The notes under the pieces: model-generated
Seen by the model: the letters and a program-made list of their open reading frames with translations, nothing else
Told to the model about the DNA's origin: nothing
Database searches by the model: none
Made by a program: the position numbers and the translations under genes
IMG/VR virus record: IMGVR_UViG_3300029319_000004
Location: 103,027 to 167,026 of that record
DNA length: 64,000 nucleotides
Source of the DNA: a virus
Direction: 5' to 3' (one strand)
Part shown: positions 1 through 64,000 of the stretch, piece after piece
Layout of the letters: each line of letters opens with the position of its first letter
How positions within the stretch are numbered: the first letter of the stretch is position 1

Positions 1-144
1 TTTGAAAAAGAACACGAAAAACGTCTTTTGGAGCCTGAGCCGGATGAGTATACTGAAAATCCACAAAGATTCCACAATGATGTTAAGGGCACACTAAGAC
101 CAAACATGCGTCCTTACGGAATAAGTACAGTATACAGAATTTAG
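1..144 (+). CDS. C-terminal end of an unidentified protein (partial)
   Basis: An open frame enters the window at base 1 and stops at 142-144, giving 47 residues with no start in view. The tail is charged and ends in Tyr-Arg-Ile. It lies just ahead of a small membrane-protein gene and the head protease. In T4-type genomes the portal gene sits near this place, so a head protein is possible, but nothing visible in these residues proves it. Confidence 0.55.
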   Translation, partial: FEKEHEKRLLEPEPDEYTENPQRFHNDVKGTLRPNMRPYGISTVYRI

Positions 145-151
145 GTGAAAA

Positions 152-463
152 ATGCATTTATTATGGTTTGTTTTAGCAGCATATGGGATGACCTTCATCC
201 TAGTTTATGGCTCAATATTCAACTCAATTAGGCCAACCAAAGGAAAGTTGGGGGAATTGTTACATTGTCCCCTCTGTACTGGCTTCTGGGTTGGGGTCTT
301 TTTGTGGAGTGTTAACCACTGGACAGAACTATTTAGTTTTGACTACAATTTAATAAATGCTCTTGTTTGTGGGTGTGTGTCTGCAGGCACGAGTTATTTT
401 TTGAGCATGGTGCTGAATGATTTTGGAATCAAAATATACAAAAGGGGAGGTGATGAAAAATGA
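152..463 (+). CDS. Small membrane protein, DUF1360-like
   Basis: 103 residues with two or three hydrophobic segments (about 3-25, 43-57 and 70-87) and a CPLCTGFWVG motif near residues 39-48. A CPxC-x-GFW core in a short membrane protein is what I recall for the DUF1360 family, which occurs in phages and Bacillus. No enzymatic role is known. It starts 7 bases after the previous stop and overlaps the next tiny frame by 4 bases (ATGA), so it is probably co-transcribed with the head genes. Confidence 0.6.
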   Translation: MHLLWFVLAAYGMTFILVYGSIFNSIRPTKGKLGELLHCPLCTGFWVGVFLWSVNHWTELFSFDYNLINALVCGCVSAGTSYFLSMVLNDFGIKIYKRGGDEK

Positions 464-537
464 AACGTCGTAATTGTCCACAAGTTCGTCGTTGTTGTAA
501 CGGCAGCATGTTCGTGCGGGTTGCGCCCGCATTTTAA
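460..537 (+). CDS. Possible 25-residue Cys/Arg-rich peptide
   Basis: ATG at 460 overlaps the preceding stop as ATGA and has a strong GGGGAGG Shine-Dalgarno at 444-450. The peptide is basic and has three cysteines. Its last codons lie inside a terminator-like hairpin, so it may be a chance frame or a leader peptide. No family is recognised. Confidence 0.3.
   Translation: MKRRNCPQVRRCCNGSMFVRVAPAF
515..535 (+). terminator. Weak terminator-like hairpin
   Basis: Stem TGCGGG (515-520) pairs with CCCGCA (526-531) around a 5-base loop and is followed by TTTT and an A/T-rich run. The stem is short, and the next gene starts 40 bases downstream, so it may attenuate transcription or protect an RNA end and may not be a full stop. 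Confidence 0.4.
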
Positions 538-574
538 AATATTTTATTGTTCTTAATTACAGGAGGAAATTTAA

Positions 575-727
575 ATGAATAAGGGACATGGAGCTGGCAA
601 TATGCCAAAGCCAGGAGCAAATGTTTGCCCTGCAGGAAGCGGAAAAGGAAACATTGGAAAAGCTCTCGGTGATCCACTAAGCGTCAAAATTAGAACAGGC
701 AAGTCTGCTGACAAGCCTAAGAAGTAA
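575..727 (+). CDS. Small basic Gly/Lys-rich protein
   Basis: 50 residues, opened by a clear AGGAGG ribosome site (561-566) and ATG at 575. It is rich in Gly, Lys, Ala and Pro, with one Cys and no hydrophobic segment. It sits directly before the head maturation protease, where T4 keeps the short prohead core genes 67 and 68, so a small core protein is a reasonable guess from position only. No similarity is recognised. Confidence 0.6.
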   Translation: MNKGHGAGNMPKPGANVCPAGSGKGNIGKALGDPLSVKIRTGKSADKPKK

Positions 728-730
728 ATA

Positions 731-1366
731 ATGTCAAAGAAGCTTTTAAGAGAGTATTTCGAGCTGTGCCCGGAAGGTCGCTGCCCTGTTGATGTTCTAA
801 CTGAATCTGAAAAAAGAAAAGTTATGAACGAGGGAGCAGTGTACCTTGTCGGCGTGTGCCAGAGAGCAGGCGTTAAAAATGGCAATGGTAGAATCTACAA
901 CAAAGAGACACTAAGTCGTGAGATTCAAAAATATCAAAATGCCATTAATGACCGTCGATCTTTGGGCGAGCTTGATCATCCTGATGATTCTGTTATAAAT
1001 CTTAAAAACGCATCTCATTTAATTACGAAGATGTATTGGGATGGAGACAATGTAATGGGCAAAGTTGAGGTATTAGATACACCCTCAGGAGCTATTCTTA
1101 AGGCATTGGTAAAGTCGGGTGTTAAGCTAGGGATTTCATCTCGTGGCTTAGGCTCTGTTAAGCAGGTTAATGGTGATACAATTGTTGAAGATGATTTTCA
1201 ATTAATTTGTTTTGATGTTGTTTCGGAGCCTTCAACACCAGGCGCATATTTAGATCCTCAAAAGTCTGCTAAAACTATAAACATATCGCCGACAATAAAT
1301 AAGTATATTAATGAAGGCAAGCAGAACAAACTAGATGATCTTTTCAGTTCAATTTTAGGTGATTAA
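731..1366 (+). CDS. 21: Prohead core maturation protease, T4 gp21-like
   Basis: 211 residues, the usual size for gp21-type proteases (peptidase family S80/U9, herpesvirus-assemblin fold). GELDHP at about 76-81 carries the likely catalytic His, and ISSRGLGSV at about 136-144 the likely catalytic Ser. The phrases SHLITKMYWDGD and LDTPSGAILK between them are family-typical. The enzyme acts inside the prohead and cleaves scaffold and capsid N-termini during maturation. Its presumed substrates, scaffold and capsid, lie 10 kb downstream behind two giant fibre-like genes. ATG at 731 follows the previous stop by 3 bases. Confidence 0.9.
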   Translation: MSKKLLREYFELCPEGRCPVDVLTESEKRKVMNEGAVYLVGVCQRAGVKNGNGRIYNKETLSREIQKYQNAINDRRSLGELDHPDDSVINLKNASHLITKMYWDGDNVMGKVEVLDTPSGAILKALVKSGVKLGISSRGLGSVKQVNGDTIVEDDFQLICFDVVSEPSTPGAYLDPQKSAKTINISPTINKYINEGKQNKLDDLFSSILGD

Positions 1367-1729
1367 ATGAAGTTAAATGAGTTTAAAAAACTACTACAAC
1401 CAATGGTCAAGGACATGATCAAAGAGGCTCTCCTAGAGGAGGGTTTATTGTCGAATATTGTGTCAGAAGTCGCCAAAGGGCTTGTTTTAGCAGAGGTAAA
1501 AACTAACCAAGAGCCTCAAAGACAACGAGACCTTCACTCTGAAGCGGTCGAGGCGGCTAGAAGAGACTTACAAGCTACAAAAAATGAAAATAGACACATA
1601 TTTGAAGGCACAGAGCCTGCGCCTTCAGGTGACGGCCGCGGCCCCCTTTCGGGAGTTGCACCAAACGACCCTGGTGTAGATATTAACAAGCTTTTAGGCG
1701 GATCGCGAGACTGGTCTAAGCTAATATAG
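1367..1729 (+). CDS. Hypothetical head-module protein
   Basis: 120 residues starting directly after the protease stop (TAA then ATG). The N-terminal 55 residues are predicted amphipathic helix, with alternating Leu/Val and Lys/Glu. The rest is a polar, Gly/Pro-rich tail ending in DWSKLI. The layout, helix plus flexible acidic/basic tail, suits a prohead core or assembly factor, but I recognise no family. Confidence 0.6.
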   Translation: MKLNEFKKLLQPMVKDMIKEALLEEGLLSNIVSEVAKGLVLAEVKTNQEPQRQRDLHSEAVEAARRDLQATKNENRHIFEGTEPAPSGDGRGPLSGVAPNDPGVDINKLLGGSRDWSKLI

Positions 1730-1737
1730 GAAAAAAA

Positions 1738-1962
1738 ATGTCAAAAACAGTAAACGTATCAGTTAGCTTAAACGAGGTTGGAGGAAATCCACACCGCTTG
1801 ATACGAAAATTCATTAAAAAATGCAAAAAAGAAAGAATTATTGAAGATTATAGAGATCGTCGTTTTTACGAAAAACCTTCAGTAAAGAAAAGAAGAGACA
1901 AAAAACGAAAATTAAGAAATGCTAGAAAAGCAGAAGCAGAGAGAAATAGGAGCAAAGGATAG
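1738..1962 (+). CDS. rpsU: Ribosomal protein bS21 homologue
   Basis: 74 residues, matching the size of bacterial bS21 (about 70). The middle reads FIKKCKKERIIEDYRDRRFYEKPS and aligns with the bS21 core, in which an RRFKR..EKAG..-type helix is followed by the hallmark R-x-FYEKP. The C-terminal third is a Lys/Arg-rich helix, as in the family. bS21 sits on the 30S platform near the anti-Shine-Dalgarno and affects initiation. Virus-encoded bS21 is known from other phage genomes, including pelagiphages. It has its own start 8 bases after the previous stop, and its TAG overlaps the next GTG start by one base. Confidence 0.85.
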   Translation: MSKTVNVSVSLNEVGGNPHRLIRKFIKKCKKERIIEDYRDRRFYEKPSVKKRRDKKRKLRNARKAEAERNRSKG

Positions 1963-2432
1963 TGGCGACAACAGTAGCATCAGCAACATTAAAAGTTACT
2001 CTTAAAGAAGATATTGTTCTAAATGGCCGTCAGCAAGGCAGCGAGTCTGTTTTGTCGATCCCAAGCATTAATGAGATTTCAAAGAGAATTCTTACAATTC
2101 CGACAAGCGAGATTGAAATTATCGCTATGTCCACAGCTGTTGCTTCTGGCACGTATATTGAAAGTGATGTGCGCTACATACGCATTACAAACTTAGATGA
2201 CACAAATCACATTACTTTAACTTTTAAAAATGAAAATAGCGATGAATTTGCTATAAAACTGGACAAAGGTCAGTCTTATATCTACAATGGGGATATGGAT
2301 GGCGGAGTAGTTGACACTATGGACGCTATTGACGGTACTGGTTTAACGCTAAGCTTAGGTGATTTAGTAAACATTACAGCGTTAGCGGATACTGCTGCGT
2401 GTGATCTTGAAGTATTTGTGGCATCGGCTTAA
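1962..2432 (+). CDS. Small virion-type beta protein
   Basis: 156 residues from a GTG start overlapping the bS21 stop, with GGAG/AAAGGA upstream. The composition is Thr/Ile/Asp-rich with alternating beta-strand patterns and no cysteines except near the end, typical of phage decoration, head-fibre or tail-spike accessory proteins. It precedes another protein of similar style and the fibre genes. The exact role is unknown. Confidence 0.6.
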   Translation: MATTVASATLKVTLKEDIVLNGRQQGSESVLSIPSINEISKRILTIPTSEIEIIAMSTAVASGTYIESDVRYIRITNLDDTNHITLTFKNENSDEFAIKLDKGQSYIYNGDMDGGVVDTMDAIDGTGLTLSLGDLVNITALADTAACDLEVFVASA

Positions 2433-2493
2433 ATTTAGAATGATTATTAGCAATATCCAATATACAAAACTAAATACATAGAGAGGAATTATT

Positions 2494-2973
2494 ATGGCAA
2501 CATTTTCAAGACACGTAGCTAGCGTAGGTAACGCAGCATCATACCAGGTATCCGGCATACCATGGATTTCTGGATCCTCAATGGCTATTAACGATGGTAG
2601 CCTTAGCGGAGGCGCTGACGATCCTGCAGAAATTAGATTTCAATTCCCAAGAGTTACAAAGTCTGTCACAGTCTTGTATGCAGCAGGGTCTGCCGGTACG
2701 CCGACCAATGGAACTCAGCATGGCTCAGACACTGCAGGCCTTAGAATCCACTTTAACTCTACTGGATCAGGTAATGTATTGTCAGAACGTCACTTTGTGG
2801 AGCTTAATGAGGTCAACGAGTCAATGACTTTTAATGTGCGATGCAGAGAGATATACATCTCTAGAGCGGAAACTGCTGATGGCGACCCTATTGAATTTAG
2901 GGTAATTTGTGACTTAACAAACATTCCTGCCGGCGAAATGGGTGCACTAACTGGCTCTGGCTTGACAGAGTAG
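2494..2973 (+). CDS. Small virion-type structural protein
   Basis: 159 residues, ATG at 2494 after GAGAGGAA. It is beta-rich, Gly/Ser/Thr-rich and soluble, with an ordered central part (about 48-135) and a Gly/Thr tail. It lies between another small beta protein and the 1114-residue fibre-like gene, so it is probably a surface protein of the head or fibre network. No named family is recognised. Confidence 0.6.
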   Translation: MATFSRHVASVGNAASYQVSGIPWISGSSMAINDGSLSGGADDPAEIRFQFPRVTKSVTVLYAAGSAGTPTNGTQHGSDTAGLRIHFNSTGSGNVLSERHFVELNEVNESMTFNVRCREIYISRAETADGDPIEFRVICDLTNIPAGEMGALTGSGLTE

Positions 2974-2987
2974 GGAGATAAGAATTA

Positions 2988-5900
2988 ATGTCAGGATTCA
3001 GATCAGGTCAGGGTGGAGGTTCACCAACAGATTTAAAACCGAGAGATTCGGTTACAGTTCAGGGCACAACGCCTACAATTACAATTGGTGATGGTGGCGA
3101 TGAAGATATTAAACTTCTCTTCAATAGCAACACCAACGACTACTATGTTGGATCTGATGCCACTGATGACAAGCTTCATGTCGGAGTTGGTTCTGCAATC
3201 GGCACGAATGTTGCGATAACGGTAGATAGCTCTGCTCAAGTTTCAAAGCTTAACCTAGCAGCTGCAGCGGTCGCTGTGGCTGATGATCACATTGTGATCC
3301 TTGACGGCGGTGCAACTGGCGCCCCAAAAGCAGAAAGCATTCAAGATCTTCTCTCCGCAATTGCTGGCTCTGGACTCAGTGTTAGTGGAAATCAACTAGT
3401 AGCTTCCGGTGGCGGTGCGGCTGATTCAGTCGCCGCTGACGATATTTCCCTTGGAAATGCTGCTGTAAGTCTTGCAACAAGCGCTGGCAATATCACCATT
3501 GATGCTCAAGGTAACAATACAGATATTATCTTTAAAGGCACGGATGCCACTTCAGACATTACGATGCTTACGCTCGATGGCAGTGAGGCTGGAGCGGCTA
3601 CATTTAATTCAACTGTTACTGCAACTGGCTTTACTATTGGCTCTGCAGCAATTACTGAAGCAGAACTTGAAATTTTAGACGGTGCCAGCGTAACCACTAC
3701 CGAGCTTAACTTAATTGATGGTGATACCTCTAGAGGCACAACCGCAGTTGCAGACGGTGATGGATTTCTACACAATGATGCCGGCACAATGAGAATGACA
3801 AATGTCAGCAAGTTAGCTGACTTGTTTGCTGGTACCGGCCTAGGCGCGTCTAGCTCAGTTTTGAGTGTTGATGCAGCACAAACAGGCATCACGTCTATTC
3901 TTGCAACAGATCTTAAGATTGGCGAAGACGACGAAACAAAAATCGATTTTGAAACTGCCGACGAGATTCATTTTTATGCAGCAAATGTGGAGCAAGTTTA
4001 TTTAGCAGACAATATCTTCGGACCCCAGAGCGATTCTGATGTTGACCTAGGAACAACGGGTGTACGTTGGAAAGACGCGTACATCGATACAGTCACAACT
4101 ACCGGCGATCTAGATGTCGGTGGGAACATTGAACTTGGACATGCCTCTGACACAACCATAGCAAGAGCATCTAGTGGTGTTATTTCCGTTGAAGGAAGCA
4201 ACGTCATAATGGCGTCTAACGACGTTAGCGCATTAACTGATTCAACATCTGCAGCGATCGGCATAGGGACAATTGAACTTGGCCACGCTAGTGACACAAC
4301 GATAGCAAGGGCATCTGGTGGAGTTATTTCCGTTGAGGGAAGTAATGTTATAATGGCATCTAACGATGTCAGTGCATTGACTGACTCGACATCTGCAGCA
4401 ATTGGTATAGGGACAATTGAGTTAGGTCACGCTAGTGACACAACCATAGCAAGAGCTAGCGCTGGTCAAATTACGGTCGAGGGCACTGCGGTTATTCTTG
4501 CAGGCGCAGTTACTGGAATTACTTCCTTGCTGGCAACTGATATAAAAATTGGTGAAGATGACCAAACAAAGATTGATTTTGAAGATGCCAACAAGATTAA
4601 CTTTTATGCAAATAACTCCAAAGAGGTTGAGTTAGCAGAGAATAGTCTATCCCCAGGCTCCAATGACGGTACTGCCTTGGGAACCACATCGCTTGGCTGG
4701 TCCGATCTTTTCTTGGCCGACGAAGGCGCAATCAAGTTTGGTGATGATCAAGATGTGACCTTGACGCATGTTGCAGATACCGGCCTAACACTAGACGGAG
4801 CGGGCTCCGCAACGAACCTACAGATCACAAACAGTGCAACAGACGGTGACGCTGCAATTCAGTTTGCACTAGGCGGAACAGTTAAATATACCATGGGTGT
4901 TAATGATGGAGCTTCAGACGCTTTTGAGATTAATGTCGGTACAGGTGCTCTTGGAGCGGACACAACAGCATTATCAATCGCGTCAGATGGTAGCATTACT
5001 TTTGCTGGCCCTATAAAGACAGATGCTTTTTCAGATCAAATCTTGTTTTTAAATACTAACAACTCATTTGCTTATAATCTTTGGAAGTCTTCGGCCTCTG
5101 GCGGGTCAACAATCCAGAATACAGCTGGAAAAATTATTTTAGACTCGACAACAGCAATCGAGCTTGATTCTGCATCTGGTGATATAACCTTTATGGATGG
5201 AGGCACCGCTCAGTTATCACTTGATATGGATGGTACTTCTGGCGAGGTTATATTCCAGCTTAATGTTGATTCTGACGATCTTGTCTTTAAACAGTACGAT
5301 GGCACAGAAGTTCTTCGCCTTAATGACGATGGCTCAACTTTAGTATCAGGAAACGCTACATTTGGCGCTGATGACACAGGAGTAGATGTACGAATCTTTA
5401 GTGCAACTGCTAGTGAGGGTGTGCTATATGACGCGTCTGAAGATGAATTGGCTCTTCTGCTCACAACCAAGCTCAAGTTCCATGATGTTGGTGGAGGTGA
5501 AGAGATCTTTGCCTCTTCTGACGGACATCTAGAGATTAACGCCGGTACAACTTTAGATATGACAGCGCCATCAGTTGATGTGAATGCAGACACTGTAACA
5601 CTGACCTCTGCCAATTCACAAGACCCGTTAGTTGTTATTAAAAATACAACAAATGATGCCAATGGCGCTCGCTTGCAATTTGTTAAAGATAAGGGTGCAG
5701 CCGGCGCAGATGGTGACGACATTGGCGTCATCGAATTTGTCGGCGACGACGCCGGCCAGACTCAGACCACTTTTGCAAAGATTGTCGCAGAAGTGTCTGA
5801 AGCAGACAACACAGATGAAGCAGGAAAGCTTTCATTGTTTGTTGCTGAGAGTGATGGAACTACTACAGCCCTAACTGCTGGTTTAGTATTAGAAGGCGAG

Positions 5901-6332
5901 CATGCAACTGATGGCCAAGTGGATGTCACAATTGCAGCTGGCACTTCATCTATCACCACTATAGCAGGTGGTATAGCTGTACAGGGCGTTGAACAGACAT
6001 CTGCTAACGCTAGCAGTGTTGCGCTAACCACTAGTGGACTGAGTGGGCTAACCGCCGGCGCCAATGGCTCAAATGATACGTATACTCTTGCAAATGGCGA
6101 AGTGGCTGGGCAAATAAAAGAGATAGCGCTACTCGCGACGACAAACCCCTCATCAGTCGATAATCAGGTCATAACAGTTGCAACAGCCGGCTGGAATACT
6201 GATTCAGATCCAGATGGTATTATAACCATGACTACGCAAGGGGACTTCATAAGGTTGATGTGGTTAAATCCTGGATCTGGGTTTGTTTGGGTGCCGATTA
6301 TAAGGCTTGGAAACACAAGTTTAAGCGATTAA
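2988..6332 (+). CDS. Giant repetitive fibre-like virion protein 1
   Basis: 1114 residues, ATG at 2988 after GGGAGATAAG. Almost the whole chain is short beta-strand repeats rich in Gly, Asp, Thr, Ala and Ser. Phrases such as LKIGEDDETKIDF, VRWKDAYIDTV and VSALTDST recur, as in marine-phage tail-fibre and adhesin shafts. Residues 379-504 hold about two and a half copies of a 48-residue unit. The C-terminal 60 residues are less repetitive and could be a tip or trimerisation domain. It shares phrases (LTHVADTGL) with the 1300-residue protein downstream, so the two are paralogous in part. Host binding or head-surface decoration is inferred. Confidence 0.75.
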   Translation: MSGFRSGQGGGSPTDLKPRDSVTVQGTTPTITIGDGGDEDIKLLFNSNTNDYYVGSDATDDKLHVGVGSAIGTNVAITVDSSAQVSKLNLAAAAVAVADDHIVILDGGATGAPKAESIQDLLSAIAGSGLSVSGNQLVASGGGAADSVAADDISLGNAAVSLATSAGNITIDAQGNNTDIIFKGTDATSDITMLTLDGSEAGAATFNSTVTATGFTIGSAAITEAELEILDGASVTTTELNLIDGDTSRGTTAVADGDGFLHNDAGTMRMTNVSKLADLFAGTGLGASSSVLSVDAAQTGITSILATDLKIGEDDETKIDFETADEIHFYAANVEQVYLADNIFGPQSDSDVDLGTTGVRWKDAYIDTVTTTGDLDVGGNIELGHASDTTIARASSGVISVEGSNVIMASNDVSALTDSTSAAIGIGTIELGHASDTTIARASGGVISVEGSNVIMASNDVSALTDSTSAAIGIGTIELGHASDTTIARASAGQITVEGTAVILAGAVTGITSLLATDIKIGEDDQTKIDFEDANKINFYANNSKEVELAENSLSPGSNDGTALGTTSLGWSDLFLADEGAIKFGDDQDVTLTHVADTGLTLDGAGSATNLQITNSATDGDAAIQFALGGTVKYTMGVNDGASDAFEINVGTGALGADTTALSIASDGSITFAGPIKTDAFSDQILFLNTNNSFAYNLWKSSASGGSTIQNTAGKIILDSTTAIELDSASGDITFMDGGTAQLSLDMDGTSGEVIFQLNVDSDDLVFKQYDGTEVLRLNDDGSTLVSGNATFGADDTGVDVRIFSATASEGVLYDASEDELALLLTTKLKFHDVGGGEEIFASSDGHLEINAGTTLDMTAPSVDVNADTVTLTSANSQDPLVVIKNTTNDANGARLQFVKDKGAAGADGDDIGVIEFVGDDAGQTQTTFAKIVAEVSEADNTDEAGKLSLFVAESDGTTTALTAGLVLEGEHATDGQVDVTIAAGTSSITTIAGGIAVQGVEQTSANASSVALTTSGLSGLTAGANGSNDTYTLANGEVAGQIKEIALLATTNPSSVDNQVITVATAGWNTDSDPDGIITMTTQGDFIRLMWLNPGSGFVWVPIIRLGNTSLSD
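4122..4499 (+). repeat. Tandem 144-base coding repeat, about 2.6 copies
   Basis: Units start at 4122, 4266 and 4410 (the last incomplete). Each encodes a 48-residue unit beginning G-x-IELGHASDTTIARAS. The first two units are nearly identical in protein but differ at many synonymous positions, so they have diverged at DNA level under protein-level constraint. Confidence 0.85.
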
Positions 6333-6352
6333 TATGGAGGATAGTTTATAAA

Positions 6353-6907
6353 ATGTCAGTAGGTCACTTTCCATTTTTCGGATTAACAAAGTTCGGAGGC
6401 TATTGGGATCCAAATACTAATACGCTTACAGGAACACTTGGCAATACTGGTATTGTATCTGAGACCCCAGTGAGCAATGCTCTTGCTAATGGCAATCTTA
6501 ATTCTGTTGTTGTAACGCCTGCAGGCGCTCAGCTTTCGCCTTTTAATGGATTATACTTCTCTGTTAACACTGCGACAACTGGCTCATCTGGAACAACAAT
6601 TGATAGCATGGGCTCTCTTAATATTAATGATTTGGTTATTTATGATGCTAACAACTCAAGCGATATTAAGTGGTTAAGAGTTGATTTTGGAACTGTGTTC
6701 TCGTCTGTGTTTTTTGGAGATTTAAGTCAAAACGGAATCGGAAATTCAAATCCAATATCTTTTACCTCGGACTTTGCAACCCCTAGAGCGTCATATTTTA
6801 GAATTTTATCTAAGAAGGGTGACGATGGTATTTTATTTTCTAAAATTGAAGACGCCGGATCTTTAAGAATATCAACAGATACAGAAGCAAAACTAGATGA
6901 GTTTTAA
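6353..6907 (+). CDS. Virion-associated protein after fibre 1
   Basis: 184 residues from ATG 6353, which has GGAGG at 6337-6341. An earlier in-frame ATG at 6260 lies inside the fibre gene and lacks a site. The protein is beta-rich, Asn/Ser/Gly-rich and soluble, beginning MSVGHFPFFGLTKFGGYW. Position between two fibre genes suggests a fibre cap, connector or chaperone. No family is recognised. Confidence 0.6.
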   Translation: MSVGHFPFFGLTKFGGYWDPNTNTLTGTLGNTGIVSETPVSNALANGNLNSVVVTPAGAQLSPFNGLYFSVNTATTGSSGTTIDSMGSLNINDLVIYDANNSSDIKWLRVDFGTVFSSVFFGDLSQNGIGNSNPISFTSDFATPRASYFRILSKKGDDGILFSKIEDAGSLRISTDTEAKLDEF

Positions 6908-6945
6908 ATGTGCGATAATATATATAAAAAACAGGAATCAAAAAA

Positions 6946-9900
6946 ATGAGTAGATTATTTGTAGACAAGATTGCGCCGAATACAACTAGCGGCGACGTCC
7001 ATATTGAAACAAGCTTAATTGTTAGCGGTAATTTAAATGTTACTGGCACTTTTGATGCGCATGTTGCAGACTTTAAAGTTAACGCCAATTCAATGGTTCT
7101 TGGAGACGCGGCCTCGGATATTGTCACCATTAACGCTGCAACAGCTTCGATTCCAAACAACTTGAGCTTTACGACTGGCTCTATTGCTGTCGGCACAACG
7201 ACTCTTGTTGCTCCATCTGGTGTTGCCAAGTACGTGCTAGTCTCTGACGCATCCTCTGCTGGCGTTAGTTTAAACGACACCGGAGGCACTCAATGGGACA
7301 TATACTCAGCAGACAGTAGGCTACACTTTTTTGCCAGTACTCAAGGCTCTGGTATTGCGCATAGGATGGTGATACAAGAAAATGGGCAAGTTGGCATTGG
7401 GACAATAAATCCAGCAGCGCCGTCTGGCATGGCTAGATACTTGACCATTGAAGATTCTTCCTCGGCAGGAATTTCCGTTAACGATACCGGAGGCACTCAA
7501 TGGGATATTTATTCAGCAGACAGTAGATTGCACTTTTTTGCCGGTTCTCAAGGCGTGGGAATCGCTCATAGAATGGTAATACAAGAAAATGGGAATGTTG
7601 GTATTGGCACAATAAATCCATCTATGCCGCTCCACATCGTTAATTCTGCAGGCGGCCGTATGATGCTGCACAGATCAGCTGGTGATACTAGCAGCCAATT
7701 GGGCGGAATAATGTTTGGTGCAAATGACGGCGACACCAACCTAGCAATGATAGCAGCTTACCACGATGGCGCCACCGACGCTGCCTATGTGTCAGTTGAG
7801 ACCGAGGCCGCTGGGGGATCCATGGCCGAGCGCATGCGCATCACTAGCGCTGGTAATGTTGGTATTGGCGTGACCGACCCAGATGAGCTTTTAGAGGTCG
7901 CCGGCGATGTTAAAATTAGTGGCGCCAACAAGTTATATTTCTACGATTCAGGCGACGAGCACATTTCGGCTGGAGCTGGTGGTGTGCTTTCTATTGCTGC
8001 TGGAACTGAGGTGGACATAACAGCGACAACTATTGATATGAACGGCAACGTTGATATATCAGGTAACGCTTTGGTAAGCGGCGAAGTGCAGACAGCAAAC
8101 ATTGGCTACACCGATGGCGACAACGCTATGACAATCGCAGACGGTGGAGCAGTTACATTCGCACAGGCCGCAGTCTTTAGTGGTGGCTTTTCTGCTGGTG
8201 ATGCAAACATTACTAATGTTGGTGATATTGCTCTAGATTCTATTTCTTCTGATGCCGGCACAACCATCAACGTAACTCTTGGAACTGATGCTGGAGACGA
8301 CTTTATTGTCGCAACTGATGCTCTGGTCGTCGAGGGCGACAACAAAAACATTGGTGTTGGTACAACCACTCCAACTTCAAACGCTGGTGTGTCAAAGTTT
8401 ATAGAAATATCTGATGCCTCCTCTGCTGGTGTTGTTTTGCACGACACTGGAGGAAGAGAGTGGACCATTTACAATGCTGATGGTAAACTATATCATCACA
8501 GTGACTCTTCTGGCCAGGTTCTAACATTGTGGGGATCTGATGTCGGTATTAATACAGCAACACCTGGAAAGACGCTTGATGTCAATGGTGATGCTCGTAT
8601 CGGTGATGATTTGCTTCTACAGTCCGACGCTGCAGTACTTAGCTTTGGTGCTGATGACGATGTATCATTAACACATGTCGCTGACACAGGCCTTCTGCTT
8701 AACGGCACAATGAAGATTCAGTTCAATGACGCATCACAGTTTATCCAAGGCTCTTCAGCTACAGTACTATCCATTGGGGCGACGGATGAGATTGATCTTA
8801 CAGCGACAACTATCGACATCAACGGCGCCGCTGATATTAGCGGAAATCTTGTTGTTGGCGGCAATCTCACAATCAACGGAACAACCACAACGGTTAATTC
8901 TACAGTTCTAACTGTTGAAGATCCAATTATAACAATTGGCGATGCTGCAGGCGATATCGCTGCAGACGATAACAAGGATCGCGGTATAGAATTTAAATAC
9001 CACAATGGATCTTCTGCTAAAGTTGGATTCTTTGGATTTGATGATAGCACAGGCAAGTTTACCTTTATTGCAGACGCAACAAATTCATCTGAAGTCTTCA
9101 GTGGAACAGTGGGTCCAATTGATGTAGGTGCAATTAGCGCAGCTTCCATCACAACTTCAGGTGCTGCTACGGTTGGCACAGATCTTGCTGTAGGCGACGA
9201 TCTAACGCTTGGCTCTGATGGTGCAATTGTTAACTTTGGCGCCAACAGTAAAGTTACTTTAACTCATAGCACTGACACAAATCCGACAGAGACATCTGAG
9301 GGCCTTATCCTTCAGACTTCATCAGCACTTGATGATCACGTAGCTTTCCCTCTGGTTCTTACGCACCTTACCTCTGGAGATCCAGACAGTTCTGATGGCG
9401 CAGGCACTCCCGGTCTTGGCGTAGGCTTAGGATTCAAAGTTGACTCTGACGCTGGCAGCTTACAAAACGCCGGCGCTATTACTGTTAGCACACTGGACGC
9501 AACTAGCGGGTCTGAATCATATGGAATGTCATTTTCACTTATGAAAAATGGCGGCTCTTCAGATCAGCCGATTACTTTTATGTCCTTAGACACTGATGCT
9601 GGAGGAGGAAATCAAACCGAGCTTAGTGTTAAGTTTGATGGCAATAACTACTTTAGAACAGTCGTAGCTGCTGATGGTGCAACAACACTTCAAACAGTTG
9701 ATGAGTCTAGCGGTGCCGACGGACATCTTACTTTGGACTCATGCGGTAATATAGAGTTTAACGCTGACGCTGGCAATATTACTTTTAAAGATGGGTCGCA
9801 GACTGCGATGTCAATTGATATGGCTACCACTACTCGTGATGCGATTTTCAAAGATGCCGACGGAGTAGAGATATTCAGAATCGATGGCTCTGCAGACTCA

Positions 9901-10848
9901 ATTTTAATGGCTAGTGATAAGAAGATTGAATTTAATGATTCAACTCAATTTATTCACGGTTCCAGCGCGACTGTCCTTTCGATAGGAGCTACAGATGAAA
10001 TTGATTTAACTGCAACTGCAATTGATATCAATGGTGCCGTTGATGTTAGCGGCGCTTTGACTGTTCATGGCGTGCTTGATGCAGACGCCGGTGTCACTAT
10101 TGATAATATTACAATCGATGGATCAGAAATTGATTTATCCTCTGGCGACCTCACAATTGACGTGGAAGGCGACATTATAATTGACGCTAATGGTGGTGAC
10201 GTTACGTTTAAAGACAATGCTACATCGAAACTATCAATTAACATGGCTACTAGTGTTACGGATGGTGCCGGTAACCCTGTTAATGTTGTTGATCTTAAAG
10301 AGTTGACTGGAACGGCTTCAGCTGCAATCAGAGTGCTTCAAGCTGATGGTATTACAACTGCTCAGTCTTATGATTGGAATGGGATTGGAGGCTTTGGAAT
10401 TAAAAGACCAACAATTCCAGTAACCACCAATTTAGATTTATCTAACCCTCTTAACGCTATGGGCTACATGGGCGCTATATTGTTGATTCAAACATCGGGA
10501 ACCACGTATAACATAACATTACCAACAACAACCGATGCTGATGTGGCAAAACAACTTCAAGGTTGGAATATAAGAGTTATGGTCTTGGATGCAGATGGCG
10601 GAGGGTCGACCGATGCTGCAGTTAAAATTATTAGGGGTGATACAAGCGGTTCAGACGCAGATGTTCTTTTTGGAAATGTATACGCTGCTGCAGAGGATGC
10701 CGCAAGTGACCAGATAACAATCAGTTCAAATGAGGTAACATTTGCTTCAGGCTGCGCTGATGGCAGCTATGTTGACGTTGTATGTGTTACCGGCGCAACT
10801 GGTGCTGGAAAAAGCATTTTCCACGCAACAGGGTTTGCTGCAACTTAA
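6946..10848 (+). CDS. Giant repetitive fibre-like virion protein 2
   Basis: 1300 residues, ATG at 6946. It begins MSRLFVDKIAPNTTSGD, like fibre or appendage proteins. It contains NVGIGTxxP motifs (recurrent in bacteriophage and bacterial adhesin shafts), two near-copies of a 69-residue block at residues 96-225, and a central stretch with INGTTTTVNS and VEDPIITIGDAAGD that is common in marine-phage fibres. Long runs of D/G/T/A beta repeats follow. The last 180 residues are more complex and may form the tip. Partial homology to the 1114-residue protein suggests duplication. Placement between protease and scaffold genes is unusual for T4 relatives. Confidence 0.75.
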   Translation: MSRLFVDKIAPNTTSGDVHIETSLIVSGNLNVTGTFDAHVADFKVNANSMVLGDAASDIVTINAATASIPNNLSFTTGSIAVGTTTLVAPSGVAKYVLVSDASSAGVSLNDTGGTQWDIYSADSRLHFFASTQGSGIAHRMVIQENGQVGIGTINPAAPSGMARYLTIEDSSSAGISVNDTGGTQWDIYSADSRLHFFAGSQGVGIAHRMVIQENGNVGIGTINPSMPLHIVNSAGGRMMLHRSAGDTSSQLGGIMFGANDGDTNLAMIAAYHDGATDAAYVSVETEAAGGSMAERMRITSAGNVGIGVTDPDELLEVAGDVKISGANKLYFYDSGDEHISAGAGGVLSIAAGTEVDITATTIDMNGNVDISGNALVSGEVQTANIGYTDGDNAMTIADGGAVTFAQAAVFSGGFSAGDANITNVGDIALDSISSDAGTTINVTLGTDAGDDFIVATDALVVEGDNKNIGVGTTTPTSNAGVSKFIEISDASSAGVVLHDTGGREWTIYNADGKLYHHSDSSGQVLTLWGSDVGINTATPGKTLDVNGDARIGDDLLLQSDAAVLSFGADDDVSLTHVADTGLLLNGTMKIQFNDASQFIQGSSATVLSIGATDEIDLTATTIDINGAADISGNLVVGGNLTINGTTTTVNSTVLTVEDPIITIGDAAGDIAADDNKDRGIEFKYHNGSSAKVGFFGFDDSTGKFTFIADATNSSEVFSGTVGPIDVGAISAASITTSGAATVGTDLAVGDDLTLGSDGAIVNFGANSKVTLTHSTDTNPTETSEGLILQTSSALDDHVAFPLVLTHLTSGDPDSSDGAGTPGLGVGLGFKVDSDAGSLQNAGAITVSTLDATSGSESYGMSFSLMKNGGSSDQPITFMSLDTDAGGGNQTELSVKFDGNNYFRTVVAADGATTLQTVDESSGADGHLTLDSCGNIEFNADAGNITFKDGSQTAMSIDMATTTRDAIFKDADGVEIFRIDGSADSILMASDKKIEFNDSTQFIHGSSATVLSIGATDEIDLTATAIDINGAVDVSGALTVHGVLDADAGVTIDNITIDGSEIDLSSGDLTIDVEGDIIIDANGGDVTFKDNATSKLSINMATSVTDGAGNPVNVVDLKELTGTASAAIRVLQADGITTAQSYDWNGIGGFGIKRPTIPVTTNLDLSNPLNAMGYMGAILLIQTSGTTYNITLPTTTDADVAKQLQGWNIRVMVLDADGGGSTDAAVKIIRGDTSGSDADVLFGNVYAAAEDAASDQITISSNEVTFASGCADGSYVDVVCVTGATGAGKSIFHATGFAAT
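7231..7620 (+). repeat. Two copies of a 207-base coding repeat
   Basis: Copies start at 7231 and 7438. Both encode a block containing NDTGGTQWDIYSADSRLHFF and IAHRMVIQENG followed by VGIGTINP. A third, much diverged copy (residues about 485-545, DASSAGVVLHDTGG) lies near 8400-8570. Third-base differences are common between the copies. Confidence 0.8.
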
Positions 10849-10873
10849 AATCAGTCATTTGCAAAAATTAATT

Positions 10874-10884
10874 ACTATTTATTA
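10874..10884 (+). promoter_or_regulatory. Candidate phage promoter motif ACTATTTATTA
   Basis: ACTATTTATTA lies 37 bases before the scaffold ATG in a 62-base intergenic gap. The same octamer sits ahead of the genes at 14079, 16789, 22504 and 35438. The role is inferred from recurrence only. Confidence 0.4.
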
Positions 10885-10910
10885 TGGAAAATATTCTCAG
10901 GAGAAAATAA

Positions 10911-12029
10911 ATGTCAGACATGCTAGAACAAGCTATTATCGATGCTGAGGCTCTAAAGGAAGCAGCAGTGAAGAACGCTGAAACTTTAGTTTTAGAGCAG
11001 TATTCAGGTCAGATTAAAGAAGCAGTTCAGGCCATGCTTGAGCAAGAAGATCCTTTGGCTGATTTAGGCGGTGGTGACCCTCTTGGAGGCGAAGCCGGTG
11101 CAGGTGATCCTGCGGCTGCAGGACCTGCGGCTGGAGAAGGAGCCGAATCGGCAGAATCTAATGTTATTAAGCATATTCCTTTGGTTGCTGACGCTCGCGG
11201 TCCAAACGAGACCGTTACAATTCCTCTTGATTCCTTGATGGAAGAGCTTAAGCTTATGAGTGAGAGCTTAGAGCATCAGCTTGAAGAAGAATTTACCTTT
11301 GATGAAGGGATCGCTCGTGGCGTAACGGATGCTTTAGTTGACTATGATCCTGATGCCGCTGGCCCTGGGCAAATGAACGAAGAAGAAGAACTAGAGGAAG
11401 TAGAGCTAGATGAAGAGTTTATATCAGATCTAGCCGAGGCTCTAAAAGTTGATATTCTTCCAGTTAAGTCTGGATTCTTGTCTACCCCTGAATCTGCATA
11501 TGAACTAGCTGAGGAAGAAATCCTTGCTCTTGAGCAAGATTCCGAGGTTAGGGAGAGAAAGGCTGCTATGAGAAGAGCAGTCGAAGAATTAAAAGCTGTC
11601 AACGAGGTTCTACAAAGCAAAAATGATGAAATTTCAGAATCTCTTGACGAAGCAAAAGACTTTATTGTCAAGTTACGCGATGCAGTTGTTGTGTTGAAAG
11701 AAAAGATGGAGGCAACTTCACTTTCTAACGCACGTCTTCTGTATCAAAATAAGGCTTTAACCAGCGACTCTTTAAATGGGCGGCAAAAACGTAAGCTTGC
11801 CGAAGCTGTTTCTAAAGCTACAACAATTGAAGAAGCAAAAGTAATCTATGAGACACTTCATAGCACAGTGGGCAGCACCAACCCTGCGAAGCAGCCAAAT
11901 TCACTGCGCGAGGCGGTAGAGAAGTCTTCTTCTGTGATCCTGGCCGGATCCCGTAAAGCGGAAAAAAGCCAAAAAGAAGATCCATCGTTCGATCGTTGGA
12001 GATTTTTAGCAGGACTTAATAAAGACTAA
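10911..12029 (+). CDS. 22: Prohead scaffolding core protein, T4 gp22-like
   Basis: 372 residues, ATG at 10911 after CAGGAG. Very acidic, with a Gly/Ala/Asp-rich low-complexity stretch (about 43-85), a Glu-rich stretch (about 150-170) and a long predicted coiled coil (about 195-275). The C-terminus, FDRWRFLAGLNKD, resembles the conserved ends of gp22-type proteins. Such proteins form the inner core on which the prohead assembles and are degraded by the gp21 protease. It directly precedes the major capsid gene, as gene 22 does in T4. Confidence 0.75.
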   Translation: MSDMLEQAIIDAEALKEAAVKNAETLVLEQYSGQIKEAVQAMLEQEDPLADLGGGDPLGGEAGAGDPAAAGPAAGEGAESAESNVIKHIPLVADARGPNETVTIPLDSLMEELKLMSESLEHQLEEEFTFDEGIARGVTDALVDYDPDAAGPGQMNEEEELEEVELDEEFISDLAEALKVDILPVKSGFLSTPESAYELAEEEILALEQDSEVRERKAAMRRAVEELKAVNEVLQSKNDEISESLDEAKDFIVKLRDAVVVLKEKMEATSLSNARLLYQNKALTSDSLNGRQKRKLAEAVSKATTIEEAKVIYETLHSTVGSTNPAKQPNSLREAVEKSSSVILAGSRKAEKSQKEDPSFDRWRFLAGLNKD

Positions 12030-12048
12030 TTTATAGGAGGATTTCAAA

Positions 12049-13974
12049 ATGTCTGTATTACAAAAACTAACAGAAGGCATTGTTAATCGGAATCTTTCAA
12101 GAGATGGTGCTGCCCTAATGGATAAGTGGGAAAAGACCGGTCTTCTTGAGGGAATTACTGATCAAAATCAACGCCAAGGAATGGCCCGACTCTTGGAGAA
12201 TCAGGCCGCACAGCTTCTTAAGGAGGCTTCAACTCTAGGTGCAGGTGACGTCGAAGGTTTCGCTTCGGTTGCTTTCCCTATCGTTCGCCGTGTTTTCGGT
12301 GGACTTATTGCTAATGATCTTGTGTCGGTTCAGCCGATGAGCTTGCCTTCGGGCCTCATCTTCTTCCTCGACTTCAAGTACGAGGGACTCGCCGCTGCAA
12401 CCGCGCTCGGCGCGGCTGGCACTTCCGTATACGGTGGTGGACGACTCGGTTCCGAGATCACTGGTGGTGTGCTTTTAACGGGTGTTAATGCTGAGCGCAG
12501 CTTCTATGGTCTTAACAATGGTTACTCGTCTCCGCTCATGGATACGGTCGATATCACTTACGACCAGATTGGTGGTACTGCAGCTTCTGAGGCTGTATCT
12601 TACTCCACTGGTTCAACTGATGGAACTGCCACTGTTGAGTTTTCTGGCTCACTTACGCTAGCTCAGTTAACTGGGTCTAACGCATTTGCGCGAAAAATTC
12701 TCAAGCACGACCCGGACCTCGCTGAATCTAGCCGTCCAATTGTTATTTCCGTGCCTCGATCATTGATTGTCGCCGGCGATACTGATGGAAATAGCTCTAA
12801 CGATGCTACTTTAGCTGAGGATAACTTGGTCGCACTTGAACTTGTTGCCCCTGCTGATGGCACCAGCATTCTTTCTAACATCCTCACCGATGCTACTCAA
12901 GTTCGTCGTCTGACTCAGATTGATCCGGACAATGCAGATCGTGTGCTTCTAGTATTCATGCGAACTAGTGAACCTTCTGCTGCGCAGCTTGGCCAGGGTG
13001 GTGATGTTACTTCTGGTGACTCTGAATTTCAGCTACGATTCCCTGTTGGTGATGATTTCAATGCAACTGCGAACGTCCCTGGTGGCGTTGTTGGTGAGAT
13101 CTTTGCCCTTGAGGGCGCTAATAATGCTGCTGATCGTAGCAGCGTCGGCGGTGAGTATGTTGGTGGCGATGGAACGGATAATAATCCTAATGCGGTTGAA
13201 ATGGCTGAGCTTAACATCGACGTGTCCAGCATCGCTGTGACCACGCAGACCAAAAAGCTCAAAGCTAAGTGGACCCCTGAGCTTGGTCAGGATCTTAATG
13301 CGTACCACAACTTGGATGCCGAGGTTGAGCTTACTCAGCTTCTCTCCGAGCATATTGCGCTTGAGATCGACCGTGAGCTTCTTGAGGATCTTGTCAAGGG
13401 TGCAACGGCTGATACTTTCCACTGGTCACGACGACCTGGTAAGTTCCTCAACCGCGACACTGGCGAGCAGGTCGGCGGCGATGTTGCCAACGAGTCCCTC
13501 ATGGGTGCTGACTTCACCGGTACCGTGTCCGAGTGGTACGAGACTCTGATCGAGACCATCAATGATGTGTCGGCTCAGATTCATCGTAAGACTCTTCGCG
13601 GTGGTGCTAACTTCCTTGTCTGTGGGCCGGAAGTTGCCAACATCCTTGAGTTTACCTCTGGTTTCCGTGCAAACGTTAGCCATGAGGATAACCGCGGCGA
13701 TGTTGGTGCAGTTAAAGCTGGCAATCTTAGCCGTAAGTTCGATGTTTACGTCGATCCTTACTTCCCTCGTTCAACGATCCTTGTTGGTCGTCGCGGAGGC
13801 AGCTTCCTTGAGAGCGGCTATGTTTACGCACCTTACGTGCCTCTACAGGTTACTCCGACAATCTTCGGTACTGAGGACTTCGTGCCCCGTAAGGGCGTGA
13901 TGACTCGTTACGCTAAGAAGATGGTCCGACCTGATATGTACGGTCTGGTTATCTGCCAAGATCTCTTAGGCTAA
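12049..13974 (+). CDS. 23: Major capsid protein, T4 gp23-like
   Basis: 641 residues (T4 gp23 is 521). The signature FPIVRRVFGGLIANDLVSVQPMS at residues 77-99 is the gp23 hallmark, and the C-terminus (YAKKMVRPDMYGLVICQDLLG) also fits. The first 60-70 residues are helical and probably removed by the gp21 protease; a candidate site is after Glu69 in GDVE-GF. AGGAGG at 12037-12042 is a strong ribosome site. Codon choice is more C-ending than in neighbours, as expected for a highly expressed gene. A perfect terminator follows. Confidence 0.93.
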   Translation: MSVLQKLTEGIVNRNLSRDGAALMDKWEKTGLLEGITDQNQRQGMARLLENQAAQLLKEASTLGAGDVEGFASVAFPIVRRVFGGLIANDLVSVQPMSLPSGLIFFLDFKYEGLAAATALGAAGTSVYGGGRLGSEITGGVLLTGVNAERSFYGLNNGYSSPLMDTVDITYDQIGGTAASEAVSYSTGSTDGTATVEFSGSLTLAQLTGSNAFARKILKHDPDLAESSRPIVISVPRSLIVAGDTDGNSSNDATLAEDNLVALELVAPADGTSILSNILTDATQVRRLTQIDPDNADRVLLVFMRTSEPSAAQLGQGGDVTSGDSEFQLRFPVGDDFNATANVPGGVVGEIFALEGANNAADRSSVGGEYVGGDGTDNNPNAVEMAELNIDVSSIAVTTQTKKLKAKWTPELGQDLNAYHNLDAEVELTQLLSEHIALEIDRELLEDLVKGATADTFHWSRRPGKFLNRDTGEQVGGDVANESLMGADFTGTVSEWYETLIETINDVSAQIHRKTLRGGANFLVCGPEVANILEFTSGFRANVSHEDNRGDVGAVKAGNLSRKFDVYVDPYFPRSTILVGRRGGSFLESGYVYAPYVPLQVTPTIFGTEDFVPRKGVMTRYAKKMVRPDMYGLVICQDLLG

Positions 13975-14004
13975 GCTTAAAGATTTGGTTGTAACGCCAA
14001 ACGA

Positions 14005-14037
14005 CCCCGCCTGTTCATTCAGGCGGGGTTTTCTTTT
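14005..14037 (+). terminator. Rho-independent terminator after major capsid gene
   Basis: Perfect 9-bp stem CCCCGCCTG / CAGGCGGGG (14005-14013, 14020-14028) with loop TTCATT, followed by TTTTCTTTTG. It separates the head module from the neck and tail module. Confidence 0.92.
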
Positions 14038-14045
14038 GTCATCAA

Positions 14046-14056
14046 ACTATTTACCT
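14046..14056 (+). promoter_or_regulatory. Candidate phage promoter motif ACTATTTACCT
   Basis: The ACTATTTA octamer follows the capsid terminator directly and lies 33 bases before the neck-protein ATG, a natural place for a new promoter. Inferred from recurrence. Confidence 0.42.
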
Positions 14057-14078
14057 TGTACAATAGGAGATAAAATGT

Positions 14079-15356
14079 ATGTCGCTCCCAAATCTTACAC
14101 CCGCATCTTCAGCTAGCGCAGTTGTCCTGCCTGAGACTGGATCTTTATCAAACGCAGCGATATCAACTAATTATCCCTATGGAATATACGCTTCAGGATC
14201 GCTTTCAAATAGTAGTTTTGTTACAGGCGCTGCAGAGCAAGTAAATTATACTTACCGCAAGCTTGGCGGTGATGTGCTTGACATTGAGTTAACAGAGAAG
14301 AATATATTTGCAGCATATGAGGAAGCTGTACTAGAATATTCTTATATTTTAAACGTTCATCAGGCAAAAAATATACTTCATAGTGCTTTGGGATCCACAA
14401 CCGGCACTTTTGATAGTGATGGCGAGAGAACAGACGCTAAAGCGGATGATAAAATACAATTAAAATATCCAAAGTTTAGATTTGGGTATGCCAAAAGAGC
14501 CATGGACCACAGCATTTCAGAAACTGGCTTAGGCGGGACAACTCCAGTATATACAGCTTCCTTTGATGCAGTTATCAACAAACAAGAATATGATTTACAG
14601 GAAATAGTACAGAATCTTTCTTTAACTGCAAGCTCAAATTATCCAGGCGTTGTTGACAACAGTAGGGTTATTATTCGCAGGGTGTACTATAGGACTCCTC
14701 ATACAATGTGGAGATTTTATGGATACTATGGAGGAATGAATCAAGTTGGTAATATGTCAACTTATGGTATGTATGCGGATGACTCAACATTTGAAGTAAT
14801 TCCTCCTTGGCACAATAAGCTTCAAGCTATGGCATATGAGGACGCGATCTATACCAGAAACTCACATTATTCATACGAGATCCAGAATAATGTTTTGAAA
14901 TTATTTCCTCACCCCACAACTGTCGGTCCTGAAAAATATTTCTTTGAATTTACTGTTCACAGCCCTGATGAAATATTTGAAGAACAAGATGTTAAAAAAG
15001 ATGGAATTGACGGCGTCAACAACATGAACACGCTTCCTATGTCTAATATACCTTATGAGAATATCAATGCCATAGGAAAGCAGTGGATTCGTAGATTTGC
15101 TCTTGCTTTGACAAAAGAAACACTTGGGCAAGTGCGTTCAAAGTTTGGAAACGTTCCAATTCCAAACAACACTGTACAGCTTAATGGAGCTGCACTTATT
15201 ACAGAGGGCAAAGACCTACAAAACAAGCTTCGCGAGGAACTTCAGAAAGTTCTAGATGAAATGACTTATGAAAAGATGGTGGAAACTCAGAGCAATATCA
15301 CTGAGAAGACTCAAGGCATTGCAAAACACTATCCTTTCTTTATTTACCAGGGATAA
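14079..15356 (+). CDS. 13: Neck protein, T4 gp13-like
   Basis: 425 residues, ATG at 14079 with AATAGGAG upstream. The stretch VLDIELTEKNIFAAYEEAVLEY near residues 65-86 matches the gp13 pattern (INVELTPDQIYDCIQRAL-type), and the Tyr/Trp-rich middle (RFYGYYGGM) and C-terminal helical region fit neck proteins of T4-like marine phages. Gp13 and gp14 close the filled head and provide the tail-binding site. It heads a neck-to-baseplate gene run. Longer than T4 gp13 (309), mostly through a Ser/Thr-rich N-terminus. Confidence 0.65.
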   Translation: MSLPNLTPASSASAVVLPETGSLSNAAISTNYPYGIYASGSLSNSSFVTGAAEQVNYTYRKLGGDVLDIELTEKNIFAAYEEAVLEYSYILNVHQAKNILHSALGSTTGTFDSDGERTDAKADDKIQLKYPKFRFGYAKRAMDHSISETGLGGTTPVYTASFDAVINKQEYDLQEIVQNLSLTASSNYPGVVDNSRVIIRRVYYRTPHTMWRFYGYYGGMNQVGNMSTYGMYADDSTFEVIPPWHNKLQAMAYEDAIYTRNSHYSYEIQNNVLKLFPHPTTVGPEKYFFEFTVHSPDEIFEEQDVKKDGIDGVNNMNTLPMSNIPYENINAIGKQWIRRFALALTKETLGQVRSKFGNVPIPNNTVQLNGAALITEGKDLQNKLREELQKVLDEMTYEKMVETQSNITEKTQGIAKHYPFFIYQG

Positions 15357-15361
15357 TATAG

Positions 15362-15856
15362 ATGGCTGATGAAACAGACAAGTGGACAAGGCCAGCTGTA
15401 CCTCCGCCGCCCTTATTTTTAGGCGAAAAAGAACGCGATCTTGTCAAGCAAGTTAACGATGAGATCATTGAGCGTGTTATTGGGCAAGCAATTGCTTACT
15501 ATCCTATTGATTTAGAGCGCACAAGATACCATCAGCTTTACGGTGAGGCAATTGTAAAAACATTTTTGCCACCGGTTCGCGTGCATGCTTTGATCGACTT
15601 TCAGGGTCAAGAAACAAAGGCTGAAAATCATGGAATTGACAAAATGACAAAGATAACTGTGCATTTTCACAAGCGTAGGTTGACCGAAGACCAAGATTTG
15701 TTTGTTAGAGAGGGGGACTTTGTGCTCTATGGCGAAGCGTTCTACGAGATTGTGTCTTTAAAAGAAGCAAAAGAGCTTTTTGGCCAAGTTGATCGAAGAA
15801 TAGAGATATCAGCACAATGTATACGTTCAAGGGAGGGCTTGTTCGATGGCACGTGA
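15362..15856 (+). CDS. 14: Neck protein, T4 gp14-like
   Basis: 164 residues starting 5 bases after the gp13-like stop. It carries IDLERTRYHQLYGEAIVKTFLPP near residues 49-71 and EDQDLFVREGDFVLYGEAFYEIV near 112-134, a beta-rich connector pattern seen in short gp14 homologues. The order gp13-gp14-gp15-sheath-tube seen here is the T4 order, which supports the call. It overlaps the next gene by 11 bases. Shorter than T4 gp14 (256), so the assignment leans on context. Confidence 0.55.
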   Translation: MADETDKWTRPAVPPPPLFLGEKERDLVKQVNDEIIERVIGQAIAYYPIDLERTRYHQLYGEAIVKTFLPPVRVHALIDFQGQETKAENHGIDKMTKITVHFHKRRLTEDQDLFVREGDFVLYGEAFYEIVSLKEAKELFGQVDRRIEISAQCIRSREGLFDGT

Positions 15857-16697
15857 TAAACAAAAAGGCGATGTTCAAGAAAAAGAAAGAGATATACCCT
15901 ATTACAAGTCTGATTTAGAAGATGTTGATATGTCTGTATTTAATTTTTTTAATAAAAAGCTTAATATCAGCACCAGAACCAATAAAGGCTTTGCATCTGT
16001 GCCTATTGTGTGGGCTGGATACGAAAGAGCTAACAATGTAAAGCGAGACGACATTAAACGAGACTCAAAAGGTAACGTTACTTATCCTATAATTGTTATT
16101 GAAAGAGGGAATATTGTAAAAGATCTGCAAAATGCAAAATCCTTCCCTTATGCAGCTGTCGACCCCCGCGGAGATTTGAAAGGCGGGCTAATAGAGATCA
16201 ACCGCATTATAAAACAAGATAAAACTTCAAACTTTTTAAAAGCTGATACAATGTCTCGCTTATCGCAAGAAGGCCTTCCTGTAAAAAGAGGTCAAGAAAG
16301 CAATAAAGTTGTTTACGAAACCCTAACCATACCTATACCCATATATGTTAATATTGATTATAAAATAGTTGTCAGAACAGAGTATCAAGAGCAAATGAAC
16401 GATATAATGACGCCAATTATTAGAGCGTCAAATGCGCATCGTAGAATTATGATTGGTCATGGTGGAAATGCTTATGAAGCCTTTATGGATGACAGTTATT
16501 CAGTAGCAAACAATATTTCAAATTATGAAACTAATGAGAGAAAATACGAAACATCTATGAATATGAAAGTTTTGGCTTATCTTATTGGGGACACTAGAAA
16601 TCAGAAACAACCTCGTGTTGTTCGCAGAGAAAATCCAGTCAAGGTGCGCCTTTTAAGAGAGAGAGTTGTGGTCGGTGACATCGACGACGTATTTTAG
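15846..16697 (+). CDS. 15: Tail sheath stabiliser/completion protein, T4 gp15-like
   Basis: 283 residues (T4 gp15 is 272). The N-terminus has FNFFNKKLNISTRTNKGFASVPI, and the middle has YKIVVRTEYQEQMNDIMTPI around residues 177-196, matching the gp15 core in which a conserved RTEY..QM motif precedes the hexamer interface. Gp15 caps the finished tail and joins it to the neck. It is placed immediately before the sheath gene, as expected. Confidence 0.68.
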   Translation: MARDKQKGDVQEKERDIPYYKSDLEDVDMSVFNFFNKKLNISTRTNKGFASVPIVWAGYERANNVKRDDIKRDSKGNVTYPIIVIERGNIVKDLQNAKSFPYAAVDPRGDLKGGLIEINRIIKQDKTSNFLKADTMSRLSQEGLPVKRGQESNKVVYETLTIPIPIYVNIDYKIVVRTEYQEQMNDIMTPIIRASNAHRRIMIGHGGNAYEAFMDDSYSVANNISNYETNERKYETSMNMKVLAYLIGDTRNQKQPRVVRRENPVKVRLLRERVVVGDIDDVF

Positions 16698-16725
16698 AAT
16701 TAAAAGGATTTTGCATTTAGGATAT

Positions 16726-16736
16726 ACTATTTATTA
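16726..16736 (+). promoter_or_regulatory. Candidate phage promoter motif ACTATTTATTA
   Basis: The motif lies in the 91-base gap before the sheath gene, preceded by GGATAT so that TATACT overlaps its left end. It is 63 bases from the ATG. Same 11 bases as the site ahead of the scaffold gene. Confidence 0.42.
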
Positions 16737-16788
16737 GAGAAAAATGTTCTACAAAAAGAACAACCTTTAGTGGTTAAGGAGTAAAAAA

Positions 16789-19700
16789 ATGTCAGACGAT
16801 AGATTTAAGTTTATTTCACCGGGCGTCTTCATCGAGGAGATTGATCAGTCACAGTTGCCGGAGTTAACTGAGCGCATGGGTCCAGTTGTTGTTGGGCGTT
16901 TTCGCAAAGGACCATCAAATAGACCTATAAAAATTAAAGATTTTAACGAGCTAGTTGACGTTTTTGGAGCGCCTGCTCCTGGAAACGCATCTGGCGATAT
17001 CTGGCGCTCTGCTGCGATGACAGCACCCACTTATGCTGCATACGCTGCTCAAGCTTGGTTAAGAAATAATACTCCTTGCACCATTATCCGCTTGCTTGGT
17101 GTTTCGCACGAAGATGCAGACTCATACAGCACCAACCCAACTGCTCCTGCAGGCTGGAGAACGGCTAATACTATAGCAAAAACTGGAACCGTAGGTGGAG
17201 CTTACGGCTTGCTTGTGATGCCTGACCCTGATGCAACAAATCAAGGCGCAACAACTTCAAGCGTGGATATCCAACTTTTAACAACTGCAGAAGCAAATGT
17301 TTCTACCACTACAGTTCGTATTGGTATACCTAGTCATCTCGCTGGTGGTGTTTCTACAGGCGCCGCAGCTCCATCTTATTCTCAGGCGCTTACTTTTAAT
17401 TTCACCGACAATATTGCTGCACCCGCTGCTAACACTATTGACGTTCTTGCAGAAGCAGCTACAACTGACGCCGCGATTAGTGGAGCCATGGGTCGATTAG
17501 TTGACCTAATTAACGGAGGTTCTGTTGCTTCGCCTAATTCCGCAGCCGGCACTATTTCATCTGTTGCAACTCTTGCTGGGGTTCAAGCTGCTCTTAGTGC
17601 TTCATACGATGACAGCACCAATAGACTGACTCTTGCCTCAAAAGTTGGAGGTAACTTAGCTAATAATATTAGCATCTGGGTCGACGAGAACCTTTTCCAG
17701 GGCGACGGCACTGAGGGCACCGCCGACGTCGCGGCAACCGCCTCAATTACTACCAACGGCGGAGTACTCAATGATGAAACTTTTACCCTTACAGATGCCG
17801 CTGGCCTATCAGTGCCTTTTATTTTTAAGACTGGCGTCACAACCGTAGATGGTACCAAATCCGGATCCAATGTAATTATTGGTGTTCAAAACGCTCTCGG
17901 TAGTGCAGCAGCTGTGGGAGAAAGGATCCGTGACGCTATCAACAACTCTGATCTTGCAATGACCGCCGCTGAAACCGCCGCCGGAGTTGTGGGCCTGACA
18001 CAGACCGGTCTCGGCTCAGCAGGCAATAATAGTACTCCTGACATGTCTGGCGTCAGTAACACAACTTCAACTACCTTCACCGGAGGCGACGATGGTAGCC
18101 ATAACTTAATTAAGCTTGGCACAACTGTTTCGCCAACTGACAACTCTTCTGATCATATTGCAGCTATCACAGCTTCAAGCGCTGTGCCTGTTACAGGAGC
18201 TTTGGGTGCCATCTGGTATGTTGAAGATGGTTACGTCCAGCTAATGGGAACTCCCCGTGATGCTCTTGATTCTGATAATGTACCAGTTACAAGTTCTGGT
18301 GTTTGGATTCGTTCGACAGGAGGCCAGTCTTTCCACGCAAGGGTTGCTTCAGGTTCTGCCGGAACTGTCCTGCAGAGCGCAAAATTTAATTTTGATCCAA
18401 CCTCGGATCAGTTCATCCGTAAATCCTTTAACACTGACCCGACTGCAGCTAATTCTGATTTAATTGACACATCAGCCGGTGGTGTTGTGCAGAAATACTT
18501 CTTGGGTGAGAGCTTTGAGGAAGAGATTCGCACAAGGCTAAGTGCTAACTCTGTTAGCGCTTCGGCTGCAGGTGATTATCTTGCATGCGTCGTTGGTCTT
18601 AGCAGACCTACGCCCTCAACTGATTGGTCTAATCACCTTGTCTCTGCAACAGCCGGCGGAACTGGTTGGTTCTTCTCACAAGACAAGCGTGGAGCTGTTG
18701 AATCTGGTAACGGATTTGATCCAACTGATACTAGCATGGTTGAGAAACTTTTCCGGTTTGTTGCTCTTGACAATGGCGAGATGACAAATAGAGAAATTAA
18801 AATTTCATTAGCAGACATTAAGCAGCCTGCTAATAACTTTGTAAAGTTTGGATCTTTCACTGTGTTGATTCGCGATGCAAAAGATACAGACAATAATCCA
18901 GTTGTCTTAGAAAGATACACAGGAGTTAACTTAGATCCTACATCTTCAAAATACATTGGTAGGGTTATTGGTGACAAAGAGTACGCCTATGATACTGTTT
19001 CAAGAACAGTTAGACAGTATGGTACCTATGATAATGCATCTAAATTTGTACGCGTGCTTGTCTCTGCTTTTGTTGACGCAGGAAATGCTGAAGGATTGCT
19101 TCCTTTTGGTGTATACGGACCTGTTGTGCCTGATACCTTGGAAGTTCTAGGAAATCAAGGTCATACTGATGCTGATCCTAAAATTCGCAATTTAACTCTC
19201 ACCTCTCCTGCTGACATTAAAGGCGCTGGATCTTGGGTTGTTGGAGCAGATAGCTTACCAACTGCTTCTTTGCAGAACATCGATACTCTTGTTAATCCGG
19301 GCGCATCGCCTATTGATGCGGATGGTAGTGACGTCGTTGTTTGGGATGCTGGTCTCGCCCCTCTTACTGGTGCTATTGAGTGGCCATCAAATAGAATTAG
19401 AGTTAGCGCTTCCGAGGGAGACTTAACTCGCTTATCTCAGGCCTACTTTGGATATCAATCCAATCGTGCGGGCACTAGAATATTTGCTGAGGAAAACTTG
19501 GACCACTTTAGAGGACCAGCGCTTGGAGTCGATATGTTTAGTCAAGCGGCTAGCGCTAGCCATTACTCTTGGATCTTTACTTTGGATGATCTGGTTGTTG
19601 TTAATTCTGCTGATGGGTTATCAGTTAAGTCCGCAGTTCATACTAGTGGATCCCGAGCTAGCGCCACATCAAAGACCGGCCTAAGCGGATCAGACTCAAT

Positions 19701-20745
19701 TCTTGATGCGGGATTCAACCGGTTTACCTCTCCAGTTTTTGGAGGCCAAGATGGTCTAGATATCACAGAGAAGGATCCGTTCCGGAATCGTTACTTGTCT
19801 ACCGGATCGTCGGCGACTACAAACTATGCTTGGAATACTATTGAGCGATCAATTAATGTTCTGTCAGACCCAGAGTTTATCGAGTTTGATATCGCAACAA
19901 TTCCAGGCTTAACCAACGAAACTCTTACTGATCAACTCGTTGTTGCAGTTGAAGAGCGCGCAGACGCTTTAGCAATTATTGACCTTAAAGGAAGTTACGA
20001 GCCTCCTCATGAGGGCATTGTTGGCGGCGAGGCAGTCTCTAGAAGAACTGGTTCAGTTGATAGTGTTGTTGCAAACCTTAAGGGACGAGGTCTTAACTCA
20101 AGTTACGCATGTGCCTTCTTCCCGTTTGTTCAGATTCGAGATACGGTGAGCGATGCGATTCTATTCGTCCCGCCCTCCGTTGTCGCTCTGGGTACCATGT
20201 CTAGTTCGCAGCGCAGATCAGCAGTCTGGTTTGCCCCAGCTGGATTTACCCGTGGCGGCTTAAGCGAAGGTTCTGCCGGCTTGCCTGTTGTAGGAGTGCG
20301 CACCCGCGTTACTTCCGACCAGCGTGACAAGCTTTACGATGCAAACATTAATCCAATTGCAAGTTTCCCTGCAGAGGGTATTGTGGTGTTCGGTCAGAAA
20401 ACACTTCAGGTTACGCCTTCGGCCCTTGACAGGATTAACGTTCGACGGCTTCTTATCTTCCTTAAGAAGGAGATTTCCAGAATTGCATCGAGAACACTCT
20501 TCGAGCAAAACGTTCAGTCGACTTGGGATCGTTTCAAAGGCGAGGTTAACCCATTTTTGGCTGGAGTGAAGGCTGGGCTAGGCTTAACCGACTACAAGTT
20601 GGTTCTTGACAGCACCACAACCACAGATGAGCTTGTAGATAGAAACATTCTATACGCAAAGATTTTCATTAAACCAGCAAGAGCCATTGAGTTTATCGCA
20701 CTTGATTTTATTATCACACGCAGTGGCGCATCTTTTGACGATTAA
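16789..20745 (+). CDS. 18: Contractile tail sheath protein, T4 gp18-like, enlarged
   Basis: 1318 residues, twice T4 gp18 (659). The N-terminus ISPGVFIEEIDQSQ plus VVVGRFRKGP, and the C-terminal block with SALDRINVRRLLIFLKKEI and RSGASFDD-like end, are diagnostic of myovirus sheaths. Between them are extra domains: residues about 130-440 hold two related Thr/Ala/Gly-rich repeats, each with a helix of type RLVDLIN or RIRDAIN followed by a G-x-GN turn, and more insertions follow to about 900. These probably decorate the outer sheath surface. TAAGGAG at 16778-16784 opens the gene. Confidence 0.92.
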   Translation: MSDDRFKFISPGVFIEEIDQSQLPELTERMGPVVVGRFRKGPSNRPIKIKDFNELVDVFGAPAPGNASGDIWRSAAMTAPTYAAYAAQAWLRNNTPCTIIRLLGVSHEDADSYSTNPTAPAGWRTANTIAKTGTVGGAYGLLVMPDPDATNQGATTSSVDIQLLTTAEANVSTTTVRIGIPSHLAGGVSTGAAAPSYSQALTFNFTDNIAAPAANTIDVLAEAATTDAAISGAMGRLVDLINGGSVASPNSAAGTISSVATLAGVQAALSASYDDSTNRLTLASKVGGNLANNISIWVDENLFQGDGTEGTADVAATASITTNGGVLNDETFTLTDAAGLSVPFIFKTGVTTVDGTKSGSNVIIGVQNALGSAAAVGERIRDAINNSDLAMTAAETAAGVVGLTQTGLGSAGNNSTPDMSGVSNTTSTTFTGGDDGSHNLIKLGTTVSPTDNSSDHIAAITASSAVPVTGALGAIWYVEDGYVQLMGTPRDALDSDNVPVTSSGVWIRSTGGQSFHARVASGSAGTVLQSAKFNFDPTSDQFIRKSFNTDPTAANSDLIDTSAGGVVQKYFLGESFEEEIRTRLSANSVSASAAGDYLACVVGLSRPTPSTDWSNHLVSATAGGTGWFFSQDKRGAVESGNGFDPTDTSMVEKLFRFVALDNGEMTNREIKISLADIKQPANNFVKFGSFTVLIRDAKDTDNNPVVLERYTGVNLDPTSSKYIGRVIGDKEYAYDTVSRTVRQYGTYDNASKFVRVLVSAFVDAGNAEGLLPFGVYGPVVPDTLEVLGNQGHTDADPKIRNLTLTSPADIKGAGSWVVGADSLPTASLQNIDTLVNPGASPIDADGSDVVVWDAGLAPLTGAIEWPSNRIRVSASEGDLTRLSQAYFGYQSNRAGTRIFAEENLDHFRGPALGVDMFSQAASASHYSWIFTLDDLVVVNSADGLSVKSAVHTSGSRASATSKTGLSGSDSILDAGFNRFTSPVFGGQDGLDITEKDPFRNRYLSTGSSATTNYAWNTIERSINVLSDPEFIEFDIATIPGLTNETLTDQLVVAVEERADALAIIDLKGSYEPPHEGIVGGEAVSRRTGSVDSVVANLKGRGLNSSYACAFFPFVQIRDTVSDAILFVPPSVVALGTMSSSQRRSAVWFAPAGFTRGGLSEGSAGLPVVGVRTRVTSDQRDKLYDANINPIASFPAEGIVVFGQKTLQVTPSALDRINVRRLLIFLKKEISRIASRTLFEQNVQSTWDRFKGEVNPFLAGVKAGLGLTDYKLVLDSTTTTDELVDRNILYAKIFIKPARAIEFIALDFIITRSGASFDD

Positions 20746-20774
20746 ACTAGTTAATGATATAGGAGACCAGATAC

Positions 20775-21374
20775 ATGGCATTTTTTACAGAGACAGATAA
20801 AAAGTTAGGCAATCCTTTCGAGCCTAAAAGAAAATTCAGATGGCTTGTGAGCTTCAGTAATATTGGACAGCAAGCTAGCTTTATGTGTGTTAGCGTCTCC
20901 AAGCCATCAGCCAACATAGATGTTCACAAGCATGAATTTTTAAATCACGAATTTAAATTTCCAACCAAGCTTAAGTGGCAACCTATAAGCGTTAAGTTTA
21001 TTGATTCGTTTCAAGCAGACATGGGAAATAAATTCTATAATTTAATGAGAAATTCTGGTTACCAAGCACCTGAAAGCTTTGAGGCTGCAAAAATGGGCTT
21101 TACTAAGTCACAAATGCAGTTTGCTATCGGTCAAGTTACAATTAGCCAGTATGATGGTGGTGACGTCGATGTAGATCCGTCCACTGTTGCAATTACTGAC
21201 AACCCAGGCTTTAACTTAGGAGTGCCAAGAGAAACTTGGACTTTGCATAATTCTCTTATGACTTCTGTTAAATTTGGTGACGGTTTGAGTTATACTGATA
21301 ATGGCATAGTTGAAGTTGAAGTTGGTTTAGAGTATGATTATGCTACAATTTTAACTGGCCCACTAGCAGTATAA
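20775..21374 (+). CDS. 19: Tail tube protein, T4 gp19-like
   Basis: 199 residues. The N-terminal FEPKRKFRWLVSF, the SKPSANIDVHKHEFLNHEFKFPTKLKW stretch and the WQPISVKFID phrase are typical of T4-like tube proteins. These stack as hexamers inside the sheath. It follows the sheath gene by 29 bases with TAGGAGA as ribosome site, matching the T4 18-19 order. Confidence 0.9.
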   Translation: MAFFTETDKKLGNPFEPKRKFRWLVSFSNIGQQASFMCVSVSKPSANIDVHKHEFLNHEFKFPTKLKWQPISVKFIDSFQADMGNKFYNLMRNSGYQAPESFEAAKMGFTKSQMQFAIGQVTISQYDGGDVDVDPSTVAITDNPGFNLGVPRETWTLHNSLMTSVKFGDGLSYTDNGIVEVEVGLEYDYATILTGPLAV

Positions 21375-21398
21375 AATAAATAAATTTACGAGGTAAAA

Positions 21399-22259
21399 AT
21401 GAGAAACAACGAGAAGCGCGTTGGGCAACCAGGGGGCCAAAACCCTGAGAGCCCAGCTGCAGCAGTTGCTGCGCAGCAGTCTCAACCACTTTCTTTTGTA
21501 ACACCAACGCAGTTTGTTGAGTTGCCTTCTAAGGGAGAGCTTTATCCTGAAGGACACCCTCTTCATAAGCAAGGGGTTATCGAAATTAAGTATATGACTG
21601 CCAAAGAAGAAGATATCCTAACTTCAGAGGCTTTGCTTAGACAAGGCTTGGCGTTGGAGCGTCTTTTGTTTAGCATTATTTTGGATAAAAGAATTGATCC
21701 CGAAACACTACTTTCGGGAGATCGCAATGCAATACTTATTGCGGCCAGAGAGAGTGGGTATGGTGCGCTATATGAGACAAAAATAACTTGCCCCTCATGT
21801 GGTAGTGTGTCGGACTATACTTTTAGCTTAGAGGAAAAAACACTTAGCTTAGGCTGTTTAGATGACAACATACTCAAAGACAATTCTGTTAGATTGAAAG
21901 ACGGAGTGCTTTATACAATGCTTCCCAAAACTGGTGTTGAGGTAGGCTTTAAGCTTCTTACAGGCAAAGATGAAAATGATTTGTCAAACCAGTCAAAACA
22001 AAAGAAAGCCAAAGGTCAGCATAATACGGTTACAGATCAGTTGTATAAAATAATTACCTCTGTAAACGGAAGCGAGGATAGATATACAGTGCATGAATTT
22101 ATTATGTCTATGCCTATTAGTGATTCTAAACTTTTAAGAAAACTGCATAGGAAAATGACACCTAATGTAGATTTAACTCAGCTATACGGCTGTTCTAAGT
22201 GCGGTCACACCACAGACATGGAGGTGCCGTTTAATACGGAATTTTTTTGGCCTGAATGA
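21399..22259 (+). CDS. 26: Baseplate hub assembly protein, T4 gp26-like
   Basis: 286 residues. FVELPSKGELYPEGHPL at about 38-54, IKYMTAKEEDIL at about 61-72 and GDRNAILIAARESGYG at about 107-122 are typical of gp26-type hub proteins from marine T4-like phages. Two CxxC pairs (CPSC near 129-132 and CSKC near 266-269) suggest a zinc site. In T4 gp26 helps assemble the central baseplate hub. The N-terminal 30 residues are a flexible Gln/Ala/Pro stretch. Confidence 0.72.
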   Translation: MRNNEKRVGQPGGQNPESPAAAVAAQQSQPLSFVTPTQFVELPSKGELYPEGHPLHKQGVIEIKYMTAKEEDILTSEALLRQGLALERLLFSIILDKRIDPETLLSGDRNAILIAARESGYGALYETKITCPSCGSVSDYTFSLEEKTLSLGCLDDNILKDNSVRLKDGVLYTMLPKTGVEVGFKLLTGKDENDLSNQSKQKKAKGQHNTVTDQLYKIITSVNGSEDRYTVHEFIMSMPISDSKLLRKLHRKMTPNVDLTQLYGCSKCGHTTDMEVPFNTEFFWPE

Positions 22260-22266
22260 TGAATAT

Positions 22267-22434
22267 ATGGAATATGTCTATAATGACTTTTTCCTATTAA
22301 AATACCACGGTGGCTGGAGTTTCATCGAAGCCTATAACTTGCCTGTGGGATTGAGAAAGTGGTTCTTGAAAAGGTTGCAACGTCAATTTGAAGACGAAAA
22401 AGATGCGATCGAAAAGGCCAATGAAGATAGTTAA
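22267..22434 (+). CDS. Small tail-assembly protein downstream of gp26-like gene
   Basis: 55 residues, MEYVYNDFFLLKYHGGWSF onward, then a charged helix. It begins 7 bases after the gp26-like stop and ends 5 bases before a strong terminator. A short YxxFFxLKYHGGW protein at this place is a recurrent companion of gp26 in marine myoviruses, as far as I recall. It may act as a small assembly chaperone, possibly the counterpart of T4 gp51, but that is positional inference. Confidence 0.65.
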   Translation: MEYVYNDFFLLKYHGGWSFIEAYNLPVGLRKWFLKRLQRQFEDEKDAIEKANEDS

Positions 22435-22438
22435 TACG

Positions 22439-22470
22439 AGGAGGGCTAGCGCCCTCCTTTTCTTTTTTGT
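22439..22470 (+). terminator. Rho-independent terminator after hub-assembly genes
   Basis: Perfect 8-bp stem AGGAGGGC / GCCCTCCT (22439-22446, 22451-22458) with loop TAGC, followed by TTTCTTTTTTG. It ends the neck-to-gp26 transcript. Confidence 0.9.
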
Positions 22471-22476
22471 ATTAGC

Positions 22477-22489
22477 ACTATTTAGTTTA
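22477..22489 (+). promoter_or_regulatory. Candidate phage promoter motif ACTATTTAGTTTA
   Basis: It lies just downstream of a terminator and 27 bases before the tape-measure ATG, again where a new transcript should begin. Shares ACTATTTA with four other intergenic sites. Confidence 0.42.
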
Positions 22490-22503
22490 AGGGGTACAGT
22501 AAG

Positions 22504-25095
22504 ATGTCTGACGCAGAAAATCTAGAAAAAATCCTGCAGTTAATGAAAGACATAGCTGCAGAGAAGATAAAAGCTAGTCAATTAAGTAGTGGCGAACGAG
22601 AGGACGTCGCTGCGTTGTCTAATTTATTGTTACAGCAAGAAAGTACCACAAACAAGCTTATACAGCAATATAATAGAAAAATACAGGCTGCTAGATCTAA
22701 TCAAAAAGAAGAACTCGCGCTGCAGCTTGAACAAGAAAAAAAATTATATGACTTTATTCAAAGAAAAAGACAAGCTGAGGGTAATGCTCTTAAACAAAGC
22801 GCTGAAGAAGCCCGCAAAAATAACGACATTCAGATTAGAGATCGAAAAACTGCTCAAGATAAATTAGAAAATAATGTTAAAGCATCTTTTGATAGGCAAA
22901 GTAGCAGTTATAGGGCGTCGACCACATTATTGAAAAAAGTTCAAGAAGCTCAGCTTGCTGCTCTTGGTGGCATGGCCGCAAAGATGAATGTTAACACAAA
23001 GAAAGCCGGCGCCGGCGTACAAAACGTATTTGGCGAGATTATTAAAGGAAGCGGCGGTCTTGGAGGCAAGGTAGTAAAGATTGGCGGAGAATTATTAGGT
23101 GAAGTTATCGGTATGGGTGCGGATGTTTTAGAAGCCCAGGCAGACACAATTAGCACAGCTACTAAAAACATTGTTAAAGATTTAGATACTCAATACAGAA
23201 ACTTTAGAAAAACAATTGGTTTTGGACTCAAAGAGTCCCAAGCAGCATTTCTTGCCGTAATGGACTCCGAAGCTGAGCTAGCTGAGAGATTTAATAGCAA
23301 CGCGGCGAGAGCACGCGATGGCTTGCAGATGATATCCGATATTTATATCGATCCTAGTGATGCCGCTGCCGCGATGAAAGAGCTAGCACAAGGTGTTTCT
23401 ACATTCTCAGAAGTAATGAAAGCCACTCCAGATCTTGGTGCAGCCATGGCCAACAACGTTGCAGCTCTGGGTCGCCTAGGCATCTCACAGCAAGCTACAG
23501 CCAAAACAATGGAAATTGGCTCAAAAGCTATGTCTATGAACGGCGTAGAAATGATTAAACTTACGCGTCAAGTTGTTGCGACAGGTTTAGCAATTGATAA
23601 AGACTTGAATCAGGTCATGGCAGACTTTAACACTATGGCGCCTCAGCTAACTCAGTTTGGTGAAAACATGACCACAGTTTTTGCCAAGCTTGAGGCTCAG
23701 TCTAAAGCAACAGGTATTGCTGCAGGTGATCTTTTAAATACTGCAATGAAGTTTGATACTTTTGAAGGCGCAGCACAAGCTGCTGGCAAGCTAAATGCTA
23801 TCTTAGGAGATACTGTTGTCGATACAATGGCACTAATTCATGCCTCGCCAGATGAAAAAATTGAAATGTTACGACAAAGCCTTGATGATGCTGGCAAGTC
23901 ATTTGATGATATGCATCGTCGCGAGCAACAAGTTATTGCTACTAGTTTAGGATTAGGCAGTGTCATGGAGGCGCAAAAGCTATTCAACGAAGAAAATGCT
24001 GATGCATATGAAAGCTATGCTAGTAATTTTGAAAAAGGAATCGATACAAGTAAAACTCAAGACGATATTTCTAGGCTTGCTAAGCAAACTGCAACAATTA
24101 ATGATGTTCTTGAGGGAGCTGCATCAAATATGGCTAGCACGATTAACGTTGCTACTTCTGCGTTAAGAGCTACAGCAGAGACTATATATAAAACATTTAC
24201 TGGCGCTACAGATGCCGTTCGATTCAGTTCAGACACTGTGTCAAAAGCAGCGATTCAGCAAGCAAAAGCAGCTGACAAGGTCCAGGAGAGCAATAAAAAA
24301 CTAAAATCCTCTTATGATGACTTAAAGGGGGCAGCTCCAACGCCAACTGCAGCAAAGGTACCTTCTCCAAAAGAAGCGCCAAAGGGAATCATCGAAACTC
24401 TCAAGCCTGCACCAAAAAAAGCTGTGGATCCTTCAGAGATATCAAAAGCTCAAGCACTTGCTTTCCAAGACAGAACTGCTATTTTAGCTCAGGCACAGGC
24501 CGGTGTTAGAAATGTTGAAAACGCTATGAAGATGTTTGGAGATATTAATGCTCCTGGTGGTCAATCACTTGAAAAGAAGGCTACTGTCGCCTTCACGATG
24601 CTTCATGACGAAATGAAAGAAGTTGTTAAAGACTTAAGCAAGAATCTAGGCGTAAGCATGGAGGAAGCATTTAAAATAGGTATGGACATAAAGGCTCTTG
24701 ATCCATTAATGGATGCTACAGCTAATATTGGTGATTTTGTTGCAAAGCAAGAAAAAACAGGACCGGCCGAAGCTGGAATTCCTATTGCGCGTATGGTGGA
24801 ACTGCTCAAAGCAGAAAAAACTGTGCCTGAGGCCATACCCATGGTTAGAGAGTTTGAGACATTAAAAACAAAAACTTTAGATAGCACAGTTCATATGGAA
24901 AAAATTACTTTACTTCAAGAGATACAAAAAGAATCAAATGATCAAGTAACAAAAAACATGCAAGAGCTAGTGCAGTTTGTGAAAGAGAATCAAAAGGTCG
25001 CCGATGCTGGTGCTGATGTAAAAACTTTAACACTTAGACTGGGACAGAGAGAGTTTGCAGCGGTGGTTGAAGATAGTTTAAAGATGTTAAGATAA
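22504..25095 (+). CDS. Tail tape measure protein
   Basis: 863 residues, overwhelmingly alpha-helical and Ala/Lys/Glu/Gln-rich. Long coiled coil at 1-160, a Gly/Val-rich possibly membrane-active segment at about 172-212 (FGEIIKGSGGLGGKVVKIGG), then helical repeats and a Pro/Lys-rich linker near 610-650. Location after the tube genes and before baseplate genes fits a tape measure (functional analogue of T4 gp29), which sets tail length and can pass into the cell envelope at injection. Confidence 0.75.
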   Translation: MSDAENLEKILQLMKDIAAEKIKASQLSSGEREDVAALSNLLLQQESTTNKLIQQYNRKIQAARSNQKEELALQLEQEKKLYDFIQRKRQAEGNALKQSAEEARKNNDIQIRDRKTAQDKLENNVKASFDRQSSSYRASTTLLKKVQEAQLAALGGMAAKMNVNTKKAGAGVQNVFGEIIKGSGGLGGKVVKIGGELLGEVIGMGADVLEAQADTISTATKNIVKDLDTQYRNFRKTIGFGLKESQAAFLAVMDSEAELAERFNSNAARARDGLQMISDIYIDPSDAAAAMKELAQGVSTFSEVMKATPDLGAAMANNVAALGRLGISQQATAKTMEIGSKAMSMNGVEMIKLTRQVVATGLAIDKDLNQVMADFNTMAPQLTQFGENMTTVFAKLEAQSKATGIAAGDLLNTAMKFDTFEGAAQAAGKLNAILGDTVVDTMALIHASPDEKIEMLRQSLDDAGKSFDDMHRREQQVIATSLGLGSVMEAQKLFNEENADAYESYASNFEKGIDTSKTQDDISRLAKQTATINDVLEGAASNMASTINVATSALRATAETIYKTFTGATDAVRFSSDTVSKAAIQQAKAADKVQESNKKLKSSYDDLKGAAPTPTAAKVPSPKEAPKGIIETLKPAPKKAVDPSEISKAQALAFQDRTAILAQAQAGVRNVENAMKMFGDINAPGGQSLEKKATVAFTMLHDEMKEVVKDLSKNLGVSMEEAFKIGMDIKALDPLMDATANIGDFVAKQEKTGPAEAGIPIARMVELLKAEKTVPEAIPMVREFETLKTKTLDSTVHMEKITLLQEIQKESNDQVTKNMQELVQFVKENQKVADAGADVKTLTLRLGQREFAAVVEDSLKMLR

Positions 25096-25107
25096 GGAAT
25101 TTTAAAA

Positions 25108-25977
25108 ATGTCATTTAAAATAGCAGCAGAAATAGGTATACTAGGTGAGTCACGTTTTGCAAATGTGCCTTTTAAAGGACCAGGCGAAGGGTTTGCACCT
25201 AGTCGAGAGGCTGAAGCTGGCACAAAAATAGAATTTATACCCATACACTATAATAACGCACCCGTCATCTCATTCATAGCTTTTATGCCCAGTATTAAAG
25301 ACAATATTAAACAAGGCATTCAGACAACACAGCCTTTTGGACGTCTAGATCCGATTAGAATGTGGAGAAGTTCCGAAAGAACAATAGATGTTAGCTTTAA
25401 GATAGCTTCCTCATCAAAAGAAATGGCTTTAAGAAATTTAAATAACTTAAGTTGGCTTTTAGCTTCGACTTATCCAACATATGATTCTTCAAAGTGTGGC
25501 TGCGCAACCTCGGTTGCCGCATCACCAATGTTTCGTGTTAAATACGCTAATTTAATAACTAGCACATCGAACTATGATGGTTTGTTATCTGTCATACAGG
25601 GGGTAGGGGTTGAGCACAACTTTGAAAAAGGTGTTATACACATCGATGCCGATGGTAAAGATAGCAGCCTTTTAAAAAATGCTAAGTTTCCAAAACAAGC
25701 TGGCAATTATTTAGTTGCATCCGAAATTTCAGTTAGTTGCACTTTGGACGTTGTGCATGAGGACTCGCTAGGATGGGATTATCATACCGGAGAGTGGCGA
25801 GGGCGTACTGGTGCTGGATATCCATATGGATTAGGCACCATAAAAGTAGCTGCCGACCCTCCTGCCTCTGGTGGCGGCGGCGCAACATCTCAAGGTTTAA
25901 GTCAAGACTTTTTTCAAAACGCAGAAAATACTTACGGCCGAGAAGCAGAGGCTGCAGCTGCAAAAATACTTGGATAA
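25108..25977 (+). CDS. Baseplate tube-cap-like protein (gp48/gp54 type)
   Basis: 289 residues. The RSSERTIDVSFKIAS phrase (about 92-106) followed by helices and a beta-rich C-terminal half is the pattern of proteins that cap the baseplate-tube junction (T4 gp48 and gp54). A Gly-rich tail (ASGGGGATSQG) is present. It sits between tape measure and gp53-like gene, consistent with baseplate genes. Which of gp48 or gp54 it matches cannot be settled by eye. Confidence 0.5.
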   Translation: MSFKIAAEIGILGESRFANVPFKGPGEGFAPSREAEAGTKIEFIPIHYNNAPVISFIAFMPSIKDNIKQGIQTTQPFGRLDPIRMWRSSERTIDVSFKIASSSKEMALRNLNNLSWLLASTYPTYDSSKCGCATSVAASPMFRVKYANLITSTSNYDGLLSVIQGVGVEHNFEKGVIHIDADGKDSSLLKNAKFPKQAGNYLVASEISVSCTLDVVHEDSLGWDYHTGEWRGRTGAGYPYGLGTIKVAADPPASGGGGATSQGLSQDFFQNAENTYGREAEAAAAKILG

Positions 25978-25983
25978 AAGATT

Positions 25984-26316
25984 ATGAGATACTCAAAGAA
26001 CAAAATAAAAACCAGTAAAAATCGTGCCTACAGACAATACTTAAAAAATCGCGGTTTAAAACACATATCACATTACAATACAAGCAAGCTTAGGCACCCT
26101 ACTGTTGAAAATTTGCAAGATTTCGAAAGAATTAGTCATGTTTGGAAAACTGGAGATAAGTGGTATAAATTAGCTGACTTATACTATAAGGATCCAACTA
26201 AGTGGTGGGTAATTGCTTTTTACAATCAAAGACCTACAGAAGCACATGTGACTCCTGGTGAGGTTGTATATATACCACTGCCCTTAGATTCTATTTTATA
26301 TCAGATAGGGTATTAG
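25984..26316 (+). CDS. 53: Baseplate wedge protein, T4 gp53-like
   Basis: 110 residues. The core WKTGDKWYKLADLYYKDPTKWWVIAFYN followed by TPGEVVYIPLP is typical of the gp53 / LysM-like wedge family, in which a short LysM-type fold locks wedges together. Basic N-terminus. It starts 6 bases after the previous stop and ends 1 base before the next ATG. Confidence 0.72.
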   Translation: MRYSKNKIKTSKNRAYRQYLKNRGLKHISHYNTSKLRHPTVENLQDFERISHVWKTGDKWYKLADLYYKDPTKWWVIAFYNQRPTEAHVTPGEVVYIPLPLDSILYQIGY

Positions 26317-26317
26317 T

Positions 26318-29137
26318 ATGAGCAAAGACACATCTCAGTCAGCAGCGACTGACAAAAGCATAACCTCAGAAGAGCAGGCTCAAATAGATGCGCAAGGAGC
26401 TGTATCATCTCCACAGTCTGAGCAAGCTGATTTGCAAAAGCGCAAAGATCAGCTTAAACAAACACAAGCTGCAAAGCAAAAAAAAGCAGCTAGAAGAAAC
26501 GCAGAAAGAAATCTTAGAAACATTCAGCAGTGCTTATTGTGTGAAAACATAGATACAATTTCAAACTATCATAGACAAAATTCTGATAAGTTTGCATATC
26601 AAGTTATTAGGCAAATGTATGGCTCTAGTGAGAGGATTGTTAATGAGCTAAAAAGCTTGCCTCCCCTTGATGGCTTCTTTTGTGTTAGAACATCTATTTT
26701 ATCTCTGCTGCAGCCGGATATAAGAATTTTTAAAGTTACTCATGAAGTGGCTGCTCCAACACCAGATGGTGTCGCTAGAGAGCCCAAGACAAACCCCACA
26801 AGACCAACATACAGAGAAATAATTTTTTCTAGTGTTTTTGGGACTGAAAACGCAACTAGCACTCAGCAATATTTAAACTCTGAAGCCTCAGAGCCAAACT
26901 GGAGAAATGTTGGACTTCAAAGCTTTACCTTTAATCAGTTTGGTAAATCACATGGAGCAATGGAGCAGAACATTCAGTGTCAATTAAGGCTTTATGTTAA
27001 AAGCCTAAAAGATTTAGTTGCGATATCTCCCGGCTCTCAGGCCAGGTATGTTGACTTGATGCTTTGGCCAGAGGCAAAAATTAACAGAGATACACAACAA
27101 TATAATCCCAAACATTACGAAATAAAAGTTGTCATGGGCTACAAAAGACCACCTAAGCAAGCTCTAGAAGGACTTAAACCAACAAGAGAAGAAAGAGAGT
27201 TTTTAAAGAATATACATCTTTTTAATTACGTTGTTTCTTTGACTCTTTACAAGTATGATTTTAGCATTAAAGAAACTGGCGAGGTTGACGTTACAATAGA
27301 TTATTTTGGAAGAGTCGATTCTGTCTTTAATAGCTCCGCGGCATCTCCATTAAAGGGCGGGATAGTTGTTGCAAAAAATGGAGGAAAGCTGGAGCTAAAG
27401 CCTGAAATGAAAGGAAGCCAGGATTTTATGACATTTTCAAAAATAAAAAGTCAATTAGGAAACTTGGTAGTTTCTAAACAAAATCCTGATTTAGCCACTG
27501 GTGATTTAATTGATCAAGTAGCAGAATTATTAAAAAATCCACTCTTTAGGCACATGTATAAAGATGCTTATGATATTATAATTACAAAAGAGTTTGAACC
27601 TGCGGATGTTCAAACTGCTTTAGATAACTTAACTTCTAAAGAAGGTGCTAGTTTGATGGCGGCTGTGCTTCGAAGACAGTCCATGAGCATAAAAGGAGAG
27701 GCATTTCAACTTTTTATGAAACAACTTCTTGATGGCAATACTATTAGTAAAGATGTCGGCGATAGAATGTTTGCGATTAGTGTCAACAAGGAAAATATGG
27801 ATACGGCACTTGGTATTATAAATGCACCCACCAAAGGAGCAGACAAGGCAAAGAAAGAAGAAATAAAAACTAATACTTCAAATGCAATCGGATTAGCTGC
27901 AAAAAGCGTCAGGGTTGGAAAAGTCAAAGATTTGTCATCTGTTTTGAACTCGCTTCAGAAAACCGAGGAACAAGCCGGCGATCTAGCTTCAAATGTAGAA
28001 TCAGAATCTTCATCTAAGGACGCTGCGTCTATAGACACAATTAAAGGCGCCGCGGCACAATCAATTGTCACCAGCAAGTCAACAGGAGACTCATATGAAT
28101 TTTATTTCATATATCTTGGAGACATTATAGAATTAGCAGCAAAAAATGCTGGCATGTTCGCTTTTCTAAAAGAAGAAAAGCCTCCGTTTAACCCTGATTC
28201 CTACATGACTCAGGAAGTTGATAAAGACTACACGCTGACTAATATGAGGCTTTTGCTTGGGCCTTTAGAATACCAAGATGCATCTGGAAAAATTCGCAGC
28301 ATTAATTTGGCTGAATTTCCAATATCATATGATTTATTTCGTAACTGGTTTTTAACCAAAATAGTCAGGGAGGATAACTCTAAGATATCTCTTGGCAGCT
28401 TTTTAAATAAATTAATAAATCAGTTGGTACTTCCATCTTTGGGGGCGGACTGCTTACGTCCTATAAAATTAAGAAACACAAGGTTTCAAAACATATATGT
28501 GACAATTCCTGGAACTCCTGTCGGGTCTGCTGAGCAGCTTCAGGGCGCTTTTGATACTGCGGAACTTTTACCAATGGAAAGGAAAATAGACGTATCCTCA
28601 GGCAGATTTGCAGCTGCGTTTAGCAAGCCTGCAAGACAGAAAAGAGAGGCAGGAGTTGAGGCCATAGTAAAAAATAGTTATGACTATAAACTAATCCAAG
28701 TAAATTCTATTAAAAGCATTGTCTCTAGAAAAGCAGATTGTAAGGAAGACTTAAAAGATGGAATATATCATTTTAATATTGGTTCCGACAGGGGCATTTT
28801 GAAAGAAATGATATTTTCGAAAACTGACCTGCCTGGCTTAGCAGAGCTAAGATCAGCTCAAGCGATAGAAGCTGGAGGCGACCAGCTAAAACAATTAGCA
28901 TTTCCGTTCAACTGTAATTTAAAACTAGTTGGAAACACACTATTTATACCAGGTATGATATTCTATGCTAATCCTAGCTTTTTGGGGCTAGGCAACCCTC
29001 AAGACAAAAATTCTATTGCTTATCAATTAAATTTAGGGGGCTACTTTTTGGTCTTAACAACAAAAACAACAATTTCCCCAGGCCTCTTTGAAACTGAGGT
29101 GGAAGGCGTTACTATCGGACACGGGAAGGTAACATGA
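26318..29137 (+). CDS. Large baseplate/hub structural protein
   Basis: 939 residues. The N-terminal 70 residues are a charged Gln/Lys/Ala coiled coil. Then come mixed domains including LRLYVKSLKDLVAISPG and a second half with MTQEVDKDYTLTNMRLLLGPLEY. The final 60 residues (FIPGMIFYANPSF, GYFLVLTTKTTISPGLFETEVEG) resemble the closing part of hub proteins in which a tube-like beta domain ends with G-[YF]-x-V and F-x-T-x-V. I infer a central baseplate component, with no exact T4 counterpart. Confidence 0.55.
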   Translation: MSKDTSQSAATDKSITSEEQAQIDAQGAVSSPQSEQADLQKRKDQLKQTQAAKQKKAARRNAERNLRNIQQCLLCENIDTISNYHRQNSDKFAYQVIRQMYGSSERIVNELKSLPPLDGFFCVRTSILSLLQPDIRIFKVTHEVAAPTPDGVAREPKTNPTRPTYREIIFSSVFGTENATSTQQYLNSEASEPNWRNVGLQSFTFNQFGKSHGAMEQNIQCQLRLYVKSLKDLVAISPGSQARYVDLMLWPEAKINRDTQQYNPKHYEIKVVMGYKRPPKQALEGLKPTREEREFLKNIHLFNYVVSLTLYKYDFSIKETGEVDVTIDYFGRVDSVFNSSAASPLKGGIVVAKNGGKLELKPEMKGSQDFMTFSKIKSQLGNLVVSKQNPDLATGDLIDQVAELLKNPLFRHMYKDAYDIIITKEFEPADVQTALDNLTSKEGASLMAAVLRRQSMSIKGEAFQLFMKQLLDGNTISKDVGDRMFAISVNKENMDTALGIINAPTKGADKAKKEEIKTNTSNAIGLAAKSVRVGKVKDLSSVLNSLQKTEEQAGDLASNVESESSSKDAASIDTIKGAAAQSIVTSKSTGDSYEFYFIYLGDIIELAAKNAGMFAFLKEEKPPFNPDSYMTQEVDKDYTLTNMRLLLGPLEYQDASGKIRSINLAEFPISYDLFRNWFLTKIVREDNSKISLGSFLNKLINQLVLPSLGADCLRPIKLRNTRFQNIYVTIPGTPVGSAEQLQGAFDTAELLPMERKIDVSSGRFAAAFSKPARQKREAGVEAIVKNSYDYKLIQVNSIKSIVSRKADCKEDLKDGIYHFNIGSDRGILKEMIFSKTDLPGLAELRSAQAIEAGGDQLKQLAFPFNCNLKLVGNTLFIPGMIFYANPSFLGLGNPQDKNSIAYQLNLGGYFLVLTTKTTISPGLFETEVEGVTIGHGKVT

Positions 29138-29138
29138 T

Positions 29139-30608
29139 ATGTCAACCTCTGCATTAGAAATATTCTCTGCTAGAAATAATATAAATGATAATTATAAAGA
29201 ATTTGCAGATATCAAATATTTTGATCTTCATAGGAAGCACTTTTTATATGGTCGGATCGATCGCGATGGAGATGCAGTTGAATTATTAGATACAAACCTA
29301 GCTCAAATCGAGGGTGGTGCAAGAACCGAATTTGCAGTTGATTTTGTTAAAGATGCGTATGATTTTTTGAGAAATGAAATTTCAAGGCTAACAAAAGGAA
29401 GTTACATAGAGCCGAACAGTGTTTATAATCCAAACTCATTTCAGGTCTATAAAGCCTGGCGCTCAGGAGATTTAGAATACAGCTATTATCGCTACTTAAA
29501 CAATCTATACACAGACTTTGTACAAAACTTTTTAGAGCGGGAGCGTCGTTTTGAATATATCTTAAACTTTGATACTTTTATGCAGCAATTCTTTAAGTAT
29601 ATTAGTACGATTGCATATCGATTTCCTATTACGAAAACTGGATACATACTGTCAAACCATTGTTCTCCTTTTGTTAGCGGGTTAATGATTGAAATAGCCA
29701 AAGAACAGCATGGAATCGTAAATGACAAGCGTATTTTGGACTTTACAGAAGACCCAAATTATACATTGATAAAGAGAGCTACTAAGCGTGTTGGGTTTAT
29801 GGTGGATAGAAATGCGCCTTGGAGGTTTGTTTTTAATTTAGCTTCTGGTGGTACAACTAAAGGTGGTAAGTTTAATACCGACATGATTAAAACTTACGAT
29901 GGTAAAAAAATAAGTCAAAAATTAGTGGGCACTGGTGGCGCGTTCTTTATGAGTAAGTATGGAGTTACTTTCTTAAAGCAAAGAAAGGACGCTCCAGTGG
30001 GAGAGTCACATCCGCTGGCCGGCACTTCGTTTAGCACCCACGTCTTTGATCAGTATTATAGAAAAACACATTTACATGAGATAGAAAACATTAGAAATTA
30101 TATGTTTTTATTTTATTCTTCATTCTTTAATCAGTTTACTACGTTTAGCAAGCTTGAAGAATATCAATGTCAGACTTCACTAGAGTTTAACACAAAATTA
30201 GCAATAAAATATATTAATAGAAGGGAGTTGCCTGGACAAGATCCTAGATTTGCAGGAACAAACGTTTTGATCCCAGATGTTTTTAATAAAACATATAAAG
30301 ATGATTTTTGGCTGAGTTTTATTTTGAGGTTTAGGCTTTTGGAGACAAAACAAAATTTATCGGAAGCAAGACTGCAGAGAATAGAGCGAGATATGATGGG
30401 AATATATAGGGCTATAGGAAGAACAGCTGCTTTAAATTACATTAATAACTTGACAAAAGGCTTTCACGATCTTAAGTTTGTACATGAAGGAGATTACCAT
30501 CAAGGGCAACCACGATCTGAATACGAATCAAGAAAAAGAAAGTCTCTCATGGAAATATATGAGAGCACAGACACTGAACTAGTTGCGACTTTGAATGAAA
30601 TAAAATAA
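29139..30608 (+). CDS. Virion/baseplate protein of unknown type
   Basis: 489 residues, rich in Tyr, Phe, Arg and Asn, with mixed alpha/beta character and no signal peptide or membrane span. It starts 1 base after the previous stop and ends 3 bases before the polymerase gene, closing the tail run. The aromatic composition and the position suggest a baseplate or tail-periphery protein. I recognise no family. Confidence 0.5.
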   Translation: MSTSALEIFSARNNINDNYKEFADIKYFDLHRKHFLYGRIDRDGDAVELLDTNLAQIEGGARTEFAVDFVKDAYDFLRNEISRLTKGSYIEPNSVYNPNSFQVYKAWRSGDLEYSYYRYLNNLYTDFVQNFLERERRFEYILNFDTFMQQFFKYISTIAYRFPITKTGYILSNHCSPFVSGLMIEIAKEQHGIVNDKRILDFTEDPNYTLIKRATKRVGFMVDRNAPWRFVFNLASGGTTKGGKFNTDMIKTYDGKKISQKLVGTGGAFFMSKYGVTFLKQRKDAPVGESHPLAGTSFSTHVFDQYYRKTHLHEIENIRNYMFLFYSSFFNQFTTFSKLEEYQCQTSLEFNTKLAIKYINRRELPGQDPRFAGTNVLIPDVFNKTYKDDFWLSFILRFRLLETKQNLSEARLQRIERDMMGIYRAIGRTAALNYINNLTKGFHDLKFVHEGDYHQGQPRSEYESRKRKSLMEIYESTDTELVATLNEIK

Positions 30609-30611
30609 TCT

Positions 30612-31784
30612 ATGCTTTTTCAAACGCTTGATAACAAAAGGGAGTGTTATGCAGTCTACTCCGATGGAGAGCTTTATCACTACCCTAATAATTTACACAT
30701 GACGGAAACTTGGGATTGGACATGTCACGCTCCGCCTAATGTTGACTTTGCACAAGTGTGGTGTAACGGAAAAAGTCTAAGTGAGGTATGCCCGGAAGAA
30801 CTTAAAATTAGTTTACAGCATATCCAAAATAAAGCTCGGGCTTTTTTTAAATCATTTCAATCTTCAAAAATATCAATGGATGATGTGTGCTTTTATGATT
30901 TAGTTCCAAAAAATTTTTTGTTAGATTATTGCAATATTAAAAATGAAATATCTAAGCATGTTTTTTCTAGCTACCAAAAACCAAAAAACTATGACTTTTT
31001 AGTTGAGCTTGTAGAGATGCTTGATGATATATCTTGTCACACGTTGAACTTTGACCACACAAGACTATCATCATTATCAGCAGCCGAGCACAAAAAAGCA
31101 TTGGCGTGCAATAATTTAAAAAAAATATTTTATAATCCATGGGGTAGTGTTACGGGACGGCTAACCACGAGACCTAATAGCTTTCCAATACTAACACTGC
31201 CTCGTACTTTACGCTCAGGCCTGACTCCAAACAATGATCTTTTTGTTGAGCTAGATTACAATTCTGCAGAGATGAGAACAGCGTTTGCTCTTCTGGGGAT
31301 GCAGCAGCCGGAAAATGATATTCATGATCATCTTAAAAGCGAGGTCTTCAATGATAAGCTTAGTAGGGATGAGGTTAAACAGAAAGTTTTTGCTTGGCTT
31401 TATAATCCAAAAGCTAGCAATAAAAAATTGCAAAAGTTTTTAGAGAAAGAAAAGATTCTAGAAAAGTATTACACGTCTGGAATTGTTAAAACTCCATTTG
31501 ATCGCGACATACAAGTTGAGCCAGAAAAAGCATTGAATTATCTAGTTCAAAGCACCACTAGTGATTTGTTCCTAGCACAAGCTATCAAGATATATAATAT
31601 GCTTAAAGATAGCAACTCTCATATTGCTTTTTGCATCCATGACAGTTTAGTGCTAGATGTTGAAAGATCTGATAGGCAGTTGGTGTCAAAAATAATCTCT
31701 GTCTTCTCACAGACACCGTATGGTCATTTTAAAACAAACGTCTCTTTTGGTAAAGATTTTGGCACTATGAGGAAAATTAAATGA
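30612..31784 (+). CDS. Minimal family-A DNA polymerase
   Basis: 390 residues against about 600 for a Klenow-type enzyme. GRLTTRPNSFPILTLPR (182-198) matches the thumb/palm entry of family A; ELDYNSAEMR (213-222) is motif A with catalytic Asp215; R252-x3-K256 with Tyr264 fits the O-helix motif B; LVQSTTSDLFLAQA (311-324) matches the QGTAAD region; and CIHDSLVLDV (341-350) is motif C with Asp344, though the usual HDE reads HDS. No 3'-5' exonuclease motifs are visible in the first 170 residues. It may be a repair or accessory polymerase, since a full DnaE is present elsewhere. Overlaps the next gene by 4 bases. Confidence 0.75.
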   Translation: MLFQTLDNKRECYAVYSDGELYHYPNNLHMTETWDWTCHAPPNVDFAQVWCNGKSLSEVCPEELKISLQHIQNKARAFFKSFQSSKISMDDVCFYDLVPKNFLLDYCNIKNEISKHVFSSYQKPKNYDFLVELVEMLDDISCHTLNFDHTRLSSLSAAEHKKALACNNLKKIFYNPWGSVTGRLTTRPNSFPILTLPRTLRSGLTPNNDLFVELDYNSAEMRTAFALLGMQQPENDIHDHLKSEVFNDKLSRDEVKQKVFAWLYNPKASNKKLQKFLEKEKILEKYYTSGIVKTPFDRDIQVEPEKALNYLVQSTTSDLFLAQAIKIYNMLKDSNSHIAFCIHDSLVLDVERSDRQLVSKIISVFSQTPYGHFKTNVSFGKDFGTMRKIK

Positions 31785-32629
31785 ATGTGATAGGTTTAGG
31801 AGAGGCAGGCTGTAAAATATCTCATTATCTTAGCAAATATGATGATTATCAAACATTTCAGATCGATGTAGAAAATAAGCAATATGATAATTTTATAAAA
31901 ATTAAAAAATTAGATAGCCATGAAGATTATGAAGCAAAGTACAAGCCTTTAAAAATAAATGTTGCCAATGGGCTTGATACGTTTTTAATACTGTCGGGTG
32001 CTGGTGCAATATCTGGTGCTGTTCTGAGAATATTAGAGCAGCTAGACAATAACAATGTTAAAATTATTTATATAAAGCCTAGACTCTCAGAGCTTTCCAG
32101 CTTGCAAAAGACTCGCCATAGAATTGTAAGTCAAGTGCTGCAAGAATATTGTAGATCTGCAAAACTAAAAGAGTTTACAATTATCGATAATTCTCTGATT
32201 GAAGATTTATTGCCAGAGATACCGCTTGATGATTATTGGAGCCCAATCAATCAACTTATAGGTGATACATTCCACATGATTAACTTTTTTAATAAAAGCG
32301 AGCCTCTTTTGAAGAGTAGTAATGCTGTGCCTAAAACTGCAGTCATGTCGACTTACTCTTTAGTTGACTTTTCAAACATGCAGGAAAAAAAATTGTACGA
32401 TTTATCTTTCCCCAGAGCAAAAAGTTATTATTTTGCTCTAGGAAAGCAGTTTATTAAGGATAATAAAGACATTTTGACACAGGTACGACAATTTATATCT
32501 TTGAATGACAGTGAAAACTGTGATTGCTCTTATGAGATTCATCAGACTGATTACGATCAAAACTATGTGTATGGATATCACTATGCAAGTTTTATTCAGG
32601 AGCAAGATAAAAACTTGTTTACAAGTTAA
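31781..32629 (+). CDS. Divergent tubulin/FtsZ-like protein
   Basis: 282 residues. The N-terminus MNVIGLGEAGCKISHYL mimics the FtsZ/tubulin start (hydrophobic strand, G-x-G-x-x-G-x-x-I). TFLILSGAGAISGAVLRILEQL (68-88) occupies the place of the GGGTGSG nucleotide loop but lacks its Gly-Thr-Gly core. IIYIKP (95-100), IIDNS (134-138) and the N-x-x-I-x-D-T helix near 157-163 follow in FtsZ order. It has fewer C-terminal residues than FtsZ. A GTPase or filament role is inferred, and the altered loop could mean a different ligand. It lies between polymerase and SSB genes. Remote similarity only. Confidence 0.5.
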   Translation: MNVIGLGEAGCKISHYLSKYDDYQTFQIDVENKQYDNFIKIKKLDSHEDYEAKYKPLKINVANGLDTFLILSGAGAISGAVLRILEQLDNNNVKIIYIKPRLSELSSLQKTRHRIVSQVLQEYCRSAKLKEFTIIDNSLIEDLLPEIPLDDYWSPINQLIGDTFHMINFFNKSEPLLKSSNAVPKTAVMSTYSLVDFSNMQEKKLYDLSFPRAKSYYFALGKQFIKDNKDILTQVRQFISLNDSENCDCSYEIHQTDYDQNYVYGYHYASFIQEQDKNLFTS

Positions 32630-32661
32630 TAAAGAGTGTTTATTATATTAACTGCAGATAG

Positions 32662-32689
32662 TTGGAATATTTGCCAGCTATACTATACC
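32662..32689 (+). promoter_or_regulatory. Possible sigma70-like promoter of ssb gene
   Basis: TTGGAA (32662-32667), a 16-base spacer and TATACC (32684-32689) lie 20 bases before the SSB start in a 79-base gap. Both hexamers are imperfect, so this is tentative. Confidence 0.3.
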
Positions 32690-32708
32690 TTAAATAAAGG
32701 AGATAACA

Positions 32709-33449
32709 ATGGGTATTGATTTAACAAAAATGAAGGCAAAGCGCGATGCCTTAGAGAATCGCGACACCGGTAAGACCGTTTTTTGGCGACCGGAAGATGG
32801 TGAACAAACTATCAGGATTCTACCGCCCTCAGATGGAGACCCCTTTAAGGAGTATTGGTTCCATTACAACTTGGGCAAGAATGCTGGTTTTCTAAGTCCT
32901 AAGAAGAACTTTGGCGAAGATGATCCGTTGAACGATTTCATTCGTCAGCTCTTCAAGGATGGCTCTGAAGAGTCGGTCAAGATGGCTAAGAACCTCTCAG
33001 CGCGCCAGCGCTTCTTCTCTCCTGTGATTGTACGTGGAGAGGAAGAAAAAGGGCCGCGGCTGTGGGGTTTTGGCAAGATGGCCTACAAGGAGCTTCTGAA
33101 TCTCGTCCTCAACCCAGAGTATGGTGATATTACTGATGTGACTGAAGGCACTGACCTTGTTATTAATTATGGCAAGCCAGCAGGTGCACAGTTCCCTCAG
33201 ACTACTATCACCCCTCGTCGTCGTCCTTCTGTTCTCTCTGAGTCTGAGGACGAGATTCGTACTTGGCTAGACGGTATTCCAGATGCGGATGAGGTGTTCG
33301 AGCGTAAGACGCCTGAGCAGGTTCAATCGATGCTAGATGAATTCTTGCTCGGCGCCGGCGATGCGGAAGAGACCTCAACAGAGGCTACCCATTACGGTAA
33401 TTCCACTACGCAAGTTGACAAAGCTTTTGAGGAGCTTCTCGGAACCTAG
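32709..33449 (+). CDS. 32: Single-stranded DNA-binding protein, T4 gp32-like
   Basis: 246 residues (T4 gp32 is 301). It begins with a basic LAST-like segment (LTKMKAKRDALENRDTG) and has the conserved FWRPEDGEQTIRILP strand, a HYNLGKNAGFLSPKKNFG loop and an acidic C-terminal tail (DAEETSTEATHY..FEELLGT). The zinc-binding cysteines of T4 gp32 are absent; the chain has no Cys. It would coat replication intermediates and recruit UvsX and helicase loaders. AAAGGAG opens the gene; codon use is C-rich like the capsid gene, implying high expression. A terminator follows at once. Confidence 0.8.
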   Translation: MGIDLTKMKAKRDALENRDTGKTVFWRPEDGEQTIRILPPSDGDPFKEYWFHYNLGKNAGFLSPKKNFGEDDPLNDFIRQLFKDGSEESVKMAKNLSARQRFFSPVIVRGEEEKGPRLWGFGKMAYKELLNLVLNPEYGDITDVTEGTDLVINYGKPAGAQFPQTTITPRRRPSVLSESEDEIRTWLDGIPDADEVFERKTPEQVQSMLDEFLLGAGDAEETSTEATHYGNSTTQVDKAFEELLGT

Positions 33450-33463
33450 CGCATCACCGCAGG

Positions 33464-33495
33464 GAGGCACGGGTTACAGGTGCCTCATTTTTATT
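33464..33495 (+). terminator. Rho-independent terminator after ssb
   Basis: Perfect 7-bp stem GAGGCAC / GTGCCTC (33464-33470, 33480-33486) with a 9-base loop, followed by ATTTTTATTT. It isolates the abundant SSB message. The GTG at 33480 is part of this stem. Confidence 0.85.
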
Positions 33496-33515
33496 TAATA
33501 CTTCTAGTTATTTGT

Positions 33516-33833
33516 ATGGAAGTGTTGCTTCATGCGCTCGTAACCGCGTCGGTGTTTTTACTAGGTGTAGTAGCCGGTGCTCTAATAGAGAATGCAAGAA
33601 TGAAGTATCTAGATAGATTAAAATATCTTGAAAAAACAACACAAGAAATTCTTTTGCCTCTTGCAAACAAGATAAGTCATATAGATGCTAGACAAAATTT
33701 TAGGCCTCCAGTGAGAGAAACATGGGTTGATTATGAAAAACTAGACCCAGACGAAACACTGGAGTTGCCTAAAGAATATCTAGAACAGTTAAACTCAAGA
33801 GGTAAAAATGGCGAAGGCAAAGAAGTTAGGTAA
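33516..33833 (+). CDS. Membrane-anchored small protein upstream of uvsX
   Basis: 105 residues from ATG 33516. An in-frame GTG at 33480 lies within the ssb terminator stem, so I prefer the ATG, although no good ribosome site precedes it. One N-terminal transmembrane helix (about 5-23, VTASVFLLGVVAGALI) is followed by a helical, Arg/Lys-rich and then acidic cytosolic part. It overlaps uvsX by 26 bases. No family recognised. A membrane tether for replication proteins is possible from context only. Confidence 0.55.
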   Translation: MEVLLHALVTASVFLLGVVAGALIENARMKYLDRLKYLEKTTQEILLPLANKISHIDARQNFRPPVRETWVDYEKLDPDETLELPKEYLEQLNSRGKNGEGKEVR

Positions 33834-34923
33834 GCTAAATTTATCAGAGATGCGCAATCTGATTAATAAAAAAGCTGGTATGGATGTTGCGCACAATTTA
33901 ACACAAGATAATCCAACGGAAGTAAAAGACTGGATCCCAACAGGTTCTAGGTGGCTTGATAGTATTATCTGTCGAGGCAAGCCGGCAGGAATCCCTGTAG
34001 GAAAAGTTGTAGAAATCGCTGGACTTGAAGGATCGGGCAAGTCTTATATGGCTGCTCAAATTGCTGCCAATGCTCAGAACAAAGACATTGATGTTATTTA
34101 TTTTGACTCTGAGTCGGCTATTGATCCTACTTTCTTGAAAAATGCTGGTTGCGATCTTGAGCGGCTGCTCTATGTACAAGCTCAGAGTGTTGAGTTTGTT
34201 TTAGAAACAATCGAGGAACTTTTAGGCTCTAATGACAATAGAATGTTGTTTGTCTGGGATAGTCTAGCTCTGACTCCGGCGATCAGTGATGTTGATGGAG
34301 ACTTTAACCCTCAGTCATCAATGGCTATGAAGGCTAGAATTTTAGCTAAAGGTATGTCTAAATTGACTGTTCCGATTGCGAACTCACAATCAACTTTCTT
34401 AGTTCTTAACCAGCTTAAGACCAACATTCCTCAAGGCCCAGCTGCTCGAATTGAGGCTATGACCACTCCTTATATAACTCCCGGTGGTAAAGCTATGCAT
34501 TATGCATATTCTCTAAGAATTTGGCTTACTGGTAGGAAAGCAAAAGCTAGCTATATTCAGGATGATCATGGATTTAGAATTGGCTCTGAAGTAAAGGTTA
34601 AACTTAAAAAGAGTCGCTTTGGTACTGAAGGGCGAGAGTGCACTTTTAAAATTGTTTGGGCTGGCAGTGTTGGCATCCAAGACCAAGAATCTTGGCTTGA
34701 GGCTGTAAAGGGATCTAGTAATATCGTTCAGCGAGGCGCCTGGTATGAGCTAGTGTACGAAGATGGTACAACTGAAAAATTTCAAGCAGCCAAGTGGCTA
34801 GAGAAACTTCAAAGTGAGAAGTTTAAAGATAGGGTTCTTCAAATTATGGATGAAGAAATTATCATGCGCTTTGAGAAAAAAGAAGGCAATGCTGATGATT
34901 TCTACAATGTTGATCCCGAATAA
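33808..34923 (+). CDS. uvsX: RecA-like recombinase UvsX
   Basis: 371 residues. Walker A GLEGSGKS at 72-79, a DSESAIDP acidic patch near 104-111, Walker B-like MLFVWDSLAL near 146-155, and LNQLKTNIPQGP loop L2 region near 202-213. Size and motif order match UvsX of T4-like phages. It catalyses strand exchange and recombination-dependent replication with the SSB. The acidic C-terminus (KEGNADDFYNVDPE) is typical. The gene starts within the upstream frame after AAGAGG. Confidence 0.9.
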   Translation: MAKAKKLGKLNLSEMRNLINKKAGMDVAHNLTQDNPTEVKDWIPTGSRWLDSIICRGKPAGIPVGKVVEIAGLEGSGKSYMAAQIAANAQNKDIDVIYFDSESAIDPTFLKNAGCDLERLLYVQAQSVEFVLETIEELLGSNDNRMLFVWDSLALTPAISDVDGDFNPQSSMAMKARILAKGMSKLTVPIANSQSTFLVLNQLKTNIPQGPAARIEAMTTPYITPGGKAMHYAYSLRIWLTGRKAKASYIQDDHGFRIGSEVKVKLKKSRFGTEGRECTFKIVWAGSVGIQDQESWLEAVKGSSNIVQRGAWYELVYEDGTTEKFQAAKWLEKLQSEKFKDRVLQIMDEEIIMRFEKKEGNADDFYNVDPE

Positions 34924-34962
34924 ACTCGCTTACTAGCCATCTTTTGTGTCTATAATATAGGC

Positions 34963-35406
34963 ATGCCAACAACGTTACAAAAAAATCATACCAATATTGA
35001 TGGCGTAGATGTAGACTTGTCCAAAAGACAAAAGCGTTTTTTTGAGCTTGCAAGAAATATTGCCCATGGCAGCAGCTACGATAAGTTGCGCCATGGTGCA
35101 GTCCTTGTGCGAGGAGGGTCTGTTATTAATGCAGCTTGCAATAAAGACAAATTCTCTTCTTTTGGGTCTAGGTTTCGCTCTCCTGACACGGGTCTAGGAA
35201 CACACCATGCTGAGCTAGGTTGTGTTTTAGGAATATCTCGTGAGGTGACATCAGGCGCTGATATTTATGTTTGCAGGGTAAATAAAAAAAATGAGTTTAG
35301 ACTTAGCAAGCCCTGTCAAATGTGTCATGATATCTTAAAACACGTTGGCGTTAAAAGAGTATATTACACAACTGATAGTGGAAGTGTAAAAATGTACAAA
35401 CTTTGA
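34963..35406 (+). CDS. Cytidine/deoxycytidylate deaminase-family protein
   Basis: 147 residues. Zinc motif HAELG (82-86, Glu84 the proton shuttle) and PCQMC (117-121) are the C[H]AE / PCxxC pair of the family. The long gap between them fits dCMP- or cytidine-type deaminases of phages. The likely role is to make dUMP for thymidylate synthesis, alongside ThyX and dUTPase here; nucleic-acid deamination cannot be excluded. TATAAT at 34951-34956 lies only 7 bases before ATG and no ribosome site is seen, so the message may be leaderless. Confidence 0.75.
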   Translation: MPTTLQKNHTNIDGVDVDLSKRQKRFFELARNIAHGSSYDKLRHGAVLVRGGSVINAACNKDKFSSFGSRFRSPDTGLGTHHAELGCVLGISREVTSGADIYVCRVNKKNEFRLSKPCQMCHDILKHVGVKRVYYTTDSGSVKMYKL

Positions 35407-35417
35407 ACTATTTATTA
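35407..35417 (+). promoter_or_regulatory. Candidate phage promoter motif ACTATTTATTA
   Basis: The motif follows the deaminase stop directly and lies 31 bases before the ATG at 35438. Identical 11 bases to the sites at 10874 and 16726. Confidence 0.42.
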
Positions 35418-35437
35418 AACTCAAAGGGGAGAGCATT

Positions 35438-35770
35438 ATGGACAGTCTAAAATCAGTTGTTAAAGAATACCTAAGAGACACTCTTTACGAGGCAGATGTT
35501 GTAATGAGAAGTGATCGATCAAAGCGATTGACACTAATTACTGACAACCTTAGAGGGATTTGTGGGATTACAGTATGCACTGTGAAAGAAGCAGCAAAGA
35601 AAGTTTCTAAGACTGTTGAAGTAACGCCTCTTAAAATCAAGTTTCACATGGTTGAGCCAAACATGCAAAGGCAATTAGCTAGGATGCAGATAGAGGCTCG
35701 AAAAATTGATGGAATATACTCTTTTATCGCGACAAAAGTTGGAAAGGTTAAAAACAGAATTTATCGCTAA
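35438..35770 (+). CDS. Hypothetical basic protein
   Basis: 110 residues, ATG at 35438 after AAGGGGAG. Basic, with a helical N-terminus, a central ITDNLRGICGITVCTVKEA stretch and a C-terminal KVGKVKNRIYR. No signal or membrane segment. It lies between deaminase and 5' nuclease under a candidate promoter of its own. A nucleic-acid-binding role would fit the charge, but no family is recognised. Confidence 0.55.
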   Translation: MDSLKSVVKEYLRDTLYEADVVMRSDRSKRLTLITDNLRGICGITVCTVKEAAKKVSKTVEVTPLKIKFHMVEPNMQRQLARMQIEARKIDGIYSFIATKVGKVKNRIYR

Positions 35771-35782
35771 TAAGAGGTTAGA

Positions 35783-36769
35783 ATGAAAAACGAAGGACGT
35801 ATGCTGATTATTGATCAGCTTAACTTATTTTTTCGAAACTATATTGTAAATCCAAGTCTTTCACTTCAGGGCCAGCCTATTGGAGGCCTCCGTGGTTGCA
35901 TTCAGAGTTTGCAAAAGCTAGTTCGTGAAACAAATCCTGATATGATTGTTGTTTGCTGGGATGGCGCAGGCGGCTCAAAGAAGAGAAAGCTTCTACAGAA
36001 AGATTACAAAGCAGGCCGAAAGCCTATCCGTCTGAATAGAGCAGTAAAAAACTTGTCGGAACAACAAGAAGTTGAAAATAAAATCTGGCAACAGATGAGG
36101 TTGGTTGATTATTATAATCAATTGCCAGTCCTGCAGTTTATGTTTGATTCAACCGAGGCAGACGACATTATTGCACACATAAGTCAGGACGCTCGTTTTA
36201 AAAACTGGCAGAAAATTATTGTGTCAAGCGATAAAGATTTCTTTCAACTCTTAAACGAGAGCACGGTTTTAATGCGTCCTATTCAAAAAGAAGTATTAAA
36301 TAAAAATTCAATCATTGATAAATTTGATATTCATCCGACGAATTTTGCTATGGCCCGTGCGCTAGTAGGCGACAAATCTGATAATATTGAAGGCATCCCA
36401 GGCCTAGGTCTAAAAACTGTTGCAAAAAGATTTCCAATATTTAAAGATGAGAAGTCTGTGACTTTTTCTGATCTCATATCTTTTTGTAAAGAGCGCTTAG
36501 AAGATAGCAACATTAAGGCATACAAGAGTGTCCTAGACAATGAAGATGTCATTAGAAACAACTACCATATGATGCAGCTTTACACTCCATTAATGTCTAT
36601 TAACAGCAAAAACCTTGTATATGAAACTTTAGCCAACCCAGATATGTCCTTTAATAAGACAGGGTTAACAAAAATGATGCTCAAAGATGGATTTGGGGAA
36701 ATCAACTTTATCGACTTATTTGCACATTGTAAAAAGATTTCTGTGTACAATAAGCAAGATTGTGCTTAA
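35783..36769 (+). CDS. rnh: 5'-3' exonuclease / RNase H (T4 rnh-like, FEN family)
   Basis: 328 residues. MLIIDQLNLFFRNY (7-20), VVCWDGAGGSKKRK (acidic plus basic arch entry, about 56-69), STEADDIIA and VSSDKDFFQLL (acidic cluster, about 118-155) and GDKSDNIEGIPGLGLKTA-type helix-three-turn-helix (about 196-212) define a FEN-1/5' nuclease. In T4 rnh removes RNA primers from lagging-strand fragments. The gene sits directly before the helicase with AATAAGAGG as ribosome site. Confidence 0.85.
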   Translation: MKNEGRMLIIDQLNLFFRNYIVNPSLSLQGQPIGGLRGCIQSLQKLVRETNPDMIVVCWDGAGGSKKRKLLQKDYKAGRKPIRLNRAVKNLSEQQEVENKIWQQMRLVDYYNQLPVLQFMFDSTEADDIIAHISQDARFKNWQKIIVSSDKDFFQLLNESTVLMRPIQKEVLNKNSIIDKFDIHPTNFAMARALVGDKSDNIEGIPGLGLKTVAKRFPIFKDEKSVTFSDLISFCKERLEDSNIKAYKSVLDNEDVIRNNYHMMQLYTPLMSINSKNLVYETLANPDMSFNKTGLTKMMLKDGFGEINFIDLFAHCKKISVYNKQDCA

Positions 36770-36787
36770 AATTGTAGAGAGGTAATT

Positions 36788-38152
36788 ATGACAGAATCAA
36801 TAAGTTTTTCCCGCTATGGAAAACAATTCCAAGAATCACTATCGCAGCTTATTTTACAAGACAGGCCCTTTGCAGATCAGATCGAGGAAGTGCTAAATGT
36901 TAGCTTCTTTGAGCTTAAATATCTTAGAGTGTTTGTATCTTTGATTTATGACTATAGAAATAAATATGGCGTGCATCCAACTGACAAGATTATTGCGTCC
37001 ATACTTCGCACTGAGCTTGACAACCACTCTGATACAACTCAGAAGCAGACCAGAGATTTCTTTGCCAGAGTCTTAATTAAGAATGTTCAAGATGAGCAAT
37101 ATATTAAAGAAACTAGTTTAGATTTCTGTAAGAAGCAAAAATTAAAAGAAGCACTTATGAAGTCTGTAACTTTGATACAAAGCTCATCATACGATGAAGT
37201 AAAGCATCTAATTGACGAGGCGCTTAAGCTTGGCACTGATAATAATTTTGGCCATGACCTTATAAAAGACTTTGAGCTTCGTTATGAACTGAAGGCACGT
37301 GGTCCTATCTCCACTGGATGGGATAAGATAGACAAGATCACTAAAGATGGCCTAGGCATGGGCGAGCTTGGAGTTGTAATTGCACCCACAGGCGCAGGAA
37401 AATCAATGGCCTTGGCTCATCTTGGTTCTCATGCGGTTAAGAGTGGTAAAAATGTAGTGCATTATACGTTAGAATTAAGCGAGTCAGTTACAGGGCAAAG
37501 ATATGACAGCTGTATATCCTCAGTTCCGCTATCTATGCTATTTGGGCACAAAGAAGATGTTCTAGAGGCTATATCTGATATTAAGGGTTCATTGATTGTT
37601 AAAGAGTATCCAACAAAGACAGCAACCACCAATGTAATCAGGGCTCACTTAGAAAAATTAAAAAAACGTAATCAAAAAATTGATATGATTATAGTAGATT
37701 ACGCCGATTTGCTAAGACCCACTACACATTTCAAAGAGAAAAGGAACGAGTTAGAGTCTATTTATGAAAACTTGAGAGCTATAGCTCAAGAATTTAACTG
37801 TCCAGTTTGGACAGCATCTCAAACTAACAGATCAGGACTAAATGCTGAAGTTGTTACAATGGAATCTATTTCGGAGGCTTTTAACAAGTGCTTCGTTGCA
37901 GACTTTATCTGCTCTATATCTAGAACTAGAAAAGACAAGAATGCGAATACTGGAAGAATGTTCGTTGCAAAAAACAGAAACGGACCAGATGGTATGGTAT
38001 TTCCCTTGTTCATGGATACAAGCAATGTTAGCATTAAGGTATTAGAGCAGACTGATGAGCCAACACAGGCTAGCATGTCTCCTAAAGAGCTTGGTGATAA
38101 TTTGAGAGAAAAATACAAAGCTTTTAGAAAAACACGGAAGGAGAATACTTAA
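36788..38152 (+). CDS. 41: Replicative DNA helicase, T4 gp41 / DnaB-like
   Basis: 454 residues, close to T4 gp41 (475). A helical N-terminal domain (1-155) is followed by the RecA-like core. Walker A APTGAGKS at 199-206, the Glu of HYTLELSE near 222-229, Walker B MIIVDYADLL near 293-302 and the WTASQTNRSG sensor near 344-353 are all present, as in DnaB-type helicases. It should drive fork unwinding 5'-3' for the DnaE polymerase. No primase gene is seen in the window. Shares one base with the RNR start. Confidence 0.9.
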   Translation: MTESISFSRYGKQFQESLSQLILQDRPFADQIEEVLNVSFFELKYLRVFVSLIYDYRNKYGVHPTDKIIASILRTELDNHSDTTQKQTRDFFARVLIKNVQDEQYIKETSLDFCKKQKLKEALMKSVTLIQSSSYDEVKHLIDEALKLGTDNNFGHDLIKDFELRYELKARGPISTGWDKIDKITKDGLGMGELGVVIAPTGAGKSMALAHLGSHAVKSGKNVVHYTLELSESVTGQRYDSCISSVPLSMLFGHKEDVLEAISDIKGSLIVKEYPTKTATTNVIRAHLEKLKKRNQKIDMIIVDYADLLRPTTHFKEKRNELESIYENLRAIAQEFNCPVWTASQTNRSGLNAEVVTMESISEAFNKCFVADFICSISRTRKDKNANTGRMFVAKNRNGPDGMVFPLFMDTSNVSIKVLEQTDEPTQASMSPKELGDNLREKYKAFRKTRKENT

Positions 38153-40008
38153 TGGATGTATCAAATAGAATTTTATCAGATATCACAGTTTACATGAAAT
38201 ATGCACGCTACTTGCCCGAGAAACAAAGGAGAGAAACGTGGGACGAGTTAGTAACGCGCAATAAAAAAATGCATATTAAAAAATATCCCTCTTTAAAGAA
38301 GGAAATTGAAAGCGCGTATAAATATGTTTATGAAAAAAAAGTATTACCGAGCATGCGATCCATGCAATTCGGCGGCAAGCCGATTGAAGTGGCACCTAAC
38401 AGGATATACAACTGTGCTTACCTTCCTCTCGATCATGCTCTTGCTTTCAGCGAGTGCATGTTTCTTCTTCTTGGCGGAACTGGTGTCGGATTTTCTGTAC
38501 AAAAACACCACGTTGAGAAACTACCTGAGATCCAAGCCCCAAGCACGAAAAGGACTAGACGCTATTTGATAGCTGATTCGATTGAAGGCTGGGCCGACGC
38601 GGTAAAGGTTCTTATGAATTCTTACTTCAAGGGCGGTTCCCGCATTAGATTTGATTTTAGTGATATCCGTCCGAAGGGTGCGAGACTACTTACTTCTGGA
38701 GGCAAGGCTCCCGGCCCGCAGCCTCTGAAAGAATGTCTTTTAAAGATCAGGGGGATCTTGGATGGCAAAGAGGTTGGCGATCAGCTCGAAACTATCGAAG
38801 TTCATGACATTGTTTGTCATATTGCTGATGCTGTTCTTGCCGGGGGGATCCGTCGCGCTGCTCTTATTTCACTATTCTCGGCCGATGATGAAGAAATGCT
38901 TGCCGCAAAAACTGGTAACTGGTGGGAAGCAAACCCTCAAAGAGGGAGAGCAAACAACTCTGTTGTCTTGATGCGTCATAGAATCACTGAAGAGTATTTC
39001 AAGAATATCTGGGAGCGCGTTAGGGCCTCAGGCGCCGGCGAGCCGGGATTCTACTTCTCTAACGATAAAGACTGGGGCACTAATCCATGTTGTGAGATTG
39101 GCCTTAGGCCATATCAGTTTTGTAATCTTGTCGAGATTAACGCGTCAGACCTTTCAAGCCAAGAGGAGTATGAGGATAGAACTCGTGCAGCAACTTTTAT
39201 TGCAACACTGCAGGCAGGCTATACAGATTTTCACTATCTAAGAGATGTCTGGCGACGCACTACTGAGAAAGATGCCTTAATTGGTGTTTCGATGACAGGA
39301 ATAGCATCAGGCAGAGTTTTAGAACTTGATATGAAGGCTGCTGCGCTTGTTGTCAAAAAAGAAAACAAAAGAGTTGCTAATGAGATAGGTATTAAGCCAG
39401 CAGCGCGCACCACCTGTGTTAAGCCTGCTGGCACAACCTCACTAACACTGGGTACCTCTTCTGGTATTCATGCTTGGCATAATGATCACTATGTTAGAAG
39501 AGTGAGGGTGGGGAAAAATGAGTCCATCTATACACATTTACAAATTCATCACCCTGAGCTTATTGAAGATGAGTTTTTCAGGCCACATGACACTGCAGTT
39601 ATATCCGTCCCTCAGCGTGCACCAGATGGCTCTATCACAAGAAACGAATCAGCGCTTGACTTATTAGAAAGGGTGCGTATGGTTTATAAAGACTGGGTTA
39701 AGTCTGGACACCAAAGGGGACAAAACACACATAACGTTTCGGCCACAATATCAATAAAGGATGAAGAGTGGGATCAAGTTGCAGAATGGATGTGGAAACA
39801 CAGAGACATTTATAATGGTCTTTCCGTGCTGCCATACAGCGATCACACATATAAGCAAGCACCATTTGAGGATTGTGATCGCGAAACATATGATAAACTG
39901 TATCAACTACTAAATGAAGTTGATATTACAAAAATTGTCGAGTTTGATGATGACACAAACCTTTCTGGAGAGCTGGCATGTGCTGGCGGCGCTTGTGAGA
40001 TAAAATAA
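38152..40008 (+). CDS. nrdJ: Class II (adenosylcobalamin-dependent) ribonucleotide reductase
   Basis: 618 residues, a compact version of the monomeric Lactobacillus-type triphosphate reductase (739). Cys88 (NCAYLP), Cys313 in NPCCEIGL with Glu315, and Cys324 in FCNLVEI reproduce the family pattern, including the 11-residue gap between thiyl Cys and its disulfide partner. The C-terminal pair Cys610 and Cys615 (CAGGAC) has the family spacing of 5 and relays electrons. It makes deoxynucleotides without oxygen and needs host B12. Start ATG overlaps the helicase stop. Some other T4-superfamily phages of alphaproteobacteria carry class II enzymes. Confidence 0.9.
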   Translation: MDVSNRILSDITVYMKYARYLPEKQRRETWDELVTRNKKMHIKKYPSLKKEIESAYKYVYEKKVLPSMRSMQFGGKPIEVAPNRIYNCAYLPLDHALAFSECMFLLLGGTGVGFSVQKHHVEKLPEIQAPSTKRTRRYLIADSIEGWADAVKVLMNSYFKGGSRIRFDFSDIRPKGARLLTSGGKAPGPQPLKECLLKIRGILDGKEVGDQLETIEVHDIVCHIADAVLAGGIRRAALISLFSADDEEMLAAKTGNWWEANPQRGRANNSVVLMRHRITEEYFKNIWERVRASGAGEPGFYFSNDKDWGTNPCCEIGLRPYQFCNLVEINASDLSSQEEYEDRTRAATFIATLQAGYTDFHYLRDVWRRTTEKDALIGVSMTGIASGRVLELDMKAAALVVKKENKRVANEIGIKPAARTTCVKPAGTTSLTLGTSSGIHAWHNDHYVRRVRVGKNESIYTHLQIHHPELIEDEFFRPHDTAVISVPQRAPDGSITRNESALDLLERVRMVYKDWVKSGHQRGQNTHNVSATISIKDEEWDQVAEWMWKHRDIYNGLSVLPYSDHTYKQAPFEDCDRETYDKLYQLLNEVDITKIVEFDDDTNLSGELACAGGACEIK

Positions 40009-40018
40009 GGAGTGAAAA

Positions 40019-40270
40019 ATGAGCGACGAACTTACAAAAGAAGAGTATATTGTTGAGTATATTAAAGCCTTGAAGGCTGTTGAGGATGAAATGGAGCCAT
40101 ACAAAGAGCATAAAAGAGACCTTAGAACAAACTATGCTAAGAATGGATGGCTAACTAAGGACGAAATGCGTCAAGCTGTGCGCGCTTATCGTATGCTCAA
40201 AAAAGGAGACGACATCAATGAGTTCGTTGATTACTTTAAAAAGATCAGCGGCAGGGTTTCAGGAGTGTAG
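40019..40270 (+). CDS. Small helical protein
   Basis: 83 residues, ATG at 40019 after AAGGAGTG. Two charged helices flank a KNGWLTKDEMRQAVRAYRMLKKGDD stretch. The helix pattern with G-[WF] turn recalls short DNA-binding proteins such as GapR (DUF2312), but the match is too weak to name. It ends one base before the GroES-like start. Confidence 0.5.
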   Translation: MSDELTKEEYIVEYIKALKAVEDEMEPYKEHKRDLRTNYAKNGWLTKDEMRQAVRAYRMLKKGDDINEFVDYFKKISGRVSGV

Positions 40271-40271
40271 C

Positions 40272-40553
40272 ATGCTTTATCCATTGAATAAATATTTAGT
40301 TGTTAAGCCGATTCAAGATAACGAAAAAGATAACCACTCTACAGTTTTAATCCCTGATGGTGTTGATATTAAGAAGTCGACTTTTTGCCTAGTTGAGCTA
40401 GTTGAGCCGAATGTTAATTCCACTCTGCGTGCTGGGATGAAGCTTGTAACACAAAGCCACCTTCTTGAATCAGCAGAAATTGCTGGAAATACTTACTATT
40501 TATTATTAGAAAATTATGTTGTAGGCTTTCTAGGCGCTTCCGAGGAAAGCTAG
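40272..40553 (+). CDS. groES: GroES-like co-chaperonin
   Basis: 93 residues from ATG 40272; a longer in-frame start at 40218 lies inside the upstream gene. PLNKYLVVKPI at 4-14 matches the GroES opening (PLHDRVIVK). A loop with TVLIPDG around 24-30 stands where the mobile loop with its hydrophobic tripeptide binds GroEL. It is followed by V-x-x-V-E, the L-x-x-GMK turn and YYLLLENYVVGFLG as closing strands. It resembles phage co-chaperonins (T4 gp31 group). A phage GroEL is encoded 15 kb downstream, so the pair may form a dedicated folding chamber. Confidence 0.72.
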   Translation: MLYPLNKYLVVKPIQDNEKDNHSTVLIPDGVDIKKSTFCLVELVEPNVNSTLRAGMKLVTQSHLLESAEIAGNTYYLLLENYVVGFLGASEES

Positions 40554-40569
40554 AAAGACTGGGTTAAAG

Positions 40570-41271
40570 ATGAAAATAAAATTGTATGACGATGATGTTG
40601 GGTTTGTAGAGCTTGTTGATCACATGGGGAGTGACTTAACAATAGTTAACTCTGCTAGGGTATCTTTTGGAAAGCATAAAGATGAGCTTGATCAGAAAGA
40701 CAAAAAGCTTATTTCTTACTTAGTAAAGCACAGGCATACATCAACATTTGAACACAATGTTGTTACTTTTAGATTGCGTGTGCCTTTATTTGTCAGATCA
40801 CAGCATCATCGTCATAGAACTTGGTCGTATAATGAAATCAGCAGAAGATATACTGATGTTGATATTAATTTTTACGAGCCTCAATCTTTTCGAAGCCAAC
40901 ATGATACCAACAGGCAAGCTAGTAATTTAGATAGTTTTGATCCATTTATAGATTCAGAAAAAATAACTGGCGGAACTACAGCTAGCTATCTAGTTAGAAA
41001 TCATCACAAAAAAAGTTTAGCACTTTACAACAAGCTTCTAGAAAACGGAGTGTGTCGAGAACAAGCTCGTGGAGTTTTACCACAAAATATGTATACTGAG
41101 TATTACGCAACTGTCAATTTAAACAACCTTTTGAAGTTTATAGATTTGCGAACCCATGCAGGAGCACAGGTTGAGATTCAGGACTTAGCCAATGGCATGC
41201 TTCAGATAGCAAGGTCTTTGTGGCCTGTAGCTGTTGATTCATACGCTAAACTAAGGAGAGAGGATAAATGA
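40570..41271 (+). CDS. thyX: Flavin-dependent thymidylate synthase
   Basis: 233 residues, normal for the family. The signature RHRTWSYNEISRRY at 81-94 is the ThyX motif (RHRxxSxNExSxRY). HTSTFEHN near 56-63 and the C-terminal REQARGVLP plus RTHAGAQ.EI sequences complete the active site. It makes dTMP from dUMP using folate and NADPH/FAD. Neighbours supply dUMP and deoxynucleotides. Ends with an ATGA overlap into the transglycosylase gene. Confidence 0.93.
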   Translation: MKIKLYDDDVGFVELVDHMGSDLTIVNSARVSFGKHKDELDQKDKKLISYLVKHRHTSTFEHNVVTFRLRVPLFVRSQHHRHRTWSYNEISRRYTDVDINFYEPQSFRSQHDTNRQASNLDSFDPFIDSEKITGGTTASYLVRNHHKKSLALYNKLLENGVCREQARGVLPQNMYTEYYATVNLNNLLKFIDLRTHAGAQVEIQDLANGMLQIARSLWPVAVDSYAKLRREDK

Positions 41272-41993
41272 ACTTAGTTTCTGCTTTTACGCTTATTGCT
41301 GCGTGTTGTGTTACGCCATCTGATTTTGCATTTAAAAACACTATTCATATTGTAGACAATAGCTACGCCACGTGGCTTAAGCCTCTGGCTAACCCAGGTG
41401 AAAAACATGCCTATATACCCGTTACGTCGTTAGACTCGCCGTTTACCGATGAAGAAATAATCTATGAGGCTATGACTAATTGTAAAAACGCTAGAAAAAA
41501 AATAATTGATCGCAATCTTTTGGAGTCTCTTCTTCAGATTGAAAAGAATTATGGTGTGCCAAATAGTATGAGGGGCATGGTACTGGCAGCAGCTTGCAGC
41601 GAGTCTGGATACAATCCTTTTGCGAGGGGCGATAGAAAGTTTAGCAAGAGTAAAAAGAAGCCTATGGCTATAGGCATGTTTCAGCTTTGGCCTATTTACG
41701 AAAAAATGTATCCCGGTTTAGACAGGACCAATCCGATCAAGTCTGCTGAAGCTTGGCTTGGTCATATTGTGAAAAAGATTCCAAAAGTCAAAAGGCAGTG
41801 CAAGTTTAGAACTGAAAAAAAGATCTGGGTTGCTGCCTGGGTTACAGGCATAAGATATAAAAAAGCTGGAGGTCGCTGTTATGAGAGACCTCTACACCTT
41901 AGAGTTTTGAAAAAGTGGCACAAAAATATCAACAATTATCGAAAAGATGTTTTGAAGTGCAGTGTGAAGGGAAGCGATGGATGCGGATGCTGA
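41268..41993 (+). CDS. Exported lytic-transglycosylase-like protein
   Basis: 241 residues. Residues 1-14 form a short hydrophobic export-like segment. The lysozyme-like core has CSESGYNPFARG (Glu112 as likely catalytic acid) followed by AIGMFQLWP (135-143), the family-1 transglycosylase pattern ESG...A.G..Q. Two Cys pairs suggest disulfides outside the cytoplasm. It is likely an endolysin or wall-opening enzyme. It overlaps thyX by 4 bases and the next gene by 17. Confidence 0.68.
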   Translation: MNLVSAFTLIAACCVTPSDFAFKNTIHIVDNSYATWLKPLANPGEKHAYIPVTSLDSPFTDEEIIYEAMTNCKNARKKIIDRNLLESLLQIEKNYGVPNSMRGMVLAAACSESGYNPFARGDRKFSKSKKKPMAIGMFQLWPIYEKMYPGLDRTNPIKSAEAWLGHIVKKIPKVKRQCKFRTEKKIWVAAWVTGIRYKKAGGRCYERPLHLRVLKKWHKNINNYRKDVLKCSVKGSDGCGC

Positions 41994-42675
41994 TTTTTAT
42001 TGGCCCGAAATCACCATAGGGAATAGCCTAGATGCAGTACGATTTGCCATTTCAAACAAGAATTACTTACTTTTTAATTGTTTTCCTTGCATTAATTCTT
42101 ATGACTTATGCGGGGATATAAATCCTGTCCAAGTTCTATGGTCTGAGGCCAGCTATAGCGCCTACAACATGGGCTTGGTTCCAATTCCTAGTCCAGCTCA
42201 GTCCATTAGTATTTCTGAGCTTCTGTCTGTACGGACCTCCTCCGGAGGTTACTTTAAGATAAAATATGATAAAATTAATATTTTCTCTACTGAGGGAATA
42301 AAATCTAATTTAATCGATTACCATTCTCAGCTTCTTTACAATAGAGTAGTTGACTGGTTTGATGTAAAAAGTGGCGGGGATATTAAGTACGAAGGCAATC
42401 TTGTAGAGCCTGTTAAACATGTTGTTTCATACCCCAGCAACAGGATTGATGGTAAGCAATATTTTGACTTGTTTAGTGTTTCTCACTTAACAGAGCAACA
42501 GCTTCTAGATTATAATTTTTCTGATACTTTCATAAAATTTAGAATTGAAAAGCAATCAATAAATAACTTAAAATTACTTTTCTGGAAAAGAGATGTTATT
42601 AGGGTGTCTAAGATAGATCTAGTATCCTCGCAGGAAAACATTTGCTGGCACGTGCCACAGATAGAGAATCAATAA
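41977..42675 (+). CDS. Hypothetical protein paired with nucleotidyltransferase-like gene
   Basis: 232 residues, soluble, mixed alpha/beta with several Cys and Tyr. It starts inside the transglycosylase gene and ends directly before the next ATG, so it is translationally coupled on both sides. The middle contains GLVPIPSPAQSISISELL. I recognise no family. Its tight pairing with the nucleotidyltransferase-like gene suggests a joint role. Confidence 0.55.
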   Translation: MDADADFYWPEITIGNSLDAVRFAISNKNYLLFNCFPCINSYDLCGDINPVQVLWSEASYSAYNMGLVPIPSPAQSISISELLSVRTSSGGYFKIKYDKINIFSTEGIKSNLIDYHSQLLYNRVVDWFDVKSGGDIKYEGNLVEPVKHVVSYPSNRIDGKQYFDLFSVSHLTEQQLLDYNFSDTFIKFRIEKQSINNLKLLFWKRDVIRVSKIDLVSSQENICWHVPQIENQ

Positions 42676-43410
42676 ATGAATAATTTAGCTGGCATTGTGC
42701 CCATAGCTGGCCACTCTTCAGATATGAAGTTTCCCTGGCACCATGCAATGATGCCTTATGACAAAGACAAGACTCTGGTTCAAAACGCTGTGTACACATG
42801 TGCCATAGCGGGGTGTAAATCAATATGGCTAGTTTGCAATCATGATATACAGCCTATTATAAAAAGTCTAGTTGGAGATTCTATAGAGGACCCAGTATAT
42901 AAATTTAGATCTCATTCAAAATATGCTGGGGAGCACAAGAGGCGTATACCAATCTTCTACGTCCCGCTTTCTCCGAGAGACTTAAGAAATAAAAACAATA
43001 TTTCATGGAGTGCAATATTTGGATGCATGACAGCAAAAAAAATATTTGGCCAAATAAGCACTTATACCGCTCCGGATAGATATTTTGTTTCTTGGCCATA
43101 CGCAATATTAAATAATTCGTCTTTGCGTCAGCATAGAAAAACAATTTCTAAGAAAAGTTTAATTTTTTCAAGTGCAGGCAGCAGTGTTGCAACGAATGAT
43201 TTTTTGCCATTCTGTTTTTCCAACTTAGAGCTTGACGAGTTGTATGCACATTGTTATAAATTAAACAATCCTTATGTTGACGCCGTTCCATTTTCAGAGC
43301 TTTCCATATCTGATGTTTTTTATCCGCTTCTCGATAATGAAACGCTAGAGGCTGATTTGCGATATCGAAGGGTATCTTCATGGGACGATTATTGTCGTAT
43401 TTTTAAATGA
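42676..43410 (+). CDS. Nucleotidyltransferase-like (GT-A fold) protein
   Basis: 244 residues. The N-terminus GIVPIAGHSSD, then DKTLVQNAVYTCAIAGCKSIWLVCNHDI (about 31-58) follows the layout of sugar-nucleotide transferases: a Gly-rich start, a lysine/leucine step, then an AG-x-x-x-I-x-[VL] strand. The classical GG-x-GTR loop is not conserved, so substrate and activity are open. It could modify a nucleotide, sugar or surface glycan. It abuts the 232-residue gene with no gap. Confidence 0.45.
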   Translation: MNNLAGIVPIAGHSSDMKFPWHHAMMPYDKDKTLVQNAVYTCAIAGCKSIWLVCNHDIQPIIKSLVGDSIEDPVYKFRSHSKYAGEHKRRIPIFYVPLSPRDLRNKNNISWSAIFGCMTAKKIFGQISTYTAPDRYFVSWPYAILNNSSLRQHRKTISKKSLIFSSAGSSVATNDFLPFCFSNLELDELYAHCYKLNNPYVDAVPFSELSISDVFYPLLDNETLEADLRYRRVSSWDDYCRIFK

Positions 43411-43447
43411 ACTGACGATTAGTAACTAATTATACTGGAGAATAAAC

Positions 43448-45478
43448 ATGGCGAGAAAAACAAAAAGCAAATATAGAATATCTAAAAATTATGTTTTTAA
43501 CGCAGATGCTATATCAAAGATTGAAGAGATTGCAAAAGGCACTGGTGTGCCGGCAGACATCATAGCTGGAATATACGTTAATGAAAGCGGCGGCAAATTA
43601 AGATCGCTGGCGATGAATCCTAGATTTATATACGGAAAAACCTCCTTCGGTAAAGATAGTAAAAAGACGCGCCCACAGAAGTGGCTCATGAAAAAACTAG
43701 TAGGTACAGTAGCTGAGCAATATGGTTCAGCAGGAAAATCAGCCCACGGTAAAACTGCGCAAAAAGTATTTAAAGAAATATATCGTCATTCGCCATATTG
43801 GGCTGTCCATTGTGGCGCATTTGGCTTTCTTCAGGTGCTTGGCTCCCGTGCGATGAAGCGGTATGGGAAAGGTTCGGACGGCGCTCGTAAATTTTATGAA
43901 GCATTTCAGTCAGATCCTTACAGGGTTGGTGTTAACGCAGCGATTGATTGGTGGAAATCTAATCCAGCAGCTAAACAACTTGCACTTAATAGAGACTACA
44001 GAGGAGTAACAATAAAATATCTTGGAGGTCTAGGCACCGGTAAGTACGAAGCAACGATGAGACGCGCCGCGGATATTTATAGAAGACAGACAGGCATGCA
44101 AGGGGGAGAGGTAGCCACATCGCCTGCTCGACGAATCGCACTGATTGGCGATTCAAACGCAGCGACTATGACGCCTCTGTACGCTTCGCATTTTTCAGGA
44201 GATAAAGTCTATAAAGCAAAACCAGCGTCGGGAGCAGGAACAGAATGGTTTTTGTTTCTTTTGCGAGCTGTGCAGGCAAAAGATGCCAGCAAAGCGCCTC
44301 CTAAGCGTGGAGGTAAAAAAATAGCCAAAGACCTTATTAATTTTAAACCAGATATAATACATATAACAGCCATGGGGGGCAACGATACAGAGAAGACCAC
44401 AAGCAAATCAGGATTAAAAGAGATAGAAAAAAATGCCAAAGCATTGTTTACTATCATAAAAACATATAAGGGCACTGTTCATGGGCCACCCAAAAATCGC
44501 CCGGGATCTACCTCTACTAATCCTAAATCTGTGTTTCATAAGTCAAAAGGAAACAATGCCTCTGAAAGATATACTGCAGCCAGGCAAAAAGTAGCAGAAG
44601 TCTTGCAAAAAGCAGCTGCTGATGTAGGTATATCCTTCTTTAATCCTTTTGGCGGTCAAATACCAGATATGACCAGAAAAGGCTCATATAAAGGAGACGG
44701 TATCCATATGGCAGCGGGCGCAGCACGTGCGCACTTTAATGCTGCGAAAGCAATGCTAGGCGGAGCCACTTCAGGCGCCGGCGGTGTTTCATATTCTTCG
44801 GGAGTCGATGCTGCCTCAGGAGGCGCCTCCACAGGCACAGGCTCAGGCACATCTGCAGAAGACGAGCATGCTATAGCAATGAGCGCTGAAGAAAGAGAGG
44901 CGAGGGCTAAAGAAAGAAGAGAGCGAGAAGAAATAAGAAAAAAATATAGACAGGCGTTCGACAGCGCTGTCACCGCCGGGCTAGAATCGGGGAAGGAAAG
45001 CTACGAGGATTTAAAAAATGTATTTCAAACACAAACCAATCTTGGAAAAGTAGCTATAGCGTCTTATAAGTACAAGGACGATCCTGGTGAAATATTTGAT
45101 ACTGCTTTTAAAAATCAAAATGCGCCACCCGCAGAGAAGCTAGGGCAAAATGTTGAGGATCCAGATAAAGAAATTGAATCACAATCAGCCGACGGTCGCA
45201 TACTTAAAAAATATATTGCAGTCTTAAATAAGCATCAGCCAGATTTTAATTTTGAAGATTTTTATTCTGAGGTCAATACATACATAACTAAAGGTTTCGG
45301 CATGGATGCTATCGAGGATCTTTTTCCAAAATCTGGTAGGGATTATGTTTTTGGAGACGAGCACTGGAGAGTGTTTGTCTTAATAAGAGATCTTAAAGAT
45401 AAAATATCCGCTCAAAATGTTTCTGAATCATATAGATTTTTAGGAAATCTTGTTAGGGAGATAAAACAAAAATGGTAA
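43448..45478 (+). CDS. Muramidase-like / SGNH hydrolase fusion (virion lysin candidate)
   Basis: 676 residues. Residues 15-215 form a lysozyme/transglycosylase-like domain (YVNESGGK with Glu46; HCGAFGFLQVLG at 121-132). Residues 228-440 are an SGNH/GDSL hydrolase: GDSNA with Ser236, GGND at 310-313 and DGIH at 417-420 give the Ser, Gly/Asn and Asp-His blocks. A Gly/Ser linker, a charged coil and a helical C-terminal domain follow. No signal peptide, so it is likely a virion protein that opens wall and deacylates a glycan at entry. TACTGGAG opens it. Confidence 0.75.
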   Translation: MARKTKSKYRISKNYVFNADAISKIEEIAKGTGVPADIIAGIYVNESGGKLRSLAMNPRFIYGKTSFGKDSKKTRPQKWLMKKLVGTVAEQYGSAGKSAHGKTAQKVFKEIYRHSPYWAVHCGAFGFLQVLGSRAMKRYGKGSDGARKFYEAFQSDPYRVGVNAAIDWWKSNPAAKQLALNRDYRGVTIKYLGGLGTGKYEATMRRAADIYRRQTGMQGGEVATSPARRIALIGDSNAATMTPLYASHFSGDKVYKAKPASGAGTEWFLFLLRAVQAKDASKAPPKRGGKKIAKDLINFKPDIIHITAMGGNDTEKTTSKSGLKEIEKNAKALFTIIKTYKGTVHGPPKNRPGSTSTNPKSVFHKSKGNNASERYTAARQKVAEVLQKAAADVGISFFNPFGGQIPDMTRKGSYKGDGIHMAAGAARAHFNAAKAMLGGATSGAGGVSYSSGVDAASGGASTGTGSGTSAEDEHAIAMSAEEREARAKERREREEIRKKYRQAFDSAVTAGLESGKESYEDLKNVFQTQTNLGKVAIASYKYKDDPGEIFDTAFKNQNAPPAEKLGQNVEDPDKEIESQSADGRILKKYIAVLNKHQPDFNFEDFYSEVNTYITKGFGMDAIEDLFPKSGRDYVFGDEHWRVFVLIRDLKDKISAQNVSESYRFLGNLVREIKQKW

Positions 45479-45690
45479 TAAAAAGATTATTCTGTAAACA
45501 CCCAAGAGAAAGTGGCAAGACATGGCTGCAACATACTTTGTTTGCTTTCGGAGTCTCTGTGAAGCTTTCTGTTTCATCTTTGCTTTTCTTTTTGCATGCT
45601 CTTGCACCGTTTGTGCCAATACCTGACGCATACAATCTGGAAGCGATGTCCAGCTATCTTTTAAAAAAGAATGAAGAAGCGAATAAATAA
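45472..45690 (+). CDS. DUF6356-family small membrane protein
   Basis: 72 residues. FCKHPRESGKTWLQH near 7-21 and LLFFLHALAPFVP near 37-49 match the DUF6356 pattern (F-x-x-HP-x-x-x-G-x-T[YW]-x-x-H, then HA-L-x-PF), a family I know mainly from alphaproteobacteria. One hydrophobic helix. Function unknown. It overlaps the lysin gene by 7 bases. Confidence 0.6.
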   Translation: MVIKRLFCKHPRESGKTWLQHTLFAFGVSVKLSVSSLLFFLHALAPFVPIPDAYNLEAMSSYLLKKNEEANK

Positions 45691-45713
45691 ATGTTTTAGT
45701 TTTTAATAGTGTT

Positions 45714-45732
45714 CCTACATTGTGTCCGTAGG
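45714..45732 (+). promoter_or_regulatory. Hairpin covering the dnaE ribosome site
   Basis: CCTAC (45714-45718) can pair with GTAGG (45728-45732), and the latter is part of the GTAGGAG ribosome site of the polymerase gene. A 9-base loop separates them. Pairing would hide part of the Shine-Dalgarno sequence. Confidence 0.35.
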
Positions 45733-45740
45733 AGTTATTT

Positions 45741-48700
45741 ATGGAACGAACTAAATCATCTATCCCGTTTGTTGGTCTTCATGCGCACAGTGTCGCAGGA
45801 TCAGTATTCGATGGATTCGGCTATCCGCAAGATCATATGGATTTTGCTTATCAAAACGGCATGGGCGCGCTCGCCCTTACAGACCACGGCAACATGAATG
45901 GAATGTCATATCAGGTTCTTCACGCTAAGAAAATGAAGTCTGAGGGCAAATCGTTTAAGCCTATTTTTGGCGTAGAGGCCTATTTTGTGCCCTCAATCTC
46001 TGAATGGAAAGAAGAGTATGAAAAGGTTAAAGCCGACAAGAAACAAGCCAGAAAGATTATTAATGATACTGACAAGGTTGAGGCCGAGGACGAGAACGCT
46101 TCAAAAAGCAAGACAAAAAGCAAGATTAACTCATATGGTCACATTGTTCTTTTGGCTATGAATCAAACTGGGCTTAATAATATTTTTAAGATTGTCTCCG
46201 ACTCCCATCAGGGTGACAGCTTTTATAGAAAGCCTAGGCTAGACTATGACATGCTCAAGAAGCATGGCGAAGGCATCATTGCTTCTTCTGCCTGTCTTGG
46301 TGGTGTATATGCTAGAAATTATTGGGACAATCGAGATAATGGGGATGATGCTGTTCTTGAAGCTATGAGGAACACAACATCAAATATGATCGACTGTTTG
46401 GGCGATAGATGGTATGGCGAGCTTCAGTGGAACAATGTACCAGAACAGCATGAGCTTAACAAGTTTGTCATTAAAATGCATGAAGAATTTGGTATTGAGC
46501 TTGTTTCCACAGCGGACAGTCACTATCCAAATCCTGAGGCGTGGAAAGACAGAGAACTGTACAAGCGTCTAGGATGGCTAGGATCAAAGCTGCCAGAGTG
46601 GGCTAGCACTGAGCTTCCTGTTTCTGTCGAAGAGGTTGGCCATGAGCTTTACCCAAAGAACGGCGATCAAATGTGGGAGTCGTACAAACGCTACTCAAAG
46701 CAGTGCAACTTCAAATACGATGATGATCTTGTGCATGATTCGATTACTAAAACACACTGGATCGCCCACGAGAGAATCGAAGACTTTATGCCGGATGATA
46801 CTGTTCGTCTGCCTGGCTTCGTGGTACCAGATAATGTAGAGGCCTCAGAAGCTCTTATCAAAGAAGCAATCTCTGGTCTAAGAAAGATGTCTCTGCAAGA
46901 AAACAAGGCATACGTTGACCGACTCAAGGAAGAGTTGCTTGTTATCAATGAGCGTGGCTTTGCAAAATACTTCTTAACCATGAAGGCTGTATCAGACAAG
47001 GCTAATGAGCATATGCTGTCTGGCCCAGGCCGAGGATCCGCCGCCGGCTCGCTCGTTGCCTATGTGCTTGGGATTACTCAGGTCGACCCTATTAAGTATG
47101 GATTATTGTTTAGTCGGTTCTTGCGTGCAGACGCTACTGACTATCCCGACATTGACTACGACGTCAGTGACGCTTTTGGTCTCAAGGAGATCTTAGCTAA
47201 AGAGTGGGGAGAGACAACCGTTGTACCTATTTCCAACTTTAACACCTTGCAGCTTAGATCGCTAATCAAAGATATTAGCAAGCTTTATGATGTGCCCTTT
47301 ACGGAAGTAAATGCCGTCACCGGAAAGATGGTGCGCGAAGCTACGCCAAAAGCAAAAGCAGATCATGGCATTAAGGCTGGAGTGTATGCTCCAACATTTG
47401 AAGAGGTTATGAAATATTCAGAATCGCTAATCCGATTCCTTACAAAATATCCGCAGATCAAAACTCATGTTGAGGCGCTTGTTGGGCAAGTTAGGTCAAC
47501 TAGTCGTCATGCTGGCGGTGTTGTTATTGGCGAGAACCTAGATAGACATATGCCTCTTATTTGTTCAGGCGGCGTACTTCAGACTCCATGGTCCGAAGGC
47601 ATGAACGTGAGACATCTTGAGCCCTTAGGTTTTATTAAGTTTGACATCTTGGGCCTGTCAACACTAGAGATGATTCAGTCGGCTGTTGGTCATGTGCTTA
47701 AAAGGCATCACGGTATTGAAAACCCAAGCTTCGCAGACATTAAGAAATACTATGATGACAATCTGCATCCTGACTCGATCGATCTCAACGATCCGAAAGT
47801 TTATAAAAATATCTTTCACAAGGGTAAGTTTATGGGTGTATTTCAGTTTACAAACGCTGGCGCTCAGAGATTCTGTATGAGATCGAAGCCTAATAACATT
47901 ATTGATATTTCTGCGATTACATCGATCTACAGACCAGGGCCTCTTGGTGCCAACGTTGACAGGAAGTATGTCAAGGCAAAGAATGACCCAGAGTCAATCC
48001 AGTATGTAAATGATGTTATTGAGGAAGTGACTAAAGAAACAGCAGGCTTTTTGATCTTTCAAGAGCAGATTGCTTTGCTAGCTCACAAGTTGGGCCATGA
48101 CATTAGTTTGGATGAGGGCAATAAACTTAGAAAGCTTTTAACCAAGAAGGGGACTGGAAAAGGTGCTGAAGAGAAAGAAGTTATCAAGCAAAAATTTATT
48201 AGAGGCTGTGTTGCTAAGTCAATCGATCGATCAACCGCCTCGTCACTCTGGGACAATTTTGAGTATTTTTCTGGCTATGGCTTTAACAAGTCTCATGCTG
48301 TTGCTTATAGTATCCTTTCTTTCCAGTGTGCTTGGCTCTTGAACTATTTTCCGGAGTGCTGGGCAGCTGCTTTCCTTGATAAGGAGCCTGAATCTAGAAA
48401 AGAGGCAGCGATTAGTTTAGCTCAGAAGAATGGTTTCTATATTCAAAATGTGGATATCAATACTTCTACAAGTCAGTGGGAGATCTCTGATGACGGTGAG
48501 ACCCTGGTGCAGCCTTTGAGTTCTATCAAAGGACTAGGCGACAAAGCTATTGATCAGATTATCATGCATAGGCCATTCAGTACCGTAGAGGATCTTTTAT
48601 TCAGTAAAGAAATTGTTTATTCAAAGCTAAATAAAAAAGCTCTTGACGTTCTGTGTCGTTCAGGCGCACTAGATTCTTTATCCGATGAGCGCTTTACCGG

Positions 48701-49169
48701 ATGCAAACATCTTTGGATGTCTTGTGTGCAGGATAGACCTAAAAACCCTAAGAAGCTGGCAGAGAATATTAAGCTATATGCCCCAGAGGCTGACTTTTCT
48801 GTGGAGGAAAAGATTGATTATGTTTCTTCTCTTACTGGAATCTTCCCTTTTAATCTAGTCATGACGCGGGAGATTCGTGAATCTATCAACAGGCACTGTG
48901 TGCCAGCACTTGGTAATTGGGATGATGACTTAGGAGTGGCTTGGTTTGTTCCAAGAGAGATTATTCCTAAGAAAACTAAGAACGACAAGCTGTACTGGCT
49001 TTTGAAGGTGACAGATGAAACTTCGGCTAACATTACAATCAAGTGTTGGGGTATCAGGCCTGATGATCAAGTTCATCTCAACAGGCCGTATGCAGCCAAG
49101 CTAGATCATAGCAGTGAGTGGGGGTTCAGCACAAGATCAATTCGCCATAACTTTAAACTACTGGGATAA
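45741..49169 (+). CDS. dnaE: DNA polymerase III alpha subunit, DnaE type
   Basis: 1142 residues, like bacterial DnaE (about 1160). The PHP domain has HAHS (14-17) and TDHGN (47-51), with a Lys/Glu-rich insertion near 96-130. The catalytic core shows GPGRGSAAGS (428-437) and PDIDYD (469-474) with two of the three catalytic aspartates. FRPGPLGA-type, GYGFNKSHA and a late OB-like region (about 1080-1130) follow. It has no 3'-5' exonuclease domain, as usual for DnaE. It presumably replaces the family-B polymerase (gp43) of T4 as replicase. Confidence 0.93.
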   Translation: MERTKSSIPFVGLHAHSVAGSVFDGFGYPQDHMDFAYQNGMGALALTDHGNMNGMSYQVLHAKKMKSEGKSFKPIFGVEAYFVPSISEWKEEYEKVKADKKQARKIINDTDKVEAEDENASKSKTKSKINSYGHIVLLAMNQTGLNNIFKIVSDSHQGDSFYRKPRLDYDMLKKHGEGIIASSACLGGVYARNYWDNRDNGDDAVLEAMRNTTSNMIDCLGDRWYGELQWNNVPEQHELNKFVIKMHEEFGIELVSTADSHYPNPEAWKDRELYKRLGWLGSKLPEWASTELPVSVEEVGHELYPKNGDQMWESYKRYSKQCNFKYDDDLVHDSITKTHWIAHERIEDFMPDDTVRLPGFVVPDNVEASEALIKEAISGLRKMSLQENKAYVDRLKEELLVINERGFAKYFLTMKAVSDKANEHMLSGPGRGSAAGSLVAYVLGITQVDPIKYGLLFSRFLRADATDYPDIDYDVSDAFGLKEILAKEWGETTVVPISNFNTLQLRSLIKDISKLYDVPFTEVNAVTGKMVREATPKAKADHGIKAGVYAPTFEEVMKYSESLIRFLTKYPQIKTHVEALVGQVRSTSRHAGGVVIGENLDRHMPLICSGGVLQTPWSEGMNVRHLEPLGFIKFDILGLSTLEMIQSAVGHVLKRHHGIENPSFADIKKYYDDNLHPDSIDLNDPKVYKNIFHKGKFMGVFQFTNAGAQRFCMRSKPNNIIDISAITSIYRPGPLGANVDRKYVKAKNDPESIQYVNDVIEEVTKETAGFLIFQEQIALLAHKLGHDISLDEGNKLRKLLTKKGTGKGAEEKEVIKQKFIRGCVAKSIDRSTASSLWDNFEYFSGYGFNKSHAVAYSILSFQCAWLLNYFPECWAAAFLDKEPESRKEAAISLAQKNGFYIQNVDINTSTSQWEISDDGETLVQPLSSIKGLGDKAIDQIIMHRPFSTVEDLLFSKEIVYSKLNKKALDVLCRSGALDSLSDERFTGCKHLWMSCVQDRPKNPKKLAENIKLYAPEADFSVEEKIDYVSSLTGIFPFNLVMTREIRESINRHCVPALGNWDDDLGVAWFVPREIIPKKTKNDKLYWLLKVTDETSANITIKCWGIRPDDQVHLNRPYAAKLDHSSEWGFSTRSIRHNFKLLG

Positions 49170-49170
49170 T

Positions 49171-49485
49171 ATGGGAAGCTTAAAAAGAAAAATGGCCAGG
49201 AACAAGGCTAAGAAAAATAAAAAGATAGAAAAGAAAATAGCTAAGAAACTTGGGATGTTTAACATCATGGGCGACGAGTGCTCAGCGTGTCAAAAACCTT
49301 TTGATAAGAAATCAAAAGAGGATGTTCAGACTTGGAAAGTTATTGTAAGAGAGCAAGAAAAGATCGTTAGACTTTATTGTCCCAATTGCTGGGGCATGGC
49401 TAACAAACTTATAAAGGAGATAGAAGATGATCTTAGAGTACAGCATGAGAGAGGGAGCGAAAGCTCCGACGAGAGCAAACCCTAG
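49171..49485 (+). CDS. Zinc-ribbon-like basic protein
   Basis: 104 residues from ATG 49171, 1 base after the dnaE stop; an earlier in-frame start would overlap dnaE by 56 bases. A Lys-rich helix (1-30) precedes CSACQKPF near 37-44 and CPNCW near 69-73, a four-Cys zinc ribbon. Similar short proteins are frequent in marine T4-like phages. It may bind nucleic acid or RNA polymerase. Overlaps dut by 59 bases. Confidence 0.65.
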   Translation: MGSLKRKMARNKAKKNKKIEKKIAKKLGMFNIMGDECSACQKPFDKKSKEDVQTWKVIVREQEKIVRLYCPNCWGMANKLIKEIEDDLRVQHERGSESSDESKP

Positions 49486-49972
49486 CGACGCAGGGTTAGA
49501 TGTTTATTATTGTCCAAAGGACCCATCAATAAGCGCAGCGTCAATCAAGCCGGGAGACAATATGGTACTGCCCACTGGCCTTAGTTTTGGGGTGCCTCAC
49601 GGATACATGCTTCAGGTTTGCAATCGCTCAAGCATGGGAGCTAAGCATTCTTTAGTTGTGGGTGCGCATATTATTGACAGCGGATATGATGGAGAAATAT
49701 TTATTGATCTACACAATATTGGCTCAGAAACACAACACTTGGCTTCCGGCGATAAGATTGCTCAACTAGTTCTAGTTCCGGTGGTTCACTTTAGAGCTGT
49801 GAAGGTTGAGGACAAAGACCTGTACAGGGATTCGATTACAATTTCTAATCGTGGTGCAGGGTCTTTAGGGAGCACGAATAAAGCTAAGCTTGTTCCGCCT
49901 GGGGGTGGTCCTCCATACAATTCAAGTGAAGTAGTCAAAAACCCTCTCAATGGTATGGTGTCAGGATTTTGA
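49427..49972 (+). CDS. dut: dUTP diphosphatase
   Basis: 181 residues (trimeric dUTPases are about 150). Motifs: AGLDVYY (22-28), NRSSMG (66-71), HIIDSGYDGEI (about 80-90, catalytic Asp) and the late GAGSLGST (about 143-150). The usual beta-hairpin fold order is complete. It hydrolyses dUTP to dUMP, keeps uracil out of DNA and feeds ThyX. A 30-residue Pro/Gly/Asn-rich C-terminal extension is extra. AAGGAG lies ahead of ATG 49427, within the upstream gene. Confidence 0.9.
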   Translation: MILEYSMREGAKAPTRANPSDAGLDVYYCPKDPSISAASIKPGDNMVLPTGLSFGVPHGYMLQVCNRSSMGAKHSLVVGAHIIDSGYDGEIFIDLHNIGSETQHLASGDKIAQLVLVPVVHFRAVKVEDKDLYRDSITISNRGAGSLGSTNKAKLVPPGGGPPYNSSEVVKNPLNGMVSGF

Positions 49973-49973
49973 A

Positions 49974-50285
49974 ATGAGTAACAAATATGCAGAACTTAAA
50001 GATGTGTTAATGGGAAAGTTTGATGCGGAAGAGGTGGAGCCTCTTAAGTTACCGACTAAAGAACAAGACAATGCGCCTGAAAAGTTTGTCGAGCACCCGC
50101 CTCACTACAACCAAGGCACATATGAGACAATTGATATCATAGAGGACTGGGACTTGGGCTTTCATTGTGGCAATGCTATAAAGTACATCTCCAGGCATAA
50201 ACACAAGGGACAGCCAGTCAGAGATATCAAGAAAGCAATATGGTATTTGAATAGATATCTAGACTCAATGGAGGGTCAAAAATGA
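49974..50285 (+). CDS. DUF3310-family protein
   Basis: 103 residues from ATG 49974, one base after the dut stop. PPHYNQGTYETIDIIEDWDLGFHCGNAIKYISRHKHKG followed by DIKKAIWYLNRYL is the DUF3310 pattern (HY..G....I, GN..KYI.R...K). The family is common in phages, has no proven function and is at times labelled nucleotide kinase without evidence. Overlaps the IMPDH gene as ATGA. Confidence 0.75.
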   Translation: MSNKYAELKDVLMGKFDAEEVEPLKLPTKEQDNAPEKFVEHPPHYNQGTYETIDIIEDWDLGFHCGNAIKYISRHKHKGQPVRDIKKAIWYLNRYLDSMEGQK

Positions 50286-51298
50286 GAAAGACTTATACTT
50301 TTGATGATGTTTTGTTGGTGCCAAAATATAGTGCGCTAGAATCTAGATCTCAAGTTAGTTTGCAATCTTCTTTAGACGATGAAAAGTCTTTAAGGTTGCC
50401 AGTAATATCTAGTCCGATGGATACAGTCACCGAAACCAGCATGGCAGTTGCTATGCATTCTGCTGGTGGTCTCGGTGTTATCCACAGATACAACACAATT
50501 GAAGAACAGTCTGCTCTTGTTGGTGAGTCTTACTACGCAGGTGTCGATAATGTCGCGGCGGCAGTAGGCATGACTGGAGATTATATGCAAAGGTCTGAAC
50601 ATTTAGTTAAGGCTGGCGCAAGCATACTTTGTGTTGATGTGGCTCATGGCGATCACATCATGATGAGGGATTGTTTATTTAATTTAAAGAGCAACTTTGA
50701 CGTGCACATTATGGCTGGAAACGTCGCAACCCTTGATGCTTTTGAAAGATTGTCTGATTGGGGCGCAGATTCTATTAGGGTGGGCATTGGAGGAGGATCC
50801 ATATGCTCAACAAGAATTGTTACTGGCCACGGAATTCCAACCTTGCAAAGTGTTTTTGACATATCTAATACTAGTTATGACACAAAAATTATTGCGGACG
50901 GCGGCATCAAAACTACGGGGGACATGGTAAAGGCTCTCGCGGCAGGTGCAGACTTTGTCATGGTGGGCTCTATGTTAGCTGGCACAAGACAAACGCCGGG
51001 TCAGGTGTTTACAAATGTCAAAGGCGAGAGTTACAAGGCGTACAGAGGAATGGCTAGTGCACAAGCGCAGACAGACTGGCGTGGCAAATCTTCAACCCCA
51101 GAGGGTGTTTCAACTACAATTCCCTTCCGAGGCGATGTTTTTGATATTATTAAAGATATTGATGGTGGTATTCGTAGTGGCTTGTCTTACACGGGTGCTA
51201 GCAATCTGGGACAACTTCGAGCGAAATGTGAATTCATTGTACAAACCCAAGCAGGGCAACATGAAAGCAACACACATATTCTATGGAGGTCCAGATGA
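50282..51298 (+). CDS. guaB: IMP dehydrogenase / GMP reductase family enzyme, CBS-less
   Basis: 338 residues. TFDDVLLVP at 6-14, SSPMDTVTE (43-51), [17 protein letters not shown] with catalytic Cys175, ADGGIK and YRGMAS complete the TIM-barrel active site. The two CBS domains of bacterial IMPDH (about 490 residues) are absent, so control by nucleotides is probably lost. IMPDH would push purines to GTP; GMP reductase is the alternative and motif reading cannot fully decide. Coupled on both sides by ATGA overlaps. Confidence 0.82.
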
Positions 51299-51627
51299 AA
51301 ACTCTTCCCATACCAGACCCAGCGACTAGAAAAAAGATTATGTTTTACGATACGCCTCAAAGGCAGGCACAACTAAAGATACAGTGTCAGCATGATGGGC
51401 TAAAACAATCTGAGTTCTTTAGATTGATGGTTGAGGGATACATAAATAATCACCCTGACTTGATTAAGTTCCTTCATGAATGTAAAGAAAAATACTCTAT
51501 TCAGGGCAGAGACAAAAGAAATAAAACTCAGAGGATGCGAAAAGCTGGTCGAGAGAATGTAGAGCAGTTCTCTCTTGACGACTCTGATATTAAAAATATA
51601 TTTGATTTACTGGAGAATGATTTATAA
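51295..51627 (+). CDS. Possible ribbon-helix-helix DNA-binding protein
   Basis: 110 residues from ATG 51295, which has GGAGG 6 bases upstream; the ATG at 51283 precedes that site and is unlikely. RQAQLKIQCQHDGLKQSEFFRLMVEGYI near 22-49 resembles an RHH unit (short strand, helix, turn, helix). A Lys/Arg-rich patch (DKRNKTQRMRKAGREN) follows, then an acidic tail. It sits directly before the sigma-4-like gene, so a joint role in transcription is plausible. Assignment by pattern only. Confidence 0.5.
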   Translation: MKTLPIPDPATRKKIMFYDTPQRQAQLKIQCQHDGLKQSEFFRLMVEGYINNHPDLIKFLHECKEKYSIQGRDKRNKTQRMRKAGRENVEQFSLDDSDIKNIFDLLENDL

Positions 51628-51863
51628 TGGAGTGTTTAAATACTTGTCGACAACTTAATTTCCCGTGTCCTGTCAAGGAATGTCGGCAGCACATAGACTA
51701 TAGCGAGGATTTAAATTGCACACTTGAGTCTATATCAAAGCATGGTAATATGACCTTGAGAGAATCTGCTGACCGCCTAGGTATAAGCTTTGTTAGGGTA
51801 AAGCAGATAGAGGACCAGGCCCTAAAAAAAATAGGTCGTTTCTTTGAAAAAGATTCTATTTAG
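51627..51863 (+). CDS. Sigma-factor region-4-like protein
   Basis: 78 residues. The C-terminal half MTLRESADRLGISFVRVKQIEDQALKKIGRF reproduces sigma70 region 4.2 (LTLREVAERLGVSRERVRQIEARALRKL), including the VRQIE-type recognition helix. The N-terminal third carries CLNTC and CPVKEC, four Cys that may bind zinc or iron-sulfur. No region 2 is present. A stand-alone region 4 can bind the RNA polymerase beta flap, as T4 gp33 does functionally, or recognise -35 elements. Starts on the last base of the upstream stop. Confidence 0.7.
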   Translation: MECLNTCRQLNFPCPVKECRQHIDYSEDLNCTLESISKHGNMTLRESADRLGISFVRVKQIEDQALKKIGRFFEKDSI

Positions 51864-51900
51864 AATAGCACCTTTAAAGGTATCTTCATGGAGAAAACAA

Positions 51901-52677
51901 ATGAGCAAGACTCTACTAACTGAATCAGAAATTAGAAAAATGATGGGCTTAGCCAATATCGGAGCCCTTGGCGATCACTTTGTGAATCGTCTCCACGAGC
52001 AAGAAATGGCTGAACCCGAAGAGGACGAAGCTGCAGGCGAGGGCGAGATGGCTATGGACGACGCTGGTGACGCTGGTGCTGAAGACGCAGCAGTGGCTCC
52101 GGGAGAGGACGAAGGCATGGAGGGAGCCATTGAGCAGGTTCTGAGTGTTGTCGTTGATGCTCTTGGTGAGCTTCCTGGCGCGCCTAAAGTAACCCTTCAG
52201 ACTGATGATGCCGCTGGCGGAGACATGGATATGGACGCCGGCGAAGAGATGGGTGAGCCAGCTGGCGGAGAGATGGATATGGAGGCTGCTCCAGAGGAGG
52301 AGGCTGCTGATGCTGCTCTTGAAGAGGCACTTCGTCGACTAGGTGTTAGACTTTCAGAGTCACTAGATGAAGAGCTGTCTATGGAAGATGACCTTGAGGA
52401 AGGCATGTACGAAGATGACATGGAAGAAGGTATGTACGAAGACGACCTTGAAGAAGGCATGTACGAAGATGACATGGAAGAAGGCATGCACGGTGAAGAC
52501 ATGCATGGTGAAGATATGCATGGCGAGGGTATGCATGGTGAAGACATGGATGAGGACTACATGGAAGAAGGTATGTACGAGGATGATATGGACGAGATGG
52601 GACGCATGGAAGAAGATCTTGTCAACGAGGTAACTCGTAGAGTTTCAGCCAGACTTCTAAAAAGACTTAAGAGATAA
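51901..52677 (+). CDS. Acidic Met/His-rich repeat protein
   Basis: 258 residues from ATG 51901 (a 51844 start would overlap the sigma-like gene). The N-terminus, LLTESEIRKMMGLANIGAL, is a helix seen in marine-phage virion/core proteins as far as I recall. Residues 35-140 are Glu/Asp/Ala/Gly/Met low complexity, 140-155 a helix (ALRRLGVRL), 163-228 tandem repeats of DDMEEGMYE and EDMHG, and the end a basic helix (RRVSARLLKRLKR). Extreme acidity with a basic tail suggests a core, scaffold or DNA-mimic-like role. His/Met repeats could bind metal. Confidence 0.6.
   Translation: MSKTLLTESEIRKMMGLANIGALGDHFVNRLHEQEMAEPEEDEAAGEGEMAMDDAGDAGAEDAAVAPGEDEGMEGAIEQVLSVVVDALGELPGAPKVTLQTDDAAGGDMDMDAGEEMGEPAGGEMDMEAAPEEEAADAALEEALRRLGVRLSESLDEELSMEDDLEEGMYEDDMEEGMYEDDLEEGMYEDDMEEGMHGEDMHGEDMHGEGMHGEDMDEDYMEEGMYEDDMDEMGRMEEDLVNEVTRRVSARLLKRLKR
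52387..52581 (+). repeat. Coding tandem repeats: four 27-base then three 15-base units
   Basis: 27-base units at 52387, 52414, 52441 and 52468 encode DD-[ML]-EEGM-[YH]-[EG]. Three 15-base units from 52495 encode E-[DG]-MHG. One further degenerate 9-residue unit closes the block near 52555. Confidence 0.85.
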
Positions 52678-52700
52678 AATTATTATTTTGACTTTACAAA

Positions 52701-52732
52701 AAGGCAGGGAATTTTCCCTGCCTTTTTTTTTA
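52701..52732 (+). terminator. Rho-independent terminator
   Basis: AAGGCAGGGA (52701-52710) pairs perfectly with TCCCTGCCTT (52715-52724) across a 4-base loop and is followed by eight further T. It ends the dnaE-to-repeat-protein transcript. Confidence 0.93.
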
Positions 52733-52745
52733 AACGGAGAAGCAC

Positions 52746-53387
52746 GTGAACTTTAACAGTGAAGATAAAAAAGAAACACCCGAGGAGAAAGAAGAGAGTA
52801 TAATTCAAGTGCTCAATTCTGCTCTTGAAAAGCCAGAGCTAAGGGTAACAGGAGTTTATGGTGATATTAATGAGGAAAAATGCTCAGAGACGGTATGGGG
52901 CCTGCTAGCACTTCATGAAACTGGTAAAAGATATTACAAAGAAGAAGATTCTGATCAATTGGTTGAGGAGTATACACCCATAGATTTTTATATATCGTCT
53001 TACGGCGGACAGGCTGCAGAAATGTTCGCTGTTTATGATGTCGTAAGAAGTCTTCGAGATACAACGCCTATCATAACACATGGTATTGGCAAGGTAATGT
53101 CAGCAGGAGTTCTGTTGTTGGCGTCTGGCACTAAAGGTGAGCGTCGCATCGGGAAACATTGCAGGGTAATGATCCATGGTGTTATATCTGGCCAGCACGG
53201 CCATATAGCTGATGTAAAAAATGAATTTGAGGAAGCAAAGCTAACCCAAAAACTCTATATTGATGCACTAGCGGAAGAGACCAACATGACGCACAGCTAC
53301 ATTAAAAGACTCATGAATAGAAAAACTAATGTATATTTAGACGCCCAAGAGGCAGTTGAGCTTGGCATAGCCGATATCGTTTTTTAG
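52746..53387 (+). CDS. clpP: ClpP-like serine protease
   Basis: 213 residues, GTG start at 52746 after CGGAGA. YISSYGGQAAEMFAVYD (83-99), GKVMSAGVLLLASGTKGERR (115-134, Ser119) and VMIHG (141-145, His144) match ClpP. The position of the third catalytic residue (Asp171 in E. coli) appears to be Asn195. A 60-residue acidic N-terminal part and a charged insertion near 60-76 are unlike host ClpP. It may be a phage degradation subunit or an assembly factor. Directly after a terminator, so separately expressed. Confidence 0.82.
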   Translation: MNFNSEDKKETPEEKEESIIQVLNSALEKPELRVTGVYGDINEEKCSETVWGLLALHETGKRYYKEEDSDQLVEEYTPIDFYISSYGGQAAEMFAVYDVVRSLRDTTPIITHGIGKVMSAGVLLLASGTKGERRIGKHCRVMIHGVISGQHGHIADVKNEFEEAKLTQKLYIDALAEETNMTHSYIKRLMNRKTNVYLDAQEAVELGIADIVF

Positions 53388-53413
53388 TTACTACTTAGTT
53401 TAGAGGGTTAGTT

Positions 53414-55156
53414 ATGAATGAACAAGATCTTAAAATGCTGGAGGAATCTTTTTTTCCAGGCACTAAGATTTCTTTAAAAGAAATATTTGAAATAATTGAT
53501 TTAGAGGAGCAGAGTCTAAATAAAAACAAGCTCCTCTTCGAGCAGCAGAAAGAGCACTCTCTATCCATTAGTATGATTCCAGACATGGATATTACGGAGC
53601 TTGGATGGGGAAATCTTGAAACTAATGCCAGGAGAAAGAAGACTTTTAGTGCTTCTGCTCGTGGCCAGCTTGAAGGATTTTTAAAAAACATTCAAGGCAC
53701 AGATCTTGCTTCAAAGATAAAGAGTTTAAATGACTTCTACTCTATGGACGAAAATCTTATGAACAAGCTTCAGCTTGAGCAGAAAGGCCCAGGTGGAAAA
53801 ATATCTGCTGTTCTATCTTATCTGGTTTTCTATAAAACACTTACCAAGGTTTTAACTAACTTTAATGCCGCTTCAGCAGGATTTAATTTTGAAGCCTTCC
53901 TGGCTGTGATGTTAGGCGGCAAGCAGGTGCCAACGAATAGTAATACAATCGCTGACCTCATGGATAGCTCTGGCGTTCCCATTTCTCTTAAACTTTACGC
54001 CGAGGAGTCTGTTGAAGTAGGCGGTAGTTATCGTGATCTAATTGGCGATCTCTCAAAAGAAGGTGGTAGCATGCAATACATTGTGTGCATGAAGAAGCTG
54101 GCGACTGAAGTTGGAGAACAGGGTGAGATCACTAAAATAAAAGGGCAAGTTGGGTCAATCAAGTTTTATCGTTTTGACTTCACGATTGAAAATTTATTTA
54201 ATATTCTGTCTAAATCAAGCAAGAACTCAAGGAGGAATATTATATTGCCAGCTAGCTACATTTCAGGAGCCGAGCCGGATGTGGCTACAGGTCTGCCAGT
54301 TGGGGGAACGTTTCCCAGCCCACAAGCAGCTGCAGCAGAGTTTCAAGAACTGGCGATTGCTAGACTTAAAGAAGTTGAAATAGAGAAGATTATTGGTGGC
54401 TTTAATTATGAAAAACTCTTTACTGCTTTAGATTATGGCAAGGCCACAGATATCTGGGAGGGTACAACTCCTAATATCGAGCGCGGAGCAACAAAGATGG
54501 GACAGAAAAAAGTCATAGACAAGTTAATGCTTGATCAAGATTTGTTTCCAGATGACACTCCGAGAGAAAAAATTAAATCCTTAGCTCTTGTGTTGATAGC
54601 TGCAAACAATGATCTTCGTATGAAATACTCTCAAACAATGCAACAACAAAGAAGAGACGCAGAAATTAAACGTCAATATCTTGTAGGGTCTGATAAGGAA
54701 TTGGTACAGGCTTCCGTTGATTTTTATAACGGCCTTCAGACAAATGAGCAGCGAATCGAGGCGCTTCAACAAACGCTAGGTTTTGTTGGTAGCAGTAGGC
54801 AGCATGCTGGTCATTTTAATTTGACAGGAAACATGGTAAAAAATATTCACACTTACGATCCAACATCAATCCCGTCAGCAAACGCACGCGGTGGTGCTGG
54901 TGGAGACACTCCAGCGTTTATTGGAGAAATTCGAATTGGGACGGACGAAATTCAGAAAATGCTTGATCAGGTCGTGTCTATCTTAAACAAAAACATATTT
55001 GATATCTTTAGCAATTTACAGCTTTTAACAACCAATATTAAAACTTACTTTGCTGGCGGCATGTCTCCTAAAGATGAGCAAAAGGCAAAAACTGCCATGA
55101 CAGCAGCAGACAATATTGAGAGAAAAACTCAAGAAGTCAGTGGCGTTGAAAGATAA
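53414..55156 (+). CDS. Large protein with a PD-(D/E)XK-nuclease-like core
   Basis: 580 residues, ATG at 53414 after TAGAGGGTTAG. The stretch FNFEAFLAVMLGG (Glu160), IADLMD (Asp181) and ISLKLYAEESV (Lys193) follows the PD-(D/E)XK order: helix with Glu, strand with Asp, strand with x-LK. The first 150 residues and the last 250 are helical and uncharacterised. Proteins with this core occur in marine phages next to structural genes. It could be a head-packaged nuclease, restriction-like enzyme or DNA-end processor. Inferred from motif order. Confidence 0.5.
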   Translation: MNEQDLKMLEESFFPGTKISLKEIFEIIDLEEQSLNKNKLLFEQQKEHSLSISMIPDMDITELGWGNLETNARRKKTFSASARGQLEGFLKNIQGTDLASKIKSLNDFYSMDENLMNKLQLEQKGPGGKISAVLSYLVFYKTLTKVLTNFNAASAGFNFEAFLAVMLGGKQVPTNSNTIADLMDSSGVPISLKLYAEESVEVGGSYRDLIGDLSKEGGSMQYIVCMKKLATEVGEQGEITKIKGQVGSIKFYRFDFTIENLFNILSKSSKNSRRNIILPASYISGAEPDVATGLPVGGTFPSPQAAAAEFQELAIARLKEVEIEKIIGGFNYEKLFTALDYGKATDIWEGTTPNIERGATKMGQKKVIDKLMLDQDLFPDDTPREKIKSLALVLIAANNDLRMKYSQTMQQQRRDAEIKRQYLVGSDKELVQASVDFYNGLQTNEQRIEALQQTLGFVGSSRQHAGHFNLTGNMVKNIHTYDPTSIPSANARGGAGGDTPAFIGEIRIGTDEIQKMLDQVVSILNKNIFDIFSNLQLLTTNIKTYFAGGMSPKDEQKAKTAMTAADNIERKTQEVSGVER

Positions 55157-55186
55157 TAATAACTGTAATAAATCTTAACACAGCTA

Positions 55187-55214
55187 TTGACTTAATGTTA
55201 TATTTGCTTATATT
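55187..55214 (+). promoter_or_regulatory. Sigma70-type promoter for groEL
   Basis: TTGACT (55187-55192), a 16-base spacer and TATATT (55209-55214) put the start near 55221, just before the ribosome site and ATG 55233. The best host-type promoter seen in the window, ahead of a chaperone gene. Confidence 0.65.
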
Positions 55215-55232
55215 TTCATGACGAGGTGTATT

Positions 55233-56822
55233 ATGAAAAAGCATTGTCTTTCTGAAGAGCAACTTCAGGAGAAACTATCAAGCGGCGTTAATAAGTTAGC
55301 AGATTGCGTCGCTGTTACATTAGGGCCTAGAGGTCGAAATGTTATGCTAAGAGCAGGCGGAAAGCCTGTAATTACGAAAGATGGCGTAACTGTTGCCAAG
55401 TTTTTTTCAACTGATGATTTATTTGAAGATGCCGCGGCAGAGGTCTTGAAAGAGGTTGCTGACAACACAAATAGTTCTGCTGGCGATGGTACAACAACAT
55501 CGACGGTGTTAGCTCGCGAGATTTTCAACGAAGCTCAAAAGTATATAAGAGCTGGTCATGACCCGCTTCAGATAAAGAAGGGCATGGAGAAATCACTTGA
55601 GTCAATTATATCTAGACTAAATAAAATATCACAGCCTGTTGAGAGTTTTGAAGAAATAAAAAACGTTGCAACCGTGTCTGCCAACAACGATGAAGCAATT
55701 GGAAATCTTATTGCCACTGCTGCCGATCAAGCTGGACATGAGGGTGTGGTGTCTGTTGTAGCTGGCCGCACTGAAGATACTAAATTAAATTTAGTCGAGG
55801 GATTTAAATTTGATGGTGGCTATGCTGCGCAGGCGTTTGTAACTAACAAAAGAAAGAACACGGTAGAATATTCAGAGGCTTTTATTTTAGTTACTGAAGA
55901 AAAGATTACTCAAGTAGCTCAAATATTACCAGTGCTGGAGCAAGTGGCAAGAGAGGACCGTCCTTTAATTATTGTTGCAGAGTCAGTAGAGGAACAAGCG
56001 CTAGCTGCTTTGATTATGAATACAGTTAGAGGCTCAATGAGGGTTGCCGCAGTAAAGGCGCCTGGATTTGGCCGGGAAAGAAAGGAGATTCTTTCTGACT
56101 TGGCCATGGCTGTCGGTGCTACTTTTGTTACACGAGGGTCGTCACCAAAGCTTGAAGATTTAAAACTAAAGCACCTTGGCAAGGCTAAGACAATTGAGGT
56201 TCAAAAGAACAGTACCACAATTGTTGATGGGAATGGAGACTGGGAGCTAATTGAAGAAAGAATTGAGTCGATTAAATCTGAGATAAAGCAAACGGAAGAC
56301 ATGAGAGAGTGCAAAAGACTCCAGCACAGAATATCAAGACTTCAAAGTGGCGTTGCTATAATAGAAGTAGGAGCCGCTAGTGAGGTCGAGATGGTGGAGA
56401 AAAAGCACCGCATAGAAGACGCCCTGGAGGCCGTGCGCGCCGCGCAAAGCTCTGGGATTGTGCCAGGGGGTGGCGCTGCTCTTGTGAGTTGCATTAGTTT
56501 CTTGCCAAAGAATTTAAACAACTCGGAGTCATTCGGGCGTGAAGTTTTAAAAAAAGCTATGCTGGCTCCAATCACTCAAATATCAAAAAACTGTGGTGTT
56601 AGTCCAGACCTTGTGATTGATTCTGTGATGAGGCAGAACAAAAGGAAGAAATCCAGCAACTATGGATATAATTTTGTTACTAATAAAGTGGTTGATATGT
56701 TTGAAGAGGGCATCATAGACCCAGCAAAGGTAACAATCACTGCTCTAAAAAATGCAGTGTCCGTTGTGTCGACTCTTCTCACAACCGCCACGTGCATTAT
56801 TCAGGAGCAAAATGAAAGCTAA
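55233..56822 (+). CDS. groEL: Chaperonin GroEL
   Basis: 529 residues from ATG 55233, which has GAGGTG 4 bases upstream; ATG 55218 would precede the predicted transcript start. VTLGPRGRNV (28-37), TKDGVTVAK (48-56), GDGTTT (84-89, Asp85 for ATP) and the GIVPGGGAAL equatorial motif are intact. The Gly-Gly-Met tail of bacterial GroEL is missing; the chain ends IIQEQNES. Apical residues are divergent. It should form a folding ring for phage proteins, probably with the phage GroES-like protein. Phage GroEL is known but rare. Confidence 0.93.
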   Translation: MKKHCLSEEQLQEKLSSGVNKLADCVAVTLGPRGRNVMLRAGGKPVITKDGVTVAKFFSTDDLFEDAAAEVLKEVADNTNSSAGDGTTTSTVLAREIFNEAQKYIRAGHDPLQIKKGMEKSLESIISRLNKISQPVESFEEIKNVATVSANNDEAIGNLIATAADQAGHEGVVSVVAGRTEDTKLNLVEGFKFDGGYAAQAFVTNKRKNTVEYSEAFILVTEEKITQVAQILPVLEQVAREDRPLIIVAESVEEQALAALIMNTVRGSMRVAAVKAPGFGRERKEILSDLAMAVGATFVTRGSSPKLEDLKLKHLGKAKTIEVQKNSTTIVDGNGDWELIEERIESIKSEIKQTEDMRECKRLQHRISRLQSGVAIIEVGAASEVEMVEKKHRIEDALEAVRAAQSSGIVPGGGAALVSCISFLPKNLNNSESFGREVLKKAMLAPITQISKNCGVSPDLVIDSVMRQNKRKKSSNYGYNFVTNKVVDMFEEGIIDPAKVTITALKNAVSVVSTLLTTATCIIQEQNES

Positions 56823-57093
56823 AATAACAATTACTAAAGATCTTAACGATATACCTGACCTTATCGTAGATTTGCTAAGGGAAGCAAAATATAAACTTGA
56901 GTCTATAAGTAAGTTCAAATTTAATTACCTTGATCCATCTGAGCTAGCTCAGCAAATATCCAGTCAGAGACTAGTGATGTCTGATGTTGATGACATTTTT
57001 GAAAATGCACAAAATCTTGCTGCAGGCTATGTTTCAGCGCTTGAGGACTCGGCATCAGAGGTTCCTAAGGAGGGTTTGGATGAAAGAGTTTGA
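56812..57093 (+). CDS. Hypothetical helical protein
   Basis: 93 residues from ATG 56812, overlapping the groEL end by 11 bases with CAGGAGCAAA as ribosome site. Helical, acidic, no membrane or signal segment. It is coupled to groEL and to the next gene (14-base overlap), so probably made at the same level. No family recognised. Confidence 0.6.
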   Translation: MKAKITITKDLNDIPDLIVDLLREAKYKLESISKFKFNYLDPSELAQQISSQRLVMSDVDDIFENAQNLAAGYVSALEDSASEVPKEGLDERV

Positions 57094-57283
57094 TTTAATA
57101 TATGTCCCAGCAGAGACGTATATGCTCAAGACAGGCATTGATGACACGGTTCAAAGCTTTATAAAGCTTAATAAGCCTGCTAGTGTTATTCTTTTGGAGG
57201 ACATGGGCCAAAAGGTTAAAGTTCTTCATGAAAATAAAAATTGGTTAATTGAAAAAAAACATTTAAGAGGGTTACATGATTAA
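57080..57283 (+). CDS. Small hypothetical protein
   Basis: 67 residues from ATG 57080, after AAGGAGGG (57067-57074). Beta-rich start (FDLIYVPAETYML) then SVILLEDMGQKVKVLHENKNW, an SH3-like strand pattern. No family recognised. Overlaps both neighbours. Confidence 0.6.
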   Translation: MKEFDLIYVPAETYMLKTGIDDTVQSFIKLNKPASVILLEDMGQKVKVLHENKNWLIEKKHLRGLHD

Positions 57284-57569
57284 ACTAACACAAATTAACA
57301 CAACTACGGTTTCCATTACTCGTAACGAGACGGACGGCCCAGTTGTCGACAAGCAATATATTTTTAAAGATGTTTGGATCAATCCGACATATGTTACTAA
57401 GGTTGAGGAGGACGCTGCCTTAAACAACGAAAATATTAAAAAACCATTAATTAAAGGCTTAGACAACAGAGCAACATTTTCCAGAGTCTATGTTAGCTCA
57501 AATAATCATTCATCGTATTTTTCTGTTGTTGGTCACCCAAACATTGTTGTTTCCAAGCTTGGGGAATAA
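57276..57569 (+). CDS. Small hypothetical beta protein
   Basis: 97 residues, ATG at 57276. Beta-rich, with TTVSITRNE, INPTYVTKVEED and RVYVSSNNHSSYFSVVG. Similar short beta proteins, of unknown role, accompany glutaredoxin or chaperone genes in marine phages, as I recall. Ends 3 bases before the glutaredoxin ATG. Confidence 0.6.
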   Translation: MIKLTQINTTTVSITRNETDGPVVDKQYIFKDVWINPTYVTKVEEDAALNNENIKKPLIKGLDNRATFSRVYVSSNNHSSYFSVVGHPNIVVSKLGE

Positions 57570-57572
57570 GTC

Positions 57573-57812
57573 ATGGAAAAATTTATTCTGTACGTTAAAA
57601 TTGATTGTCCCTTTTGCCATAAGGCAGAAGACTTACTAACAAAAGCTGGCAAAGAATACAATGTGGTTCCCTTCGATGGTGCACAAGATGTTTTAGAGCA
57701 CGTGAAGCTTGCGTATGAACACAGTACAGTTCCTATGGTTTTTTCTAGCAAAGCTAAAAACATTCAGTTTGTTGGTGGGTACACTGATCTTGTTGAGTAT
57801 TTAGATGAGTGA
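57573..57812 (+). CDS. grx: Glutaredoxin
   Basis: 79 residues. CPFC at 12-15 is the dithiol active site, with STVPMVF (cis-Pro) near 51-57 and VGGYTDL near 67-73 as the glutathione-binding GG region. It could re-reduce the class II ribonucleotide reductase tail, or act in redox control. Overlaps the next gene by 8 bases. Confidence 0.85.
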   Translation: MEKFILYVKIDCPFCHKAEDLLTKAGKEYNVVPFDGAQDVLEHVKLAYEHSTVPMVFSSKAKNIQFVGGYTDLVEYLDE

Positions 57813-58149
57813 AGAGTCACAAAAAATTTACACCTTTAGTGTCGAAGCAGTGTATGAAATGCTTGACAGTGCGCAAGATGATAGAGATGTGGCTAGAGAG
57901 CTTCTTGCCATGTATCTTGATTTAGAAAGTCAAAATGAATACATATCTTTTCTTTTAAGTGAGGTGTTCTGGACAAACTACAGCATTACTAAATTGATTG
58001 AAAAAGAGATAGACACAGCGGTACTGACTGAGGACAAGCAATTTATTGTTACGGAGACCACACTAAACATACTTCAGTCCCTTGTAATATCTAAGCACGC
58101 TGCCTCTAGTGAGCTTAGGAAAATGTCTGTTTCATTACAAGAAAATTAA
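57805..58149 (+). CDS. Hypothetical helical protein
   Basis: 114 residues, ATG at 57805 inside the glutaredoxin gene. Acidic, helical, Glu/Leu-rich with a FLLSEVFWTNYSI stretch. No signal, membrane span or metal motif. It closes the groEL transcript. No family recognised. Confidence 0.6.
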   Translation: MSEESQKIYTFSVEAVYEMLDSAQDDRDVARELLAMYLDLESQNEYISFLLSEVFWTNYSITKLIEKEIDTAVLTEDKQFIVTETTLNILQSLVISKHAASSELRKMSVSLQEN

Positions 58150-58189
58150 TTTTTTGGGTTGACCGTGTTTTTTAGGTGCTTACTGTTAG

Positions 58190-58223
58190 ATTGTTCCGGG
58201 TGCTAAATAAGGCCCAGAACAAT
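58190..58223 (+). promoter_or_regulatory. Inverted repeat before Hsp20 gene
   Basis: ATTGTTC-c-GGG (58190-58200) pairs with CCC-a-GAACAAT (58213-58223) around a 12-base loop holding CTAAATA. There is no T-run, so it is not a terminator. An operator or RNA thermometer-like element for the heat-shock gene 27 bases downstream is possible. Confidence 0.5.
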
Positions 58224-58249
58224 AGTCTTGCTTAAAAAGGAGAAATATT

Positions 58250-58672
58250 ATGACTACCACACTTACTACTTATAGACCTAGCCTTATTGGAAGAGGCGTA
58301 TTTGATGATCTGTTTGAGGCTATGGATTTTCCTACCCTTCTAAACAGAACAACGCAGGGATATCCAGTTGCAGATATTTATCAAAATGATATTGGAGATA
58401 CTGTCATGGAGTTTGCGTTGGCTGGCTTTACCAAAGACGATTTGCAGGTTGAAATTAAACCAGAGAAAAACAGTATTACTGTGAGTGCTGATAGGGGCGC
58501 TCGGGCCGATACTAATCGTAGAATCGCCAGACGTAGCTTTACTAAGACTTATGTAAATTACGACAATAATTTAAATCTGAGTCAAACCACAGCAGATTTT
58601 AGCAATGGTCTTTTGACCTTGACTCTGCCTAGGAAAGAAGAAGCAAAGCCACTTAATATTGAAATTAAGTAA
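58250..58672 (+). CDS. Small heat-shock protein, Hsp20 family
   Basis: 140 residues, ATG at 58250 after AAAGGAG. The alpha-crystallin domain spans about 38-130: YPVADIYQND, MEFALAGFTKDDLQVEIK, NSITVSADRG and FSNGLLTLTLPRKEE. A C-terminal IEI serves as the I-x-I anchor. It holds unfolded proteins for refolding, here likely with the phage GroEL. Hsp20 genes are common in marine T4-like phages. An inverted repeat lies upstream. Confidence 0.88.
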   Translation: MTTTLTTYRPSLIGRGVFDDLFEAMDFPTLLNRTTQGYPVADIYQNDIGDTVMEFALAGFTKDDLQVEIKPEKNSITVSADRGARADTNRRIARRSFTKTYVNYDNNLNLSQTTADFSNGLLTLTLPRKEEAKPLNIEIK

Positions 58673-58705
58673 TTAATATTTACTTTTCCAATATGTTGTT
58701 ATAAT

Positions 58706-58747
58706 TATTGATGTAGGTGTGTAAACATTTACGCACTTGCATCAATA
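58706..58747 (+). other. Long RNA hairpin between hsp20 and PAP2 genes
   Basis: Bases 58706-58724 can pair with 58729-58747 over 19 positions: 16 Watson-Crick pairs and three G-U wobbles, around loop ACAT. No clear T-run follows. It may terminate inefficiently, protect the hsp20 message end, or act on the PAP2 start 22 bases downstream. Confidence 0.55.
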
Positions 58748-58768
58748 TTTGCACTATTGGAAGCATTA

Positions 58769-59386
58769 ATGAGCCTGAAGAAGAAGTCTTTTTATACCGC
58801 ACTTGTATTCGTATTTTTTCTATCAGGGTATTTTCTAATTCAGCGCATGGTCGACGCGGCCAGTCTAACTTTGTTGTTGGAAGCTGATAGATGGATACCT
58901 TTGATGACAGAATTTATCTGGATATATCACTCGCTGCCTCTTTACATACTACTTGTAATGGTATTTATGATAAAACAAGCTAGTGTTTTCTGGAGAACTG
59001 TTGTGAGCTGTTTAGCCTCAAGCGCAGTGATGTTTGTTTGTTTTGTGCTATTACCCATAGAGTATCCCAGGCCCGAAGTGTTAGCTAGTGATTTTTCAAG
59101 CTCGTTTTTGGTGCTGACTCAAGAGATAGATTTTGCTCACAATACATGTCCGTCTGGTCATGTGGCATTTGCATGGCTGATGTTTCTATCTGCCATCAGC
59201 ACTCAATGGATAAAGCAAGAGCCTTGGATGGGCAGGGTGTGCTTTCTTTGGTCGCTAGGGATCATAATGTCAACTTTATTACTCAAGCAACATTTTATTG
59301 CAGACGTATTTGCAGGAGTTATATTGGCTAGTTTTTCATTTTATTGTTCAAAGTTTGTCGTTCCTACTAAGAGGTTAGCTAGTTAG
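58769..59386 (+). CDS. PAP2-superfamily membrane phosphatase/transferase
   Basis: 205 residues from ATG 58769 (a TTG at 58757 is in frame). Five or six transmembrane helices. Active-site blocks of the PAP2/inositol-phosphotransferase type are present: PRP (100-102), PSGH (128-131) and H175-x3-D179. The Arg of the last block (SR-x-H) appears replaced. It would act on a lipid phosphate or undecaprenyl-type carrier at the membrane. Unusual in phages. Confidence 0.75.
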   Translation: MSLKKKSFYTALVFVFFLSGYFLIQRMVDAASLTLLLEADRWIPLMTEFIWIYHSLPLYILLVMVFMIKQASVFWRTVVSCLASSAVMFVCFVLLPIEYPRPEVLASDFSSSFLVLTQEIDFAHNTCPSGHVAFAWLMFLSAISTQWIKQEPWMGRVCFLWSLGIIMSTLLLKQHFIADVFAGVILASFSFYCSKFVVPTKRLAS

Positions 59387-59404
59387 TATAGGGGGACGAC
59401 AGCC

Positions 59405-59851
59405 TTGTTTGTAACAAACGAAAAAGAACTTAGAAAAGAATGTAAACCTTGTGGAGCACGAGAGGGCAACATAATAGGAGAGAGATTATTAGAAATGCTA
59501 GCCAAAACAAATGATGGTGTTGGCCTGGCGGCAAACCAAGTAGGCATTAACAAAAGAGTTTGTGTTGTAAATGTCGATCGACCAATAGTTTTAATTAATC
59601 CTAAAATTGTGGGCAAGTTTGGAAAAAGTTATTTTCAAGAAGGATGTCTTTCGTTCCCTGGCAAAGTTGTAATCACCGAGAGATGGACAAACATAGTCGT
59701 TTCATGCGCCGGTTCAAAACAATATATGTTTTCTTTTGAAAAAAACGCTTTGGAGTGTGTTTGTGTGCAGCATGAGATTGACCATTTAAATGGTGTGACT
59801 ATGTTCGATAGAGCCGTAGATGACTTGGAGATTAATAATGGCAAAATCTAA
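59405..59851 (+). CDS. def: Peptide deformylase
   Basis: 148 residues from a TTG start at 59405, with AGGGGGA 9 bases upstream and no nearby ATG. The three metal/active-site blocks are intact: GVGLAANQVGI (38-48), EGCLS (79-83, Cys81 ligand) and HEIDH (123-127). It removes formyl groups from nascent proteins. Shorter than bacterial enzymes (about 165), as in other marine phages. Overlaps the next small gene by 14 bases. Confidence 0.9.
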   Translation: MFVTNEKELRKECKPCGAREGNIIGERLLEMLAKTNDGVGLAANQVGINKRVCVVNVDRPIVLINPKIVGKFGKSYFQEGCLSFPGKVVITERWTNIVVSCAGSKQYMFSFEKNALECVCVQHEIDHLNGVTMFDRAVDDLEINNGKI

Positions 59852-59996
59852 AACTAAAAAAGCAACTAGCAAAAAGAAAACCAGCATTGGTGATGGAAAA
59901 TTTTCCAAAACTTGGAACAAAGGCGGAGGAACAACTGGCTCTACTCCATCAAAATTTCGCACCAAGAAAAAACCATACAGGGGACAGGGCAAGTGA
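59838..59996 (+). CDS. Very basic 52-residue protein
   Basis: ATG at 59838 inside def. MAKSKTKKATSKKK opens a Lys-rich tail, then KTWNKGGGTTGS and RTKKKPYRGQGK. About one third Lys/Arg. It resembles small nucleic-acid-binding or ribosome-associated peptides, but no family is recognised. GTGA overlap with the next gene. Confidence 0.6.
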   Translation: MAKSKTKKATSKKKTSIGDGKFSKTWNKGGGTTGSTPSKFRTKKKPYRGQGK

Positions 59997-60136
59997 ACGA
60001 AGAGCGACCTTTTCTACAGATCCCTCTCCCCTCATCTGATCCATGGGTCCAGCGTCAACAATATGAAAAGTGGCTTGAGGAACAGAAAGAAAAAGAAAAT
60101 CAAGATGACGAAACAGTCATAATTATCGAGGTGTAG
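59993..60136 (+). CDS. Small acidic protein
   Basis: 47 residues from a GTG at 59993, with GGGGACAGGG upstream and a stop overlap with the previous gene. Begins NEERPFLQIPLPSSDPW after the start residue, then a charged helix and ETVIIIEV. No family recognised. Earlier in-frame ATG lies inside the preceding gene. Confidence 0.55.
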   Translation: MNEERPFLQIPLPSSDPWVQRQQYEKWLEEQKEKENQDDETVIIIEV

Positions 60137-60152
60137 ACAAGGATCAAGTTGC

Positions 60153-60323
60153 ATGAGAGTGTATGTTCCAGACAAGAGCGACGCAGTTATTAATGAAGCA
60201 CTGAAAGAGCTTTATCTTTTACGTCAGTCGATTGAGCATGAGGCGGGTAGTGTTAAGTCTCGGTTGAAATCTATAGACAAAATCAGAAATGCTCTTCAGA
60301 ACTTAATAGCTTCAAAAGGTTAA
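60153..60323 (+). CDS. Small helical protein
   Basis: 56 residues, ATG at 60153. MRVYVPDKSD is followed by one long Leu/Glu/Lys helix (ALKELYLLRQSI...LKSIDKIRNALQNL), a likely coiled coil. AAGGATC is a modest ribosome site. Function unknown. Confidence 0.55.
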   Translation: MRVYVPDKSDAVINEALKELYLLRQSIEHEAGSVKSRLKSIDKIRNALQNLIASKG

Positions 60324-60328
60324 GTTTT

Positions 60329-60490
60329 ATGTTTAAATTAGGTGAGCTTGTCTCCGCTAGGAGATATAACTCCGTTGGTGTTGTTGTTGATACAAAGGTG
60401 AGATTTGGTGCGCAATACTGTAAGGTTTTGTGGACTGGAGAAAAACAGGCACACTGGGTATCATCAGAACAGCTACGAGATAGGAATTAA
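60329..60490 (+). CDS. Small SH3-like protein
   Basis: 53 residues, ATG at 60329. FKLGELVSARRYNSVGVVVDTK then YCKVLWTGEKQAHWVSSEQL is a five-strand SH3-like pattern, as in many phage accessory proteins. It starts 5 bases after the previous stop. Function unknown. Confidence 0.55.
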   Translation: MFKLGELVSARRYNSVGVVVDTKVRFGAQYCKVLWTGEKQAHWVSSEQLRDRN

Positions 60491-60517
60491 ATTAATTTCA
60501 TAGAAAAAGGAGGTCTT

Positions 60518-60847
60518 ATGAAGTTATTGCTAGCAGCACTAGTGCTGATGATGCTGCATGGTTGCAGCGAGGAAGACACTTATGTCGTCTCTACCGACGA
60601 TGTGACTGTTGAGGAAGGTCAAGCAGATGTGCCAGACGATGTTTCTGCCACAGATGTTGTTGACCCCGTGGAAGATGTTACTACATTTGATGTAGAGCAA
60701 GACACGGAGGTGGATGTCGAGGTAGATGTTGAGGAAGGTGTTGACGTCGAGGACGACGAAAATGTTGAGCAGTTGGACGAGGATCCAACCAGCTTCAGGA
60801 GCAATCCTGATCCAGGCTCTCAGTTTTTCAATCCTGAAGTCCCTTAA
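60518..60847 (+). CDS. Acidic putative lipoprotein
   Basis: 109 residues, ATG at 60518 after AAAGGAGG. A signal of type II: MKLLLAALVLMMLHGC with lipobox Leu-His-Gly-Cys16. The mature part is extremely acidic and repetitive (DVEVDVEEGVDVEDDE), then Pro/Asn/Phe-rich. It may be an envelope protein that blocks superinfection or helps lysis; this is inference from location only. Confidence 0.65.
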   Translation: MKLLLAALVLMMLHGCSEEDTYVVSTDDVTVEEGQADVPDDVSATDVVDPVEDVTTFDVEQDTEVDVEVDVEEGVDVEDDENVEQLDEDPTSFRSNPDPGSQFFNPEVP

Positions 60848-60853
60848 TCCACC

Positions 60854-60868
60854 GGGCGCTTTGCGCCC
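60854..60868 (+). other. Short GC hairpin before tRNA cluster
   Basis: GGGCGC (60854-60859) pairs with GCGCCC (60863-60868) across TTT, followed by ACTTT. It could be a weak terminator after the lipoprotein gene or a tRNA-precursor processing signal. Confidence 0.35.
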
Positions 60869-60873
60869 ACTTT

Positions 60874-60961
60874 GGCCGAGTGGTGGAATTGGCATACACA
60901 ACAGACTTAAAATCTGTCGCCCGTATTGGGCTTGCGGGTTCGAGTCCCGCCTCGGCTACCA
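60874..60961 (+). tRNA. tRNA-Leu (anticodon TAA)
   Basis: Cloverleaf: acceptor GGCCGAG/CTCGGCT (first pair G-U), anticodon stem ACAGA/TCTGT with loop CTTAAAA (TAA), a long variable arm GCCCGTATTGGGC typical of class II tRNA-Leu, T arm GCGGG-TTCGAGT-CCCGC and an encoded CCA end (60959-60961). Confidence 0.92.
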
Positions 60962-60967
60962 TTACAA

Positions 60968-61040
<73 letters not shown>

Positions 61041-61050
61041 TATTATACAC

Positions 61051-61127
61051 GGGCTCTTAGCTCAGTTGGTTAGAGCCCCCCGCTCATAACGGGGTAGTCC
61101 TCGGTTCGAGTCCGAGAGAGCCCACCA
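61051..61127 (+). tRNA. tRNA with CAT anticodon (Ile2 or Met)
   Basis: Cloverleaf: acceptor GGGCTCT/AGAGCCC, anticodon stem CCCCG/CGGGG with loop CTCATAA (CAT), T arm CTCGG-TTCGAGT-CCGAG, encoded CCA (61125-61127). The GGGCxCTTAGCTCAG start resembles bacterial tRNA-Ile2, whose C34 is changed to lysidine to read AUA. Elongator Met is the alternative. Confidence 0.9.
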
Positions 61128-61140
61128 AACAAGGAGAACT

Positions 61141-62064
61141 ATGTACAACTTAGGATATGCATGTATTAATATGGGTTTGAGTAATCAACCCAAGTCTAAG
61201 AGAGTTACTACAAATCGCTCAATGATTCGTAAGACTTTTGACGCCAAGGGTCTACCTTATGCTTCAGAGCTAACACTACAAAACTGCCTGGATCTTGAAA
61301 GAATCATTCAGTGGAATCAAGATAACAACATTAAGTTTTATCGCATGTCTTCTGATATTGCGCCATGGCACAGTGAGTATAACCTTGAGGATCTTCCTGA
61401 CTTCACAGCCATCGCTGCATCCCTTCAGCGAGCAGGTGCGTTGGCGAAGTTATATGGTCAGCGTATTACAACTCACCCTGGCCCCTTTAACAAGTTGACT
61501 AGTCCAACCCCTCACGTTGTAACTAATACAATCGTTGACCTTGAGAACCACGGCAAAATATTTGATCTAATGGGGCTTCCACGGACTCCTTATGCGAAGA
61601 TCAATATTCACGTCGGCGCACACTACAACAACAAGCCAATGGCTATCGATAATTTTTGTCGTAATTTTGAGCGGTTGTCTGATGCGGTGCGTAGTCGACT
61701 AACAGTTGAGAATGACGATAAGCCTAGTTTGTATTCTACCAAAGAACTCTATGATGACGTGTACAGTCGTATTGGTATCCCGATTGTTTTTGACTATCAT
61801 CACCACAAGTTTTGTGATGGGGGACAAGATGAAGAAGAGGCACTGCTGACTGCATGTACAACATGGGGAGATATTCGCCCTGTTGTGCATTATTCTCAAT
61901 CTAGGTCCGTTGAGCATAATGATCCAAAGATCAGAGCTAATGCACACTCTGATTCATACTGGACACCGATTAATCTTTACGATCTTGATTTGGATGTTAT
62001 GTTGGAGTGCAAGCACAAAGAAATTGGCTTGTACAAAATGCGTGAACTTTTGGAGGCAGCATGA
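61141..62064 (+). CDS. uvsE: UV damage endonuclease UvsE/UvdE
   Basis: 307 residues. LGYACINMGLS at 4-14, FYRMSSDIAPWHS (65-77), THPGPFNKL (111-119), HVGAHY near 157-162, VENDDKPSLYS and FDYHHHKF (about 217-224) are the TIM-barrel metal motifs of UvdE. It nicks DNA 5' to UV photoproducts. The gene follows the tRNA cluster with AAGGAG at 61131-61136. Stop overlaps the next start (ATGA). Confidence 0.92.
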   Translation: MYNLGYACINMGLSNQPKSKRVTTNRSMIRKTFDAKGLPYASELTLQNCLDLERIIQWNQDNNIKFYRMSSDIAPWHSEYNLEDLPDFTAIAASLQRAGALAKLYGQRITTHPGPFNKLTSPTPHVVTNTIVDLENHGKIFDLMGLPRTPYAKINIHVGAHYNNKPMAIDNFCRNFERLSDAVRSRLTVENDDKPSLYSTKELYDDVYSRIGIPIVFDYHHHKFCDGGQDEEEALLTACTTWGDIRPVVHYSQSRSVEHNDPKIRANAHSDSYWTPINLYDLDLDVMLECKHKEIGLYKMRELLEAA

Positions 62065-62192
62065 AGATTAAAAGATTTTTAAAGAGAAGATTCAATCACA
62101 AAACCACTGAAAACTCAGCAGATGTTTTGTTAACGACACTTATTTTATCCGGGTGGTTTGCGTGTCTCGTGTCCTACCTCGCTATAAACTAA
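62061..62192 (+). CDS. Single-span membrane peptide
   Basis: 43 residues, ATG at 62061. A basic N-terminus ([12 protein letters not shown]) precedes one hydrophobic helix (about 21-42, [20 protein letters not shown]), so N-in orientation. GGAGG lies 7 bases upstream within uvsE. It ends just before tRNA-Arg. Holin-like small peptides look like this, but no evidence of function. Confidence 0.55.
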
Positions 62193-62195
62193 TAT

Positions 62196-62272
62196 GCGCC
62201 CGTAGCTCAGCTGGATAGAGCAACGGCCTTCTAAGCCGTAGGTCACAGGTTCGAACCCTGTCGGGCGTGCCA
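62196..62272 (+). tRNA. tRNA-Arg (anticodon TCT)
   Basis: Cloverleaf: acceptor GCGCCCG/CGGGCGT (first pair G-U), D arm GCTC...GAGC, anticodon stem ACGGC/GCCGT with loop CTTCTAA (TCT), T arm ACAGG-TTCGAAC-CCTGT, encoded CCA (62270-62272). It reads AGA/AGG, frequent in this A/T-rich phage. Confidence 0.92.
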
Positions 62273-62296
62273 CATTTTTACTAATAGGAGAAAAAA

Positions 62297-62485
62297 ATGC
62301 TAGAACAAAAGAAAAATAACAATGTAGCAACAACCTTTTTTATTGCTTCGCTAGCGTCCGTTGTGGCGAGTATCGGAGTGTGGATGACCGTTGATGGTGA
62401 TCCCGCACATGCAGAGCGCTTCGGCATCTTTGTAGGACTTTGGGCTCCAACTCTCATGGGTCTTGCAAACTATTTCCGGGAGTAA
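62297..62485 (+). CDS. Small two-span membrane protein
   Basis: 62 residues, ATG at 62297 after TAGGAGA. Two hydrophobic stretches (about 11-32 and 43-58) around a polar [10 protein letters not shown] loop. Size and layout would suit a holin or membrane accessory, but nothing proves it. Ends 3 bases before the next gene. Confidence 0.6.
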
Positions 62486-62488
62486 ATA

Positions 62489-62863
62489 ATGACGCCACCA
62501 GGCATCGCTAATACAAAAACTATGAGTCATAAGGTATATTATGATGAGAGTTGTTATGTCTGCTCACTAGAAATAAATGCGGTACGAAAACGAGGCGAAG
62601 CATGTGGTATCAAGTTTGTTGACATCAGTGATCCTAACTTCAACAAGAAAGGCGACTTTGAAACAGAAATGGTAGGAGAGTTTGATGGCAAGCTCACAGT
62701 TGGTGCTGACACATTTCGTCTCATGTATGAAAAAATGGGATTCAAAAAAACTGTTGCGATTACTAAGCTACCAATATTAAAACAGTTTTTTAATTCTGCA
62801 TACTGGATTTTTGCACACTGTATTAGGCCGTATTTGCCAAGAAAAAAACGAGGTAAAACATGA
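62489..62863 (+). CDS. DCC-family thiol-disulfide oxidoreductase-like protein (DUF393)
   Basis: 124 residues, ATG at 62489 with CGGGAGT upstream (ATG 62522 is an alternative). VYYDESCYVCSLEI near 16-29 is the family motif (YDG-x-C-x-x-C), and a GADTFRLMYEKMG helix then a C-terminal WIFAHCIRPYLPR fit DUF393. Likely redox activity; physiological target unknown. Overlaps the next gene by 4 bases. Confidence 0.72.
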   Translation: MTPPGIANTKTMSHKVYYDESCYVCSLEINAVRKRGEACGIKFVDISDPNFNKKGDFETEMVGEFDGKLTVGADTFRLMYEKMGFKKTVAITKLPILKQFFNSAYWIFAHCIRPYLPRKKRGKT

Positions 62864-62970
62864 GTGAATTTAAGCAACATATAGAAAAAGCCGAGCGCAC
62901 GATTTTTTTTCTTAGTGTGTGCGGCTGTCTTTCGGCAGTGGCGTACATTGTGTCTAAGTTTTGTTTATAG
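62860..62970 (+). CDS. 36-residue membrane peptide
   Basis: ATG at 62860, ATGA overlap, GAGG upstream. A charged start (SEFKQHIEKAERT) is followed by a hydrophobic helix (FFLSVCGCLSAVAYIV). No family recognised; one of several tiny membrane peptides in this region. Confidence 0.5.
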   Translation: MSEFKQHIEKAERTIFFLSVCGCLSAVAYIVSKFCL

Positions 62971-62985
62971 TTGGAGCACCACACA

Positions 62986-63456
62986 ATGAATGAAGAGTAT
63001 TTTAAAAAGTGGAACCCCAGCGTTAACTACCGTGAGAGCCCCCATCTTTATAATATTGGCAGGGGCCAGCAGGGTGTTTTAATATGCGAGCCCTACAAGT
63101 CAGAGATATGTGCGCACTGGAGATTTAAAACTGTACCAGAGGCAAGGGCTAGCAGTCAGACGATTCTAAAAATGTTTTATAGTTTTTTAGACGATGATGA
63201 TTTTGTTGGTGCAGACATGGCCAAAAAATTTTTACACATGGGCTTTACTAGGGCTAGAAGATATGCAAACCATCGTGATGGTAAAAAATATGCTAAAGAC
63301 CGTTCGATAATCCCTCAAGAGCCTGATGCCATGACTTGTGAGAAAGCAGATAGCGCGAGGATATTTTATGCCTGCTGGAAAGAGGCAAGGGAAAACGAAC
63401 GGTATCTAAAAATGAAAACACAACATAAACAGAGGGCTTCAAATGAAGGGCAATAA
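62986..63456 (+). CDS. DUF4385-family protein
   Basis: 156 residues from ATG 62986, with GGAG 9 bases upstream (a TTG at 62971 is the only longer start). NYRESPHLYNIGRGQQGVLICEPYKSEI, HWRFKT, then FVGADMAKKFLHMGFTRARRYANHRDGKKY is the DUF4385 pattern, found in bacteria and cyanophage-type genomes. Function unknown. Overlaps the next gene by 14 bases. Confidence 0.78.
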   Translation: MNEEYFKKWNPSVNYRESPHLYNIGRGQQGVLICEPYKSEICAHWRFKTVPEARASSQTILKMFYSFLDDDDFVGADMAKKFLHMGFTRARRYANHRDGKKYAKDRSIIPQEPDAMTCEKADSARIFYACWKEARENERYLKMKTQHKQRASNEGQ

Positions 63457-63682
63457 ACTTTTATTTTCAAAGTATAAGCAAGACAGAATCAAGGGTTACA
63501 GAAAACTTATCAAATCACAGAAAGATTATTATACCCCACCAAAAGATGCTGTTAAGGATATTGTTGAGGCCATGGAGGCTCAAGGTTTTGACGTCACGAA
63601 AAAAGAAGTTGAGGCGTACATGACATCCTCATATGCAGTTTTTGATAGAAAGTATTATTTGGACCACAACAAGAGAAAATGA
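63443..63682 (+). CDS. Small basic hypothetical protein
   Basis: 79 residues, ATG at 63443. Charged and helical, with LLFSKYKQDRIKGYRKL and DAVKDIVEAMEAQGFDVTKKEVEAYM. A possible winged or helical DNA-binding fold, but no family is recognised. ATGA overlap with the last gene. Confidence 0.55.
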   Translation: MKGNKLLFSKYKQDRIKGYRKLIKSQKDYYTPPKDAVKDIVEAMEAQGFDVTKKEVEAYMTSSYAVFDRKYYLDHNKRK

Positions 63683-64000
63683 AACTACTTAATAACATGA
63701 GGAGTATACTTTCTAAGTGGCGCAATTTTTTGCTCGCGGAGGCGCTTGACGCATACGAGGATAATGGACAGATAACTCTGTATCATTACTCTAAAGCCGA
63801 CAAGCCTTCTCTTGCATTGGATCCTGATCGTTTTTTAGAGCACAATGCCTACACTAGAAATGATTTCAATGCCTCATCTCTGCCGCGCATATTTTTTTAC
63901 GTTAACCTTGATCATGCGGAGCCTATAGTTAAGGAGGGTGCAACTCTCTACACAACAAAGGTGCGCACAAGCGACATTTATGACATGAGATCTGACGAAC
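63679..64000 (+). CDS. Possible ADP-ribosyltransferase-like protein, partial at the 3' edge
   Basis: The first 107 residues are in view. After a helical start, LYHYSKADKPSLALDPDRF, then FFYVNLDHAEP and KVRTSDIYDMRSDE follow the pattern of phage ART-like domains, in which YHYS lies on the first strand and a Y-x-V strand follows. The catalytic Glu region would lie beyond the window. Weak, motif-level evidence. Confidence 0.35.
   Translation, partial: MKLLNNMRSILSKWRNFLLAEALDAYEDNGQITLYHYSKADKPSLALDPDRFLEHNAYTRNDFNASSLPRIFFYVNLDHAEPIVKEGATLYTTKVRTSDIYDMRSDE

Follow-up and report, generated by a model that had tools for sequence, protein, structure and literature searches.

A highly diverged FtsZ/tubulin-fold protein, predicted to be a pseudo-GTPase, encoded beside a short DNA polymerase in mostly uncultured phages

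Introduction

Does a phage gene that lies between a DNA polymerase gene and a single-stranded DNA-binding protein (SSB) gene encode a member of the FtsZ/tubulin superfamily, and what could such a protein do with an altered nucleotide loop? Tubulin-superfamily proteins are known as GTP-driven filaments. In tubulin GTP splitting, the T7 acid of one subunit enters the nucleotide pocket of the next, and TubZ/PhuZ of phage phiKZ acts via this canonical interface and requires its C-terminal extension or tail for polymerisation (PMC3678025). The gene considered here is located in a 64,000-nucleotide stretch (the window) of a 180,711-base virus record in IMG/VR. A preliminary description, made from the sequence alone, had identified a divergent tubulin/FtsZ relative at 31781-32629 and had suggested either a new filament or a non-polymerising regulator of host FtsZ. 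We analysed the predicted fold, the family profile, the conserved loops and the gene neighbourhood of this protein.

Results

An open reading frame conserved across at least 593 relatives

The gene occupies positions 31781-32629 on the plus strand and is an ATG-started open frame of 282 codons, the start of which overlaps the stop codon of the upstream polA gene by 4 nt (ATGA). All of the motifs named in the preliminary description (G-x-G-x-x-G, IIDN and N-x-x-I-x-D-T) were present in the 282-aa product, as GLGEAG at residues 5-10, IIDN at residues 134-137 and NQLIGDT at residues 157-163; residues 68-80 read FLILSGAGAISGA. Stepwise searches of IMG/VR yielded 3 loci initially, followed by 6, 17, 173 and finally at least 593 relatives, and the 194 distinct full-length proteins from the loci had a median length of 281 aa. 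In close pairs, the dN/dS of the gene had a median of 0.29 and a maximum of 0.52. The gene is under purifying selection, and the open frame is not due to chance, given the number of relatives and these dN/dS values.

Predicted fold and superfamily placement

The structure predicted by AlphaFold2 (AF2) from a 64-member alignment had a mean pLDDT of 94.5 and a pTM of 0.92. In the model and its Foldseek alignments, an N-terminal nucleotide-binding domain, a central helix H7 and a C-terminal domain were present in tubulin order. Foldseek against the PDB returned 605 matches at E <= 0.001, and the 50 shown were FtsZ or TubZ throughout. The best match was Staphylococcus aureus FtsZ (5mn5_B, E 6e-13, TM 0.69 by either length), aligned over about 300 columns and both domains, and the second-best target was the TubZ structure 4ei7 (E 1.7e-12). 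Among predicted viral proteins (BFVD), the top match was A0A6J5RW92 of an uncultured Caudovirales phage, annotated "FtsZ Cell division GTPase" (E 9e-12, TM 0.73 by query length), and the next ones included several annotated as tubulin-like. The structural check, which had been named beforehand, thus gave a high-confidence fold matching FtsZ and TubZ across both domains.

Profile-profile comparison gave a score of 40 against eight PhuZ proteins (P 1e-4, HHsearch probability 56%) and 27 against nine FtsZ proteins (P 0.01), both in register, versus at most 21 (P 0.086 or worse) for seven unrelated neighbouring phage families. Alignments were needed for this comparison, as nothing could be learned from hhalign runs with FtsZ or PhuZ sequences taken singly. 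Taken alone, the profile similarity to PhuZ and FtsZ is moderate evidence for superfamily placement. PhuZ and FtsZ scored 56 against each other, so the present family is farther from both than they are from one another.

Sequence searches of Pfam, PHROGs and the PDB detected no tubulin and yielded only sub-threshold Rossmann-type or chance matches; the family is therefore missed by standard annotation. The Pfam Tubulin model PF00091, which recognises the PhuZ and FtsZ control proteins, matched nothing in the window genome and nothing in the seven related contigs, while 13 of 14 control genomes were positive, and a second, canonical tubulin was sought in the phages carrying the gene and was not found. 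Because the fold and profile tests succeed, these single-sequence negatives are interpreted as a lack of sensitivity for the superfamily link. As predictions, the fold and the homology to FtsZ/tubulin are solid. The data suggest that the protein most probably represents a new, highly diverged, catalytically degenerate family of the superfamily that is not PhuZ, TubZ or FtsZ. The claim that a replication cluster encodes a divergent relative of tubulin/FtsZ whose nucleotide loop is altered was therefore upheld by fold, profile and context.

Loops kept, altered and missing

The N-terminal part of the model comprises a strand (residues 2-6), the T1 loop, a helix (7-17), a strand (66-71) and the T4 loop, followed by a helix (78-87), a strand (92-99), a helix (107-125), a strand (131-136) and the central helix (153-171). 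The C-terminal part contains strands at residues 189-196, 211-221, 248-256 and 262-269 and a helix at 231-241. This order follows that of FtsZ, and the naming of the elements after FtsZ is our own reading.

The loops were compared across 195 family members. The GxGxxG of the T1 loop (residues 5-12) is kept, with G5 and G10 each present in 192/195 and G7 in all 195. Conservation was also seen at N137 (178/195), at position 153 as Y, F or W (159/195), at N157 (180/195), at H165 (187/195), and at Q121 and R125 (195/195 each). In a weak profile alignment (P 0.01), N137, W153 and N157 fell on N165, F182 and N186 of E. coli FtsZ with the same 4-residue spacing. N165, F182 and N186 are the likely guanine contacts of FtsZ. 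Since T1 and these likely base contacts are conserved, guanine-nucleotide binding may persist; this is a possibility inferred from conservation, without binding data.

The T4 loop (residues 72-80) of the window protein reads GAGAISG, and the claim that this replaces the Gly-Thr-Gly core held for the window. For the family the claim was refined, in that a GG[ST]G-type core remains, as GGSGA, in 13/195 members, so the loop is degenerate and not uniformly replaced. The core was present in all 17 controls (9 FtsZ and 8 PhuZ), and the further claim that known phage tubulins keep it thus held for the PhuZ controls (8/8). The alteration of the phosphate loop is characteristic of the family and not peculiar to one phage.

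The T7 catalytic acids (NxDxxD, or DxxD in PhuZ) were found in 0/195 members, and no conserved acid was detected among these members in residues 168-191; the D..D pair was present in 9/9 FtsZ and 8/8 PhuZ controls. In the AF2 model, only 17 residues without a helix connect the central helix to the next strand, by which helix H8 is apparently absent; nothing of the T7/H8 region is left between residues 171 and 189. The C-terminal tail is reduced to a median of 5 residues, and no Pfam match to the TubZ_C_2 C-terminal domain was found in the protein.

The replication cluster and its two polymerases

The order of genes in the window is polA (390 aa), the FtsZ-like gene, SSB, a small gene, UvsX, a gene that we take from its sequence to be a dCMP deaminase, another small gene, a 5'-3' exonuclease, a DnaB-like helicase and ribonucleotide reductase (RNR). 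The SSB is gp32-like (32709-33449, plus strand; Pfam gp32 E 2e-10, phrog_1192 E 7e-26), and the recombinase is UvsX/RecA-like (33808-34923, plus strand; phrog_97 E 7e-56). RNR, dCMP deaminase and thymidylate synthase represent nucleotide metabolism in the cluster. In a neighbourhood survey of 254 loci, polA lay upstream of the FtsZ-like gene in every informative locus (222/222); downstream, SSB was found in 206/211 and UvsX in 168/174. The gap between polA and the FtsZ-like gene was mostly -13 to +5 nt. By dN/dS, the FtsZ-like gene (0.29) evolves faster than the other three linked genes that were tested, polA (0.16), SSB (0.10) and UvsX (0.06).

The claimed position between polymerase and SSB genes thus held, with a refinement as to which polymerase is meant. 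The polA product (PolA390; 30612-31784, plus strand) is a family A DNA polymerase (Pfam DNA_pol_A E 7e-14) of 390 aa, a length that leaves no room for an exonuclease domain. Its model has a Klenow-type fold (AF2 pLDDT 93.6; Foldseek PolA E 5e-13), its motif C reads HDS where the usual PolA has HDE, and at least 583 relatives were found in IMG/VR. A DnaE-type DNA polymerase III alpha of 1142 aa is encoded at 45741-49169 on the plus strand (phrog_405 E 4e-226; Pfam DNA_pol3_alpha E 1.5e-50, plus PHP), and this enzyme, not PolA390, is likely to be the main replicase of the phage.

Several other genes were observed around the locus. Small genes lie between polA and the FtsZ-like gene in some loci, one of which encodes a protein of about 103 aa that begins (N)KLVRDxIPxII (L074:1197-1505, L080:2639-2947, L082:5693-6001, L096:5676-5987, L098:2064-2363); its possible resemblance to a MazG-type nucleotide pyrophosphohydrolase is inferred from sequence alone. 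In three loci (L128:1466-3388, L131:5201-7126 and L143:5204-7129), the same interval contains an inserted gene whose product of about 640 aa begins like a lipoprotein and has many cysteines. A small conserved protein of about 85 aa with the motifs RTMNFV, LP..FL and ELVWDL...FRVFNW is encoded between the FtsZ-like gene and SSB in a number of loci (L064:6837-7088, L099:6834-7115, L142:6330-6575 and others). Just 5' of polA, open frames of 489 and 939 aa (29139-30608 and 26318-29137 of the window) occur in the same order in most loci and had no informative match in Pfam or PHROGs. The window also encodes a GroEL-like chaperonin at 55218-56822 (phrog_5725, E 1e-144).

A conserved hairpin in the SSB leader

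A conserved RNA hairpin was identified by covariation in the SSB leader (32653-32711, plus strand; E 1.3e-8 for the window copy), ending at the SSB start codon. It consists of an 8-bp stem and a loop of about GAGAGUUA/GAAGAUUA, followed by ACUWUA, directly 5' of the SSB ribosome-binding site. Pairing of the loop with bases 3' of the hairpin, as a pseudoknot, is conceivable. In the stem, 99.2% of cells were paired and 107 were compensatory; the stem beat all slid versions, and 0/500 shuffles reached it. The hairpin has the same position in L065, L017, L012, L123 and many other loci, and in each of eight genomes with the FtsZ-like gene a single copy scored best (E 2e-11 to 0.004); it lay on the same strand as that gene, some 30 to 320 bases 3' of it. 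No match was obtained in Rfam at curated thresholds; only weak ones occurred in the window, and no credible family emerged.

In many loci, the gap between the FtsZ-like gene and SSB contains a sigma-70-like promoter together with the hairpin. As SSB is preceded there by a promoter-like site and a leader of its own, polA and the FtsZ-like gene form a tighter unit, which the hairpin delimits. Gene 32 of T4 is under autogenous control (PMC535899), and by analogy the hairpin could be a site of SSB self-repression, a possibility that is inferred only.

Distribution of the gene

The FtsZ-like gene is present in single copy in the window genome, and likewise in seven other contigs (103-204 kb). A search made through the polymerase led to 80 loci, 77 of them newly fetched; the gene was found in 76 of these, and one was too short to tell. 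This 76/76 retention covers only the polymerase relatives nearest to that of the window and may fail for distant ones. A scan of a bacterial and archaeal genome collection yielded zero relatives, and no host copy or prophage of the gene is therefore known. Tblastn against 50,697 phage records gave no match, and hence no relative from a cultured phage.

Flavobacterium phage immuto, Microcystis phage Mel-JY01 and a 484-kb uncultured phage share the replication cluster with the phages considered here, and a profile search did not find the FtsZ-like gene in them. The gene was thus either gained in this lineage or lost in that of the relatives. A split version of the protein, encoded by the two small genes gp002 and gp003 in the polA-SSB interval of immuto, was considered and rejected, as gp002 matches no open frame of the loci and the family profile finds nothing across the whole immuto genome. 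The open frame preceding SSB in Mel-JY01, considered as another counterpart, is unrelated and has an S-AdoMet lyase-like domain. Taken over the phages surveyed, the FtsZ-like gene is likely to belong to the core genes of a large phage group, most of it uncultured.

Discussion

We propose that the protein is a pseudo-GTPase from the FtsZ/tubulin superfamily that works as the dedicated partner of the exonuclease-less PolA390. The function is inferred without biochemical evidence, and we consider this proposal as apt to be wrong as right. The protein may bind guanine nucleotide yet would not hydrolyse it by the tubulin mechanism, and it would form no canonical protofilaments, because for either activity the T7 face of the adjoining subunit must enter the nucleotide pocket; a polymer of a non-canonical kind remains possible and is not excluded. 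It would probably be a nucleotide-sensing or scaffolding subunit beside PolA390 that recruits the polymerase to, or regulates it at, intermediates of phage replication, recombination or repair. The partnership is inferred from the strict linkage, the overlapping reading frames and the complete retention. Several points stand against it: linkage is no proof of physical partnership, small genes intervene between the two genes in some loci, related phages replicate without the FtsZ-like gene, and its dN/dS of 0.29, above that of its neighbours, is unusual for a core subunit of a replisome and would suit a host-facing protein. A bolder reading, toward which we are slightly more sceptical than accepting, is that the tubulin fold was recruited as a non-polymerising, nucleotide-sensing subunit of the phage polymerase/SSB/recombinase machinery and is encoded by a core gene of the large, mostly uncultured phage group concerned. 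To our knowledge, no FtsZ/tubulin relative is known as a non-polymerising subunit of such machinery.

The earlier suggestion of a regulator of host FtsZ corresponds to an antagonist whose surviving nucleotide-side face docks on the T7 face of host FtsZ, caps its filaments and blocks division during infection. The loss of just one of the two polymer faces is cap-like, the gene evolves faster than its linked neighbours, and phage proteins that inhibit FtsZ are known, e.g., lambda Kil (PMC3961180). Against this stand the fixed position in the replication cluster and the complete retention, host-takeover genes being usually variable, and the conserved residues of the probable base pocket, which a pure cap would not need. 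The identity to bacterial FtsZ is also only 10-15% (Foldseek), a distance too great for a recent FtsZ mimic. We have no data on host FtsZ regulation and regard the antagonist as unlikely; the strict polA/SSB linkage and the retention lead us to prefer a replication role. The non-polymerising nature suggested with it fits the anatomy, by inference. The other suggestion, a new filament, would make the protein a cytomotive filament like PhuZ or TubZ that positions replicating phage DNA through a non-canonical interface. The shared superfamily, the phage context, PhuZ as best profile match and the PhuZ-like GGSGA loop kept in 13 members speak for it; it is disfavoured by the joint absence of the T7 catalytic acids, helix H8 and the C-terminal tail, and no conserved partner gene of the TubR DNA-binding type was recognised among the labelled neighbours. 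We consider it improbable.

It is also conceivable that the protein acts elsewhere, in nucleotide metabolism or signalling, at membranes or in the virion, and that its linkage to polA reflects gene order only. The nucleotide-metabolism genes of the cluster and the MazG-like genes adjoining the FtsZ-like gene in some loci are consistent with such a role, whereas an NTPase would not be expected to have lost its phosphate loop and catalytic acids, and polA and SSB are the nearest fixed neighbours; this reading, too, appears unlikely. Finally, the protein could be a Rossmann-type dehydrogenase or some other nucleotide enzyme that is unrelated to FtsZ and merely resembles it, and the sole weak Pfam matches are indeed to NAD-binding domains (E 0.017-0.2). 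However, E. coli FtsZ itself gives a similar weak NAD-binding match, and the structural similarity extends over both domains (TM 0.69) with only FtsZ and TubZ among the 50 listed matches, by which this explanation is practically ruled out.

Among known systems, PhuZ of the phiKZ-like jumbo phages (Pfam Tubulin and TubZ_C_2) is the nearest by profile; both are phage-encoded proteins of the tubulin/FtsZ fold, with the glycine-rich T1 loop and the aspartate after the second strand in register. PhuZ has the T4 core, the T7 acids and a long, acidic C-terminal tail, whereas the present family has a degenerate T4 loop, lacks the T7 acids, H8 and tail, and is set in a replication cluster. The likeness to FtsZ lies in the two-domain fold, the order of secondary elements, the T1 loop and, as far as the weak profile alignment can show, the likely guanine contacts; at about 11% identity, the protein has no GGGTGTG, NxDxxD, H8, H9 or C-terminal peptide. 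TubZ, the partition tubulin of plasmids and phages, is a GTP-driven filament whose C-terminal tail is needed for filament dynamics (PMC5322520), and, judged from the anatomy, neither feature is expected in this family. The best viral structural match, A0A6J5RW92, differs in its length of 452 aa and in being recognisable as FtsZ by annotation.

Divergent FtsZ families have been described previously as FtsZl1 and FtsZl2, and some archaeal FtsZ paralogs are without motifs important for function (Makarova and Koonin 2010, PMC2875224). A search for the GGGTG(S/T)G loop revealed one of the two families, and the same loop is part of the other (PMC2875224); a family without it would therefore escape that survey. 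The contexts of FtsZl1 and FtsZl2 are those of membrane remodelling, not of phage replication. In the literature searched, coverage of which was partial, no phage FtsZ-fold family of this kind was described.

Surveys made by the GGGTG(S/T)G motif or by the Pfam model thus miss part of the superfamily. If our reading is correct, the protein would be a rare natural pseudo-tubulin in which the fold and a probable base pocket are kept and the catalytic/filament face is lost, and it would show what the tubulin fold can do without polymerising. With it, the replication cluster of a large phage group, almost all of it uncultured, gains a likely core component. The adjacency of its gene to polA suggests that the tubulin fold may have been reused for phage DNA replication.
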